Part shown: positions 1-64,000 of the stretch, one piece after another
How the letters are laid out: the number at the start of each line of letters is the position of its first letter
How positions within the stretch are numbered: position 1 is the first letter of the stretch
Source: Burkholderia cepacia ATCC 25416
GTDB lineage: Bacteria > Pseudomonadota > Gammaproteobacteria > Burkholderiales > Burkholderiaceae
DNA: 64,000 nucleotides
Direction: 5' to 3'
NCBI RefSeq assembly: GCF_001411495.1
Contig: NZ_CP012981.1
Span: 3,224,001-3,288,000 of the forward strand
Position numbers and translations under genes: made by a program
The notes under the pieces: generated by a model
Databases searched by the model: none
What the model was told of the DNA's origin: nothing
Seen by the model: the letters and a program-made list of their open reading frames with translations, nothing else

Positions 1-469
1 GCCCACCGATCAGGCACAAGTGCACGGCCTGCCCGACGATCTCGGCCTCGCCCGGCGTGCGCACCAGCCGGCGCGACGTGTCGATCGCAAACGCGAGCCG
101 CGCCGCGTCGACACGCTGCTGGCATTCCGCGACCAGCGGATCGTGCAATGCCCAGGCACGGATCGCAATTTCACGCCCTGGCCGTTTCTCGGCGGCAATG
201 CGCAGGTAGCGCAACAGCGTGTCCCCGGCACCGTGGCCCTCCGCCGCATACGCCAGCATGCGCGCGGTGTAGTCGTCCTCCCACGCGGTCAGCAGGGTCC
301 TGACGAAGTCCTCGCGATTGCGAAAGTGGTGATAGAACGATCCGCGCGTCACGTTCAGCCGACGCGCGAGGCTCTCGGCCGAAATGCCCACATACCCCTC
401 TCCGTCGAGGGCGTCGAAGCCCGCGGCAATCCAGTCGTTTCGCGTCAGTGTGCTCATCGTCTTCGCCAT
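1..469 (-). CDS. TetR/AcrR family transcriptional regulator (C-terminus cut by window edge)
   Basis: The reading frame runs off the left edge, so about 156 residues are visible. The first 50 residues form a TetR-type helix-turn-helix ending in the characteristic GSFYHHFRNREDF segment, followed by an all-helical ligand-binding region. Two in-frame ATG codons exist, at 469 and 457. Neither has a good Shine-Dalgarno, and a 19-bp palindrome at 466-484 overlaps the first, so the start may be the second. It is divergent from the DJ-1/PfpI gene, which it probably controls together with itself. The ligand is unknown. Confidence 0.9.
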   Translation of the reverse strand, partial: MAKTMSTLTRNDWIAAGFDALDGEGYVGISAESLARRLNVTRGSFYHHFRNREDFVRTLLTAWEDDYTARMLAYAAEGHGAGDTLLRYLRIAAEKRPGREIAIRAWALHDPLVAECQQRVDAARLAFAIDTSRRLVRTPGEAEIVGQAVHLCLIGG

Positions 470-484
470 ACAGGCTGTGTATGG
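466..484. promoter_or_regulatory. Candidate TetR operator in the divergent intergenic region
   Basis: The sequence ccataca-ggctg-tgtatgg has perfect 7-bp arms around a 5-bp spacer. It lies at the 5' end of the TetR gene and about 80 bp upstream of the divergent PfpI-like gene. Size, symmetry and position are typical of TetR-family operators. Binding is inferred. Confidence 0.5.
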
Positions 485-565
485 TGCGGCATGGACAGAT
501 AGGCTGCGCACTCTATCACGGCCGCCGCCGCTTCCGGCAGCGCGCCATTACGTAAGGAGTCCGCC

Positions 566-1219
566 TTGAAAGACATCGCGCTCGTCGCATTCGACCGGTT
601 CACCGATATCGACCTGTTCCTGATGTGGGACATTCTCGGTCGCAACAGCAAGGACTGGCGCGTCCGGATCCTGGGCGCGCAGCCGGTGCTGCATTCCGCC
701 CATGGTCTGGCGATCCCGACGCACGGCCCGCTCGCCGACGCCAATCGCGCCGACGCGGTCCTGTTTTCGAGCGGCAAGGAAGGCGTACCGGCCGCGCTCG
801 CCGATCCCGGTTTCCTGCCGTCGTTCGATCTCGATCCCGAACGCCAGCTTGTCGGGTCGATCTGCGGCGGCGCCTTCATTCTCGAACGGCTCGGGCTGCT
901 ACCGCAGCGCCGCGCGACGACGCACCCCGAAGCGCGGCAGGGTTTGCAGGCAGTCGGGCTGCAAGTGATGGACCAGCCGCTGGTGTGTCACGGCAACGTC
1001 GCGACCGCGGGCGGATGCCTTGCGTCGCTCTACCTGACGGGATGGCTGGTCGAATCGATGTTCGATGCGGACAAGCGGCGCGAAACGCTGCTGCCCTTGC
1101 TGCCTGCCGGGCAACGGGAGATTTTCGAAGCGCTGATCGAGTTCAGTCTCGGGCAGGGTGCGGGACGCGCCACGGGCCCGATCCGGATCGTCGAAGGCGG
1201 AAACGGGATTGCGGCATGA
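566..1219 (+). CDS. DJ-1/PfpI family protein (GATase1-like)
   Basis: This 217-aa protein has the DJ-1/PfpI fold signature. The nucleophile elbow is SICGGAFIL with Cys100, and His120 follows in the usual ATTHPE context. The start is TTG, supported by the AGGAG sequence at 555-559 about 6 nt upstream. Family members include cysteine-based hydratases, deglycases and isonitrile hydratases, as well as N-terminal domains of GlxA-type regulators. No helix-turn-helix domain follows here, so it is a stand-alone enzyme-like protein. It is divergent from a TetR gene that probably regulates it. The substrate cannot be told from sequence. Confidence 0.85.
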   Translation: MKDIALVAFDRFTDIDLFLMWDILGRNSKDWRVRILGAQPVLHSAHGLAIPTHGPLADANRADAVLFSSGKEGVPAALADPGFLPSFDLDPERQLVGSICGGAFILERLGLLPQRRATTHPEARQGLQAVGLQVMDQPLVCHGNVATAGGCLASLYLTGWLVESMFDADKRRETLLPLLPAGQREIFEALIEFSLGQGAGRATGPIRIVEGGNGIAA

Positions 1220-1454
1220 CGCGCGGGTCGATGGTCTGCCGCTAGCCGGCACCCTTCTGCATCGTCGCGCCTCATGCGTCCTGCCAGGCCAACGGCGAAT
1301 CGGGACGCATTCGCGGGCGATCCCAGGCATCGATCGGATCGGCTTGCGCCGCACGGATGGTTGTTTGCCAGGCTGAACGAGTCCGTCGTGGGCCGGGAAA
1401 TGCTAACCTCTCGGCCTCTCTGAACGACACCGCGTGAAGCAACAGGATTCGACC

Positions 1455-2072
1455 ATGCAAACCGTTGCGGTACTGGACTTCGAAACAACCGGACTTTCGC
1501 CGAACCTGGGTGATCGTGCGACCGAAATCGCCGTCATCCTCCTCCGCGACGGACAAGTCGTCGATCGTTTCCAGAGCCTGATGAATGCAGGCAGACGCAT
1601 ACCGTCGGACGTGGTCGCGCTGACCGGCATCACGAACGAGATGATCGCATCGGCGCCTCCGACATCGAAAGTCATGAAGGAAGCGGCTGCGTTCGTCGGC
1701 AAACACGCGGTCGTCGCCCACAACGCCGGTTTCGACAAACGGTTCTGGCAGGCGGAACTCGGGCTGCTTGGCATGACGGCCGAGCATGCCTTTGCCTGCA
1801 CGATGCTCGTGGCGCGGCGCATTTACCCGGACGCGCTGAGTCATCGCCTGTCGAGCCTCGCGGACATGCTGCGATTGCCGAAATCGGGGCGGGCGCACCG
1901 GGCGATGGTCGATGCCGAAATGGCCAGCCACCTGTGGTGCAGGCTGCAGCAGGACATTGCCCGGACTTACGGGCTGGATCGTATCGATCACGCGCTCATG
2001 ACGCGTGTCCAGGCAACGGCGAAGGCGAAAGTGCCGATGTACCTGCGCTCGCTCGCGGGCGCGCATGCGTGA
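1455..2072 (+). CDS. DEDDh 3'-5' exonuclease, DnaQ/PolC-type
   Basis: This 205-aa exonuclease domain carries all three Exo motifs. Exo I is DFETTG with Asp8 and Glu10, Exo II is around HNAGFD with Asp94, and Exo III has His148 and Asp153 in HRAMVDAE. It is shorter than DnaQ epsilon subunits and lacks a C-terminal polymerase-binding tail, so it is more likely a repair or RNA/DNA-trimming exonuclease than the replicative proofreader. I chose the ATG at 1455, preceded by AGGA at 1443-1446; a GTG at 1434 would add seven residues. Confidence in the family is high, and the role is uncertain. Confidence 0.85.
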   Translation: MQTVAVLDFETTGLSPNLGDRATEIAVILLRDGQVVDRFQSLMNAGRRIPSDVVALTGITNEMIASAPPTSKVMKEAAAFVGKHAVVAHNAGFDKRFWQAELGLLGMTAEHAFACTMLVARRIYPDALSHRLSSLADMLRLPKSGRAHRAMVDAEMASHLWCRLQQDIARTYGLDRIDHALMTRVQATAKAKVPMYLRSLAGAHA

Positions 2073-2205
2073 GAATCGGTCGACGGCCGCAGGCGATCGC
2101 TATCGGGCACATGACGGATTGCCGCATCACGCGTGCCACGCGACGTTTCATGACTCGGGCAGCATGTGAGCGCAAAACGGCTTGGGAATCTCCCGACACG
2201 AATTG

Positions 2206-2233
2206 AAAAAAGGCCATGCAGTCGCATGGCCTT
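2206..2233 (-). terminator. Rho-independent terminator after the GH18-lectin gene
   Basis: A perfect 10-bp stem (aaggccatgc / gcatggcctt) with a 4-nt loop is followed, on the minus strand, by six U residues. It lies 45 nt past the stop of the minus-strand gene. Confidence 0.85.
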
Positions 2234-2277
2234 GGTCAACCATTGCCGCAGGTACTGAAAAATCGTTATCAGGTGCC

Positions 2278-3633
2278 TCAGGCGAAAACGGCATTCAGCG
2301 TTGCAAGAATTGCGGTCTGGCTGCCCCCTGCCAACGGAACCGTCACCGTAGATCCACTGAAGCCGACCACGCTTTGTCCGGCCGGAGCAGACTGCACGAA
2401 ACCATTCCGGGCGGTTGAGCCGGCCATACTGCCGAACGGGCCATAAGTGGCTCCGCTTTTCCCGGTCAACGTGAGTTGCAAAACACATTGCCAGCCGTAC
2501 CACACGCCCGTGTAGCCGGAAATGGACACGATCGGATCGTCAAGCGGAATATTGATGACCTGGGCAGTCCCGCTGTTTCCGCCGTGTTGCAACAAGGTAA
2601 ATATTCCGGTTCCCGTTCCCTGGGTGCCGGTGTTATATGGTCCCGTCCCGGTATTGACGGCCTGAACCGCGTTGAGTACGTCGCCTGACCGGATCGTCAT
2701 TCGGGTTAGGTTGGGATTACCTGCGGCGCTGATAATCGGTGTGTCGTCGAAGGCGTTGCTGGTGGGCGGATTTCCGAGTTGATCGAGAATCATGAACTGC
2801 GCCTGCTCGAACTGGAAGTTTCCCGAATTGAAGCGCCAGACAAAAATATCCTGATAATCGTACCGCGTACCCCCGGAAGAAAAACCTTCCGAAACCATGC
2901 TCCAGACCTGTTGCGCACTGGCATTGGGGGCGGAATTTCCCGGCTCGAACTGAGCGCCATAGCCAATCCTGGACGGCGATATGCCGGCATCAAGAAAATC
3001 CGATAGCGGCGTGCCGTCGTAGAATTGCGGAGAGATAAAATCGAACTGGCTATTGACCGTAGCGTAATCAATCGAACTGGTGGGCCATGCGGGCGTGAAT
3101 GACAGATAATATTTCACCGGCTGACGATCGAATTCGGCGCGAATTGAAGAGAACAGAATCTGAAACTGCGTTCGCGTCATTTTATCGGAAACATCGCCTT
3201 CCCAATCGATATCCAGGCCATTCATTCCATTATTCTGGAGATATGTCACCAGATTATTCGCAAAGTTGGCCGCCTGTGTTTGCGGATCTCCTCCTCCCGT
3301 GAAAACCGCCGCCAATGTATTGGCACCGGAATACACCATCGTGGCCAGAAATTTAATTCCAGGATTCACCTGACGCGCATCACGGAGTACAAAATTCAAA
3401 TAATCCTGATTGGTCAGCCCACCCGAATGCGACGCGTTGCCGATCTGGATCGTGGAACCCTGTGCGGCGGGAACGACCTCAAAAAAAGCAATGCCAAGAA
3501 AATTTGCACTGTCGTAAACCTTGCAATCGATCAGCGATTGATAGCAACTTTCGGGACTGTTGTAGTTGGTTTGTGGCGGTTCGTCTTCGTTCAAGAAAAT
3601 CCACGCATTGATGCCGTTTTGTAGGTTTGCCAT
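2278..3633 (-). CDS. GH18 chitinase-like domain fused to a jacalin-like lectin domain
   Basis: This 451-aa protein starts at the ATG at 3633, which has AGGAAAG just upstream. Residues 1-295 look like a glycosyl hydrolase 18 TIM barrel: the catalytic strand reads NGLDIDWE (138-145) with the proton donor Glu145, SPQFYDG sits at 201-207, and a late barrel Trp is at 266. The first Asp of the usual DGxDxDxE motif is Asn138. Residues about 308-451 resemble a jacalin-type beta-prism lectin, including YGPFG (397-401) and VVGFSGS (422-428). There is no signal peptide, which is odd for a secreted chitinase. Codon and base composition are AT-richer than the surrounding core, suggesting acquisition. The glycan target is unknown. 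Confidence 0.8.
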   Translation of the reverse strand: MANLQNGINAWIFLNEDEPPQTNYNSPESCYQSLIDCKVYDSANFLGIAFFEVVPAAQGSTIQIGNASHSGGLTNQDYLNFVLRDARQVNPGIKFLATMVYSGANTLAAVFTGGGDPQTQAANFANNLVTYLQNNGMNGLDIDWEGDVSDKMTRTQFQILFSSIRAEFDRQPVKYYLSFTPAWPTSSIDYATVNSQFDFISPQFYDGTPLSDFLDAGISPSRIGYGAQFEPGNSAPNASAQQVWSMVSEGFSSGGTRYDYQDIFVWRFNSGNFQFEQAQFMILDQLGNPPTSNAFDDTPIISAAGNPNLTRMTIRSGDVLNAVQAVNTGTGPYNTGTQGTGTGIFTLLQHGGNSGTAQVINIPLDDPIVSISGYTGVWYGWQCVLQLTLTGKSGATYGPFGSMAGSTARNGFVQSAPAGQSVVGFSGSTVTVPLAGGSQTAILATLNAVFA

Positions 3634-3707
3634 TTTTCTTTCCTGTGACGTAGCGTTTTTTGGCGGTGGCGCGCGACGCTGCAACTACAGTAGAAGGCCA
3701 CCAAATA

Positions 3708-3727
3708 CCACGGCCAATTGACCGTGG
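3708..3727. promoter_or_regulatory. Imperfect palindrome upstream of the GH18-lectin gene
   Basis: A 20-bp near-palindrome (ccacggccaattgaccgtgg, 9 of 10 positions symmetric) lies about 75 bp upstream of the start codon at 3633. It may be an operator for this single gene. There is no regulator gene beside it, so this is only a positional inference. Confidence 0.3.
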
Positions 3728-4167
3728 CGCATCGGCAATGCGGTCACGCCCGGAGACGACACAGCCCCGCAATGAACCAAGGCGTTCCACGTTGCTGAAG
3801 ACCATTATAGGAAGTGGCAAAAGATAAAACGGTGCCAACTGCGCGAAAAAAATATCGATCCTTTGGAGAAACACGCGACACCAATTCAACGACAAAATCC
3901 CTGTCGAGCGCAACAATGCACTTTCGGATTCGCCATTCCGGCTTCATTACGCCAACTGGCGATGCATTCAGTGAAAAGCTTCGACACGGCGCGCGGCCGC
4001 CATCGTTTCTCTTCACTCAATAATGCAGGTAATCGTATCGAAGAAAGGAAATATGCCCGCCGGAGATACTGCGACACGCACACCGTCGCGGTCGGCGATC
4101 TTGTACAGGGCTGTACGGGATTCAAGAGGATTGCGGAATGCGAATTCAGTGAGCCTCGTTTTTTGTT

Positions 4168-4206
4168 CTCGTGATTGGTACCGCTTTTACCGTTACCAAT
4201 CACGAG
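4168..4206. repeat. 13-bp perfect inverted repeat with 13-nt loop
   Basis: The arms ctcgtgattggta (4168-4180) and taccaatcacgag (4194-4206) are perfect complements. One mismatch and two more pairs extend the stem inward. There is no U-run beside it, so it does not look like a standard terminator. Confidence 0.7.
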
Positions 4207-4318
4207 CCCTCGATGTGCCCGCAAACCCGCACCGCGCCCCGCATTCTGGAAGGATTTTTACTGCCACGACTGAATCCCGTTGCCGACAGATTATCGAGTC
4301 GCAATCGTGCATTCGGCT

Positions 4319-4393
4319 ACTGCCCGCCCCACTGTCACTTGCAGCGCATACGCGGCGGGCAGTCTCCGGATTCGTAGAAAGTTCGCTTCTACG
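4319..4393. repeat. Two adjacent inverted repeats
   Basis: The first has 10-bp arms actgcccgcc (4319-4328) and ggcgggcagt (4354-4363) around 25 nt. The second has 7-bp arms cgtagaa (4373-4379) and ttctacg (4387-4393). Both lie in gene-free DNA and could fold as RNA. No known element is recognised. Confidence 0.55.
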
Positions 4394-4478
4394 TCAATTG
4401 CTTACAACCATGCGGATCGCAACGAAAATCCTGCAAGATCCTGCGTAAGCCAATGATTCAAGAGGAGCTTTTTACCGC

Positions 4479-4497
4479 TCACTCCCACTCGGTCATC
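4479..4497. repeat. Distal attachment site (displaced guaA 3' end)
   Basis: The sequence tcactcccactcggtcatc matches the guaA 3' end (tcactcccactcgatcgtc at 9357) at 17 of 19 positions, with the first 13 identical. It is interpreted as the original end of guaA displaced by the insertion. Confidence 0.7.
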
Positions 4498-4748
4498 AAT
4501 GAGACTCGCAAGTCCGCGATTTTAAGGATTTTTTAGTGATCGACATCGGCCTTTACCGCCACCTTTACCGTCAGAAGCGCAGGTCTTTGCTGGGGCGGGA
4601 GATGGAGCGACTTGTGGAGCCAGACACTTTCGGGCTTATCGTCGATCACGATGCATTTTAGCGCGCTTGGATCCGCAATGCGATCCTACATACGAGTGTG
4701 TCGACTCGCGCGAACCATATCCCCCATCGCCGTCGCGTAGCCCTAGCC

Positions 4749-6290
4749 CTACCGTCGCTGAATCTTGCCGCGTGCCGAAACGGGAGCGGGCCGAGGACGC
4801 GGAGGCGCCAGCATCGGGCTCGCACGGCTGGTGCCGAGTTGAAATTTCTGTGCCGCATCTACCAGTTCCAGCGTTCCGGACCGTCCAAACGAAATCTCAA
4901 GCCGACGCCTTTTCAGATCAAACGTGAAAGTGACGCCATCTCGCTGATACGTAGCACGCTTCGAGCGGTCGTCATCGTGAACGTCACCGCCTTGGTTCTC
5001 CTGGATGTCCTCAAGCTTTTCGACCAAATCATCGAAGGTGTCGTCCATACGCTCGAACTCGACAACCAGACAGTCGAACGTTGTGCCAAAAATTTCGTCG
5101 ATTGCAGCACGATGTTCGTCCCAACCCTGGCGCAACTCCAGCCGGCGACGAACGATGTATTCGGAAGAATCGTCGGGATTCTGTCCGGTCTCAACCGAGT
5201 AACGAAACGCAGCAGTGTCCAAGTCACCGCCGCCGCTGTCTTCAGCCTTTCGCACATCTTTGCGCCGCGCATTGAGTGCCTTTCGCGAAGTTTCATAGAG
5301 TTCCTGCAACTCGTCCGCCACCTGCTCAGTGAGGAGGCGCTGACACCAAGCTTCCGCCGATTCGCTCGCCTCGGTTGGCACGGTGTGGTACCCGCGCTTA
5401 AAGCCTGCGAGGGTGCGAATTTCACCAGTTTCGGTCCCTTCAAGGAACTCGCTACTGTTCCGCAGAGTAATTCCGGCCAATGCCTCGTCTGCAGGCACCG
5501 CGGGAGCGCGCGGGACGTAGCGGATCTGGAAGCTATTGGTTCCCGACAGAATAGCCTGCGGCGTTTGGCTTCCACGCACCTGCATCTCGCGAGTGATGTA
5601 TCGTGGGATTTCCTGACGGAGATGATCCCGCAAGCCGAAGTCGGTCAACCAATGATCCCGTGTCAACGCGTCGGGCGCCCGACCCTCAATTGCTTCGAGC
5701 AGGAAATAAGTCCACACGCCGTGCTGTAGCGTCGTTGATGGATAGGATTTCTCGCCTGGCGAGCACGAGAGGAAGACGCCAAGGTACCAGCCGCTGCCGA
5801 GGAATTCCCTGACCTCGGCCGCATCGAGATTGGAAATGACATCTCGCGACTTGACCGCACCACTGAACTTCTCGGCGCATGCGTCGACGAAAACGAGTGC
5901 TTGACGGCACGCACTTTCCGCTAGCGGCTCCAAGAGATCGTCGCGCATTGGCAGCGAAGTATTCTCAATGTTGGTGCGGTTCGTGTCGTAAGTGCTCAGG
6001 CGGTTTCCACCTGCGCCGTGAAATCCGTGGCCGGCGTAGTAGAAAATGAAGAGCTCGTCCTCTGCGAGATTCTGGATTGTGTACTTTAATTCATCGCGCA
6101 AAGCCGCAAGGCTCGCCTGCGCATCTTTGAGCACATGCACCGAAAGAGCGTCGTCAGGTAGATCGGCATAAATTCTCCGAATGGCATTAGCAAACGCATC
6201 GCCATCAGCATGCGCAAAATCGACAAGTGGCAACGCGTCGCCACTTGAAGGCTTTCGATAACTCTCAAGCGCCACGACAAAGGCGGTCAC
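4749..6290 (-). CDS. Caspase-like protease (peptidase C14 family)
   Basis: This is a 513-aa protein. Residues 1 to about 250 form a caspase/metacaspase p20-p10-like domain. The catalytic His88 is in FYYAGHG, the catalytic Cys138 is in VFVDACAE, and the acidic strand leading into the His (EDELFIF) is present. The C-terminal half is not recognised; about 330-440 is charged and probably helical, and the last 25 residues are Pro/Arg-rich. No membrane segment or sensor domain is visible. It starts with GTG in a 4-nt GTGA overlap with a short upstream ORF and has no ribosome-binding site of its own, implying translational coupling. In bacteria such proteases often act as effectors in cell-suicide or anti-phage systems. 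That role is inferred here from fold and neighbours. Confidence 0.85.
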   Translation of the reverse strand: MTAFVVALESYRKPSSGDALPLVDFAHADGDAFANAIRRIYADLPDDALSVHVLKDAQASLAALRDELKYTIQNLAEDELFIFYYAGHGFHGAGGNRLSTYDTNRTNIENTSLPMRDDLLEPLAESACRQALVFVDACAEKFSGAVKSRDVISNLDAAEVREFLGSGWYLGVFLSCSPGEKSYPSTTLQHGVWTYFLLEAIEGRAPDALTRDHWLTDFGLRDHLRQEIPRYITREMQVRGSQTPQAILSGTNSFQIRYVPRAPAVPADEALAGITLRNSSEFLEGTETGEIRTLAGFKRGYHTVPTEASESAEAWCQRLLTEQVADELQELYETSRKALNARRKDVRKAEDSGGGDLDTAAFRYSVETGQNPDDSSEYIVRRRLELRQGWDEHRAAIDEIFGTTFDCLVVEFERMDDTFDDLVEKLEDIQENQGGDVHDDDRSKRATYQRDGVTFTFDLKRRRLEISFGRSGTLELVDAAQKFQLGTSRASPMLAPPRPRPAPVSARGKIQRR

Positions 6291-6361
6291 ACGAGAAAAA
6301 CTGCGCTTCGATGGAGCGCCCCCTCTAACAATTCCGCACCAACACTTATTCGCTTAGCCAT
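6287..6361 (-). CDS. 24-aa leader ORF overlapping the caspase-like gene
   Basis: The short frame begins with ATG at 6361 (context MAKRISVGAE), with GAGG about 7 nt upstream. It ends at a TGA that overlaps the GTG start of the protease (GTGA). The protease itself has no usable upstream start: the next in-frame stop is a TAA just upstream. This arrangement suggests that translating the leader delivers ribosomes to the protease start. The peptide is not recognised. It could also be a chance frame. Confidence 0.45.
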   Translation of the reverse strand: MAKRISVGAELLEGALHRSAVFLV

Positions 6362-6565
6362 TGTTACCCTCGTCAATAAACTCACGCTCAAACGGTCAGA
6401 CATCGGTGCGTAGGCAATCCATCGCCACATCGACGTTCGAGATATTGGCGAATTTCCTTAAATCACCCCACACACCGCCAACAGGTCTCGCAGGGATCAA
6501 GCATTAAGTGATTTAATTTTTTGAATCATCTACGGCCGGAAGATTAAATTCATCAACACCCCCAA

Positions 6566-7471
6566 CTATTCGATGGTCAAATAATCGCCTGGATTGTTTT
6601 TTACATCGCCCGGACGCGGCCTCCTCCCCATGTATACAAACTCCATCAACGAGTTGAATTCTTTAACACCCTCAGACTCTCCCTCTACGAAACCGACCTT
6701 TCTATAAAGCTCAATAGCACTTTCGAAGTCATAATAAAGCGGACCATGTTGATCAATCGTTTTAGCCACGGTCCTCACTCTTTTCGCGCATAGCTCGTAC
6801 ATACTCGGAGCACTTTCCACTAATTTCTCGGCTATAGCGTGGCCAAAGCTCTCGGCCATATCACGCGCCCCCTTCTCGGATATCGATGGCAAGGCACTTA
6901 GCTGCTCTTTACGCTCATCAAGCCATGCTAGAGCAGCCTCCTCATCAAATGCCTTCAATGTCGCCAACGACAACTTGTCGATTAATATCAAATTAGCAGG
7001 ATCTTGACTGTAAAGTACGCTCAATGACAAATAACGTACCGTTGGAGGCAAAATGGAAAACGCGGAAGTAATGCGCTCATTTTCGCCGAAAGCATGGCGC
7101 CGAAAATAATCAATAAATAAATACGCATATAAATCAAACAGGGCCAACACCATTTCATGCACATCCTGCTCGGATGCACTGCTTAGCTCTTCAGTATGCG
7201 TAAATTTACTGCCGACCGCATTAATCCTTTCAACAGATGAAATTAAAAAATGATCGTTATTACTCTTTTCCACAAGTGATTTTTTTGTCGTTGGCGAACC
7301 TAGATTAAGACGTTGGCCATCGGGCATGTCCAATAGTTTTCGAACAACGATCTCCGCATATTGTCTTATAGTGGATGCTTTCCCTCTAAGCGACCGGTCA
7401 ACGAGATAGAAGGCATCGTTAAGGAGATCCTGCAACATCGCCTCATAGGCTTGGTTATTGAAATTCGGCAT
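6566..7471 (-). CDS. Unknown 301-aa island protein, possibly DUF4145/HEPN-like N-terminus
   Basis: I do not recognise this protein with confidence. The N-terminal 110 residues are helical, with an arrangement (RSLRGKASTIRQYAEIVVRKLL) reminiscent of DUF4145/HEPN-like domains, but no clear RX4-6H nuclease motif is seen. The rest is acidic-basic helical with no membrane segment. The ATG at 7471 follows a weak AAGGG. Codon use is AT-rich compared with the flanking core genes. It lies between a HEPN-type gene and a caspase-like gene on the same strand, with gaps of 261 and 204 bp, so it may be a sensor or partner. That is inference. Confidence 0.6.
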   Translation of the reverse strand: MPNFNNQAYEAMLQDLLNDAFYLVDRSLRGKASTIRQYAEIVVRKLLDMPDGQRLNLGSPTTKKSLVEKSNNDHFLISSVERINAVGSKFTHTEELSSASEQDVHEMVLALFDLYAYLFIDYFRRHAFGENERITSAFSILPPTVRYLSLSVLYSQDPANLILIDKLSLATLKAFDEEAALAWLDERKEQLSALPSISEKGARDMAESFGHAIAEKLVESAPSMYELCAKRVRTVAKTIDQHGPLYYDFESAIELYRKVGFVEGESEGVKEFNSLMEFVYMGRRPRPGDVKNNPGDYLTIE

Positions 7472-7732
7472 CTATGCCCTTTGAAGTAGTCATAAAATTC
7501 GGGCTACGCAGCAATTTTTTATCCCATGCAGCCCCGTGATCCTAATCACCGGCCTCGCTCGACCGCGGTTGCCCGTGTGATGGTGTGCGGCCTGTTCCGC
7601 TTTAGAAAGCCCTGATACAGAAGCATATTGCGAAGGTTCGATTCTTTGCGTTGCCTGCACTCTTTCGCAGGTCATTTCTAAGTCCCAGTTGCTCGCAGTC
7701 GTATCGAGAATCCCCGATGCAACTGGCACGAC
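7472..7732. other. Spacer between two island genes
   Basis: This 261-bp stretch lies between the 301-aa gene and the TIGR02391 gene. A 79-codon minus-strand frame exists here but has no ribosome-binding site or recognisable domain. A T-arm-like string at 7633-7649 is not part of a foldable tRNA. I see nothing else. Confidence 0.5.
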
Positions 7733-8446
7733 TCAGGTCTTCGGAGCGTCTTTCGCTTCATAGATCCGTCGGACTAGGAGGCTGGCGAAGATCAGATACT
7801 GCGCGGCCTTCTCCGGGTCGAGATCATGATTTAGCGAATGAGCCTTGGGATTACGAATGCCAAGGTAAGCACCGACCAAAATTTGCATGAATCCCTTCTG
7901 GTCATTTCTGCCCGATTCCGTGTCAAGTTCACTGAGGATCAGGTGTGGCTTTTCCAAGCTCAACACTTGCGTCGCGAGCGCCGCGCCGTCGAGATCCAGG
8001 CCGGTGCGCTCTCGCATCAGATCAAAGATTGCGACCACCGAGTTCAATACGGCATCGCGGTAGTGTCCGTCCACATAGTGCTGGAAGGCATGCGCGAAGA
8101 TTACCGGATGCAGCAGTTCCTCGAAGCCTATGCTCGGTTTGGTGCCCGTCGCGTCGCGCACATGCGCTTCTGCCCTCACCTCAACCTGGGGTAGATCGCG
8201 CGCAAGGATGTCGTCGTAATCATTAGCGTCGCCAAATCCGATATGCCTCCCAAGATTTCCCATGTCTTGCTCCGGGAACCCTGCGCCGGTCCACAGCTTG
8301 CGCAGCAGTTGATAGTCGGCTTTCAAATAGCCATTAATCAACTTGGCTCCTGCTTTATCGTCGCTAGCAAGGAGGCCTTGTGCATCGATCGCTTTCTGAC
8401 GCATTGCCCGAAACAGGGAATTTACCTCCAAGTACCATTCAAGCAT
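7733..8446 (-). CDS. TIGR02391 (Ymh-type) family protein with HEPN RNase motif
   Basis: This 237-aa protein matches the TIGR02391 pattern: an N-terminal helical part, the segment HPVIFAHAFQHYVDGHYRDAV at about 113-133, and the C-terminal GIRNPKAH. The last contains R198-x4-H203, the HEPN RNase signature. Proteins of this family are found in phage-resistance and plasmid contexts and are regarded as abortive-infection-type candidates. I chose the ATG at 8446 because a strong GGGGAGAG lies 5-6 nt upstream; an earlier ATG at 8524 has none. It is the first cargo gene of the island, co-directional with the 301-aa protein and the protease. It is likely an RNA-cleaving effector, but this is untested. 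Confidence 0.75.
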   Translation of the reverse strand: MLEWYLEVNSLFRAMRQKAIDAQGLLASDDKAGAKLINGYLKADYQLLRKLWTGAGFPEQDMGNLGRHIGFGDANDYDDILARDLPQVEVRAEAHVRDATGTKPSIGFEELLHPVIFAHAFQHYVDGHYRDAVLNSVVAIFDLMRERTGLDLDGAALATQVLSLEKPHLILSELDTESGRNDQKGFMQILVGAYLGIRNPKAHSLNHDLDPEKAAQYLIFASLLVRRIYEAKDAPKT

Positions 8447-8608
8447 TGCGTCTCTCCCCGGTTGATCGTTTCCATTTAACAAGGCATCACTAACGCCGCA
8501 TGACGCCTGAGCGACTGTCGGCATCGTCGCGCAACGTACGGGCGTTCGTACCTCTACTTTTTTCTCAGCATCAGCTGAATCATGGCGAACAGGCGATGGA
8601 ACAGGTAG

Positions 8609-9049
8609 TCAACCTGGTCCACATCGATCACCGGCACCTGGCTGATCTCCGAATGCCGAATGAGGTGACTGTTTCCAATAGACTGAACGCCGCATGTCCC
8701 GCGTGGAGTCAGCCATCTGGTACCCGCGCAGCCATTTTTCCGCCCAGGCGTCGAAAGTCTCCGCGTCCTTGATGCGGGCCTTGTCCCGCGCCTTCTCCTT
8801 GGCCGGCGACTTTCCAGCCGCAATCATCTTCTTGGCCTCACCAAGACGCTCGCGCGCCTCCGAAAGGGTAATGCCCCCGACTGCGTACCGGCCAAACGTG
8901 ATGGTTTCCTGCCGGCCGTGGATCGAGTAGTTATAACGAAACGAGATAGCTCCGGCAGCCGTGACGGCAACATAGAGGCCATCGCGGTCGTTCACCTTGT
9001 ACAGCTTGTTCTTCGGCTTGAGGTTGCGCAGCTTGGTATCGGTCAGCAT
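8609..9049 (-). pseudogene. Truncated tyrosine recombinase (phage-type integrase), catalytic domain lost
   Basis: Residues 1-85 form the arm-binding DUF4102 domain typical of island integrases (LTDTKLRNLKPK near the start, then GLYVAV and TITFGRY). The start of the core-binding domain follows (ETFDAWAEKWLRGYQMADST). Homology stops at about residue 117, after RRSVY. The next sequence is unrelated in all frames and ends in a short out-of-frame tail. The catalytic R-H-R-Y domain is absent, so a deletion near 8690-8700 has probably killed the gene. It sits next to the guaA attachment site, as expected for the integrase of a guaA island. Confidence 0.8.
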
Positions 9050-9073
9050 GATCGGTGTTCAGATTCGGTACAA

Positions 9074-9227
9074 ATACCATGATCTGGGGACCGTCCAATT
9101 CCGGATGAAAAACACGAAAAATCAATGTGTTATCCAGAATCAATACCATGATGCGCCGCAAAGCAGGCGCATGGTATCGGTAGCACGTCATGGCATCACG
9201 CAGAAACGATACCATCGTTCATACCAT
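9074..9227. repeat. Five ATACCAT repeats, candidate integrase arm-binding sites
   Basis: The heptamer ataccat occurs at 9074-9080, 9143-9149, 9209-9215 and 9221-9227, and inverted (atggtat) at 9171-9177. The first two copies extend to aataccatgat. They lie between the integrase start and the guaA attachment site, where arm-type sites of such recombinases usually lie. Integrase binding is inferred. Confidence 0.55.
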
Positions 9228-9283
9228 AAGGAAAACGTGCTTGAGGGTGCCGGAAGATACCGGCCATTGCCAGACAGGAATGC

Positions 9284-9309
9284 AAAAAAGCCCGCAAAAT
9301 CGCGGGCTT
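9284..9309 (-). terminator. Rho-independent terminator after guaA
   Basis: The stem aagcccgc / gcgggctt (8 bp, 6-nt loop) is followed on the minus strand by six U residues. It is about 50 nt past the guaA stop and lies on the island side of the attachment site, so the island appears to supply guaA with its present terminator. Confidence 0.85.
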
Positions 9310-9356
9310 AGGTGTGTTTTACTGCCAACGGATGCCGGCCGGTGCCGGACGCCGGA

Positions 9357-9375
9357 TCACTCCCACTCGATCGTC
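9357..9375. repeat. Proximal attachment site within the guaA 3' end
   Basis: These 19 bp encode, on the minus strand, the last five residues of GuaA (TIEWE) and the stop codon. The near-copy at 4479-4497 is the other end of the island. Confidence 0.7.
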
Positions 9376-10976
9376 GCCGGCGGCTTGCCCGAGATGTCGT
9401 ACACGACCCGGTTGATCCCGCGCACCTCGTTGATGATCCGGTTCGACGCGCGGCCGAGCAGCGCGTACGGCAGGTGCGCCCAGTGTGCGGTCATGAAGTC
9501 GGTCGTCTGCACGGCGCGCAGCGACGTCACGTAGTCATACGTGCGGCCATCGCCCATCACGCCCACCGACTTGACCGGCAGAAACACCGCGAACGCCTGG
9601 CTCGTCAGGTCGTACCAGGTCTTGCCGACATCGGCTTCGCCGCACAGGCCGGCAGCCGCATCCTGCGCGGTCGCGGTCGTGTTGCGCAGTTCCTCGATGA
9701 AGATCGCGTCCGCGCGGCGCAGCAGGTCCGCGTATTCGCGCTTCACTTCGCCGAGAATCCGCACGCCGAGGCCCGGGCCCGGGAACGGATGGCGGTACAC
9801 CATCTCCGGCGGCAGGCCGAGTGCGACACCCAGCTCGCGCACTTCGTCCTTGAACAGGTCGCGCAGCGGCTCGAGCAGCTTCAGGCCGAGCGTTTCCGGC
9901 AGACCACCGACGTTGTGGTGGCTCTTGATCGTGGTCGCCTTCTTCGTCTTCGTGCCGCCCGATTCGACCACGTCCGGGTAGATCGTGCCCTGCGCGAGCC
10001 ACTTCGCCTTCGACAGCTTCTTCGCCTCGGCCTGGAACACCTCGACGAACTCGCGGCCGATGATCTTGCGCTTCGCTTCCGGATCGGTCACGCCGGCCAG
10101 GTGGCCGAGGAACTGTTCGGATGCGTCGACGTGCACGACCTTCGCATGCAGGCGGCCTTCGAACATGTCGAGCACCATCTTGCCTTCGTTGAGGCGCAGC
10201 AGGCCGTGGTCGACGAACACGCAGGTCAACTGATCGCCGATCGCGCGATGGATCAGCGCGGCTGCGACGCTCGAATCGACACCGCCCGACAGGCCGAGAA
10301 TCACTTCCTCGTCACCGACCTGCTCGCGGATCTTCGCGACGGCTTCCTCGATGTGATTCTTCATGATCCAGTCGGGCTTCGCGCCGGCGATCTGCAGCAC
10401 GAAGCGCTCGATGATCTGGCGGCCCTTCACCGTGTGCGTGACTTCCGGGTGGAACTGCACCGCGTAGTAGCCGCGCGCCTCGTCGGCCATGCCGGCGATC
10501 GGGCAGCTCGGCGTCGACGCCATCAGCGCGAAGCCCGGCGGCAGCTCGGCAACCTTGTCGCCGTGGCTCATCCAGACCTTCAGCATCCCGTGGCCTTCGT
10601 CGGTCTTGAAATCCTCGATGCCGTCGAGCAGGCGCGTATGGCCATGCGCGCGCATTTCCGCGTAACCGAATTCGCGGTGGTCGCTCCACTCGACCTTGCC
10701 GCCGAGCTGCACGGCCATCGTCTGCATGCCGTAGCAGATGCCGAGCACCGGCACGCCGAGATCCCACACGGCCTGCGGCGCGCGCAGCTGGTGGTCTTCG
10801 TACGTGCTCGCGTGGCTGCCCGACAGGATCACCGCCTTCGGCGCGAATTCGCGGACGAAGTCGTCGGACACGTCGTTCGGATGGATTTCGCAGTAGACGT
10901 GCGCTTCACGCACGCGGCGCGCGATCAGTTGGGTGACTTGCGAACCGAAGTCGAGAATCAGGATTTTGTCGTGCAT
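9357..10976 (-). CDS. guaA: GMP synthase (glutamine-hydrolysing)
   Basis: This 539-aa enzyme makes GMP from XMP, ATP and glutamine, the last step of guanine nucleotide synthesis. The N-terminal class I glutaminase has Cys81 (GICYG), His176 and Glu178 (HPE). The ATP-pyrophosphatase P-loop LSGGVDSS is at 229-236, and the C-terminal dimerisation domain ends in TIEWE. It is full length. Its last codons are the attachment site of the neighbouring island, which leaves the protein sequence intact. It lies on the same strand as guaB, separated from it only by a small membrane-protein gene. Confidence 0.98.
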
Positions 10977-11092
10977 GGCTGCGGACGGGATGAAGAGAAT
11001 AAGAAAAGCAGCGCATCGTTTGCATCATGCGCTGCGTCACAAGCAAGGACAGCGGCGTCGGGCGGAAGGCAGCACGCGCGACGCATGGCCGG

Positions 11093-11704
11093 TCAATCCT
11101 GCATCGGCGGGCGCTCGTCGAGTGCGACGGTGCCTGACGACGATTGGCCGGATGCGGCCGATGACGATGCGGCGGCCGGCGACGGCGCCACGGGGCGGCT
11201 GACGACGGGTTCGACACGCTGCGGCGCGGCCGACGACGCTTGCGCCATCGCAGGTTCGTCCGGACGCGACGCCGGCGCGCGCGCCTCGAGCGCCTGCGCT
11301 TTTTCGCGCCGGCGCACGGCCGATGCGAGCCGCACGCCGCCGAGACCGAGCACGATCAGTGCGACACCCGCCACGGCCGACAGCACCCTGCCGGCGGCGG
11401 CGAGCGCGGGACCGCTGCCGGTGCCGATCGACCAGACGATCGTCAGCGCGCCGGTCAGCCAGTACACATGGCCGACCGCGCGCGCGACAGGCGCGGTGAG
11501 ATCCCCGTTGAACGCTGCATGAAACGCGAGCCACGCGAGCCCGAGCAACGCGATGCCGAACGCCTGGCCGAGCATCGCCGGCTGGACGTTCGCGAGCTGC
11601 AGCGCGTTGAAGAGCGACTGCCAGGGCGTCAGCACGAACAGCACGCCGAACGCCAGCAGCAGCACGGCATCGATGATCAGCACGGCTCGCAGCAGCGGTT
11701 TCAT
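11093..11704 (-). CDS. Small membrane protein of unknown function between guaB and guaA
   Basis: This 203-aa protein has four predicted membrane helices in residues 1-130: about 7-27, 45-62, 76-95 and 105-125. A hydrophilic Ala/Pro/Ser-rich cytoplasmic tail follows. It starts 6 bp after the guaB stop codon, so it is almost certainly co-transcribed with guaB and probably with guaA. No catalytic motif is visible. I do not recognise the family. Confidence 0.8.
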   Translation of the reverse strand: MKPLLRAVLIIDAVLLLAFGVLFVLTPWQSLFNALQLANVQPAMLGQAFGIALLGLAWLAFHAAFNGDLTAPVARAVGHVYWLTGALTIVWSIGTGSGPALAAAGRVLSAVAGVALIVLGLGGVRLASAVRRREKAQALEARAPASRPDEPAMAQASSAAPQRVEPVVSRPVAPSPAAASSSAASGQSSSGTVALDERPPMQD

Positions 11705-11710
11705 CGGCGA

Positions 11711-13171
11711 TCAGTCCACGTGGTAGTTCGGCGCTTCCTTCGTGATCTGCACGTCGTGCACGTGCGACTCGCGCATGCCTGCCGCGGTGATCTGGACGAA
11801 TTCCGCCTTGTCGTGCAGCTCGTCGATCGTGCGGCAGCCGCAGTAGCCCATGCTGGCGCGCACACCGCCGACCAGCTGGAACAGGATCGCGTTAACCGAA
11901 CCCTTGTACGCGACACGGCCTTCGATGCCTTCCGGCACGAGCTTGTCGATGTTCGCCGAGTTGTCCTGGAAGTAGCGGTCCGCCGCGCCGTCCTTCATCG
12001 CACCGACCGAACCCATGCCGCGATACGACTTGTACTGGCGGCCCTGATACAGGAACACGTCGCCCGGCGCCTCTTCGGTGCCCGCGAGCATGCTGCCCAT
12101 CATCACCGCGTTCGCGCCGGCCGCGAGGGCCTTCGACACGTCGCCCGAGAAGCGCACGCCGCCGTCGGCGATGCACGGCACGCCCGTGCCCTTCAGCGCT
12201 TCCGCGACGTTCGCGATCGCGCTGATCTGCGGCACGCCGACACCGGCGACGATCCGCGTCGTGCAGATCGAACCCGGGCCGATACCGACCTTGACCGCGT
12301 CCGCGCCGTATTCGACGAGCGCCTTCGCGGCGGCGGCCGTCGCGATGTTGCCGCCGATCACTTCGACGTGCGGGAAGTTCTGCTTGACCCAGCGAACGCG
12401 CTCGAGCACGCCCTTGCTGTGGCCGTGCGCGGTATCGACCACGATCACGTCGACGCCGGCCTGCACCAGCAGCTCGACGCGCTCTTCGTTGTCCGGGCCG
12501 ACGCCGACCGCCGCGCCTGCGCGCAGCTTGCCGTGTTCGTCCTTGCACGCATCCGGGTGCTCGGTCTGCTTCGTGATGTCCTTGACGGTCATCAGGCCGC
12601 GCAGTTCGAACGCGTCGTTGACGACCAGCACGCGCTCGAGGCGGTGGCTGTGCATCAGCGCCTTCGCTTCGGCGAGCGGCGTGCCTTCCTTGACCGTGAC
12701 GAGGCGCTCGCGCGGCGTCATGATCGACTTGACCGGCTCATCGAGGCGCGTTTCGAAACGCAGGTCGCGGTTCGTGACGATGCCGACGAGCTGCGGGCCT
12801 TCGACGACCGGGAAGCCCGAGATGCCATGCTGGCGCGACAGCGCGATCACGTCGCGCACCTTCATTTGCGGCGGCACCGTGATCGGATCGCGGACGACGC
12901 CCGACTCGAAACGCTTGACCTTCGCGACTTCGCGGGCCTGCTCGGCCGGCGTGAGGTTCTTGTGGACGATACCGACGCCACCCTGCTGGGCCATCGCGAT
13001 CGCGAGGCGACCTTCGGTGACCGTGTCCATCGCGGCGGACACGAGCGGCATGTTCAGGGAGATGTTGCGGGTCAGCTTGGTCTTGAGGCTGGTGTCGCGC
13101 GGGAGAACGTCGGAGAAGGCGGGAACGAGGAGCACATCATCGAAAGTGAGTGCTTTTTGGATCAGACGCAT
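11711..13171 (-). CDS. guaB: IMP dehydrogenase
   Basis: This 486-aa enzyme oxidises IMP to XMP with NAD, the rate-limiting step towards GMP. The (beta/alpha)8 catalytic barrel is interrupted by two CBS domains at about residues 94-205. The active-site loop has Cys303 in [11 protein letters not shown], followed by the flap around RYFQDN. The length and both CBS domains are normal. It is the first gene of a guaB - membrane protein - guaA set on the minus strand. Confidence 0.98.
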
Positions 13172-13222
13172 GGCAAATCCTATGGGCGCAAAAGCGAATT
13201 ATACGCGAAGCGCCGTGAATTT

Positions 13223-13411
13223 TCACAACACGAACAACGGCTTAGCCGGTTTCGGCCGTTCGGGGGCCGAATCGTTCGGTTCGCCGTTCGGTTCGTTTTC
13301 GATCGTCTTTCGTTTCACCGCCGCATCGAGCCATTCGCGCAACGGGCGGCAATATGGCCCGTCGGCCTGTTGCAAACGGACCACGCAGCCGAAGCAGCCA
13401 CGGCGAAGCAA
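13223..13411 (-). other. Possible small gene or gene remnant with coding-like base pattern
   Basis: A minus-strand frame ending at 13223 has strong GC bias at third positions over its last 45 codons, including [11 protein letters not shown] and a Pro/Lys-rich end. This suggests genuine coding sequence. Only TTG (13411) or GTG (13384) could start it, and neither has a ribosome-binding site. The protein would have 53-62 residues and is not recognised. It lies upstream of guaB, within about 50 bp of its start. It could be a decayed gene or chance. Confidence 0.25.
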
Positions 13412-13449
13412 GGCCCGGCAACGTGTCGAATCGGCCTGCCTACCCTGAG

Positions 13450-14316
13450 TTATAGCAGCCCTGCCGCGCGCGCGATCATCGCGATGCCGCCGCCGACCGC
13501 CACGCAACCGGCGATCCGCTCGACACGCCCGCCGGGCGGCGCGAGGCGCTCGGCGGTGAGCGCGACCGTCACGGCGGCCATCACACGCAGGTCCATCATG
13601 CCGGCCGCCAGCGTGATCGCCATCAGGTTCCCGCAACAGGCGCCGCAGTGCATGGCGCCCCGCACGCCGTGCCACCATGCCGCACCGGCAACTGCCGACG
13701 ACCGGTGTACGTCGCCTGCCGCATGCCGGCAGCACGCCAGCCGCCGGGCCTTCCACGCGGAAAATTGCAGCATGCCCGCAACCGACACGACCGCGCCGGC
13801 CGCAAACGGCAGCGCGCGGGCAAGCGCAGGCAGCCGTGCGGCGGCGGCCGTCAGCGCGGCGCCAGCCGGAAACACGAGCGCCCCGAGCGCCATCCACACC
13901 GCGAAGTACCCGGCGCCCGCCACGACGACGAGCCAGGCGGAACGCGCCGTCGCCATCGGGCCGATGCGCTGCCGGTATCGCCAGAGCATCGGCGCCAGCA
14001 CCGGCAGCATCATCGTCACCGTCATCGCGCCCCACATTCCGGCGAACGCCGCGAATGCGCGTCCGGCGCCCCGGCCGCACGGCTGCAGCCATGCGGCCGA
14101 AGCCATCCAGCCGCCGGCCATCGGTTCGCGCCCCATCGCGGCCATCGACGCATGCTGCGCCACGGTCGCGAGCGCGGCAACGGCGAACACGGCCACGAGC
14201 GCCGCGCCGAAGGCTCGCGGATCGGGGCCCGCGTCGCCGGCCGGCGGCCGCGCCATCGCCCGCACCGCCCGCCCCCGCCCGTCGCCGGCGCGCTCAGCCG
14301 CGTGCGTACTCGTCAT
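13450..14316 (-). CDS. DUF2182 family integral membrane protein (predicted metal-binding)
   Basis: This 288-aa protein has an N-terminal helix (about 35-55) and several more membrane segments. The family signature near the C-terminus is present as AMHCGACCGNLM followed by AAGMMDLRVMA. Most relatives have CCW where this one has CCG. The ATG at 14316 lies inside the end of the DUF899 gene, a 23-nt overlap, so the two are co-translated. The family is often found with DUF1326 or other redox and metal proteins. The exact function is unknown. Confidence 0.8.
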   Translation of the reverse strand: MTSTHAAERAGDGRGRAVRAMARPPAGDAGPDPRAFGAALVAVFAVAALATVAQHASMAAMGREPMAGGWMASAAWLQPCGRGAGRAFAAFAGMWGAMTVTMMLPVLAPMLWRYRQRIGPMATARSAWLVVVAGAGYFAVWMALGALVFPAGAALTAAAARLPALARALPFAAGAVVSVAGMLQFSAWKARRLACCRHAAGDVHRSSAVAGAAWWHGVRGAMHCGACCGNLMAITLAAGMMDLRVMAAVTVALTAERLAPPGGRVERIAGCVAVGGGIAMIARAAGLL

Positions 14317-15058
14317 GACGGCGCCACCACGGGCCGGCCTCGTTGCGTCCGCGCGGCGCGCGATCGAGCCACTGGTACATCCCCCACAGCCCGTCGAGCC
14401 CGCGCGCATAGGTGGAGTACGTGTGATAAACGGCGCCGTCCTCGCGCACGAACGCGCTCATCCCCGGCCGGTCGAGCGAATACGTGAGCGCATCGGTGCC
14501 GCACGTCGCAGCGAACTGCACGACGGGTGCCGGCGGCGGATCCATGTCCATCGCGTGGCCGGCCAGCGCGTAGTTGTATTCGACGGTGCCCGCGCGCTGC
14601 TGCGTTTCGGTGAACGACACATTGAAGTCGAAGTTGAAATCGCTGCCGACCGACGACGCCCACGGGAAGCGCCACCCCATCCGCTGCCGGTAAGCGAGGA
14701 GTGTCGCGAGCGGCGCACGCGACACGGCGGCGAGCGTCACGTCGTGGTTCGCCAGGTGCACGGCGAAGCCGTCGAAACCGTCGGCGAGCGCCGAACACGA
14801 CGGGCAGCCTGCCTTGTAGTCGGGGCCGAACATGAAGTGATAGACGAGCAGTTGCGAACGGCCGCGAAACAGGTCGCCAAGCGTGGCCTGCCCGTCTTCG
14901 GTGTCGAACCGGTAGGTCTTGTCGATGCGTACCCAGGGCAGCGCCTGGCGCCGCCGCGCGAGTTCGTCGCTTTGCCGCGTCAGCGCCTTTTCCGCGTCGA
15001 GCAGCGCGCGCCGCGCGGCCAGCCATTCGTCGCGCGTTCCGGTGAGATGGGTCGTCAT
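14294..15058 (-). CDS. DUF899 family thioredoxin-like protein
   Basis: This 254-aa protein has the DUF899 hallmarks: LLVYHFMFGPDYKAGCPSCS with a CPSC motif, the FNFDFNVSF segment, and a C-terminal WRRHDEY. The fold is thioredoxin-like, and the CPSC pair suggests a thiol redox role that has not been defined. The start at 15058 is clear because GGAAGGAGG lies just upstream; longer frames upstream are spurious. It heads a two-gene unit with DUF2182. It is divergent from a TPR-winged-helix regulator 114 bp away. Confidence 0.88.
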   Translation of the reverse strand: MTTHLTGTRDEWLAARRALLDAEKALTRQSDELARRRQALPWVRIDKTYRFDTEDGQATLGDLFRGRSQLLVYHFMFGPDYKAGCPSCSALADGFDGFAVHLANHDVTLAAVSRAPLATLLAYRQRMGWRFPWASSVGSDFNFDFNVSFTETQQRAGTVEYNYALAGHAMDMDPPPAPVVQFAATCGTDALTYSLDRPGMSAFVREDGAVYHTYSTYARGLDGLWGMYQWLDRAPRGRNEAGPWWRRHDEYARG

Positions 15059-15172
15059 TGCGGGTTCCTCCTTCCGATGGGTAGCCGGGCACGGCGTCCG
15101 GTGCCGTGTGCGTGGTGCTAGATTAGTGGCGGGCATCGGGCCGGAGGGAGTGACAAGTGTGTCGGGATTCGG

Positions 15173-16393
15173 ATGGATTCGCTGATCACGGCGGCCGCGC
15201 GCGCGCTCGCGGCCGGTGACGCGCTCGGCGCGCTGAACCGCGTCGCGCTGCGCGACGACGCGCCGGCGCTCGCGCTGCGCGGGATCGCGATGGCGCAGCT
15301 CGGCGATTTCGAACGCGCGCGCACACTCGTGCGCGGCGCCGCACGCGCGTTCGGCACCCGGGAGGCCGTGGCGCGTGCGCGCTGCGTCGTCGCGGAAGCG
15401 GAGATCGCGCTCGCATCGCGCGACTTGCGCTGGCCGACACGCGCGCTCGATGCCGCCTGTGCGACGCTCGACGCACACGGTGACCGCGCGAACGCCGCGC
15501 ACGCGCGCTATCTCGGCGTGCGCCGGCTGCTGCTGGTCGGCCAGCTCGACGACGCCGAACGGATGCTCGCGAATCTCGATCCCGCACCGCTGCCGGCTGC
15601 ATCGCGCGCCGCCCATGAGCTGATCGCGGCCGGCATCGCGATGCGCCGCATCCGCACGCAGGCGGCCCGCGCGGCGCTCGTGCGGGCGCGCGCGGCGGCC
15701 CGCGACGCCGGCATCGCCGCGCTGACGGCCGAAATCGACACCGCGGCACGCGTGCTCGACGCACCGGCCGCGCGCCTCATCGCGCGCGGCACGTCGCGGC
15801 TCGTGCAGCTCGACGAAGTCGAGACGCTGTTCGCGTCGAACGCACTCGTCGTCGACGCGTGCCGCCACACGGTACGCGACGCGCGCACGACCGTGTCGCT
15901 CGCGCGACGGCCCGTGCTGTTCGTGCTCGCCCGCGCGCTCGGCGAGGCGTGGCCGGCCGACGTGTCGCGAAACGCGCTCGTCGCGGCCGCGTTCCGCGCG
16001 AAACATGCGGACGAATCGCATCGCGCGCGCCTGCGCGTCGAGATCGGCCGGCTGCGCGCGGTGCTGCGGCCGCTCGCAAACATCGTCGCGACGCCGTGCG
16101 GCTTTGCGCTCGAACCGCTCGGCGTACGCGAGACCGTCGTCCTCGCGCGCCCGGTCGACGATCGCCACGCAGCCGTACTCGCGCTCCTCGCCGATGGCGA
16201 AGCATGGTCGAGCTCCGCGCTGGCGCTGGCCCTCGGCGCGAGCCAGCGCACCGTGCAGCGCGCGCTCGACGTGCTCGCCGAAGCGGACAAGGTCCAACCG
16301 CTCGGCCGCGGCCGCGCGCGCCGCTGGATGACGCCGCCGCTGCCCGGTTTCGCGACGACCTTGTTACTCCCTGCCCCGCTGCCGGGAGATTAG
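15173..16393 (+). CDS. TPR-like/winged-helix transcriptional regulator
   Basis: This 406-aa protein is very rich in Ala and Arg. Residues 1-200 are repeating amphipathic helices of TPR/SARP type. About 205-320 resemble a DNA-binding segment with RLRVEIGRLR, similar to response-regulator-like C-terminal domains. Residues 330-385 form a second winged helix (SSSALALALGASQRTVQRALDVL). It is divergent from the DUF899-DUF2182 pair and is immediately followed by a beta-propeller gene. It probably controls these neighbours. The signal is unknown. Confidence 0.7.
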   Translation: MDSLITAAARALAAGDALGALNRVALRDDAPALALRGIAMAQLGDFERARTLVRGAARAFGTREAVARARCVVAEAEIALASRDLRWPTRALDAACATLDAHGDRANAAHARYLGVRRLLLVGQLDDAERMLANLDPAPLPAASRAAHELIAAGIAMRRIRTQAARAALVRARAAARDAGIAALTAEIDTAARVLDAPAARLIARGTSRLVQLDEVETLFASNALVVDACRHTVRDARTTVSLARRPVLFVLARALGEAWPADVSRNALVAAAFRAKHADESHRARLRVEIGRLRAVLRPLANIVATPCGFALEPLGVRETVVLARPVDDRHAAVLALLADGEAWSSSALALALGASQRTVQRALDVLAEADKVQPLGRGRARRWMTPPLPGFATTLLLPAPLPGD

Positions 16394-16394
16394 G

Positions 16395-17108
16395 ATGACC
16401 TCACCGAACGACGAGGCGACGAACATGAAACGCTCCAGTGCAGAGATCCTTCGCGAATACGGCCCGTTTCCCGGCGTCGACGGCGTACACGGCGTCACGT
16501 TCGACGGGAAGTACGTGTGGTACGCGTCCGGCGACAAGCTGAATGCGCTCGACCCGGAGCGCGGCACGACCGTCCGCTCGATCGACGTCGCCGCGCATGC
16601 GGGCACGGCGTTCGACGGCCGCCACCTGTACCAGATCGTCGAGGACCGCATCGAGAAGATCGACCCCGAATCGGGCCGCGTGCTCGCGACGATTCCCGCT
16701 CCCGGCGGCGGCGGCGATTCGGGGCTGGCATGGGCCGAAGGCGCGCTGTGGGTCGGCCAGTACCGCGATCGCAAGATTCATCAGGTGGATCCGCAGTCGG
16801 GCGCCGTGCTGCGCACGATCGAGTCGAACCGCTTCGTCACCGGCGTGACGTGGGTCGACGGAGAGCTGTGGCACGGCACCTGGGAAGCCGATCAGGCCGA
16901 CTTGCGGCACATCGATCCGCGCACGGGCCAGGTGCTCGAGCAGATCGACATGCCGGCCGGCGTCGGTGTGTCAGGGCTCGAATCCGACGGCCACGACCGC
17001 TTCTACTGCGGCGGCGGCAACAGCGGCACGCTGCGCGCCGTGCGGCGGCCCGCGCGGGCGCGGGCACCGGGCGACGGTGCGGCGACGCCCGATCCGGCTG
17101 ACGACTGA
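16395..17108 (+). CDS. Beta-propeller (Vgb/SMP-30-like, YncE-type) protein
   Basis: This 237-aa protein contains four to five short repeats of the form (x)3GxLWVGQYRDRKIxxIDPxSGxVL, the signature of streptogramin-lyase-like or NHL-type beta-propellers. It has no signal peptide and no obvious catalytic residues. It starts 1 nt after the stop of the regulator gene, with GGAGAT overlapping that stop, so the two are co-translated. A second ATG at 16425 is possible. The last 25 residues are low-complexity Arg/Ala/Pro. It may be a ligand-binding partner of the regulator. Confidence 0.7.
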   Translation: MTSPNDEATNMKRSSAEILREYGPFPGVDGVHGVTFDGKYVWYASGDKLNALDPERGTTVRSIDVAAHAGTAFDGRHLYQIVEDRIEKIDPESGRVLATIPAPGGGGDSGLAWAEGALWVGQYRDRKIHQVDPQSGAVLRTIESNRFVTGVTWVDGELWHGTWEADQADLRHIDPRTGQVLEQIDMPAGVGVSGLESDGHDRFYCGGGNSGTLRAVRRPARARAPGDGAATPDPADD

Positions 17109-17244
17109 TCCGCCGCCTGCCGCGATCGCTGCTGCGCGCGACGCGCCCACCCACCGGCCTGCACCGAGTGCAGGAATGAACAAGACGACGCCGCGACGGC
17201 GTCGCTAAGATGCGCGCTCATCAGTCACGTGTTCGGAGCAGTCG

Positions 17245-18240
17245 ATGCAGCGCGGTGTGGTCTATGGTGTCCTGGCAGGTGCCCTGTGGGGCATGGTGTT
17301 TCTCGTTCCGCGGCTGCTGACCGACTTCTCGCCGCTGCTGCTGAGCGCCGGCCGCTATGCGATGTACGGTCTCGTGTCGCTCGCGGCCGCGCTGCCGGCG
17401 GCCCGCTCGCTGCTCGCGCGGCTGACCCGCGAGGATCTCGTCGCGCTGGTCAGGCTCGCCGTCATCGGCAACGTCGCGTACTACATGCTGCTGTCCGGTG
17501 CGGTGCACCTGATCGGCATCGCACCCAGCTCCCTGATCGTCGGCGTGCTGCCCGTCACGGTGACGCTCGCAGGCCTCGGCGACCACGGCGCCGTGCCGTT
17601 GCGCCGGCTCGCCGCCCCGCTGGCGCTGGTGATCGCGGGCATCGTCTGCATCAACGTCGACCTGTTCACGTCCGAGGCCGCGCATGCGACGACGCTCGGC
17701 CAGAAACTCGCCGGCATCGCCTGCGCGGCGGGCGCGCTCGCGAGCTGGACCTGGTATGCGGTCGCGAACGCACGTTATCTGCAGCGCCATCATCGTTTCG
17801 GCGGCAACGAGTGGTCGGTGCTGTGGGGTGTCGTGACGGGCCTGATCGGCGGGCTCGTCTGGATCGCGATCCTCGCGCTGCCGGCCGGCACGCTGCAGGA
17901 AGCGGTGCCCGCGTCGCGCTGGCAGTTGTTCTGGCTGCTGAACCTCGTGCTCGCGATCGGTGCGTCGTGGCTCGGCAACGGGCTGTGGAATGCGGCGTCG
18001 AAGCGGCTGCCCCTCACGCTGTCGGGCCAGCTGATCGTGTTCGAAACCGTATTCGCGATGCTTTACGCGTTCGTGTACGACCAGCGGATGCCGCATGCGC
18101 TCGAGATCGCCGCGCTGGTGCTGCTGCTCGCCGGCGTCTATGGATCGGTGCGCCGGCATGGCGACACGCCCGCCGGCGGCGGGACGGCGGGAAGCGCGCC
18201 GGGAAGCGCGGCGGCAAACGCGAATGCCGCAGCCCATTGA
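17245..18240 (+). CDS. EamA/DMT family transporter
   Basis: This 331-aa protein has ten predicted membrane helices arranged as two EamA repeats. It begins with GVVYGVLAGALWGMVFLVPRLL and has the internal repeat around AGIACAAGALASWTWYAVANARYL. Family members export amino acids or metabolites, and the substrate here is unknown. The hydrophilic tail from about residue 300 is Gly/Ala-rich. It is convergent with rnfH. Confidence 0.88.
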   Translation: MQRGVVYGVLAGALWGMVFLVPRLLTDFSPLLLSAGRYAMYGLVSLAAALPAARSLLARLTREDLVALVRLAVIGNVAYYMLLSGAVHLIGIAPSSLIVGVLPVTVTLAGLGDHGAVPLRRLAAPLALVIAGIVCINVDLFTSEAAHATTLGQKLAGIACAAGALASWTWYAVANARYLQRHHRFGGNEWSVLWGVVTGLIGGLVWIAILALPAGTLQEAVPASRWQLFWLLNLVLAIGASWLGNGLWNAASKRLPLTLSGQLIVFETVFAMLYAFVYDQRMPHALEIAALVLLLAGVYGSVRRHGDTPAGGGTAGSAPGSAAANANAAAH

Positions 18241-18294
18241 ACGCCGCGGCGTTTGCTCAGACGAATCGAGTTGAAGGATGCGGATCGCTCCGCG

Positions 18295-18618
18295 TCAGCG
18301 CGCGTCCTTGTGCATCCACTTGCGGCCCTCGATGGAGCCGTCGCGGCGCGACTTGTCGACGCGCCGCTGGCGCGCGAGTTTCGGATCGACGATCAACGGG
18401 CGGTAGATCTCGACGCGGTCATGGTCGGCGAGCAGCGTGTCGAGCGGCGCAAGCTTCCCGTACACGCCCGTCTTCGCGTTCGCGAGATCGATTTCCGGGT
18501 GCAGCGCGAGCACGCCGCTCGCATCGATCGCCGAACGAACGGTCGCCCCTTCGGGGAGCGACAGCGGAATCAGCGTCTGGCGATCCGGCAGCGCGTAGCA
18601 GACTTCGATCGACAGCAT
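18295..18618 (-). CDS. rnfH: RnfH/RatB family ubiquitin-like protein
   Basis: This 107-aa protein has the family pattern: VCYALPDRQTLIPLSLPEG, then GVYGKLAPLDTLLADHDRVEIYRPLIVDPK. It has a beta-grasp fold related to ThiS/MoaD but lacks the C-terminal GG. It begins 4 bp after ratA on the same strand, the standard ratA-rnfH pair. The pair is sometimes called a toxin-antitoxin system, although in most bacteria it behaves as housekeeping. A basic C-terminus (RRDGSIEGRKWMHKDAR) is typical of Burkholderia copies. Confidence 0.9.
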   Translation of the reverse strand: MLSIEVCYALPDRQTLIPLSLPEGATVRSAIDASGVLALHPEIDLANAKTGVYGKLAPLDTLLADHDRVEIYRPLIVDPKLARQRRVDKSRRDGSIEGRKWMHKDAR

Positions 18619-18622
18619 CGCG

Positions 18623-19060
18623 TCACCCCTTCCCGTAGCGCTGGTCGGCGCGCTTCACGAACGAATCGACGAACGTGTTCGCGATGTGGCTGAACACCGG
18701 CCCGATGATCTTCTCGAGCAGGATGTTCGAGAACTCGTAGTGCAGCGCGAATTCGATCTTGCACGCATCGGCACGCAGCGCCGTGAAGCGCCACGAGCCC
18801 GTGAACTTCTTGAACGGGCCGTCCGTGAACTCCATGTCGATCCGCGTCGGGCGCTGCTGCGTGTTGCGCGTCGCGAAGTGCTGCTTGATGCCCTTGAAGT
18901 TGATGTCGATGCGCGCTTCCATCCCGCTCTCGTCCTGACGGCGAACCTCGACACCGCCGCACCAGGGCAGGAAATTGGGGTAATCGGCCACGTCGGTGAC
19001 GAGGTCGAACATCTGTTCCGCCGAATGACGGATCAATACGGTTTTCTGGACATCTGCCAT
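18623..19060 (-). CDS. ratA: RatA/Coq10-type START domain protein
   Basis: This 145-aa protein has a polyketide cyclase/START fold. It starts ADVQKTVLIRHSAEQMFDLV and contains DYPNFLPWCGG and FKKFTGSWRF. Relatives include E. coli RatA, described as inhibiting 70S ribosome association, and mitochondrial Coq10, which binds ubiquinone. I chose the ATG at 19060 because the extra 7 residues upstream are not conserved in the family as known. It is divergent from smpB and co-directional with rnfH. Confidence 0.9.
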   Translation of the reverse strand: MADVQKTVLIRHSAEQMFDLVTDVADYPNFLPWCGGVEVRRQDESGMEARIDINFKGIKQHFATRNTQQRPTRIDMEFTDGPFKKFTGSWRFTALRADACKIEFALHYEFSNILLEKIIGPVFSHIANTFVDSFVKRADQRYGKG

Positions 19061-19158
19061 AAATCGCGCGGCATCGCTCAAGGTGGGAACGCAAGCCGGG
19101 CGATTCCCGCCCTGCTTTGCTAAAATCGTGATTTTAAACGAGTTGGCCCGATCCTTTC

Positions 19159-19605
19159 ATGAGCATCATCGACAACAGGAAAGCGCACTTCGATTATCAC
19201 ATCGAGGAACGCTACGAGGCGGGGCTCGTGCTTGAGGGCTGGGAAGTCAAGGCGCTGCGCGCCGGGCGCGGCCAGATCAAGGAAGGCTACGTCGTGGTGA
19301 AGAACGCCGAGATCTTCCTGATCGGTACCCATATCAGCCCGCTGCCCGAAGCCTCGACGCACATCAAGCCCGACCCGGTTCGCACGCGCAAGCTGCTGCT
19401 GCACCGCGAGGAAATCAAGAAGCTGATCGGCAAGGTCGAGCAGCGCGGCTACACGCTCGTGCCGCTGAACTTCCACTACAAGGGCGGGCGCGTGAAGTGC
19501 GACATCGCGCTCGCAAAGGGCAAGAAGCTGCACGACAAGCGCGAAACCGAGAAGAAGCGCGACTGGGAACGCGAAAAGGCACGCATCATGCGCGCCGGCA
19601 CCTGA
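19159..19605 (+). CDS. smpB: SsrA (tmRNA)-binding protein
   Basis: This 148-aa protein is needed for trans-translation, delivering tmRNA to stalled ribosomes. It shows the SmpB landmarks: [36 protein letters not shown], and a basic tail [20 protein letters not shown]. Its length and start are normal. The tmRNA gene is not in this window. It is divergent from ratA-rnfH. Confidence 0.97.
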
Positions 19606-19627
19606 CGCGCGACGCACCCCGCAAACG

Positions 19628-19654
19628 ACACGGCCCGCTCGAAGCGGGCCGTGT
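19628..19654 (+). terminator. Terminator hairpin after smpB
   Basis: An 11-12-bp stem (acacggcccgct / agcgggccgtgt) with a 3-nt loop lies 25 nt after the smpB stop. The following sequence is only weakly U-rich (tgcttt). Confidence 0.7.
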
Positions 19655-19837
19655 TGCTTTGGACTACGTGAATCGCCGATGCCGGCTGCGCGGCGGCTGA
19701 GGCAGCCTTCGGCACGCCATACCGCCTGCGTCGGCTGAAGAAAGGTGCCGCGGGCATCATCCGCGCCCCGGCTGCGCGACGATTCGCCGCACACCGATCA
19801 CACGCGGCGTGCCCTTCGCACACCGCGTATATCCGAC

Positions 19838-20773
19838 TCAGGCCTTCCCGCCCGAGGCCGCCCCCGCGTTCTTGACGATCGTCAGCGCCGACGAGATCGC
19901 GGTGCCGAGATCCGACAGGTTCGACGGCACGATCAGCGTGTTGCCCTGCTTCGCGAGATTCGAGAACGCCCCGACATACTGCTCGGCGACCTTCAGGTTC
20001 ACCGCATCCATCCCGCCCTGCGACTGGATCGCGTTCGCGATCTTCTGGATCGCCTGCGCGTTCGCCTCGGCCACCGCCAGAATCGCAGCGGCCTCGCCCT
20101 GCGCCTGGTTGATCGCAGCCTGGCGCTCGCCTTCAGATTTCTGGATCGCCGCTTCGCGCGCGCCCGACGCGAGGTTGATCTGCTCCTGCTTGCGGCCTTC
20201 GGATGCGGCGATCAGCGCGCGCTTTTCACGCTCCGCGGTGATCTGCGCCTGCATCGCGTGCAGGATTTCCTTCGGCGGCGTCAGGTCCTTGATCTCGTAA
20301 CGCAGCACCTTCACGCCCCAGTTCGCCGCGGCCTGGTCGAGCGCCGACACGATGTTGTGGTTGATGAAGTCGCGCTCCTCGAACGTCTTGTCGAGTTCGA
20401 GCTTGCCGACCACCGAACGCAAGGTCGTTTGCGCGAGCTGCGTGATCGCGAGCACGAAGTTGCTCGACCCGTAAGACGCCTTCATCGGATCGGTCACCTG
20501 GAAGTACAGCACGCCGTCGACCTGCAGCTGCGTGTTGTCGCGCGTGATACAGACCTGGCTCGGCACGTCGAGCGGGATTTCCTTCAACACGTGCCGGTAC
20601 GCGATGCGATCGACGAACGGCAGCACGATATTCAGGCCGGGCGACAGCGTCGCGTGATAGCGCCCGAAGCGCTCGAGCACCCACGCATGCTGCTGCGGCA
20701 CGATCTTCACCGTCTTCGACACGATCACGATCGCGATGACGAGCAGGACAACCCAGATGATCAGCGAATCCAT
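19838..20773 (-). CDS. SPFH/stomatin family membrane protein (QmcA/HflK-like)
   Basis: This 311-aa protein has one N-terminal membrane helix (about 3-22) followed by a band-7/SPFH domain starting KIVPQQHAWVLERFGRYHATL. A long Glu/Ala/Gln-rich helical region follows from about 190 to 265. It is paired with an NfeD-like gene 33 bp upstream on the same strand, the usual stomatin-NfeD operon. Such pairs organise membrane microdomains and protein quality control. The stop at 19838 leaves about 185 bp of gene-free DNA to the smpB terminator. Confidence 0.92.
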   Translation of the reverse strand: MDSLIIWVVLLVIAIVIVSKTVKIVPQQHAWVLERFGRYHATLSPGLNIVLPFVDRIAYRHVLKEIPLDVPSQVCITRDNTQLQVDGVLYFQVTDPMKASYGSSNFVLAITQLAQTTLRSVVGKLELDKTFEERDFINHNIVSALDQAAANWGVKVLRYEIKDLTPPKEILHAMQAQITAEREKRALIAASEGRKQEQINLASGAREAAIQKSEGERQAAINQAQGEAAAILAVAEANAQAIQKIANAIQSQGGMDAVNLKVAEQYVGAFSNLAKQGNTLIVPSNLSDLGTAISSALTIVKNAGAASGGKA

Positions 20774-20806
20774 GAAATATTCCCTCCTTGTTGTATCGGC
20801 GGACGA

Positions 20807-21241
20807 TCAGCCCGCGGGTTTCGCCACGACCACGAGACAATTGCCGCGCACGGCACTCACCTGATACACATGCGCATCGTCGCGCTCGCCGTTCGCGAGC
20901 TCGACGTCCCAGTCGGCGCCGCGATACTGCACGCGCGCACGGCCGTCGCGCCACGCATCGACCGTAACGGTCGAGCCGATGTCGAGATTGACGTCCGGAT
21001 TCGTCGACGTGTCGCGCTTCTGCTTGCGGCCGAGCCCCGAGCGGCGCAGCGCGATCATCGCGACGATCGCGACCGCGGCCGCCGCACCGAACTGCACGTG
21101 CGGTGCGAAACCAGCCAGTTGCAGCAAGCCGCCCGCGAGAAAGCCGAGTGCGATCATCAGCAGGTAGAACGTGCCCGTCAGCAGTTCGGCCACGACCAGC
21201 ACGCCCACCGCGACCCACCAGAACAGATGCCCCGACATCAT
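20807..21241 (-). CDS. NfeD-like membrane protein
   Basis: This 144-aa protein has three N-terminal membrane helices (residues 5-80), beginning with a WWVAVGVLVVAELLTGTFYLLMI segment, followed by a C-terminal OB-fold domain with VNLDIGSTVTVDAW. It lacks the ClpP-like protease domain of long NfeD proteins. The ATG at 21241 is 5 nt after GGAGG; the ATG at 21238 is the alternative. It is upstream of and co-directional with the SPFH gene. Confidence 0.88.
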   Translation of the reverse strand: MMSGHLFWWVAVGVLVVAELLTGTFYLLMIALGFLAGGLLQLAGFAPHVQFGAAAAVAIVAMIALRRSGLGRKQKRDTSTNPDVNLDIGSTVTVDAWRDGRARVQYRGADWDVELANGERDDAHVYQVSAVRGNCLVVVAKPAG

Positions 21242-21341
21242 TTTGGCCTCCAGAAAAACGCCCCCGATACTCACTATATTCGCTGCCGCGAGCGGAGGCG
21301 ACCGGCACGCCCGGATCGGCACGTTGCGTACCGACAAATAA

Positions 21342-21369
21342 AAACACCCCGGTGCGTACCGGGGTGTTT
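21342..21369 (-). terminator. Rho-independent terminator after ppsA
   Basis: A perfect 12-bp stem (aaacaccccggt / accggggtgttt) with a 4-nt loop has a U-tract on the minus strand. It lies 78 nt past the ppsA stop and in front of the NfeD gene. Confidence 0.88.
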
Positions 21370-21446
21370 ATAACACGAACCTTGCATTTTGCCTTCAACG
21401 AAAGCGCGGCGGCACCGCGCTTTCACCGAAGCAGCATCGCCGACCG

Positions 21447-23846
21447 TTACTTCCGGTTGGCAAGCGCCTGCCACGTATCGATGATCGTGTCGGGGTTCAG
21501 CGAGATCGACACGATGCCTTCGTCGGTCAGCCATTGCGCGAAGTCCGGATGATCGGACGGGCCCTGGCCGCAGATACCGACGTACTTGCCCATCTTGCGG
21601 CAGGTATCGATCGCGCGCTTCAGCAGGAACTTGACGGCCGGGTCACGTTCGTCGAAGTCGACAGCCAGAAGTTCCATGCCCGAATCGCGGTCAAGGCCGA
21701 GCGTGAGCTGCGTGAGGTCGTTCGAGCCGATCGAGAAACCGTCGAAGTGCTCCAGGAACTCTTCGGCGAGGATCGCGTTGGTCGGGACTTCGCACATCAT
21801 CACGAGGCGCAGGCCGTTTTCGCCGCGCTTCAGGCCGAACTTCTCGAGCAGGCCGACGACACGCTCCGCCTGCTTCACGGTACGCACGAACGGCACCATG
21901 ATCTCGACGTTGGTCAGGCCCATCTCGTCGCGCACGCGCTTCAGTGCACGGCATTCCATCTCGAACGCCTGCGCGAAGTCTTCAGCGATGTAGCGCGATG
22001 CGCCGCGGAAACCCAGCATCGGGTTTTCCTCGTCCGGCTCGTAACGCGAACCGCCGATCAGCTTCTTGTACTCGTTCGACTTGAAGTCGGACAGACGCAC
22101 GATCACGGGCTTCGGATAGAACGCCGCAGCGATCGTCGCGACACCTTCCGTCAGCTTGTCGACGTAGAACTGACGCGGCGATGCGTGACCGCGCGCGACG
22201 CTCTCGACGGCCTTCTTCAGGTCCTGGTCGATGTTCGGGTACTCGAGGATCGCCTTCGGGTGAACGCCGATGTTGTTGTTGATGATGAACTCGAGACGCG
22301 CGAGACCCACGCCGCCGTTCGGCAGTTGCGAGAAGTCGAACGCGAGCTGCGGGTTGCCGACGTTCATCATGATCTTGACCGGGATTTCCGGCAGTTCGCC
22401 GCGCTGCACTTCCGTGACTTCCGTCTCGAGCAGGCCGTCGTAGATCTTGCCTTCGTCGCCTTCCGCGCACGACACGGTGACGAGCGCGCCGTCCTTCAGG
22501 ACGTCGGTCGCATCGCCGCAGCCGACGACTGCCGGCACGCCGAGTTCACGCGCGATGATCGCCGCGTGGCAGGTCCGGCCGCCACGGTTCGTGACGATCG
22601 CGGCCGCACGCTTCATCACCGGCTCCCAGTTCGGGTCGGTCATGTCGGCCACCAGCACGTCGCCCGGCTGCACGCGTTCCATTTCCGACGGATCCTGGAT
22701 CACGCGCACGGGGCCCGCGCCGATCTTCTGGCCGATCGCACGACCCGTCGCGAGCACCTGCGACTGGCCCTTCAGCTTGAAGCGCTGCTCGGCCTTGCCG
22801 GTTGCCTGGCTCTTCACGGTTTCCGGGCGTGCCTGCAGGATGAAGATCTTGCCGTCGCGGCCGTCCTTGCCCCACTCGATGTCCATCGGACGCTGATAGT
22901 GCTTCTCGATGATGACCGCGTACTTCGCCAGCTCGATCACGTCTTCGTCGGTGATCGAGTAGCGGTTGCGCTGTTCGTGCGGCACGTCGACCGTCTTCAC
23001 GCGGCCCGGCTCGCCCGGCTGCGTGAATTCCATCTTGATCAGCTTCGAGCCGATCGAGCGGCGGATGATCGGGTACTTGTCCTGTGCGAGCGTCGTCTTG
23101 AACACGTAGAACTCGTCCGGGTTCACCGCGCCCTGCACGACGGTTTCGCCCAGGCCGTAGCTCGACGTGATGAACACGGCGTCCTTGAAGCCCGATTCGG
23201 TGTCGATCGTGAACATCACGCCGGCCGCGCCGACGTCCGAGCGAACCATGCGCTGCACACCGGCCGACAGCGCGACTTCTGCGTGCGTGAAGCCCTTGTG
23301 CACGCGGTACGAGATCGCGCGGTCGTTGTACAGCGACGCGAACACGTGCTTCATGCGGTCGAGCACGTCTTCGATGCCGACGACGTTCAGGTACGACTCC
23401 TGCTGTCCGGCGAACGATGCGTCGGGCAGGTCTTCCGCGGTAGCGGACGAGCGCACGGCGAACGACAGCTCGCCCGGCGAACTGTTCTTCAGGATGTCGA
23501 ACTGCTCGCGGATTTCCTGCTCGAGACGTGCCTGCATCGGCGCATCGACGATCCACTTGCGGATTTCCGCACCAGCTTCGGCGAGCGCCTTCACGTCGTC
23601 GATGTCGAGCGACTCGAGACGCTTGGCGATGCGGTCGGTAAGGTCGTTGTGCTTGAGGAAATCGCGGAACGCGAGCGCGGTCGTGGCGAAACCGGTGGGT
23701 ACGCGAACGCCTGCTTCGGAAAGCTGGCTGATCATTTCGCCAAGCGACGCATTCTTGCCGCCGACGATTTCCACATCGGTCATCCGCAACTGCTCGAACG
23801 GAATTACATACGCCTGGTCCTTTGCGACGTTTGCTGCGTTAGTCAT
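21447..23846 (-). CDS. ppsA: Phosphoenolpyruvate synthase (pyruvate, water dikinase)
   Basis: This 799-aa enzyme converts pyruvate and ATP to PEP, AMP and phosphate during growth on gluconeogenic substrates. In order it has an ATP-grasp domain starting at [11 protein letters not shown], the phosphohistidine domain with [15 protein letters not shown], and the PEP-binding barrel ending around [19 protein letters not shown] and [14 protein letters not shown] chose the ATG at 23846 ([10 protein letters not shown]), which gives the usual family length; longer upstream frames are not supported. It is divergent from ppsR, whose product inactivates and reactivates this enzyme. Confidence 0.97.
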
Positions 23847-24221
23847 ACAAGCCCCTAAGTGTGAAAAAAATGCTCGATTGCGCAAGTGGGCTCGGACGCG
23901 GGCGCTTGCAAAAAGGCGCGGCGCGTCTTGCGCAACCTGTTGGAGAAACACTCGCAGCGGCGAAAATCTTCTGACCCGATTTGCAAAAATCCCGGCAGAA
24001 GGGCGATATTTGCAGACAAATCGCCAAACTTGCCGGGAATTATGGAATCGAGCGGCAAAGCCTGGGGCGCCGTTCGCGCCCTGCCCCCGCAATTGCTTAT
24101 CCAACAGGTTGCCGCTATTCTACCGTGCCGGCTGCCGGATGTGGCGCGACCTTGTCACTGCGTCTGGAGGCGACCCTCCAGCCGCCCGCGCAACCGCCCT
24201 TCACGCTCGACGTCCAGATTC
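23847..24221. promoter_or_regulatory. ppsA-ppsR divergent promoter region with a large hairpin
   Basis: The 375-bp spacer has no gene. It contains an inverted repeat at 23991-24037, with outer arms cccggca / tgccggg (7 bp) and inner arms ggcgat / atcgcc (6 bp), separated by short mismatched parts. It may be an operator or leader structure for either gene. No known binding-site consensus is recognised. Confidence 0.45.
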
Positions 24222-25037
24222 ATGCTGCCTACCGTATTCATCGTCTCCGACGGCACCGGGATCACTGCCGAAACCTTCGCGCACTCGATCCTCTCCCAGT
24301 TCGACCAGAAATTCCGTCTCGTGCGCGTGCCGTTCGTGGACTCGCTCGACAAGGCCTATGCGACCGTCGAGAAGATCAACGAGGCCGCCGTGCACGACGG
24401 CCGCCGCGCGATCGTGTTCACGACGCTCGTCGACAGCGAGTCGAACGACATCGTCAAACGCTCGAACGCGCTCGTGCTCGACATGTTCCAGCGCTTCGTC
24501 GAGCCGCTCGAGCAGGAACTGGAGCTCAAGTCGAGCCACGCGATGGGCCGCGGCCACCAGAACGCGGACACTGAGGAATACAAGACGCGGATCGAGGCGA
24601 TCAACTTCTCGCTCGCGCACGACGACGGCCAGTCGAACCGCAACCTGTCGGAGGCCGACGTGATCCTCGTCGGCGTGTCGCGCAGCGGCAAGACGCCGAC
24701 GAGCCTGTATCTCGCGATGCAGTACGGCGTGAAGGCAGCGAACTATCCGCTGATTCCGGAAGACTTCGAACGCGGCAAGCTGCCGTCGGCGCTCGCCTCG
24801 CACCGCGAGAAGCTGTTCGGGCTGTCGATCGACCCGCAGCGCCTGTCGGAGATCCGGAACGAGCGGCGCCCGGGCAGCAAGTACGCGGCGCCCGAGAACT
24901 GCCGCTACGAAATCAACGAGGCGGAAGCGATGATGCGCCGCGAGGGGATCAAGTGGCTGTCGTCGACGCACAAGTCGATCGAGGAAATCGCGACGACGAT
25001 CCTGCAGGAAGTCCGCCTCGACCGGCAGTCGTACTAA
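24222..25037 (+). CDS. ppsR: Bifunctional PEP synthase kinase/pyrophosphorylase (PSRP)
   Basis: This 271-aa protein is of the DUF299 family. It phosphorylates PEP synthase on a Thr beside the catalytic His using ADP, and reverses this using phosphate. The N-terminus [19 protein letters not shown] and the P-loop [11 protein letters not shown] (151-161) are the family hallmarks. I chose the ATG at 24222, which gives the standard length. It is divergent from its target gene, ppsA. Confidence 0.96.
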
Positions 25038-25076
25038 GGCCGAGCGCCGTCGGCCGCCCAGACGCCGCCGGAAACG

Positions 25077-25105
25077 AAAAGGCCGCGTCGAACGCGGCCT
25101 TTTTT
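25077..25105 (+). terminator. Terminator between ppsR and the trmH-type gene
   Basis: A 12-bp stem (aaaaggccgcgt / acgcggcctttt) with a 3-nt loop is followed by a run of six T. It can act on both strands and separates the convergent ppsR and RNA methyltransferase genes. Confidence 0.88.
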
Positions 25106-25141
25106 CGTGGTGCGGGGGAACGCGCGAGCGTGGCGTCACGC

Positions 25142-25918
25142 TCACCGCTGCTGACGCACCTGCTCGAACAGGCACACCGCCGCCGCGGCTGCGACGTTCA
25201 GCGACTCCATCCCGCCCGGCTGAGGAATCGTCACGCGATGCGTGGCGACCTCGCGCCAGTACGCGCAGACGCCTGCGCCCTCGTTGCCGAACACCCACGC
25301 CACGGGGCCCGACAGATCGCAATCGTAGATTGCCTGCGCGCCGTGCGAGTCGGTCAGCGCAACCGGTACATCGAGGCGTTCGGCGAGTTCGCCGGCTTCG
25401 ACATCCTCGTGGATCGACAGCAGGAAATGCGCGCCCATGCCCGAACGCAGCACCTTCGACGACCATGCGTACGCCGTCCCCGGCGCACAGAACACGTGGC
25501 GCACGCCTGCGGCCGCCGCGCTGCGCAGGATCGAGCCGACGTTGCCGGCGTCCTGCACGCCGTCGAGCACGACCGACGTATGCGTGACGCGAGTGGGCAG
25601 CGGTTGCGCCGGCCGGTCGACGAGCAGCAGGAAGCCGACGCCGTTGACGACGTTCGACAACTGCCCGAACAGCGCGTCGGGCAGTGTGACGATCCGTTGC
25701 GCATCGATGCGCGCGACGATCGCCTGCGCCTCCGCGTGGCCGAGTGCGCCTTCGGTCGCCACGCACAGCTCGGGCGTCGCGCCCGTATCGAGGTACGCGC
25801 TCGCAAGATGGAATCCTTCGAGCAGCGCCTGGCCGCTGCGGCGCTGATGGGGCGTCGAACCCGCGAGCGCCTTCAGGCGCTTGTACAGCGGGTTGTCGCG
25901 GGAAGTGATGCTTTTCAT
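25142..25918 (-). CDS. SpoU/TrmH family RNA 2'-O-methyltransferase
   Basis: This 258-aa protein has a SPOUT methyltransferase domain with the three motifs [24 protein letters not shown] and [18 protein letters not shown]. The N-terminal 90 residues form a substrate-binding domain ([15 protein letters not shown]). It is likely an rRNA or tRNA ribose methylase of the RlmB/TsnR type; the target base cannot be read from sequence. Its ATG overlaps the rnhB stop by 4 nt. It is the last gene of the long minus-strand lpx/bam cluster. Confidence 0.92.
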
Positions 25919-26559
25919 CGAATCAGGTCGAGTGCCGCGCGAACCGGCGCGAACGAGCGCCGGTGCGCTTCGCATGGCCCGTGCTCGCGTAGCGCGGCAA
26001 GGTGTTTCGCGGTGCCGTAGCCCGCATGTACGTTGAAGCCGTACACCGGGAAACGTTCGTGCAGGTCGACGAGCATGCGATCGCGCGTGACCTTCGCGAG
26101 AATCGACGCGGCCGAGATGCTCGGCACGAGCGCATCGCCGCTGACGATCGCCTCGGCACGCACCGTCAGCGTCGGACAGCGGTTGCCATCGATCTGCGCG
26201 AGCGTCGGCAGCACCGACAGGCCCTCGACCGCCCGCTTCATCGCGAGCATCGTCGCGTGCAGGATGTTCAACGTGTCGATTTCGTCGACGCTCGCCGACG
26301 CGACGCAATACGCGCGCGAACGTGCGACGATCAGGTCGTACAGCGCGTCGCGCTTCTTCGCGGAGAGCGCCTTCGAATCGTCGAGCCCGTCGATCGGCTG
26401 CGCCGGATCGAGGATCACGGCGGCGGCCACCACCGGCCCCGCGAGCGGACCACGGCCGGCTTCGTCGACGCCGCAGACGATCTCGTCGGGCCGGCTGAAA
26501 TCGAAACCGTCCTGCACGTCGCTCGACGCGCGGCGGCGTGGTGCACGTACTGCGGTCAT
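25915..26559 (-). CDS. rnhB: Ribonuclease HII
   Basis: This 214-aa enzyme removes ribonucleotides from DNA and RNA from RNA-DNA hybrids. The active-site motif [13 protein letters not shown] carries Asp32 and Glu33, and the later [12 protein letters not shown] and the [11 protein letters not shown] segment are typical. It overlaps both neighbours by 4 nt (ATGA), with lpxB upstream and the RNA methyltransferase downstream, so translation is coupled along this stretch. Confidence 0.97.
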
Positions 26560-27725
26560 GCGCGCCCCTTGCGTTGTTCGAGCACGCGCACGACCGCTTC
26601 GGCCGCCTTCGCGGCCGTGTTCTGCCGCAGCGAAAGATGCATTTCGGTGAATACTTCGGTCAGTGTGCGGCGGTTCGCGTCGTCGCGCAGCTGCGTGAGC
26701 GTCGCATCGGCGAGCGCCTCGGGCGTCGCGAAGTGCTGCAGCAGCTCGGGCACGACGAAACGCCCCGCCAGGATGTTCGGCAAGCCGACGTACGGCAGGT
26801 ACCCCTGCCGGCGCATGATCTGCCCGGTCAGCCAGGGCACCTTGTAGGAGATCACCATCGGCTTCTTCAGCAGCGCGGCTTCCAGCGTGACCGTGCCGCT
26901 CTTCACGAGGATCGCGTCGGCCGCCGTCATCGCGACCTGCGAGCGGCCGTCGGTGAGCGTCAGCGCAAGCTGCGGATGCGCATCGACGAGCGGCTGCAGC
27001 AGCGCGCGCAACGCGGGCGTCGCCGCCGGCATCACGAACCGCACGCCAGGCTCGCGCTGCTGCATCAGCGCCATCGCCGCAAAGAACGTCGGGCCGATCA
27101 GCGCGATTTCCGAACGCCGGCTGCCCGGCAGCACCGCGATCACCGGGCCGTCGGCCGGCAATCCGAGCGCGATGCGCGCGCCGTGCATGTCAGGCTCGAG
27201 CGGAATCTCGTCGGCGAGCGGATGGCCGACGTAGGTCGAGGCAACACCTGCCTTGTCGAGAATCGCCGGTTCGAACGGGAACAGGCACAGCATGTGGTCG
27301 ACGGACTTCGCGATCTTCTTGATCCGGCCGCCGCGCCATGCCCAGATCGATGGGCACACGAAGTGGATCGACGGGATACCGGCGTCGCGCGCGGCCTGTT
27401 CCACGCTGAAGTTGAAGTCGGGCGCGTCGATACCGATGAACGCGTCCGGTCGCTCGGCGAGCAACTGGCGCTTCAGCTCACCGCGAATCCGCAGGATCTC
27501 GGGAATCTGGCCGAGCGCCTCGACGTAGCCGCGCACGGTCAGCTTGTCCATCTGCCAGTGCGAGTCGAAGCCCTGCGCGATCATCCGCTGCCCGCCGATC
27601 CCGTAATACTGGGCCGATTCGGGCAGCCGCTCGCGCAGCCCGCCGAGCAGCGACGCCCCGAGCAGGTCGCCCGACGGTTCGCCGGCCGCCATCGCGAGCC
27701 GGAGCTGAGTGGTCGGAAGCGGCAT
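26556..27725 (-). CDS. lpxB: Lipid-A-disaccharide synthase
   Basis: This 389-aa glycosyltransferase joins UDP-2,3-diacylglucosamine and lipid X to form the lipid A disaccharide at the inner membrane. It shows [17 protein letters not shown] at the N-terminus, the [11 protein letters not shown] and [10 protein letters not shown] segments, and LPGSRRSEI. Its length is normal. It lies 3 bp after lpxA and overlaps rnhB by 4 nt. Confidence 0.97.
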
Positions 27726-27728
27726 CGC

Positions 27729-28517
27729 TTAGCGGATGATGCCGCGTTGCGACGCGTCGATGAACTCGACGAACGCCTTGACCGCCGCGTCGCCGTCGCC
27801 GCCCGCTTCCGCGAGCTCGCGCAGCTGCACCTTCGCTTCCTCGAACGACAGGCCGTTCTTGTACAGCAGGCGGTAAGCGCTGCGCAGCGCCGAGATCGCA
27901 TCGGGCGAGAAGCCGCGCCGACGCAGCCCTTCGACGTTGATGCCGTGCGGCTCTGCCTTGTTGCCCGCCGCGATCACGAACGGCGGAATGTCCTGCACGA
28001 GCGCCGAGGCGCCCCCGAGCATCGAGTGCGCGCCGATGCGCACGAACTGGTGGACGCCCGACATCCCGCCGACGATCGCCCAGTCGCCGATCTCGACGTG
28101 GCCGGCCATCTGCGCGTTGCTCGACAGGATCACGTGGCTGCCGACGGTGCAGTCGTGACCGATGTGCACATAGGCCATGATCCAGTTGTCGTCGCCGAGC
28201 GTCGTCACGCCGCCGTCCTGCACGGTGCCCGTGTGGATCGTCGTGAATTCGCGGATCGTGTTGCGGCTGCCGATCACGAGCTTCGTCGGCTCGTCCTTGT
28301 ACTTCATGTCCTGCGGACGGCCGCCGACCGACGCGTAATGGCCGATGCGGTTGTCTTCGCCGAGCGTCGTATGGCCTTCGATCACGCTGTGCGAGCCGAT
28401 CGTCGTGCGCGCGCCGATCGTGACGTGCGGGCCGACGATCGCGTACGGGCCGATCTCTACCGATTCGTCGATCTGCGCGCCCGGTTCGACAATCGCGGTG
28501 GGATGAATCCTGGTCAT
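27729..28517 (-). CDS. lpxA: UDP-N-acetylglucosamine acyltransferase
   Basis: This 262-aa enzyme transfers a 3-hydroxyacyl chain to UDP-GlcNAc, the first step of lipid A synthesis. The N-terminal 190 residues are left-handed beta-helix hexapeptide repeats, beginning [23 protein letters not shown]. The catalytic His lies in the IGHYASVGG / FTTIHTGT region. A helical C-terminal domain follows. It lies between fabZ and lpxB in the conserved order. Confidence 0.97.
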
Positions 28518-28575
28518 GCGCCGTTGCCTCTCGATGTGATGTGTCGCGTTGCGTTGCCTGTGCGTGCCGCGTCGC

Positions 28576-29043
28576 TCAGGGCGCCACGTCGGTCGTCTTG
28601 ACCGTGCACATCAGTTCGGCTTCCGCCGCCACCTTGCCGTCCACTTCCGCTACCGCCTTGAACTTCCAGATGCCGCGGATGTAGCGTTCGAACGTCACGT
28701 TCAGAATCAGTTGGTCGCCCGGTTCGACCGGACGCTTGAAGCGCGCGCCGTCGATCCCGACGAAGTAGTACAGCGTGTTCTCCGGATCCTTCGGCTGCTC
28801 TTCCGAGAAGGTCAGCAGCGCCGCGGCCTGCGCGAGCGCCTCGAGGATCAGCACGCCCGGCATCACCGGCCGCTTCGGGAAATGCCCCTGGAAGAACGGC
28901 TCGTTGATCGACACGTTCTTCAGCGCTTTGATTCCCTTGTGCGGTTCGAGTTCGAGCACGCGATCGACGAGCAGAATCGGGTAGCGATGCGGCAGCAGCG
29001 TGAGGATCTTGTGGATGTCGAGATTGATTTTTTCAGTGCTCAT
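28576..29043 (-). CDS. fabZ: 3-hydroxyacyl-[acyl-carrier-protein] dehydratase
   Basis: This 155-aa hot-dog-fold enzyme dehydrates 3-hydroxyacyl-ACP in fatty acid elongation. It competes with LpxA for its substrate, and the two genes are typically neighbours. The active site is His54 (FQGHFP) and Glu68 (LILEALAQ). I chose the ATG at 29043 ([10 protein letters not shown]); upstream in-frame sequence belongs to the lpxD-fabZ spacer. Confidence 0.97.
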
Positions 29044-29172
29044 GATGGTTCGTCTCACGCAGAGGCTGCGCGGTGGTGATGCAAAGGCTGAAGCGGGCCG
29101 CCGTGCGGCCCAGTCTGGCAAACCGGGCCGGTTGCGCTGGCCGTGCCCGGTTCGAGGTCTCGCATGATGCGC

Positions 29173-30252
29173 TCAGGCGCCCGTGCCGCCCTGGGCGGCG
29201 AGCGCGGCCTCGAGCGCCTTGATGCGCTCGCGCAGCTTGTCGAGGTTGCGCACGAGCGCGGCGCTCTTGTTCCATTCGCCGTGGTCGACGGCCGGGAACG
29301 CGCTGGTATAGATGCCGGCCTTCGGCAGCGACTTCGATACGCCCGAATTCGCGGTGATGATGACATAGTCGCCGAGCGTCACGTGGCCGGCGATCCCGGC
29401 CGCGCCGCCGATCATGCAGTGGCGGCCGATCGTCGTGCTGCCCGCGATGCCCGCCTTGCCGGCGATCACCGTGTAGGCGCCGATCCGGCAGTTGTGGGCG
29501 ATCTGCACCTGGTTGTCGATCTTCACGCATTCGTCGATGACGGTATCCGCCATCGCGCCGCGGTCGATCGTCGTGTTCGCGCCGATCTCGACGTCCGGGC
29601 CGATCGATACGCCGCCGACCTGCGGGATCTTGACCCAGCTGCCGGTGCGCGCGTCGCCGTCGCCGACGAAATCCGGCGCGAAGCCGAAACCGTCGGAGCC
29701 GATCACGGCACCCGCATGGATGATCGCGCGCGGGCCGACCTTGCAGCCGTGGTACACCGACGCGTTCGGATAGATGTGCGAGCCCGCGCCGATCGTCGTG
29801 CCGCGGCCGATGAAGACGTTCGCGTCGAGCTGCACGCCGTCCTCGATCACCGCGCCGGCCTCGACCGTCACGTGCGGGCCGATCACCGCGCTCGCGGCGA
29901 CCTGCGCGGCCGGATCGATCGTCGCGCTCGGATGCACGCCGGCGGCACGCTGCGGCGTGGCCAGATCGATGAACATCTGCGCGACGCGCGCGAAGTACGC
30001 GTACGGATTCGGCGTGACAATGAAATTGCGACCCGTCGCGGCCGCGCCCAGCTTTTCCAGATCCTTCGGCGCGATCAGCACCGCGCCGGCGCGGGTCGAC
30101 TCGACCTGCGACAGGTACTTCGGATTCGCGAGGAACGCGAGTTGCTGCGGACCTGCCTGGTCGAGCGGTGCGAGCCCGCTCACCTTGCACTGTGCGTCGC
30201 CGGCGATCTCGCCGCCGAACCGCTTTACGAGTTCCTCAAGCGTCAATGCCAT
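29173..30252 (-). CDS. lpxD: UDP-3-O-(3-hydroxyacyl)glucosamine N-acyltransferase
   Basis: This 359-aa enzyme adds the second acyl chain in lipid A synthesis. It has an N-terminal uridine-binding domain (about 1-100) and then a long hexapeptide-repeat beta-helix. The catalytic His lies in [12 protein letters not shown], and a C-terminal helix runs from about 320. It sits between skp and fabZ, as in most Proteobacteria. Confidence 0.97.
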
Positions 30253-30268
30253 TCGTCGTCTGCTCCGT

Positions 30269-30796
30269 TCAGTTCGTCGAGCCGGACGCGAGCGCCTTGA
30301 GCACCTTGTCGGTGATGTCGATGCGCGGGCTGACGTACACGGCTTCCTGCACGATCAGGTCGTAATTCTGCTGCTCGGCGATCTGCTTGATGACCTTGTT
30401 CGCCTTCTCGAGCACGGCCGCCAGCTCCTCGTTGCGGCGCTGGTTCAGGTCTTCGCGGAACTCGCGCTGCTTGCGCTGGAAGTCGGTATCGAGCTGGGCG
30501 AGATCGCGCTGCTTCTGCGCGCGGTCGGCCGCCGACAGCGACGCGCCGTTCTTGTCCAGCGAATCGGACATCGACTTCAGGCGTGCCGCCAGATCCTGCA
30601 GATCCTTGTCACGCTTCGCGAACTCGGCTTCGAGCTTCGTCTGCGCCGCCTTCGCGGGTGCCGACTCGCGCAGGATCCGATCCGAATTGACCGCCGCGAT
30701 GCGGGCGACGTCCTGTGCGTGCACCGTCGCAGCGCCCAAGGCCAGCGCAACGGTCAGCGCGCACATCACTCGTTTCGAAAACTTACCGGTTAGCAA
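30269..30796 (-). CDS. skp: OmpH/Skp family periplasmic chaperone
   Basis: This 175-aa protein has a signal peptide (about 1-27, ending in VHA). Long charged coiled-coil tentacles follow (about 55-140, rich in Lys, Glu, Gln and Arg) between the two halves of a small beta body. Skp holds unfolded outer-membrane proteins on their way to BamA. It is encoded directly downstream of bamA, with 34 bp between them. Confidence 0.95.
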
Positions 30797-30830
30797 AATT
30801 ACCCTCTCGTTGCTGTTGTCATGCGTTCGG

Positions 30831-33140
30831 TCAGAACGCCGTCCCGATCTGGAACTGGAATTTCTGGTACTGGTCGCCTTCGTGCTTCTGCAGCGGGAAG
30901 CCGAGGCTCAGCTTCAACGGGCCGATCGGCGAGATCCACGCGAGACCCACGCCGTAGCCGTAACGCAGGCCGTTGGCGCCCGTACTCGTGCCGCCCGGCG
31001 CGTTGCCCCACACGTTACCGCCATCGAGGAACGTGAACACGCGCAGCGTGCGGTCGTAGCCCGTGCCCGGCAGCGGGAACGTCAGCTCGATGTTGCCGAC
31101 GAGCATCTTCGAACCGCCGATCGGGTCGTTCGTCTTCGTGTCGCGCGGGCCCAGCGAGCTCGGCTCGTAGCCACGCACGGAGCCGATACCGCCCGCGTAG
31201 TAGTTCTTGAAGATCGGGTACGGGTTGCCGATACCGTTACCGTAGCCGCCTTGCAGGTTCAGGCCCAGGATGAAGCCGCGCGAGAACGAATAGTAGTACT
31301 GGGCCTGCAGGTCGGCCTTGTAGTACTGGATCTTGCCGACCGGTACGCCGTACTCCATGTTCGCCTGCGTGAAGTAGCCGCGGCTCGGAATCAGCGCGCT
31401 GTCACGCGCGTCGCGCGACCACGCGACCGTCAGCGGCACCGTGTTCGACACGCGGCCGAACTCGTTCACGTAATCCTGGTAGCTCTGCGGCGTATTCGAA
31501 TCGACGTCGAGACGGTTCTGCTCGAAGCCGGCGCCGAAGTAGACGGTGTCGACTTCCGAGAACGGAATGCCGAACTTCAGGTTGCCGCCCGCGCTGATGA
31601 TCCGGAAGCTCGAGCTCGTCGAATAGTAGAGCGGCTGGTACGTGCGGTAGTAGACGTCCGTGATCCGCTTGATGCCGTCGACCGTGAAATACGGGTCGAC
31701 CTGCGTGACGGTCAGCGTACGGTAGCTCTTCGCGGTGTTGACGTTCACCGACAGGCTGGTACCCGAGCCGAACACGTTGTCCTGCGACACGCCCGCCGAC
31801 AGCACGACCTTGTCCGTCGACGAGAAGCCGGCGCCCAGCGTGATCGCGCCGGTCGGCTTTTCATCGACCTTCACGTTCACGTCGACCTGGTCGTTCGTGC
31901 CGTCGACCGGCACCGTCGTCACGTCGACGTTGGTGAAGTAGCCGAGACGGTTCACGCGATCCTTCGACAGCGCGAGGCGGTTCGAATCGAACCACGAGCT
32001 TTCGAGCTGGCGCATTTCGCGGCGCACGACTTCGTCGCGCGTGCGCGTGTTGCCGACGACGTTGATCCGGCGCACGTACACGCGGCGGCTCGGATCGACG
32101 ACGAGGTTCAGGTTCACCTTGTGGTTCGCCTGGTCGATGTCCGGCTGCGCGTTGACGGTCGCGAATGCATAGCCGTATTCACCGAGCTTGTCGACGATCG
32201 ACTTGGTGGTCTGCTGCAGCTTTTCGGCCGAGAAGCGGTCGCCCGGCTTGATCTTGATCAGCTTGCTGAGTTCGGCCTCGCGATCGAGCAGGTTGCCCGA
32301 CAGCTTGATGCCCGACACCGTGTACGGCTCGCCTTCGTGCAGCGTGACCGTCAGGTACATGTCCTTCTTGTCGGGCGAGATCGACACCTGGGTCGAATCG
32401 ATGTTGAACTCGAGATAGCCGCGGTTCAGGTAGTACGAGCGCACCGCTTCGAGGTCGCCCGTCAGCTTTTCCTTCGAGTACAGGTCGTTCTTCGTGTACC
32501 AGGAGAACCAGTTCGGCGTGGACAGCTGCATCTCGTCGCGCAGCGTGCTGGTGCTGAATGCCTTGTTGCCGATGAAGTTGATCTGGCGGATCTTCGCGCT
32601 CGGGCCTTCGGCCACCGCGAACAGGATCGACACACGGTTCGCGTCGACCGGCGTGACCGTCGTCTTGACCTCGGCCGCGTAGAAGCCGCGCGTGAGGTAC
32701 TGGCGCTTGAGCTCCTGCTCCGCCTTGTCGACGAGCGCCTTGTCGTAATAACGGCCGTCGGCAAGGCCGACCGCGCGCAGCGCCTTCGTCAGGTTGTCCT
32801 TGTCGAATTCCTTCGTGCCGGTGAAGTCGATCGACGCGATGGCCGGACGCTCCTGCACCTGCACGATCACGACGTTGCCCTGCGTGGCGATGCGTACGTC
32901 GTTGAAAAAGCCCGTCGCGTACAGCGCGCGGATTGCTTCGGATGCCTTGTCGTCCGTGAAGGTATCGCCCTGCTTGATCGGCAGGTAGGCGAACACCGAA
33001 CCCGCTTCGACGCGCTGCAGCCCCTCGATCTTGATGTCTTGCACCACGAACGGTGCCGCTGCATGCGCCGCGAGGCCGTGCGCGGCGAGCGCGGCCGCTG
33101 CAACTGTCTTAGGTACAAAACGATGAGGTTTGAACAACAT
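30831..33140 (-). CDS. bamA: Outer membrane protein assembly factor BamA
   Basis: This 769-aa protein has a signal peptide (about 1-28), then five POTRA domains (to about residue 430). A C-terminal 16-strand beta-barrel follows, with the conserved GSVRGYEPSSLGPRD (VRGF/Y-type) motif and a C-terminal aromatic (GTAF). It folds and inserts beta-barrel proteins in the outer membrane. It lies between rseP and skp in the conserved sigma-E-type envelope cluster. Confidence 0.97.
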   Translation of the reverse strand: MLFKPHRFVPKTVAAAALAAHGLAAHAAAPFVVQDIKIEGLQRVEAGSVFAYLPIKQGDTFTDDKASEAIRALYATGFFNDVRIATQGNVVIVQVQERPAIASIDFTGTKEFDKDNLTKALRAVGLADGRYYDKALVDKAEQELKRQYLTRGFYAAEVKTTVTPVDANRVSILFAVAEGPSAKIRQINFIGNKAFSTSTLRDEMQLSTPNWFSWYTKNDLYSKEKLTGDLEAVRSYYLNRGYLEFNIDSTQVSISPDKKDMYLTVTLHEGEPYTVSGIKLSGNLLDREAELSKLIKIKPGDRFSAEKLQQTTKSIVDKLGEYGYAFATVNAQPDIDQANHKVNLNLVVDPSRRVYVRRINVVGNTRTRDEVVRREMRQLESSWFDSNRLALSKDRVNRLGYFTNVDVTTVPVDGTNDQVDVNVKVDEKPTGAITLGAGFSSTDKVVLSAGVSQDNVFGSGTSLSVNVNTAKSYRTLTVTQVDPYFTVDGIKRITDVYYRTYQPLYYSTSSSFRIISAGGNLKFGIPFSEVDTVYFGAGFEQNRLDVDSNTPQSYQDYVNEFGRVSNTVPLTVAWSRDARDSALIPSRGYFTQANMEYGVPVGKIQYYKADLQAQYYYSFSRGFILGLNLQGGYGNGIGNPYPIFKNYYAGGIGSVRGYEPSSLGPRDTKTNDPIGGSKMLVGNIELTFPLPGTGYDRTLRVFTFLDGGNVWGNAPGGTSTGANGLRYGYGVGLAWISPIGPLKLSLGFPLQKHEGDQYQKFQFQIGTAF

Positions 33141-33201
33141 GCATCCCCAATATTTAGCTGCATCAAATCAGGCGACTGCCCAGCGGCGGCCGCCTGACGC
33201 T

Positions 33202-34587
33202 TCAGAAATGGATTAACCGAGCCAGATCGTTGAACAGCGCGATCGCCGACAACGCGACGATGCAGATCAACCCGGCTCTTTGCAGAATCAGCTGCCAGCG
33301 CTCCGAGACGGCTTTCCCGGTCGCGGCTTCAACCGCATAATATAACAGATGCCCCCCGTCCAAAACGGGAATCGGCAACAAGTTCAGGACGCCAAGGCTA
33401 ATGCTGACAAGGGCGAGGAACGACAGGAACGCCGACGGACCGAGCCGCGCACTCTTACCCGCGTAGTCGGCAATCGTCACGGGGCCGGACAGGTTCTTCA
33501 GCGACGCGTTGCCCGTGATCATGCGCCCGAACATCCGCAGCGAATACACGGAAATGTCCCACGTGCGATGCGCGCCGAGCCGCAGGCTCTCGATCGGCCC
33601 GTAACGCACGTCGACGGACGGCGCATGCATCGACAGCGCCGCACCGATACGGCCGACCTGCTGCCCCGATTCGTCGTCGCGCTGCATCTGCGGCACGATC
33701 GACACCGTCTGCGCGGCGCCGTCGCGCTCGATCTGCAGCTCGAGCGGCTTGCCCGCATGGTGTTTCACGAAATCGATGAAGCGCGTCGCGCCGCCGATCG
33801 GCTTGCCGTCGAGCGCGACCAGCTTGTCGCCGGACTTCAGGCCCGCCTGCTCCGCCGCGCTGCCGGGCTGCACCGACGCGACCGACAGCGTGCCGCCGCC
33901 GGCCTCGAAGCCCAGATGGGCCATGAAATCGTCGTCGAGCTGACTTTCGGGAACGTTGCGCAGGTCGACGCGGAAATCGAACGTCGTGTTGCCGTCGCGC
34001 GCGCCGAGCACGATCTCGCGGTGATCGAATGCGGCCGCGAGCAGCTTCCAGCGCAGGTCCGACCACGACCTTACCGGCTCGGACTCGCCGCCTTGCGCGT
34101 CGCCCGTGCGCACGTTGCGGATCGACACGATCGCCTCGCCACCATCGAAGCCCGCGCGCGCCGCCGCCGTACCGGCGGCCGGCGGCGCGACGATCGCGGC
34201 CGGCTCGGTCACACCGGTGGCAAATACGACGGAAAACAGGAGAATTGCCAACAGAAAGTTGGCAATCGGCCCGGCCGCGACGATGGCGATGCGCTTGTAG
34301 ACCGATTGCCGGTTGAACGCCTGGCCGAGCTCCTCGGGCGGGATGCCGGAGCCGGGATCGCGTTCGTCGAGCATCTTCACGTAGCCGCCGAGCGGCAACG
34401 CGGACAGCGTCCACTCGGTGCCCGTCCGGCGGCTGACCCAGCGCGCGACGGGCTGGCCGAAGCCGATCGAGAAACGCAGCACCTTCACGCCGCACCAGCG
34501 CGCGACGCGATAATGTCCGTACTCATGCACGACGACCAGCACCCCGATCGCCACCGCAAACGCGATCAGTTCGACCAGCACGTTCAT
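33202..34587 (-). CDS. rseP: Site-2 protease RseP (regulator of sigma E protease)
   Basis: This 461-aa inner-membrane zinc metalloprotease cleaves anti-sigma factors within the membrane. It has HEYGH (His21, Glu22, His25), two periplasmic PDZ-like regions (about 110-290), and the third zinc-ligand segment PVLDGGHLL near residue 400. At least four membrane helices are evident. I chose the ATG at 34587 (MNVLVELIAF); an 11-nt spacer separates it from dxr. Confidence 0.96.
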   Translation of the reverse strand: MNVLVELIAFAVAIGVLVVVHEYGHYRVARWCGVKVLRFSIGFGQPVARWVSRRTGTEWTLSALPLGGYVKMLDERDPGSGIPPEELGQAFNRQSVYKRIAIVAAGPIANFLLAILLFSVVFATGVTEPAAIVAPPAAGTAAARAGFDGGEAIVSIRNVRTGDAQGGESEPVRSWSDLRWKLLAAAFDHREIVLGARDGNTTFDFRVDLRNVPESQLDDDFMAHLGFEAGGGTLSVASVQPGSAAEQAGLKSGDKLVALDGKPIGGATRFIDFVKHHAGKPLELQIERDGAAQTVSIVPQMQRDDESGQQVGRIGAALSMHAPSVDVRYGPIESLRLGAHRTWDISVYSLRMFGRMITGNASLKNLSGPVTIADYAGKSARLGPSAFLSFLALVSISLGVLNLLPIPVLDGGHLLYYAVEAATGKAVSERWQLILQRAGLICIVALSAIALFNDLARLIHF

Positions 34588-34598
34588 GAGCACCCCAT

Positions 34599-35795
34599 TC
34601 AGACAGTGCGCTCCACGCGTGGCGCAGGCGCTTTGGCAATGATCTCGGCGGCGAGGCGGCGTGCCTCTGCATCCGCCGCCAGGACGTCGTCGAGCCCGTC
34701 GGGCGCGCGGTTCGGCAGCGTGTTGAGCACGGCGTCGACCGTCGCCGCAATCGCCATGAAGCCGATGCGGCGCGCGAGAAACGCTTCGACCGCCACTTCG
34801 TTCGCCGCGTTCAATGCGGCGCTCGCGATACCGCCTTCCTCGAGTGCCTTCAGCGCGAGCGCGAGGCACGGGAAGCGCGCGTAATCGGGCTTCTCGAACG
34901 ACAGCTGGGCGATCTGCGCGAGGTCGAGCTGATCGACGCCCGCATCGACACGCTCGGGGAACGCGAGTGCGTGCGCGATCGGCGTGCGCATGTCGGGGTT
35001 GCCGAGCTGGGCGAGCACCGAGCCGTCGCGGTACGACACGAGCGAATGGATCACGCTCTGCGGATGGATCAGCACGTCGATCCGGTCGCCCGGCAGCCCG
35101 AAGATCCAGTGCGCCTCGATCACCTCGAGGCCCTTGTTCATCATCGTCGCGGAGTCGACCGAGATCTTGCGGCCCATCACCCAGTTCGGATGCTTGCACG
35201 CTTCGTCCGGCGTCACGTCGACGAGCGTGGCCGGCTCGCGCGTGCGGAACGGGCCGCCCGACGCGGTCAGGATGATCTTCGAGATCCCGCCGTGCTCGTT
35301 CTCGTCGCGCGGCATGCACTGGAAGATCGCGTTGTGTTCGCTGTCGACCGGCAGCAGGATCGCGCCATGGTCGCGCACGGCGTCCATGAAGATCGCGCCC
35401 GACATCACCAGCGATTCCTTGTTCGCGAGCAGGATGCGCTTGCCGGCGCGTGCGGCCGCGAGGCTCGGCGCGAGGCCGGCCGCACCGACGATCGCCGCGA
35501 CCACCGTGTCGCAGCCGTCGCTCTTCGACACGTCGACGAGCGCCTGCGGCCCGTGCAGCACGGTCGTCTTGCTGCCCGCCGCACGCAGCTTCGCTTCGAC
35601 GTGCGCGGCGGTCGCGGCATCGCCGACCACCGCCACTTCAGGCGCGAAGCGCAGGCATTGCTCGACCAGCTTGTCGCCGTTGCGGTGTGCGGTCAGCGCG
35701 TAGACCGAGAAGCGCTCGGGATGGCGCGCGACCACGTCGAGCGTGCTGTCTCCGATCGAGCCCGTGGAACCGAGCAATGTCAGACGTTTTTGCAT
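34599..35795 (-). CDS. dxr: 1-deoxy-D-xylulose 5-phosphate reductoisomerase
   Basis: This 398-aa enzyme makes 2-C-methyl-D-erythritol 4-phosphate in the non-mevalonate isoprenoid pathway, using NADPH. It has the N-terminal Rossmann motif [20 protein letters not shown], the NKESLVMSG substrate loop, the metal site around DSEHNAIFQ, and ASGGPFR. It feeds the uppS product upstream in the same cluster. Confidence 0.98.
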
Positions 35796-35810
35796 AACAG
35801 AAATAGTGGT

Positions 35811-36632
35811 TTAACCAAGCAGCAGCATCGCGAGCGGCAGCACCGGAAGCAGCGCGTCGACACGGTCGAGCACGCCGCCATGGCCAGGCAGCAGTCCGCT
35901 CGAATCCTTCACGCCCGCCTGCCGCTTCAGCAGCGACTCGAACAGGTCGCCGATCACGCTGTACGCGACCAGCAGCGTCAGTGCAGCCCACGCGCCGGGC
36001 ATTCCGTAACGCACGGCGAACGCGGAAAACAGGGTCGGCTCGAACGCGTGCACGACCATCGCGACACCGGCGACGACCATCACGGCGAGCCAGCCGCCGA
36101 TCGCGCCTTCCCAGCTCTTGCCGGGGCTGATCGTGATGGCCAGTTTACGCTTTCCGAAGGCCTTGCCCGCGAAGTATGCGCCGATATCGGCCAGCCAGAC
36201 GACCAGAAGCAGCGACAGCACGAACGGCACGCCCAGCGCGCGCGCCGCAACGAGCGCATGCCAGCAGGCCGCAAAGACCACGAGGCCGGCCGCCAGCAGG
36301 AACGGCCGCCAGACGCCACCCGCGAGTTCGGGCTTGCGCCGCAGCGCGAACGGGCCGACCAGCAGCCAGAACACGCCGGCTGCCATGAAAAGGGGACGGG
36401 ACGAAGCCGCATCGACGCCGAGCGGCACCGTCGCCGCGAGCGCAAGCGCCGCGACGACTGCATAGACAACCGGGCCGGCGCCGCCGAGCTTGAGCAGGCG
36501 CGCCCATTCCCACGCGGCGAACACGAGCACGACGCCGATCAGCGCGCCGAACGCGGTGAGCGGCGCGAACAGCGTCACCGGCAGCAGTACCGCCAGCATC
36601 ACGATCGCCGTGATCACACGGGTTTTCAGCAT
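35811..36632 (-). CDS. cdsA: Phosphatidate cytidylyltransferase
   Basis: This 273-aa integral membrane enzyme makes CDP-diacylglycerol for all phospholipids. It has about eight membrane helices and the family signature near the C-terminus, [20 protein letters not shown] then HGGVLDRVD. Its start overlaps the end of uppS by 7 nt, so the two are translationally coupled. Confidence 0.97.
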
Positions 36633-37408
36633 GAAAGGGAGTCGGCGTTCTGCGATTGCGGTTCGAGCTGTGCGCTCGTGCGGCCGAAACGACGTTCGCG
36701 CTCCGTATACGACGCCATGGCGTCGGCCAGTGCCGCGCCGTCGAAATCCGGCCAGTATTTGTCGGTGAAATAGAATTCGGCGTACGCGAGCTGCCACAGC
36801 AGGAAGTTGCTGACACGCTGCTCGCCACCGGTACGGATGAAGAGATCGGGCTCCGGCGCATAGGCCATCGCCAGGTGCGGCGCGAACGCGTCCTCGGTCA
36901 CTTCGACCTCGCGCCCTTCGCGCACGGCCTGCTCGACGAGCTTCTTCGTCGCCTGCAGGATGTCCCACCGGCCGCCGTAGTTGGCCGCGATGGTGAGCGT
37001 AAGACGGGTGTTGCGCGCCGTCTTGGTTTCGGCGCGGCGAATCAGTTCGCGGATGCGCGGCTCGAAACGGTCGAGATCGCCGACGACACGCAGGCGGATC
37101 CCGTTCGCATGGAGCTTGCCGACCTCGCGCTCGAGCGCGGTGATGAAGAGCCGCATCAGGAACGACACTTCGTCGTTCGGCCGGCGCCAGTTTTCCGAAC
37201 TGAACGCGAACAGCGTCAGGTATTCGACGCCGGCGCGCGCGCAGCCTTCGACCACCGCCCGCACGGCATCGACGCCGCGGGTATGCCCCGCGACGCGCGG
37301 CAAGCGGCGTTCGGTCGCCCAACGGCCGTTGCCGTCCATGATGATCGCGATGTGACGCGGCACGACACCGACGTCAGGCACGCGAACGGTAGAGCTGGTA
37401 TAGGTCAT
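36626..37408 (-). CDS. uppS: Undecaprenyl diphosphate synthase (cis-prenyltransferase)
   Basis: This 260-aa enzyme builds the C55 lipid carrier for peptidoglycan and O-antigen. The catalytic Asp25 lies in [12 protein letters not shown], with the family motifs [11 protein letters not shown] and [24 protein letters not shown] chose the ATG at 37408 ([10 protein letters not shown]). It lies 47 bp after frr and overlaps cdsA. Confidence 0.98.
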
Positions 37409-37455
37409 GGCCGTTGAGACAGTTGCGGGAAGAAGGCGGCGCGCGAGGACGGTCG

Positions 37456-38016
37456 TCAGACCGTCATGATCTCGGCTTCCTTGGTCTGCACGAGCTTGTC
37501 GATTTCGGCAACGTGCTTGTCGGTCAGCTTCTGCACGTCGTCGCTCGCACGGCGCTCGTCGTCTTCCGAGATTTCCTTGTCCTTCACGAGCTTCTTGAGT
37601 GCTTCGTTCGCGTCGCGGCGCAGGTTGCGGATCGCGACCTTGGCCGTTTCGCCTTCGCCCTTGACGACCTTGGTCAGTTCGCGGCGGCGCTCTTCCGTCA
37701 GCGCGGGCATCGGCACGCGGATCAGGTCGCCGGCCGTAGCCGGGTTCAGGCCCAGGTCGGCTTCGCGAATGGCCTTCTCGACCTTCGCGACCATGTTCTT
37801 TTCCCACGGCTGCACGCCGATCGTGCGCGCATCGACGAGCGTCAGGTTAGCGACCTGCGAGATCGGCACCATCGACCCGTAGTAGTCGACCTGCACGTGA
37901 TCGAGCAGACCGGTGTGTGCACGGCCCGTACGGATCTTTGCCAGATCGTTCTTGAACGCTTCGATCGAGCGCTGCATCTTTTGCTCGACGCCCTTCTTGG
38001 TATCAGCGACACTCAT
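37456..38016 (-). CDS. frr: Ribosome recycling factor
   Basis: This 186-aa protein splits post-termination ribosomes with EF-G. It is of standard length, with the family segments [21 protein letters not shown] and the C-terminal helix of domain I ending EIMTV. It is encoded between pyrH and uppS in the conserved order. Confidence 0.98.
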
Positions 38017-38107
38017 TTCAACCTCCGAACCTTCTAACCTTCAAAGAACGCGGGCCCTGCCCGGCGCATCCGGCGCGCCGCGGCCGATGGCCCGCATCCG
38101 CGGGAGT

Positions 38108-38977
<870 letters not shown>

Positions 38978-38984
38978 TTACGGC

Positions 38985-39866
38985 TTACTGCTGCTTTGCT
39001 GCTGCGACTTGCGCGGCCACTTCGGCGGCGAAGTCGTCCTGGCGCTTCTCGATGCCTTCGCCGACGACGAACAGCGCGAACTTCTGCACTGCCGCATTCG
39101 CTGCCTTCAGCATCTGCTCGATCGTCTGCTTGTCGTTCTTCACGAACGTCTGGTTCAGCAGCGACACTTCCTTCAGGTACTTCTGGACGCTACCGTCGAC
39201 CATCTTCGCGACGATCTCGGCCGGCTTGCCCGATTCCGCAGCCTTCTGCTCGGCCACGCGGCGTTCCGTCTCGATCAGTTCCGCCGGCACGTCAGCCGAC
39301 GACAGCGCGACCGGCTTCATTGCCGCGATGTGCATCGCGACGTCCTTGCCGACCTGCTCTTCCGCGCCCGTGTACTCGACGATCACGCCGATACGCGCGC
39401 CGTGCAGGTACGTTGCGATCTTGTTCGCGGTTTCGAAACGGACGAAACGACGGATCGAGACGTTCTCGCCGATCTTGCCGATCAGGGCCAGACGCACTGC
39501 GTCGACCGTCGAGCCTTCGAGCGGCAGTGCCGACAGCGCTGCCACGTCGGCCGGGTTCTGCGTCGCGACGAGTTCTGCAACCGTCTTCGAGAATGCGAGG
39601 AAGTCGTCGTTCTTCGCGACGAAGTCGGTTTCGCAGTTCAGCTCGACCAGCGCGCCTGCGTTGCCGCCGACGAACGATGCGACGACGCCTTCTGCCGTCA
39701 CGCGCGATGCCGCCTTGCTCGCCTTGTTGCCGAGCTTGACGCGCAGCAGCTCTTCAGCCTTGGCCAGATCGCCGTCGGCTTCCGTCAGCGCCTTCTTGCA
39801 CTCCATCATCGGTGCGTCGGTCTTCGCGCGCAGTTCTGCCACCATGCTTGCGGTAATTGCCGCCAT
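38985..39866 (-). CDS. tsf: Translation elongation factor Ts
   Basis: This 293-aa protein exchanges GDP for GTP on EF-Tu. The N-terminal UBA-like domain ([21 protein letters not shown]) and the TDFV motif ([11 protein letters not shown]) are present. Two ATG codons stand side by side; I prefer 39866, which is 6 nt after GGAG. The gene is separated from rpsB by an attenuator-like hairpin. Confidence 0.98.
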
Positions 39867-39977
39867 CATTCGCTCCTTGAGTCTGTATTCACAACGCCGC
39901 CCGCTTGGACGCGAACGGCCGAAAATCGTTTCCGGACCCGCGCCGATTCGGCGCGATCAGGTCCGGCGCACAAGCTT

Positions 39978-40010
39978 AAAAAAAGGGGGCCTGTTGAGAG
40001 CCCCCTTTTT
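39978..40010 (-). terminator. Terminator/attenuator between rpsB and tsf
   Basis: A stem of gggggc / gccccc, extended by A-T pairs, with a 9-nt loop is followed on the minus strand by seven U residues. It sits between two genes normally co-transcribed, so it may only partly terminate and so lower tsf expression relative to rpsB. Confidence 0.8.
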
Positions 40011-40028
40011 GCGCCGGCTCGGGGCCAG

Positions 40029-40769
40029 TTACGCGTTTTCCTCGACGTACTCGTCGTCGCCGCGTGCGGCCTGGACCACTTCGTTGACCGCGTTCGCACG
40101 GCCTTCGAGGATCGCGTCGGCCACGCCTTCGGCGTACAGCGCGACTGCCTTGCTCGAGTCGTCGTTACCCGGGATCACGTAATCCACACCTTCCGGCGAG
40201 TGGTTCGTATCGACCACGGCGATGACCGGCACGCCCAGCTTGTTCGCTTCCGTGACGGCAATCTTGTGGTAGCCGACGTCGACGACGAAGATTGCGTCCG
40301 GAATGCCGCCCATGTCCTTCACGCCGCCGATCGACTTCTGCAGCTTCGCGATTTCGCGTTCGAACAGCAGCGCTTCCTTCTTGCTCATCTTCTCGAGCTC
40401 GCCCGCCTCGACTGCCGCTTCCATGTCCTTCAGGCGCTTGATCGATACCTTCAGCGTCTTGAAGTTGGTCATCATGCCGCCGAGCCAGCGTGCGTTGACG
40501 TACGGCATGCCCGCACGCTGCGCTTCCTGAGCGATCGTGTCACGCGATTGACGCTTCGTGCCGACGAACAGGATCGTGCCGCGGTTCGCTGCCAGCTGGC
40601 GCACGTACTTCTGTGCGTCCGTGAACATCGGCAGCGTCTTTTCGAGGTTGATGATGTGAATCTTGTTGCGGTGACCGAAAATGAACGGAGCCATCTTCGG
40701 GTTCCAGAAGCGCGTCTGGTGACCGAAGTGGACACCCGCTTCCAGCATTTGGCGCATCGTAACTGCCAT
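40029..40769 (-). CDS. rpsB: 30S ribosomal protein S2
   Basis: This 246-aa protein of the small ribosomal subunit has the family hallmarks [31 protein letters not shown] and [25 protein letters not shown] chose the ATG at 40769 (MAVTMRQM). It is the first gene of the long minus-strand cluster, with a 377-bp region upstream shared with the divergent map gene. Confidence 0.98.
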
Positions 40770-41146
40770 GTAAATTCTCCACGAGGGTTGGGTCTTAAGC
40801 CGGCCGCCGTACCGCCGCACGAACCTGCCCCGAAAGGCACGATTTCCGCGCGGCCGGCACCCTGGTTGCGCCGGCTTGCGATTCGGCACGCGCAAAACGC
40901 CCGTGCCGTAAGCCTTTCACCGCGATGCCGCCCCGGAATGGGGCACTACGGCATTTGGATGTCGACTTAGCCAAAGAGTATAGCACGCCGATTTGTCCGC
41001 TCTCAAGTCGCTCACCACTTTCGCTTGCCGCGCGGCAGCCGGCCGGACAATCCGCGAAAACCCGCACCCGCACCGCCGGCAGGGGCTGCGACGCCTGCCA
41101 GAAGGTGCGATAATCCGTCAATTCACCGCATTCCAGGCATACCTCG
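40770..41146. promoter_or_regulatory. rpsB-map divergent promoter and leader region
   Basis: The 377-bp spacer has no gene. On the minus strand the rpsB leader could form a nested hairpin at 40926-40953, with outer tgccg / cggca and inner cccc / gggg, about 160 nt before rpsB. Leaders of rpsB often bind S2 for autoregulation in other bacteria. Whether this one does is not shown. Confidence 0.4.
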
Positions 41147-41962
41147 ATGGCTATTACGCTCAAAAACGAACACGATATCGCCGAGATGCGCGTCGCCTGC
41201 CGTCTCGCGAGCGAAGTGCTCGACTTCATCACGCCGCACGTCGTCGCGGGCATCACGACCGCCGAACTCGACCGCCTCTGCCACGAGTTCATGCTCAACG
41301 AACAGGGCACGATCCCGGCACCGCTGAACTACCAGCCGCCCGGCTATCCGCCGTACCCGAAGGCCACCTGCATTTCGGTCAACGACGTGATCTGCCACGG
41401 CATTCCCGGCGAGAAGGTGATCAAGAACGGCGACGCGCTGAACATCGACATCACCGTGATCAAGAACGGCTACTTCGGCGACACCAGCCGGATGTTCATC
41501 GTCGGCGAGGGTTCGATCCTCGCGAAGCGCCTCGTGCAGACCACCTACGAATGCATGTGGCTCGGCATCGACCAGGTCAAGCCCGGCGCGCACCTCGGCG
41601 ACATCGGCTACGCGATCCAGAAGCACGCGGAAGCGCAAGGCTACAGCGTCGTGCGCGAATACTGCGGCCACGGCATCGGCACGGTGTTCCACGAGGATCC
41701 GCAGGTCGTCCACTACGGCCGTCCGGGCACCGGCATCGAACTGAAGGCCGGGATGATCTTCACGATCGAGCCGATGATCAACGCCGGCAAGCGCGACATC
41801 CGCACGATGCCCGACCAGTGGACGGTCAAGACGCGCGACCGCAGCCTGTCGGCGCAGTGGGAGCACACGGTGCTCGTCACCGAAACCGGCTACGAGGTGC
41901 TGACCGTGTCGGCCGGCACGCCGGCACGCCCCGTGTTCGCGCAACCGGCCGCCGCGGTCTGA
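41147..41962 (+). CDS. map: Methionine aminopeptidase, type I
   Basis: This 271-aa enzyme removes the initiator Met after deformylation. The five metal ligands are visible in INIDITVI, GYFGDTSRMF, CGHGIGTVFHEDPQ, MIFTIEPMI and HTVLVTETGYEVLT. It is divergent from rpsB and followed 54 bp later by glnD. Confidence 0.97.
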   Translation: MAITLKNEHDIAEMRVACRLASEVLDFITPHVVAGITTAELDRLCHEFMLNEQGTIPAPLNYQPPGYPPYPKATCISVNDVICHGIPGEKVIKNGDALNIDITVIKNGYFGDTSRMFIVGEGSILAKRLVQTTYECMWLGIDQVKPGAHLGDIGYAIQKHAEAQGYSVVREYCGHGIGTVFHEDPQVVHYGRPGTGIELKAGMIFTIEPMINAGKRDIRTMPDQWTVKTRDRSLSAQWEHTVLVTETGYEVLTVSAGTPARPVFAQPAAAV

Positions 41963-42016
41963 GCGCCGTCGCGCCAGCCCGCCCTATCCGCACCACCTGC
42001 ACCTGACCGGCCGCCC

Positions 42017-44593
42017 ATGAGCGCTCACGCCGCCCCCTCGCCCGACGCGCTGTCGCGGCGCGCCGAATTCAAGGCCGCCAAGACGGAGATGCTCGAGCGC
42101 TTTCGCCGCGCGACGAACGTCGCGTCCCTGATGCACGCGCTGTCGAAACTCACCGACGATGCGCTCAAGCGCGTGTGGGACGATTGCGGGCTGCCCGCGA
42201 CGCTCGCGCTCGTCGCCGTCGGCGGCTACGGGCGCGGCGAGCTCGCGCCCTATTCCGACGTCGACATCCTCGTGCTGCTGCCCGATGCGCACGACCCCGC
42301 GCTCGACGCGCGCATCGAACGCTTCATCGGGATGGCGTGGGATCTCGGCCTCGAGATCGGCAGCAGCGTGCGCACGGTCGCGCAGTGCATCGAGGAGGCG
42401 TCGCAGGACGTCACGGTGCAAACGTCCCTGCTGGAAGCGCGCCGCATCGTCGGCAGCACCGCGCTGTTCGAGCGCTTCACGGTGCGCTACCACGAGGCGC
42501 TCGACGCCCGCGCGTTCTTCACCGCGAAGGTGCTCGAGATGCGCCAGCGCCACGCGAAGTTCCAGGACACGCCGTACAGCCTCGAGCCGAACGTGAAGGA
42601 AAGCCCCGGCGGGCTGCGCGACCTGCAGACGATCCTGTGGATCGCGCGCGCGGCGGGCTTCGGCAGCAGCTGGCGCGAACTCGATACGCGCGGCCTCATC
42701 ACCGATCGCGAAGCGCGCGAGCTGCGCCGCAACGAAGGCTTCCTGAAGACGCTGCGCGCGCGGCTGCACGTGATCGCCGGCCGCCGCCAGGACATGCTCG
42801 TGTTCGACCTGCAAACGCAGGCGGCCGAGAGCTTCGGCTACCAGCCGACGCAGACCAAGCGCGCGAGCGAGCAGCTGATGCGCCGCTATTACTGGGCCGC
42901 GAAAGCCGTCACGCAGCTCGCGACGATCCTGATCCAGAACATCGAGGCGCAGCTCTTTCCCGCGACGAGCGGCATCACGCGCGTGCTGTCGCCCGACCGC
43001 TTCGTCGAGAAGCAGGGGATGCTCGAGATCGTCGACGACGGCGTGTTCGAGCGCCATCCCGACGCGATCCTCGAAGCGTTCCTGCTGTACGAGACGACCC
43101 GCGGCGTGAAGGGCCTGTCCGCCCGCACGCTGCGTGCGCTGTACAACTCGCGCGAGATCATGAACAACGCGTGGCGCCGCGATCCGCAGAACCGTGACAC
43201 GTTCATGCGGATCCTGCAGCAGCCCGAAGGCATCACGCACGCGTTCCGGCTGATGAACCAGACGAGCGTGCTCGGCCGCTATCTGCTGAATTTCCGCCGC
43301 ATCGTCGGCCAGATGCAGCACGACCTGTACCACGTGTACACGGTCGACCAGCACATCCTGATGGTGTTGCGCAACATCCGCCGCTTCGCGGTGGCCGAGC
43401 ACGCGCACGAATATCCGTTCTGCAGCCAGTTGATCGGCAACTTCGAGCGCCCGTGGGTGCTGTATGTCGCCGCGCTGTTCCACGACATCGCGAAGGGCCG
43501 CGGCGGCGATCACTCGACGCTCGGGATGGCCGATGCGCGGCGCTTCTGCCGCGAGCACGGCATCGCCGGCGACGACGCGTCGTTGATCGTGTGGCTCGTC
43601 CAGCATCACCTGACGATGAGCCAGGTCGCGCAGAAGCAGGACACGAGCGACCCCGAAGTCATCAAGCGCTTTGCCGAAGTCGTCGGCAACGAACGCTACC
43701 TCACCGCGCTGTACCTGCTGACCGTCGCCGATATCCGCGGCACGAGCCCGAAGGTGTGGAACACGTGGAAAGGCAAGCTGCTCGAGGACCTGTACCGCAT
43801 CACGCTCGCGGTGCTCGGCGGCGCCAACCCCGACGCGCATTCGGAGCTGAAGTCGCGGCAGGAGCAGGCGCTCGCGCTGCTGCGCCTCGAGACCGTGCCC
43901 GAGGACGCCCATCGCGCGCTGTGGGACCAGCTCGACGTCGGCTTCTTCCTGCGTCACGACGCAGCCGACATCGCGTGGCAGACACGCGTGCTGTACCGGC
44001 ACGTGAACGCCGAAACCGCGATCGTCCGCGCGCGGCCGTCGCCGATCGGCGACGCGCTGCAGGTGCTCGTGTACGTGAAGGATCGCCCCGACCTGTTCGC
44101 GGGCATCTGCGCGTATTTCGACCGCAACGGGCTGTCGGTGCTCGACGCGCGCGTCAGCACGACGCGGCACGGCTACGCGCTCGACAACTTCATCGTCACG
44201 CAGACCGAACGCGACGTGCGCTACCGCGACATCGCGAATCTCGTCGAACAACAGCTCGCGTCGCGGCTCACCGAAACCGCACCGCTGCCGGAGCCGTCCA
44301 AGGGCCGCCTGTCGAGGCTGTCCCGGACGTTTCCGATCACGCCGCGCGTCGACCTGCGGGCCGACGAGCGCGGCCAGTACTACATCCTGTCCGTGTCGGC
44401 CAACGACCGGCCGGGCCTTCTCTATTCGATCGCGCGCGTACTCGCCGAGCATCGGATCGGCGTCCACGCGGCGCGGATCAATACGCTCGGTGAACGCGTC
44501 GAGGACATCTTCCTGCTCGCGGGTGCCGGCCTGTCCGACAACCGCCTGCAGATCCAGCTTGAAACCGAGTTGCTGCGTGCGATCGCAGTCTGA
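42017..44593 (+). CDS. glnD: Bifunctional uridylyltransferase/uridylyl-removing enzyme (PII)
   Basis: This 858-aa nitrogen sensor adds UMP to PII proteins when glutamine is low and removes it when glutamine is high. In order it has a nucleotidyltransferase domain with [19 protein letters not shown] at about 68-86, an HD hydrolase domain with [15 protein letters not shown] at about 486, and two C-terminal ACT domains (about 688-735 and 790-850) that bind glutamine. Its length is normal. It lies between map and the rluB-type gene. Confidence 0.97.
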
Positions 44594-44609
44594 ATGAATT
44601 CCAGCGTTT

Positions 44610-46472
44610 ATGCGCACCAAACTAACCGTCAAGAATCCGAAGCCGGCGTCGCCGACCCGCGCCCCTGTCCGCTCCGGCAGCCTCGTCGCCCGCAAGGCGG
44701 TGCGTCCCGCTGCACCGCCCGCAGGGGACAAGCCGGCCCGCCCGAAGAAGGCCGCCCCGGCCGCCGCCGGCGAACGCTCGTTCAAGCCGCGCGGCGCGGC
44801 CGGCGCCGAGCGCCCGGGCGAGGATCGCGCACCGGCCAAGCGTGCGCCGCGTGACGGCGGTGCCGAACGCGGCACGCGCGCGCCGTATCGCGACAACGCG
44901 GCCGGCGAAGGGGCGAAGCGCAGCTTCAGCGATCGCCGCCCGTCGTCCGATCGTCCGCCGCGCCGTGATGACGATGCCCGCCCGCGTCGCGCCGGTGGCG
45001 ACGACGACAAACGCTCGTCCTATCGCGACAAGGCAGCCGGTGAAGGTGCAAAGCGCAGCTTCGGCGACCGCCGCCCGTCGTCCGATCGTCCGCCCCGCCG
45101 TGATGACGATGCACGTCCGCGTCGCGCGGGTGGTGAAAGCGGCGCACGCGCGCCGTACCGTGGCAATGCATCCGGCGAAGGCGCGAAGCGCAGCTTCGGC
45201 GACCGTCGCACGTCGTCCGATCGCCCGCCGCGTCGTGATGACGACGCACGTCCGCGTCGCGCCGGTGGTGAAGGCGGCCCGCGTACCCCCTATCGCGACA
45301 AGGCAGCTGGTGAAGGTGCAAAGCGCAGCTTCGGCGATCGCCGCCCGTCGTCCGATCGTCCGCCGCGCCGCGATGACGATGCCCGTCCGCGCCGTGCAGG
45401 TGGCGACGACGACAAACGCTCGTCCTATCGCGACAAGGCAGCCGGTGAAGGTGCAAAGCGCAGCTTCGGCGACCGCCGCCCGTCGTCCGACCGTCCGCCG
45501 CGCCGCGATGACGATGCCCGTCCGCGCCGCGCAGGCGCCGACGACGGCAAGCGCCCGTCCTATCGCGACAAGACGGCCGGCGAAGGCGCGAAGCGCAGCT
45601 TCGGCGACCGCCCGGCTCGCCCCGCACGCGACGGCGAACGCCGCTCGTTCGGTGCGGTCAAGACCGCGCAGCCGGTCAAGCGCGCGGCGGCCGACGTCGA
45701 CTACGGCGACGAAACGGGCCTGATGCGCCTGTCGAAGCGGATGTCCGAGCTCGGCATGTGCTCGCGCCGCGAAGCCGACGAATGGATCGAAAAGGGTTGG
45801 GTGCTCGTCGACGGCGAACGCATCGACACGCTCGGCACCAAGGTCCGCGCCGACCAGAAGATCGAGATCGACGAGCGCGCGAGCGCCGCGCAGGCCGCGC
45901 AAGTGACGATCCTGCTGCACAAGCCCGTCGGTTATGTGTCGGGCCAGGCGGAAGACGGCTACGAGCCGGCAGCCGTGCTGATCACGCGCGCGAACCGCTG
46001 GAGCGGCGACCATTCGCCGGTACGCTTCTCGCCGCAGCACCTGCACGCGCTCGCACCGGCCGGCCGCCTGGACATCGATTCGACCGGCCTGCTCGTGCTG
46101 ACGCAGAACGGCGTGATCGCGAAGCAGCTGATCGGCGAGCAGTCGGATATCGACAAGGAATACCTGGTGCGCGTGCGCTTCGGCGAACGGCTGATCGACA
46201 TCGACCAGCACTTCCCCGCGGAATCGCTCGCGAAGCTGCGCCACGGCCTCGAGCTCGACGGCGTCGCGCTGAAGCCCGCGATGGTGAGCTGGCAGAACGG
46301 CGAGCAGTTGCGCTTCGTGCTGCGCGAAGGCAAGAAGCGCCAGATCCGTCGCATGTGCGAACTGGTGGGTCTCGACGTGATCGGCCTGAAGCGCGTCCGG
46401 ATGGGCCGCGTGATGCTCGGCGCACTGCCGCAGGGGCAATGGCGCTATCTGTCGGCCGACGAGACGTTCTGA
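44610..46472 (+). CDS. rluB: RluB-family 23S rRNA pseudouridine synthase with long repeat-containing N-terminus
   Basis: This is a 620-aa protein. The C-terminal 250 residues are a complete RluB/RsuA-type enzyme: an S4 RNA-binding domain from about 372 (MRLSKRMSELGMCSRREADEWI) and a catalytic domain with GRLDIDSTGLLVLTQNG at about 485. RluB modifies U2605 in E. coli 23S rRNA. The first 370 residues are basic, Arg/Asp/Pro/Gly-rich and probably disordered. They contain five perfect-period 45-residue repeats plus part of a sixth. The ATG at 44610 lies 16 bp after the glnD stop. The repeat region may vary in length between strains. Confidence 0.92.
   Translation: MRTKLTVKNPKPASPTRAPVRSGSLVARKAVRPAAPPAGDKPARPKKAAPAAAGERSFKPRGAAGAERPGEDRAPAKRAPRDGGAERGTRAPYRDNAAGEGAKRSFSDRRPSSDRPPRRDDDARPRRAGGDDDKRSSYRDKAAGEGAKRSFGDRRPSSDRPPRRDDDARPRRAGGESGARAPYRGNASGEGAKRSFGDRRTSSDRPPRRDDDARPRRAGGEGGPRTPYRDKAAGEGAKRSFGDRRPSSDRPPRRDDDARPRRAGGDDDKRSSYRDKAAGEGAKRSFGDRRPSSDRPPRRDDDARPRRAGADDGKRPSYRDKTAGEGAKRSFGDRPARPARDGERRSFGAVKTAQPVKRAAADVDYGDETGLMRLSKRMSELGMCSRREADEWIEKGWVLVDGERIDTLGTKVRADQKIEIDERASAAQAAQVTILLHKPVGYVSGQAEDGYEPAAVLITRANRWSGDHSPVRFSPQHLHALAPAGRLDIDSTGLLVLTQNGVIAKQLIGEQSDIDKEYLVRVRFGERLIDIDQHFPAESLAKLRHGLELDGVALKPAMVSWQNGEQLRFVLREGKKRQIRRMCELVGLDVIGLKRVRMGRVMLGALPQGQWRYLSADETF
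44886..45612 (+). repeat. Tandem 135-bp repeats inside rluB
   Basis: Units start at 44886, 45021, 45156, 45291, 45426 and 45561, a constant spacing of 135 bp (45 codons). Each unit encodes (P/S)YRDxAAGEGAKRSFGDRR, then a SSDRPPRRDDDARPRRAG-type segment and a variable linker. The sixth is partial. Nucleotide differences between units show that they are not a very recent expansion. Confidence 0.9.
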
Positions 46473-46504
46473 CCGCCGGCGCGCCACACGTGCGTCATGC
46501 AATG

Positions 46505-46530
46505 AAAAAGCCCGCGCAAGCGGGCTTTTT
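46505..46530. terminator. Bidirectional terminator between rluB and def
   Basis: An 11-bp stem (aaaaagcccgc / gcgggcttttt) with a GCAA tetraloop has U-runs on both strands. It separates the convergent rluB and def genes. Confidence 0.92.
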
Positions 46531-46562
46531 CTTGTCTGCGAGAAACCGGGAAAGCAGAGGGA

Positions 46563-49207
<2,645 letters not shown>

Positions 49208-49334
49208 TTATCTCAGTTTGCCGCCGTGGCGGGGCGCGCAAAACGCGCCCGATGCGCGTGCTGCAGCGCAAACAGCGAGGTGTGCGCCGCAGCGACGAAC
49301 GGCGGCCCCGAGGCCCGCCGCCCGTGCGTTCGCG

Positions 49335-50609
49335 TTACTGGCTGAAGAGGCGGCGCGTGACCGGCGAACCGGCCGGGATGCCGGCTTCCTCGAGCTTCGC
49401 GTACAGCTTCATCAGTTGCTGGTCGATCGCGACGAGCGTCGATTCCGGCAGCGGCCGGCGCGAATCGTCGACGACCCGCGCACCGATCCGTTCGGACAGC
49501 GACTTCGCGTAGTCGCACATCAGCCGGAACGGCAGGATGTCCTCTTCGGCGACCGGCACGTCGAGCACCAGCGTGATCATGTTGCCGCCCTTGTACGTGA
49601 GGTCGTCACGCAGGAAGTTCGTGTCGCCGAACTGCAGCATGAACACCGGGTTCTGCTTCGCGTCGAGCTTCACGAAACGCGTGCCGTCGCGCGACAGCAG
49701 CAGCCCGTCCTGCGACGCGACCGCCTGCACGTAGTTCGCCGACCACGGCGCGCCGTCCGACATCACGTTGATCGACAACTGGGCGTCGCATTGCGCGGCA
49801 AACGCGTCGAGCTCGCGCGCCATCGCGACCGTTTCCATCATGTCCGGGAATTCCGGCGCGCCGTCGATCGCGTCGGCGAACTGCTGGACGCCCGTCACGA
49901 ATTCGGAGAACTCGAGCTCGTTCAGCGCGCCGCTGCGGTTCGCGAGCTGCGCGGCCGCGCGCAGTTCCTCGTAGCGCACGCCGTTCTGCAGCAGCTCCCA
50001 CTGGCCGCCTTCGGGCTTGCCTTCGATATGCACGGGCTTGCTGCCCGCGCGGCGCAGCCGCTGCGCGGCCGGCAGGATCTTGTCGCCCGGCAGCAAACCG
50101 GTGAGGCGGATCGGCACGATGCAGTCGATCCGGCGGTCGACGATCGCCGGCGGTGCCGACGAGATCGTCGTCGCGGCCGGCAGCACGGGTTCGACCGGCT
50201 CGGCCGCTTCAGCGTGCGTGTCGTGCGCGGTGGCCGGCACGGTGTCTTCGCCGGCGACCGCGTCGACCGGCTCGGCCGGCGACTCGACGCCGGTCGCCTC
50301 GGCCTGCAGATCGGCCGGCATGTCGGCAGGCGCCGCACCGCCGAAGGTCGGCTCGACGCGCGCGACTTCCGCCGACGCGGCAGCCGCAGCAGCCGGCGCC
50401 GCAGGCTCGCGCCGCACCGGCTGACGCACCGGCTCGATGAACGGCAACTCTTCGTCGCGCTCGGGGCGGTTCATCGCCTCGGCCGCTTCTTCCGGCATCG
50501 GGCGCGGCATCCTGCGCCGCACCTTCGCGCCCTGCCATGCGTTGTAGACCACGACGCCGCCCACCACGACGGCGCCCGCGCCGATCAAACCGAGTGTCAA
50601 CTCGTCCAT
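49335..50609 (-). CDS. zipA: ZipA-like cell division protein
   Basis: This 424-aa protein has an N-terminal membrane helix (about 5-27) and a basic patch. An Ala/Pro/Glu-rich linker follows (about 40-155), and then a C-terminal ZipA-type FtsZ-binding domain (about 180-410, with LLLSRDGTRFVKLDAKQN and FRLMCDYAKSLSERI). It tethers FtsZ to the membrane. It is located between smc and ligA, as in other beta-proteobacteria. Sequence identity with E. coli ZipA is low, so the symbol rests on architecture and position. Confidence 0.85.
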   Translation of the reverse strand: MDELTLGLIGAGAVVVGGVVVYNAWQGAKVRRRMPRPMPEEAAEAMNRPERDEELPFIEPVRQPVRREPAAPAAAAAASAEVARVEPTFGGAAPADMPADLQAEATGVESPAEPVDAVAGEDTVPATAHDTHAEAAEPVEPVLPAATTISSAPPAIVDRRIDCIVPIRLTGLLPGDKILPAAQRLRRAGSKPVHIEGKPEGGQWELLQNGVRYEELRAAAQLANRSGALNELEFSEFVTGVQQFADAIDGAPEFPDMMETVAMARELDAFAAQCDAQLSINVMSDGAPWSANYVQAVASQDGLLLSRDGTRFVKLDAKQNPVFMLQFGDTNFLRDDLTYKGGNMITLVLDVPVAEEDILPFRLMCDYAKSLSERIGARVVDDSRRPLPESTLVAIDQQLMKLYAKLEEAGIPAGSPVTRRLFSQ

Positions 50610-50694
50610 GCACGCTCCATCAGCAATTCTTGTTCGTCGGAACCGCGAACGGGCGCCCATGCGCCGCGCGAACGCGGTCCGGTTTCGTCAAACG

Positions 50695-53600
50695 TCAATT
50701 CTGGGCAAAACCCGCGGCGGTTTCCATGTCCACCGCGACGATCCGCGACACGCCCTGCTCCTGCATCGTCACGCCGATCAGCTGCTGCGCCATCTCCATC
50801 GCGATCTTGTTGTGCGAGATGAACAGGAACTGCGTCTTGTCGGACATCGCGCGCACGAGATTCGCGAAACGCTCGGTGTTCGCGTCGTCGAGCGGCGCGT
50901 CGACCTCGTCGAGCAGACAGAACGGCGCCGGATTGAGCTGGAACATCGCGAACACCAGTGCGGTCGCGGTCAGCGCCTTCTCGCCGCCCGACAGCAGGTG
51001 AATCGTCGCGTTCTTCTTGCCGGGCGGCTGCGCCATCACCTGCACGCCGGCATCGAGGATCTCGTCGCCCGTCATGATCAGCTTCGCCTGGCCGCCGCCG
51101 AACAGGCGCGGGAACAGGTCACTGAAGTGACGGTTGACCTCGTCGAAAGTGCCTTGCAGCAGCGTGCGGGTTTCCTGGTCGATCTTGTGGATCGCGTCCT
51201 CGAGCGTCGTGATCGCGTCGATCAGGTCGGCCGACTGCGCATCGAGGAACACCTTGCGCTCGCTCGCGGCCTTGAGCTCGTCGAGCGCGGCCATGTTCAC
51301 CGGGCCGAGCGCATTGATCGCGTTGTTCAGGCGCGTGACCTCGCCTTGCAGGTACGACGGCTTCAGATCCGGCGTGAGCTTCTCGCGCAGCGCTTCCTCG
51401 TCGACCTCGGCCGCCGTCAGTTGCTCGGCGAACTGCTCGACCGCCAGGCGCGCGGCCTGCTCCTTCAACTGCAATTCGGTGATGCGATCGCGCAGCGGCT
51501 GCAGCGAGCGCTCGGCGACGAGCCGCTGCTCGTCCGACGCGCGCAGCTTCGCGGTCAGGTCGTCGAGTTCGATCCGCGCGGCCTGCAGCGCCTCTTCCTT
51601 CACCGCACGAACTTCGAGCGCGTCCTGCAGGCCCGTGTGCGCGGTCTGCTCGTTGATCGTCTCGAGTTCGGCGCGTGCGTCTTCCAGCGATCCGGCAACA
51701 CGTTCGCTCTGCTCGTGCGCGACCTGGATGCTGCGCTTGAGTTCGTCGATCCGCGTCACCGCGTTGCGCGCGGCGAAGCGCGCGTCGTTCGCGCCGCGCT
51801 CCAGGTCACGCGCTTCCTGACGCGCCTGCGTCAGCGATTCGTCGAGCGCTTCGAATGCGAGCTGGTTGTCCTCGAAGCGCGCCTGCAGCTCCGCGAGTTC
51901 GCCGTCGAAACGTTCGAAATTCGCTTCCGATTCCGCGCGCATCGCGCGCTGCTCTTCGATCTGCGCGCCGATTTCCTCGAGTTCCTCGCGGATCTGCGTG
52001 CTGCGCTGCGTGTAACGTTCGTGCGCCTGCGCGAGCTTCAGCACGTCCATCTGCAGCGCGTGCACGCGTTGCGTCGCACGCTCGGCCTGTGCGCGCACGT
52101 CGCCGAGCGCCTGCGTGGCCTGCGTGTGCGCGGCTTCCGCGCGCACGGCCGCCGTGCGCGCCTCGTCGGCGAGCAGCGCCTGCGCACGCACCTGGCGCGT
52201 CAGGTTTTCGATTTCCTGCTGGCGGGCCAGCATCCCGGCCTGCTCCGAATCGGCGGCGTAGAGCTGCACGCCGACGCGCGTGACGACATGGCCGGCCTTG
52301 ACGACGAACGCGCCGCCTGCCGGCAGCTGCGTGCGCGTCGCGAGCGCCTGTGCGACGTCGTCGGCGACATACACGTTGCCGAGCCAGTCGTTCAGCACCG
52401 CACGGATGCCCGCATCGTCGATGCGCACGAGCGACAGCACCGGACGCAGGCCCGCCACGGCCGCGGGCGGTTCGCCGGCCGCGGGCGGCGCATAGAACGC
52501 GAGCTTTGCCGGCGGCGCATCGGTCGCGAATGCCTTCACCCAGTCGAGATTCGACACTTCGAGCGCGGCGAGGCGCTCGCGCAGCACGGCCTCGAGCGCC
52601 GCTTCCCAGCCGGCTTCGACGTGCAGCTTCTTCCACAGGCGCGGCAGCGCGCCGAGCTCGTGCTTGTCGAGCCACGGCTGCACCTTGCCTTCGGTCTGCA
52701 CGTTTTCCTGCAGTTGCTTCAACGCGGCGAGACGCGCCTCGAGCTGGTGGATCTGCGCGGCCTCGGCCTGCACGCGCTCCTGCGCGGCACGGCGTTCGCC
52801 ATCGAGGCGCGGCACCGTTTCCTGCGCGTCGGCGAGGCGCGCCTGCGCTTCGGCAAGGATCTCTTCCTGCTCGGCCAGCTGCATGCGCAGCTCTTCGAGC
52901 TGGGCCTCGTCCGGCGCGTCGAGCCCGCCCGCTTCGCTCTTCAGGCGCTCATGGCGCTGCTGAAGCTGCTGAAGCTGCTGGTCGGCGTTGCGCTGGTGCG
53001 CGGCCTCGAGTTTCAGCGACTGTTCGGTCTGCGCGATCCGCGCGCGCTCGTCGTTGAGCTGCGCCTGCGCATCGCGCCATTTCGCTTCGAGCGCCGGCAG
53101 CGCGTCGTGCTTCGCGGCGGCGTTGTCTTCGGCGAGCGCGGCCTTCTCGTCGGCCATCGCGCGCGCTTCCTCGGCTTCCTCGAGCTCGTCCTGCGCCTTC
53201 TCGGCCTGCGCGCGCCATTGCTCGCGCTGCGCGTTCAGCGCGGCGATCTGCGCCTGCACACGATTGCGCGATTCGACGATGAACTTGATCTCGGCTTCGA
53301 GACGGCTCACCTCGGCATTCGCCTCGTAGAGCGAACCCTGCGCGCCCTGCATCGCGTCGCTCGCCGAGTAATGCGCGACACGCAGCGTCTCGAGCTGCGC
53401 CTCGACCTCGCGCAGCTTCGCCGTCTGCGCCTCGAGGTCGATCTGCGCCTGTTCGATCGCGCGCTGCTGCTTCTGCTGCTCGCCCGCGGCCTCGTTCTTG
53501 CGCAGCAGCCACAGCAGGCGCTGCTTCTCCTCGCCGTCGGCGACGAGTTCCTTGTACTTGGTCGCGACGACGGCCTGCGCCTCGAGCTTCTCGAGGTTCG

Positions 53601-54207
53601 CACCGAGTTCGCGGACGATGTCCTCGACGCGCGTCAGGTTCTCGCGCGTGTCGTGCAGGCGGTTCTCGGTTTCGCGGCGGCGCTCCTTGTACTTCGAGAC
53701 GCCCGCGGCTTCCTCGAGGAACACGCGCAGCTCTTCCGGCTTCGCCTCGATGATCCGCGCGATCATGCCCTGCCCGATGATCGCGTACGCACGCGGCCCG
53801 AGGCCCGTGCCGAGGAAGATGTCCTGGATGTCGCGGCGACGCGCCGGCAGGTTGTTGATGTAATAACTCGACGTGCCGTCGCGCGTGAGCACGCGCTTCA
53901 CGGCGATCTCGCCGTACTGGCCCCACTGGCCGGCCGCGCGGCCGTCGGAGTTGTCGAAGATCAGTTCGACGCTGGCCCGGCTGCCGGGCTTGCGGGCGGT
54001 CGAGCCGTTGAAGATCACGTCCTGCATCGACTCGCCGCGCAGCTCGGAAGCGCGCGACTCGCCGAGCACCCAGCGCACGGCGTCGATGATGTTGGACTTG
54101 CCGCACCCGTTCGGGCCCACCACGCCGACAAGCTGGCCCGGAACCTGGAAATGCGTGGGATCGACAAAGGATTTGAAGCCAGCGAGTTTGATCGAGCTCA
54201 GACGCAC
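50695..54207 (-). CDS. smc: Chromosome segregation protein SMC
   Basis: This 1170-aa ATPase condenses and segregates the chromosome. Walker A is GPNGCGKSN at 31-39. Long Gln/Glu/Ala/Arg coiled coils flank a hinge at about 510-660. The C-terminal head has the signature LLSGGEKAL and Walker B CLLDEVDAPLDD. I chose the GTG at 54207 (VRLSSIKLAGFKSF), because upstream in-frame residues do not fit the family's start. Confidence 0.96.
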   Translation of the reverse strand: MRLSSIKLAGFKSFVDPTHFQVPGQLVGVVGPNGCGKSNIIDAVRWVLGESRASELRGESMQDVIFNGSTARKPGSRASVELIFDNSDGRAAGQWGQYGEIAVKRVLTRDGTSSYYINNLPARRRDIQDIFLGTGLGPRAYAIIGQGMIARIIEAKPEELRVFLEEAAGVSKYKERRRETENRLHDTRENLTRVEDIVRELGANLEKLEAQAVVATKYKELVADGEEKQRLLWLLRKNEAAGEQQKQQRAIEQAQIDLEAQTAKLREVEAQLETLRVAHYSASDAMQGAQGSLYEANAEVSRLEAEIKFIVESRNRVQAQIAALNAQREQWRAQAEKAQDELEEAEEARAMADEKAALAEDNAAAKHDALPALEAKWRDAQAQLNDERARIAQTEQSLKLEAAHQRNADQQLQQLQQRHERLKSEAGGLDAPDEAQLEELRMQLAEQEEILAEAQARLADAQETVPRLDGERRAAQERVQAEAAQIHQLEARLAALKQLQENVQTEGKVQPWLDKHELGALPRLWKKLHVEAGWEAALEAVLRERLAALEVSNLDWVKAFATDAPPAKLAFYAPPAAGEPPAAVAGLRPVLSLVRIDDAGIRAVLNDWLGNVYVADDVAQALATRTQLPAGGAFVVKAGHVVTRVGVQLYAADSEQAGMLARQQEIENLTRQVRAQALLADEARTAAVRAEAAHTQATQALGDVRAQAERATQRVHALQMDVLKLAQAHERYTQRSTQIREELEEIGAQIEEQRAMRAESEANFERFDGELAELQARFEDNQLAFEALDESLTQARQEARDLERGANDARFAARNAVTRIDELKRSIQVAHEQSERVAGSLEDARAELETINEQTAHTGLQDALEVRAVKEEALQAARIELDDLTAKLRASDEQRLVAERSLQPLRDRITELQLKEQAARLAVEQFAEQLTAAEVDEEALREKLTPDLKPSYLQGEVTRLNNAINALGPVNMAALDELKAASERKVFLDAQSADLIDAITTLEDAIHKIDQETRTLLQGTFDEVNRHFSDLFPRLFGGGQAKLIMTGDEILDAGVQVMAQPPGKKNATIHLLSGGEKALTATALVFAMFQLNPAPFCLLDEVDAPLDDANTERFANLVRAMSDKTQFLFISHNKIAMEMAQQLIGVTMQEQGVSRIVAVDMETAAGFAQN

Positions 54208-54296
54208 GGCGGTATCGGATGTGAAGAAGGTGTGAAACGGACGGAGCCGCACTGCGCGAGGCCGGACGGCCCATGCGCGCGACGCGCCCCGGAATT

Positions 54297-54334
54297 CAAA
54301 AGCGGGGCCGCGCGCATCCAGCGTTGGGCCCCGC
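54297..54334 (-). terminator. Terminator after the second EamA transporter
   Basis: An 8-bp GC stem (gcggggcc / ggccccgc) with a 17-nt loop is followed on the minus strand by four to five U residues. It lies 13 nt past the transporter stop and ahead of smc. Confidence 0.65.
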
Positions 54335-54346
54335 AAACGGCTTCCA

Positions 54347-55288
54347 TCATACCATCGCGCGTGCACCGTCCCGACCGTCGCCGGGTTTGTCCGGTGCCGG
54401 CGCGGCACGATGGACCCGGCTCGACAGCAGCGTGGCCAGCACGATGCACGCGCCGCCCGCCCACTCGCGCGCGGTCGGCAGCTCGTTCGCGAACACCCAC
54501 GCCGACAGCGCGGTGATCACGATCTCGAACAGCATGATGATCGACGCACGGTTCGCCGGCACACGCGCGAGCCCGTACTGCACGAGCAGGTTGTTCGACG
54601 CCATCGTCACGCCGATCGCGACGATGATCAGCGCGGCGACACCGAGCTGGCCGCCCGCCGGCGCAGCCGGCAGCCCCTCGAACAGCGACGCGATCGCGCC
54701 GAACACGGCCGCGCCGCCGAACAGCGTCGCGGTGCGCATCTCCGCGCGCATCTCCGGCAGTTCGCGGCTCGCCTTGATCACGAGCACGTTGCTCATCGCG
54801 AAACTCAGCCCGGCAGCGAGGCCGGCCCATTCGGCCGGGCTGGCCGGCAGCGGCAGGCCGAGCGCCGGCGACCACAGCATCAGCATCGCGCCGCCGATCG
54901 ACAGCGCCGCGAGCCCCGCGCCGGCCCAGGTCAGCCGCTCGCGCAGCAGGAAGTGCGCGTAGATCGCGGTCCACGCGGGGGTCAGGTAGAACAGCAGCAT
55001 CACGCGCAGCACTTCGCCGTGGATCGTGCCCCACACGAACCCGAGGTTCGTCACGCCGGCCGTCACCGCGATGCCGGCCAGCACCCAGTGCCAGCGCAGC
55101 GTCGCGATCGTGCGGTGCCGCGCGACGATCACGAACAGGAACGCGACGAGGCTCGTCAGCGCGCTCGCGAGCGTGCCCGTCACGCCGAGCGACGCAAGGA
55201 TCCGCAGCGGATACCAGATCAGGCCCCATACCGATGCGCCGATCAGGATGGCCAGCGTCGGCAGGCTGCCGCGTACCGCGTTATTCAT
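54347..55288 (-). CDS. EamA/DMT family transporter
   Basis: This 313-aa protein has ten predicted membrane helices in two EamA repeats. It begins with TLAILIGASVWGLIWYPLRIL, with the second repeat around GLAAGLSFAMSNVLVIKAS. The substrate is unknown. A short Ala/Pro/Asp-rich tail follows the last helix. It is divergent from dapC. Confidence 0.88.
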   Translation of the reverse strand: MNNAVRGSLPTLAILIGASVWGLIWYPLRILASLGVTGTLASALTSLVAFLFVIVARHRTIATLRWHWVLAGIAVTAGVTNLGFVWGTIHGEVLRVMLLFYLTPAWTAIYAHFLLRERLTWAGAGLAALSIGGAMLMLWSPALGLPLPASPAEWAGLAAGLSFAMSNVLVIKASRELPEMRAEMRTATLFGGAAVFGAIASLFEGLPAAPAGGQLGVAALIIVAIGVTMASNNLLVQYGLARVPANRASIIMLFEIVITALSAWVFANELPTAREWAGGACIVLATLLSSRVHRAAPAPDKPGDGRDGARAMV

Positions 55289-55447
55289 TTGGTTCGATAC
55301 CCTTTATTCGACCGGCCCGGCCGCCGTTCCGGCAGGCCGTGACCGCGTTCCGTCACGCTATAATCGTCCGTTGCGACCCGTGCGCCCGCGGCGCCCGTTC
55401 GCAGCCGCGCGGCGCGCCCGCCGCTTCTTTCGCTCCAACCGGCCGCG

Positions 55448-56680
55448 ATGGCCGCTTCGCCCGTGAACCCTCGACTCGACTCGCTCCAGCCCTATCCCTT
55501 CGAAAAGCTGCGCGCCCTGTTCAAGGACGTGACGCCTTCCGGCGCCCTCAAACCGATCAGCTTCGGCATCGGCGAGCCCAAACATGCGACCCCGGCGCTG
55601 ATCCGCGACGCCGTGGTGGCCGCGCTCGACGGTCTCGCGTCGTACCCGGCCACCGCCGGCTCGGACGCGCTGCGTACGTCGATCGCGCACTGGCTCGAGC
55701 GCCGCTACGGGCTGCCGGCCATCGATCCGGCCACGCAGGTGCTGCCCGTGTCGGGCTCGCGCGAGGCGCTGTTCTCGCTTGCCCAGACGGTGATCGACGC
55801 ACGCCCGTCCGAAACGGGCGAGAAGGCGATCGTACTCTGTCCGAATCCTTTCTATCAAATTTACGAAGGCGCGGCGCTGCTGGCCGGTGCCGAACCCTAT
55901 TTCGCGAACAGCGACCCGGCCCGCAACTTCGCGTGCGACTACGCGTCGGTGCCCGACGCGGTCTGGGCGCGCACGCAGCTGCTGTACGTCTGCTCGCCGG
56001 GCAACCCGACCGGCGCCGTGCTGACGCTCGACGACTGGCGCGAGCTGTTCGCGCTGTCCGACCGCCACGGTTTCGTGATCGCGTCCGACGAGTGCTATTC
56101 GGAAATCTATTTCGACGAAGCGGCACCGCCGCTCGGCGGCCTCGAGGCCGCGCACCGCCTCGGCCGCGGCTTCGAGCGGCTCGTGATGCTGTCGAGCCTG
56201 TCGAAACGCTCGAACGTGCCGGGCATGCGCTCGGGTTTCGTCGCCGGCGACGCCGCGCTGCTGAAGAAATTCCTGCTGTACCGCACGTACCACGGCGCGG
56301 CGCTGTCGCCGGTCTGGCAGCACGCGAGCATCGCCGCGTGGAACGACGAGGCGCACGTGCGCGAGAACCGCGCGCTGTACCTGCAGAAGTTCAACACGGT
56401 CACGCCGATGCTCGCCGACGTGATCGACGTGAAACTGCCCGACGCGGCGTTCTACCTGTGGGCCAACGTGTCGCGCACCGGCCTGTCGGACACCGAGTTC
56501 GCCCGCCGCCTGTACGCCGACTATAATGTGACGGTTCTGCCCGGCTCGTACCTGGCGCGCGATGCGCACGGCACGAATCCGGGCCGCGATTTCATCCGGA
56601 TCGCGCTCGTCGCGGGCACCCCCGAATGCGTCGAGGGCGCGCAACGCATCGTCGATTTCTGCCGGTCTCTCGCGCGGTAA
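55448..56680 (+). CDS. dapC: Succinyldiaminopimelate transaminase
   Basis: This 410-aa PLP-dependent class I/II aminotransferase has the PLP Lys253 in [18 protein letters not shown] and the cofactor-binding Asp in [13 protein letters not shown]. The product feeds N-succinyl-diaminopimelate synthesis for lysine and peptidoglycan. The call as DapC rests on its position just before dapD, arsC-like and dapE. The start is ATG 55448; a GTG five codons later is also possible. Confidence 0.93.
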
Positions 56681-56724
56681 TCGTCCATCCGATCAATTCC
56701 ATCCAATCTCCTGCGAAAACGAAC

Positions 56725-57551
<827 letters not shown>

Positions 57552-57552
<1 letters not shown>

Positions 57553-57920
57553 TGGCGAAGCCGCACACCGTGGTCGTCTACGGCATTCCGAACTGCGACA
57601 CCGTGAAGAAGGCCCGCGTGTGGCTCGACGATCACGGCGTCGAATTCGAGTTCCACGACTTCAAGAAGCTCGGCGTCAGCGCGCCGCTGATCGAAGACTG
57701 GCTGAAGGACGTGTCGCTCGACGCACTCGTCAACAAGCGCGGCACCACGTGGCGCGGCCTCGACGACGCAATGAAGGCGGCCGCCGAAACGAAGACCGGC
57801 GCGGTCGCGCTGATGATCCACAAGCCGTCGGTCATCAAGCGTCCCGTGCTGGTGGTCAACGGCCGCGTGAAATCGCTCGGCTTCGTGGCCGATCAATACG
57901 CGGCGCTGTTTGCCGCATAG
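57552..57920 (+). CDS. ArsC/Spx-like (YffB-type) thioredoxin-fold protein
   Basis: This 122-aa protein belongs to the ArsC/Spx superfamily. The single N-terminal Cys is in VYGIPNCDTVKKA, and the C-terminal segment KPSVIKRPVLV carries the conserved RP. It resembles YffB, which sits next to dapE in E. coli. It is not a proven arsenate reductase; the second and third Cys residues of ArsC are missing. It is translationally coupled to dapD (TGATG). Confidence 0.9.
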
Positions 57921-59150
<1,230 letters not shown>

Positions 59151-59161
59151 TGGAGCCTCGC

Positions 59162-60070
59162 ATGACGACACCTTTTGCCACTGTTCGCGACCTGCTGCGC
59201 TACGCGGTCACGCGCTTCTCGAAGGCGAAGCTCGCGTTCGGCCACGGCTCCGACAATGCGTACGACGAAGCGGCCTACCTCGTGCTGCGCACGCTCGAAC
59301 TGCCGCTCGACACGCTCGAGCCGTTCCTCGACGCACGGCTCCTGCCCGACGAAATCGCGGCCGTGCTCGCGGTGATCGAACGGCGCGCGACCGACCGCGT
59401 GCCGGCCGCGTACCTCACGCATGAAGCCTGGATGCATGGCCATCGCTTCTACGTCGACGAACGCGTGATCGTGCCGCGCTCGTTCATCGGCGAACTGCTC
59501 GACGACGGGCTGCAGCCGTACGTCGCCGATCCCGAACAGGTCGGCGCCGTGCTCGAGCTGTGCACGGGCTCGGGCTGCCTCGCGATCCTCGCGGCGAGCG
59601 CGTTCCCGAATGCCGAGATCGACGCGGTCGACCTGTCCGACAAGGCCCTCGAAGTCGCCGAGATCAACGTGCGCGACTACGGCCTCGAAGACCGCGTCGC
59701 ACTGCACCGCGGCGACCTCTACGCGCCGCTGCCCGCGTTCCGCACCGACCCGGGCACGCGTTACGACGTGATCCTGACGAACCCGCCGTACGTGAATGCG
59801 TCGTCGATGGCCGCACTGCCGCCCGAGTACCGTCACGAGCCGGAGATGGCGCTCGCGGGCGGCGATGACGGGATGGACATCGTGCGACGCATCGTCGCCG
59901 AAGCCCATCGCTGGCTGCACGACGACGGCGTGCTCGTCGTCGAGATCGGCAACGAGCGCGAGAACGTCGAAGCCGCGTTCGGCGGCCTCGAACTCACGTG
60001 GCTGCCCACCAGCGCGGGCGACGACGCCGTCTTCCTGATCCAGGCGTCCGACCTGCCGCGCAAGGCCTGA
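59162..60070 (+). CDS. prmB: Ribosomal protein L3 N5-glutamine methyltransferase
   Basis: This 302-aa SAM-dependent enzyme methylates a Gln of ribosomal protein L3. It has the SAM motif LELCTGSGCLAIL (131-143) and the catalytic NPPY (207-210). I chose the ATG at 59162, 6 nt after GGAG; the ATG at 59150 overlaps the dapE stop. It is close to PrmC in fold, but the dapE neighbourhood and the N-terminus fit PrmB. Confidence 0.95.
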   Translation: MTTPFATVRDLLRYAVTRFSKAKLAFGHGSDNAYDEAAYLVLRTLELPLDTLEPFLDARLLPDEIAAVLAVIERRATDRVPAAYLTHEAWMHGHRFYVDERVIVPRSFIGELLDDGLQPYVADPEQVGAVLELCTGSGCLAILAASAFPNAEIDAVDLSDKALEVAEINVRDYGLEDRVALHRGDLYAPLPAFRTDPGTRYDVILTNPPYVNASSMAALPPEYRHEPEMALAGGDDGMDIVRRIVAEAHRWLHDDGVLVVEIGNERENVEAAFGGLELTWLPTSAGDDAVFLIQASDLPRKA

Positions 60071-60088
60071 GCCTTTCCGGCTCGCCCG

Positions 60089-60116
60089 CCGTGCGGCGCA
60101 CCATTGCGCCGCACGG
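60089..60116 (+). terminator. Strong hairpin after prmB
   Basis: A perfect 12-bp stem (ccgtgcggcgca / tgcgccgcacgg) with a 4-nt loop lies 18 nt past the prmB stop. It has no U-tract (ttgggt follows), so it may be a weak terminator or an mRNA 3' stabiliser. Confidence 0.6.
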
Positions 60117-60178
60117 TTGGGTAAGATGCGCGTAGGCGGCCGCCCGGCCGCGCGACCTCAGGAGTCCGTCACGCGCCC

Positions 60179-61618
60179 ATGACCCTCGACTGGCTACATC
60201 TCGGCACCCTGATCCTGACCATCCATGTGCTCGGGATCGTCGCGGCGTGCCACGCGATCATGAACACGCGCACGTCGCAAGGCGCGATCGCATGGGCCGT
60301 CTCGCTTGCGGCCATGCCGTACCTGACGCTCGTTCCGTACCTGTTCCTCGGTCGCAGCAAGTTCTCCGGCTACGTCGACGCCAGGCGCCACGAGCTGGAA
60401 ATGTTGCGCATGCACACACCCCGCTCGCCCTGGCTCAGCACCGATGCGACCGACGGGCCGGCCGCCGACGCGATCGGCCCGGCCGCGGTGCTCGCGCTCA
60501 CGCGGCTCGGCGGCATGCCGTTCCTCGGCGGCAATTCGGTGCGCACGCTCGTGAACGGCGATGCGACGTTCTCGGCGATCCTGGCCGCAATCGACGCCGC
60601 ACGCGATTACGTGGTGGTGCAGTTCTTCATCGTGCGCGACGATGCGCTCGGCCGGATGCTGCGCGACTCGCTGCTCGCGCGTGCGGCAGCCGGCGTGCGC
60701 TGCTGCCTCCTGTATGACAGCATCGGCAGCTTCGACTTGCCGCACAGCTACGTCGACACATTGCGCCGGGGCGGCGTCGAGGTGCATCCGTTCGCGACCA
60801 ACCGGAAGTTCGTCAACCGTTTCCAGCTCAATTTCCGCAACCACCGCAAGATCGTCGTCGTCGACGGCAATCGCGCGTTCGTCGGCGGCCACAACGTCGG
60901 CGTCGAATATCTCGGTGCGAAGCCGCGCCTGTCGCCGTGGCGCGACACGCACATCGAGATACGCGGCCCCGTGGTCGCGAGCATCCAGTACGTGTTCGCC
61001 GAAGACTGGCACTGGGCGACGCAGAAGCTGCCGCCGCTCGCGATGCCGCCGCCCGCGCAGCCGGGCGACAACATGCATTGCCTCGCCGTGCCGATGGGGC
61101 CGGCCGACAAGCAGGAGACGGGCTCGCTGTTCTTCGTCGAGGCGATCAACGCCGCGCGCGAACGGGTCTGGATCACCACGCCGTACCTCGTTCCCGACGA
61201 AGCCGTGATCTCCGCGCTGAAGCTCGCCGTCATGCGCGGCGTCGACGTGCGCATCCTGATTCCGAGCCGGCGCGATCACTACGTGGTATTCGAGGCGTCG
61301 AAGCTGTACGCGCGCGATCTGATCGATGCAGGCGTGAAGGTATTCCGCTACCGGCCCGGCTTCCTGCACCAGAAGGTCGTGCTGATCGACCGCATCGCGG
61401 CGGCGATCGGCAGCGCGAATCTCGACAACCGCTCGTTCCGCCTCAATTTCGAGATCATGGTGCTGACCGTCGACCGCGCATTCGCCGACGAGGTCGAGAC
61501 GATGCTCGTTGCCGACTTCGCACAGGCGTACGAGGTCGATGCGAACGAATACCGCCGCTCGCCTGCCTGGCGACGCATCGCGATGCACGTCGCGCGGCTG
61601 TTCGCGCCGATCCTCTGA
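60179..61618 (+). CDS. cls: Cardiolipin synthase
   Basis: This 479-aa phospholipase D superfamily enzyme has two N-terminal membrane helices (about 7-26 and 38-58). It has two HKD motifs: NHRKIVVVDGNRAFVGG at about 220 and LHQKVVLIDRIAAAIGSAN at about 397. It joins two phosphatidylglycerols (or PG and PE) into cardiolipin. Which Cls paralogue this is cannot be told here. It is convergent with the glutathione peroxidase gene. Confidence 0.93.
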   Translation: MTLDWLHLGTLILTIHVLGIVAACHAIMNTRTSQGAIAWAVSLAAMPYLTLVPYLFLGRSKFSGYVDARRHELEMLRMHTPRSPWLSTDATDGPAADAIGPAAVLALTRLGGMPFLGGNSVRTLVNGDATFSAILAAIDAARDYVVVQFFIVRDDALGRMLRDSLLARAAAGVRCCLLYDSIGSFDLPHSYVDTLRRGGVEVHPFATNRKFVNRFQLNFRNHRKIVVVDGNRAFVGGHNVGVEYLGAKPRLSPWRDTHIEIRGPVVASIQYVFAEDWHWATQKLPPLAMPPPAQPGDNMHCLAVPMGPADKQETGSLFFVEAINAARERVWITTPYLVPDEAVISALKLAVMRGVDVRILIPSRRDHYVVFEASKLYARDLIDAGVKVFRYRPGFLHQKVVLIDRIAAAIGSANLDNRSFRLNFEIMVLTVDRAFADEVETMLVADFAQAYEVDANEYRRSPAWRRIAMHVARLFAPIL

Positions 61619-61681
61619 CGGCCGGGACCGCGGCGGCGGGCGGGCGACCCGCACCGGCGCCGCGAACGCCGCCGGCAGCCG

Positions 61682-62161
61682 TCACAGCAGCTTGTCGATA
61701 TCCGCGGCGATTTCGTCCGGCTTGGTGGACGGCGCATAGCGCTTGACGATGCGCCCTTCGCGATCGATCAGGAATTTCGTGAAGTTCCACTTGATCGCCT
61801 TGAGGCCGAGAATGCCGGGCGCCTCATCGGTCAGGTAGCGGTACAGCGGATGCGCATGGTCGCCCTTCACGTCGATCTTCGCGAACATCGGGAACGTGAC
61901 GCCGTAATTGCGCTCGCAGAACGCGCCGATCTGCGCGGCGTCGCCGGGCTCCTGCTTGCCGAACTGGTTGCACGGAAAGCCGAGCACATAGAAGCCACGC
62001 GCCGCGTACTGGTCGTACAGCTTCTGCAGGCCCGCGTACTGCGGCGTGAAACCACACTCGCTCGCGGTGTTGACGATCAGCAGCACCTTGCCGCGATACG
62101 CGTCGAGCGAGGCCGGCGCGCCGGCAAGCGTCTCTGCGCTGAACGAATACAGGGTGGACAT
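61682..62161 (-). CDS. Glutathione peroxidase family protein (thiol peroxidase)
   Basis: This 159-aa protein has the peroxidatic Cys36 ([12 protein letters not shown]), the second family Cys64 ([13 protein letters not shown]), Gln66 and the conserved Trp in [11 protein letters not shown]. Bacterial members of this Cys type usually use thioredoxin. It protects against peroxides in the cytoplasm. It is divergent from the ABC-F gene, with 136 bp between them. Confidence 0.93.
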
Positions 62162-62297
62162 CGGGCACTCCTTTTACGAAACCGGATCGACGTGGAGTCT
62201 AGGCGAAATTGCGCCATTGCGGCATCCGCCGAACGGCCAATGCCCGGCGCAGGCGGCGCGCAGTCTAGAATAGCGGTTTTGGCCAGTCATTTCCGCC

Positions 62298-64000
62298 GTG
62301 ATCCGTTTCAATCAGTTCAGCCTTGCGCGCGGCACCAAGCCGCTGTTCGAGTCGACCTCCTTCGTACTCAATCCCGGCGAGAAAGCCGGCCTGATCGGCG
62401 CGAACGGCGCCGGCAAGTCGACGCTGTTCTCGGTCCTGCGCGGCGAGCTGCACTCCGACGGCGGCGATTTCTCGATGCCGCCGTCGTGGCGGATCGCCCA
62501 CGTGTCGCAGGAAACACCCGCCGTCGACCGCTCGGCGCTCGACTACACGCTCGACGGCGACGCCGCGCTGCGCGAGATCGAGGCGCGCATCGCCGCCGCG
62601 TCTGCCGCGCATGACGGCGCCGCCGAAGCCGACGCGCACGCGGCGTTCGCCGACGCCGACGGCTACACCGCGCCGGCCCGTGCCGAGGCGCTGCTGCTCG
62701 GTCTCGGCTTCACGCTCGCGCAGACGCGCGAATCCGTCGCCAGCTTCTCCGGCGGCTGGCGCATGCGCCTGAATCTCGCGCAGGCGCTGATGTGCCGCTC
62801 CGACCTGCTGCTGCTCGACGAACCGACGAACCACCTCGACCTCGACGCGATCGTCTGGCTCGAAGACTGGCTGCACCGCTACCCCGGCACGCTCGTCGTG
62901 ATCTCGCACGACCGCGAATTCCTCGATTCGATCTGCAATGTCACGCTGCACCTGGAAAACCGCCAGGTGAAGCGCTACGGCGGCAACTACTCGCAGTTCG
63001 AAGTGCTGCGCGCGCAGCAACTGGCGCTGCAGCAAAGCGCCTACGAAAAGCAGCAGAAGACGATCGAGCACCTGCAGAGCTTCGTCGACCGCTTCAAGGC
63101 CAAGGCGACCAAGGCCAAGCAGGCGCAGAGCCGGATGAAGGCGCTCGAGAAGATGGAGCTGATCGCGCCCGCGCACATCGCGTCGCCGTTCACGTTCGAA
63201 TTCCGCACGCCCGATGCCGCGCCGAACCCGATGATGGTGATGGAAGACGTCCGCTGCGGCTACCACGCCGACGGCGGAGCGGAGATCCCGATCGTCGAGC
63301 GCGTTGCGCTGTCGATCCAGAACGGCCAGCGCATCGGCCTGCTCGGCGCGAACGGCCAGGGCAAGTCGACGCTGATCAAGACGCTGGCCGGCACGCTCGC
63401 ACCGCTGTCGGGGCACGTCCGCGACGGCAAGGGGCTGACGATCGGCTATTTCGCGCAGCACCAGCTCGAAACGTTGCGTGAGGACGATTCGCCGCTGGCG
63501 CATCTGGCGCGGCTCGCGCCCGACACGCGCGAGCAGGAACTGCGCGACTTCCTCGGCGGCTTCAACTTCTCCGGCGACATGGCAACCAGCCCGGTCGGGC
63601 CGTTTTCGGGCGGCGAAAAGGCACGCCTCGCGCTCGCGCTGATCATCTGGCAGAAGCCGAATCTGCTGCTGCTCGACGAACCGACCAACCACCTCGACCT
63701 CGAAACGCGCCATGCGCTGACGATGGCGCTCGCGCAGTTCGAGGGCACGCTGATCCTCGTCTCGCACGACCGCCACCTGCTGCGCGCGACGACCGACCAG
63801 TTCATGCTGGTCGCGAAACACCGGCTGCAGCCGTTCGACGGCGACCTCGACGACTACCGCGACTGGCTGCTGCAGCACGCGGCCGAGCAGCGCGCCGCCG
63901 CGAAGGCGGACAGCGCGGCTTCGTCGGCCGCGGGTGCCGCGGCCAACCGCAAGGACCAGAAGCGTCAGGCCGCCGAGGAACGGCAGCGCCTGTCGGTGCT
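62298..64000 (+). CDS. ABC-F family ATPase (YheS/Uup-like), 3' end cut by window
   Basis: At least 567 residues are visible. There are two ABC domains: Walker A GANGAGKST (about 35-43) and GANGQGKST (about 350), signatures FSGGW and FSGGEKAR, and Walker B LLLLDEPTNHLDLD / LLLLDEPTNHLDLE. A charged inter-domain linker lies between. The absence of membrane helices and the paired domains mark an ABC-F protein acting on ribosomes. The GTG at 62298 (VIRFNQFSLARG) is the start. The frame runs off the right edge in an Ala/Lys-rich C-terminal extension resembling YheS. Confidence 0.93.
   Translation, partial: MIRFNQFSLARGTKPLFESTSFVLNPGEKAGLIGANGAGKSTLFSVLRGELHSDGGDFSMPPSWRIAHVSQETPAVDRSALDYTLDGDAALREIEARIAAASAAHDGAAEADAHAAFADADGYTAPARAEALLLGLGFTLAQTRESVASFSGGWRMRLNLAQALMCRSDLLLLDEPTNHLDLDAIVWLEDWLHRYPGTLVVISHDREFLDSICNVTLHLENRQVKRYGGNYSQFEVLRAQQLALQQSAYEKQQKTIEHLQSFVDRFKAKATKAKQAQSRMKALEKMELIAPAHIASPFTFEFRTPDAAPNPMMVMEDVRCGYHADGGAEIPIVERVALSIQNGQRIGLLGANGQGKSTLIKTLAGTLAPLSGHVRDGKGLTIGYFAQHQLETLREDDSPLAHLARLAPDTREQELRDFLGGFNFSGDMATSPVGPFSGGEKARLALALIIWQKPNLLLLDEPTNHLDLETRHALTMALAQFEGTLILVSHDRHLLRATTDQFMLVAKHRLQPFDGDLDDYRDWLLQHAAEQRAAAKADSAASSAAGAAANRKDQKRQAAEERQRLSV

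What the first reader, a model, noticed from the sequence alone, without database searches (positions are those of the whole stretch)
4749..8446. Candidate defence module: HEPN (TIGR02391), unknown 301-aa protein and caspase-like protease on one island
Three same-strand genes make up essentially the whole cargo of a guaA island: a protein with a HEPN R-x4-H motif (TIGR02391/Ymh type), an unrecognised 301-aa protein, and a caspase-fold protease with an intact His88/Cys138 dyad. HEPN RNases and caspase-like proteases are both known effector types in bacterial abortive infection. I do not recall this three-gene combination as a named system. What is seen is the motifs and layout; the anti-phage role is inference.
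Basis: partly seen in the sequence, partly recalled or inferred. Interest (0 to 1): 0.85.

Follow-up and report, generated by a model that had tools for sequence, protein, structure and literature searches.

The report
Mobile caspase–HEPN gene pair on island
A small mobile DNA island carries a caspase-like protease gene next to a gene whose protein seems to fold like a known class of RNA-cutting immune proteins, and this pair, not the three-gene set first proposed, travels together as a possible anti-virus module of bacteria.

The parts
4479..4497 (.). left att-like direct repeat of the island
   Evidence: 17 of 19 identical to 9357-9375
4721..7575 (-). two-gene cassette (301-aa gene then caspase) shared with the Paraburkholderia island
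   Evidence: blastn to L018 (window 4721-4991, 94.8%) and L017 (6049-7575, 92.2%); the middle of the caspase falls in a contig break of that genome
4749..6290 (-). caspase-like (paracaspase-type) protease, 513 aa from GTG; residues 1-260 caspase fold, about 270-490 alpha/beta part of unassigned fold
6566..7471 (-). 301-aa protein: HEPN-like N-terminal part (about 6-119) and helical, weakly TPR-like C-terminal half
7472..7575 (-). conserved upstream region of the 301-aa gene, possible promoter of the pair
   Evidence: 95.2% identical to L017, against 90.0% at third codon positions and 85.7% in the gap between the genes; no consensus promoter found
7733..8446 (-). Ymh (TIGR02391) HEPN protein, 237 aa, Rx4H intact; separate acquisition
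   Evidence: PF09509 5.1e-36, TIGR02391 5.7e-23; relatives of 96-97% identity and 237 aa; outside the shared block
8609..9049 (-). fragment (146 aa, N-terminal part) of a tyrosine integrase with Arm-DNA-bind_3 domain
   Evidence: PF13356 1e-19, no PF00589 match; phrog_1 integrase 2.1e-14
9357..9375 (.). right att-like repeat on the 3' end of guaA

Best explanation
The 4.9-kb guaA island carries a two-gene mobile cassette, transcribed as 301-aa gene then caspase, and beside it an independently acquired Ymh HEPN RNase gene. I think the cassette is an abortive-infection type immune unit. The 301-aa protein, a HEPN-like domain mostly without the usual catalytic Arg joined to a TPR-like helical half, would act as sensor or adaptor (or as a substrate) for the protease. 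The paracaspase-like protease, switched on by it and perhaps by processing in its flexible linker just after the catalytic Cys, cleaves cell proteins or its partner and stops growth. Shown: genes, the unit of transfer, purifying selection; folds by prediction. Inferred: defence role, co-transcription, partnership, activation and target.
For: The same two genes, order, strand and ~200-bp gap occur in another island with its own complete integrase beside tRNA-Leu. Homology ends 104 bp before the 301-aa start and 28 bp after the caspase stop. Of 398 genomes of the family each gene is in 2, the same 2, own genome included. dS of both genes is 0.16-0.18 with dN/dS 0.09-0.24. The region upstream of the 301-aa gene is better conserved than the gap between the genes. 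Clusters P0002 (301-aa family) and P0098 (caspase) share a longest contig of 7599 bp, a probable third joint occurrence. Three other caspase loci have defence-type neighbours. The 301-aa family lies among genes of several kinds of phage. Active-site residues are invariant, and a linker at 139-166 of pLDDT below 50 holds an Arg149 invariant in 45 of 45. A precedent for proteolytic gating is Canu, where a caspase activates a nuclease (PMC12799240, passages read).
Against: The caspase occurs without the 301-aa gene in 3 of 5 loci that hold both ends of it, and in a sixth locus with a fragment; the 301-aa gene occurs without caspase in 7 of 9 loci, as far as the DNA held reaches. So neither needs the other in general. 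The two cassette copies are recent relatives (dS 0.17), so hitchhiking is possible. The genes do not overlap, and their G+C differs (57.1% and 44.6%). No consensus promoter was found in 4400-9400. The window copy of the caspase has its 5' end out of frame with relatives. Only 3 of 54 family members have an Arg at the Rx4-6H spacing, the window copy none. HEPN-like rows stand only 0.4 to 1.5 Z (Csm6' 3.0) above generic four-helix bundles such as BRIL fusions. No functional data.
Confidence: 0.42

Rival explanations
1. Three independent single-gene defence genes stacked in one small island; the caspase and the 301-aa protein only travelled together in the recent past.
For: Each family stands without the other in most loci seen. 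In G962 the protease is followed by AbiEi/AbiEii-type genes; in G1213 it is on the opposite strand from the defence genes next to it. The 301-aa family occurs without caspase among phage genes. DUF4145-bearing BxaP protects against T4 as a single gene (PMC10799925, passages read). G+C of the 301-aa gene (44.6%) differs from caspase (57.1%) and Ymh (54.6%).
Against: The shared block begins and ends close to the outer ends of exactly these two genes, in islands at different sites, with a better conserved upstream region before the first gene.
Confidence: 0.4
2. A three-gene defence system of Ymh-HEPN, 301-aa protein and caspase.
For: Same strand, one island. In G1213 another Ymh-type gene (32% identity, PD-Lambda-3_B type) lies 1.6 kb from the caspase.
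Against: No Ymh relative was found in the whole Paraburkholderia draft genome. The shared DNA stops at 7575, before Ymh. The three Ymh clusters of 96-97% identity (164, 97 and 27 members) have longest contigs (18,933, 9,299 and 54,665 bp) that, compared by eye, match none of the listed caspase or 301-aa clusters. No second trio locus found.
Confidence: 0.05
3. Cargo with another role (for example host physiology or element maintenance), or a decaying remnant, rather than phage defence.
For: No experimental data; the integrase is truncated and the 5' end of the caspase frame is shifted in this assembly.
Against: Purifying selection since the two copies parted; defence-type neighbours in three other loci; position among phage genes.
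Confidence: 0.13

Closest known systems
Canu (caspase-nuclease) defence loci
   Same: MALT1-like bacterial caspase beside a possible effector partner, in mobile or defence islands; caspase possibly an activating protease
   Different: Canu has an MBL-fold DNase downstream and an Ig-like domain in the caspase protein (PMC12799240, passages); here a HEPN-like 301-aa gene lies upstream, no MBL domain was found in the island, and the caspase C-terminal part is modelled as alpha/beta
BxaP (DUF4145 single-gene defence)
   Same: DUF4145-like N-terminal domain and helical repeat-like C-terminal half; probable abortive infection
   Different: Found in BREX and RM loci and works alone (PMC10799925, passages); sequence relation not tested; the 301-aa family is found beside a caspase in two islands
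EACC1-caspase two-gene conflict systems
   Same: Caspase as second gene of a two-gene unit; the only NCBIfam match is NF047832
   Different: Score 48.5 against a cut-off of 140; first gene there is a transmembrane EACC1 protein (PMC7159879, passages), here a predicted helical protein without an EACC1 match
Ymh / TIGR02391 HEPN family
   Same: The 7733-8446 protein is a member: domain over cut-off and Rx4H intact
   Different: Not part of the mobile pair; only its HEPN part matches Aga_HEPN and PD-Lambda-3_B, without their partners in the island
Agrobacterium pAtK224b caspase with pP_pnuc/Aga nuclease (L015)
   Same: Distant relative of the same protease (35% over 95%), including the C-terminal part
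   Different: Overlaps an Aga-type nuclease gene instead of standing beside the 301-aa gene

Membership tests
Caspase/paracaspase-fold proteases | Caspase fold with His-Cys dyad | tested here: met
Canu | MBL-fold nuclease gene next to the caspase | tested here: not met
   Pfam scan of the four recognised island genes gives no MBL domain; neighbours are HEPN-like genes
Canu | Ig-like domain after the caspase domain | tested here: inconclusive
   C-terminal part modelled as alpha/beta; not searched as a domain by itself
EACC1-caspase system | Caspase of the EACC1-associated type at the curated cut-off | tested here: not met
   NF047832 48.5 bits, cut-off 140
EACC1-caspase system | 5' gene with an EACC1 transmembrane domain | not tested
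   No NCBIfam hit of any kind for the 301-aa protein; no transmembrane predictor at hand
HEPN superfamily (301-aa protein) | HEPN four-helix fold | tested here: inconclusive
Catalytic HEPN RNase (301-aa protein) | R-x4-6-H motif | tested here: not met
   His92 54 of 54; Arg 4 to 6 residues before it in 3 of 54 members, not in the window copy; Arg at x7 in 11 of 54
Ymh/TIGR02391 HEPN (7733-8446) | PF09509 domain and Rx4H | tested here: met
   5.1e-36, 123.6 bits against 25; RNPKAH in the sequence
PD-Lambda-3 | Full-length B protein and A partner | tested here: not met
   Only residues 139-257 match PD-Lambda-3_B; no PD-Lambda-3_A match among the island proteins scanned
Argonaute-associated (Aga) system | Argonaute and nuclease beside Aga_HEPN | tested here: not met
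   Aga_HEPN matches residues 114-258 only; no Aga nuclease or argonaute match among the island proteins scanned
BxaP | Sequence or structural homology to BxaP | not tested
   BxaP sequence not at hand; architecture only, from passages of PMC10799925

The most novel reading that the evidence does not exclude
A two-gene immune circuit in which a HEPN-fold, TPR-like protein, repurposed as a sensor or pro-effector, gates a MALT1-like bacterial paracaspase that matures in the linker after its catalytic Cys: a counterpart of Canu and of animal caspase activation with a HEPN partner instead of a nuclease.
Probability: 0.27. Interest if true: 0.72.

Novelty: new variant of a known kind. Interest (0 to 1): 0.5.

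Why it matters
If the pair works together, it adds HEPN-like proteins to the partners of bacterial caspases and gives a minimal, 2.9-kb mobile system in which protease-gated immunity can be dissected. Even if not, it points to two uncharacterised families as defence candidates: a 301-aa HEPN-like protein carried among phage genes, which PADLOC 2.0 does not match, and a paracaspase with its own C-terminal part, which PADLOC matches only by its general caspase model.

Tried and rejected
Trio as module: rejected. GH18-like gene 2278-3684 as island cargo: it lies outside the att-bounded element. Viral contigs for the caspase: 26 stretches matched a pattern, none encoded a relative; for the 301-aa sequence alone 1 stretch, none a relative, while its alignment found 7. 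Plasmids for the 301-aa protein: none; phages: none; E. coli genomes with a prophage relative's DNA: none. Phylum draw for the caspase: only the window's own genome of 398; 301-aa profile in 20 drawn genomes: 0. A weak YopM match of the 301-aa protein, E 0.0037, was set aside as chance: the family profile does not find it and the model is all helical. PADLOC hits of a few 301-family members (PD-T7-4 in 5 of 54, best 0.004; Csx1/Csm6 in 1, 0.0015) are too weak to use. BFVD gave nothing at E <= 0.001. Weak resemblance of part of the caspase model to AdoMet decarboxylase (E 0.006 to 0.02) not interpreted. Repeats around Ymh: nothing convincing. Ymh in viral contigs: 1 locus (L029), not studied further. 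Contig-length matching was done by eye and is only indirect: 2069 bp also occurs in both lists (P0049, P0117) but is too short for both genes, so it was dropped as coincidence. A DUF4365 label that I gave by eye to a G1213 neighbour was dropped: Pfam has no match.

Limits: the 398-, 398-, 341- and 317-genome sets are draws from larger groups, caspase matches were counted at E <= 1e-20, and few candidates per genome were scored. Flanks held are limited (L009 is a whole 10.7-kb contig, L008 holds 3.8 kb on one side), and of the seven viral loci L010/L012 and L013/L014 are close pairs. Only the best 120 of 268 caspase and of 812 Ymh relatives were listed, and for the caspase only the 7997 candidates sharing most words were scored. 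Alignments were built from chosen members: the window copy plus 53 of 95 hits for the 301-aa family, the window copy plus 44 of the 120 listed for the caspase.
Full report
What is there. The window belongs to an 8.6-Mb genome of four contigs. I place it in the family Burkholderiaceae: genome G355, of the same family, has a 68,504-base contig that matches NZ_PVEN01000027.1 of Paraburkholderia sp. BL21I4N1 in length and gene position. On the minus strand, downstream of guaA, lie a Ymh-type gene (7733-8446), a 301-aa gene (6566-7471) and a caspase-like gene (4749-6290). A 19-nt direct repeat, 17 of 19 identical, lies at 4479-4497 and on the 3' end of guaA at 9357-9375, so the element is 4.9 kb long. 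It holds the three genes and a 146-aa fragment of a tyrosine integrase. The GH18-like gene at 2278-3684 lies outside it.

What travels together. In the Paraburkholderia genome the 301-aa gene and the caspase lie side by side in the same order and strand, with the caspase cut by a contig break. DNA identity is 92.2% over window 6049-7575 and 94.8% over 4721-4991. It stops 104 bp before the 301-aa start and 28 bp after the caspase stop; beyond 7575 the alignment falls to chance level. That island has its own complete integrase beside two tRNA-Leu genes, and a 948-aa gene with AAA and SEC-C matches upstream of the 301-aa gene; Ymh was not found in that genome. Synonymous divergence is 0.175 for the 301-aa gene and 0.177 and 0.155 for the two ends of the caspase (80 codons each); dN/dS is 0.24, 0.094 and 0.149. 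The 104 bp upstream of the 301-aa gene are 95.2% identical, third codon positions of that gene 90.0%, the gap between the genes 85.7%, as if one promoter before the 301-aa gene were kept, though no consensus promoter was found. In 398 genomes of the family each gene occurs in 2, the same 2. Clusters P0002 and P0098 share a longest contig of 7599 bp, a probable third case. So the mobile unit is the pair.

What speaks against a strict system. A profile search of 16 fetched loci finds both families only in the Paraburkholderia DNA (L001 and L017, the same contig), besides the window. That is 3 of 5 loci that hold both ends of the caspase gene, plus the fragment. A search of those two genomes with the 301-aa profile found none. 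The 301-aa family stands without caspase in 7 of 9 loci, all seven in viral contigs with tail, terminase, DNA polymerase or other phage genes alongside; two pairs of these contigs are closely similar. Each family can therefore live alone.

Reading. I hold a mobile abortive-infection cassette with some functional link between the two proteins slightly more likely than a stack of independent defence genes. Canu shows that a bacterial MALT1-like caspase can activate a partner enzyme and that the system protects against T4 (PMC12799240, passages read), and BxaP shows that a DUF4145-bearing protein can protect alone (PMC10799925, passages read). The Ymh gene is separate: relatives of 96-97% identity are common elsewhere (clusters of 164, 97 and 27 members). 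The caspase copy in this window may be weakened, as its first ~24 codons stand in another frame than in relatives; it may also be an assembly error.

Novelty. No paper in the held library contains both DUF4145 and caspase, and two contain caspase, HEPN and anti-phage defence together (seen as listing with the start of the abstracts only). EACC1-caspase systems were read in passages (PMC7159879) and do not fit by the curated score. I rate it a new variant of a known kind: caspase-based bacterial immunity with a HEPN-type partner, defence role unproven.

Noticed in passing
window 2278-3684: GH18-type (chitinase-like) protein gene in a lower-GC stretch just outside the att-bounded island, possibly the remains of an older neighbouring element.
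   Followed up: partly
window 6290-6362: Relatives have ~24 further codons before the caspase domain; in this assembly they stand in a different frame from the domain.
   Followed up: partly
window 8678-9055: The integrase fragment is 79-81% identical in DNA to stretches of plasmids of enterobacteria, Acinetobacter and others; 14 of the 20 rows listed are annotated as integrase (1985 records had some match to the 4.6-kb query).
   Followed up: no
L015 7075-9497: A distant caspase of the same family overlaps by 4 nt an Aga/pPIWI-associated nuclease gene on Agrobacterium plasmid pAtK224b: another possible caspase-nuclease pair.
   Followed up: partly
window 4749-6290, residues 139-166: Low-confidence linker after the catalytic Cys with an Arg (149) invariant in 45 of 45 aligned sequences, a possible self-processing site.
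   Followed up: partly
L008-L014: 301-aa family members lie among genes of several kinds of phage without a caspase nearby, a source of single-gene defence candidates.
   Followed up: partly
L016 7923-8402: Fragment of the caspase gene near TniB/TniQ-type transposition genes on a Sinorhizobium plasmid.
   Followed up: no
G000 C1:56162-56497 (L026): A second Ymh-type HEPN stretch (34% identity) elsewhere in the window's genome.
   Followed up: no
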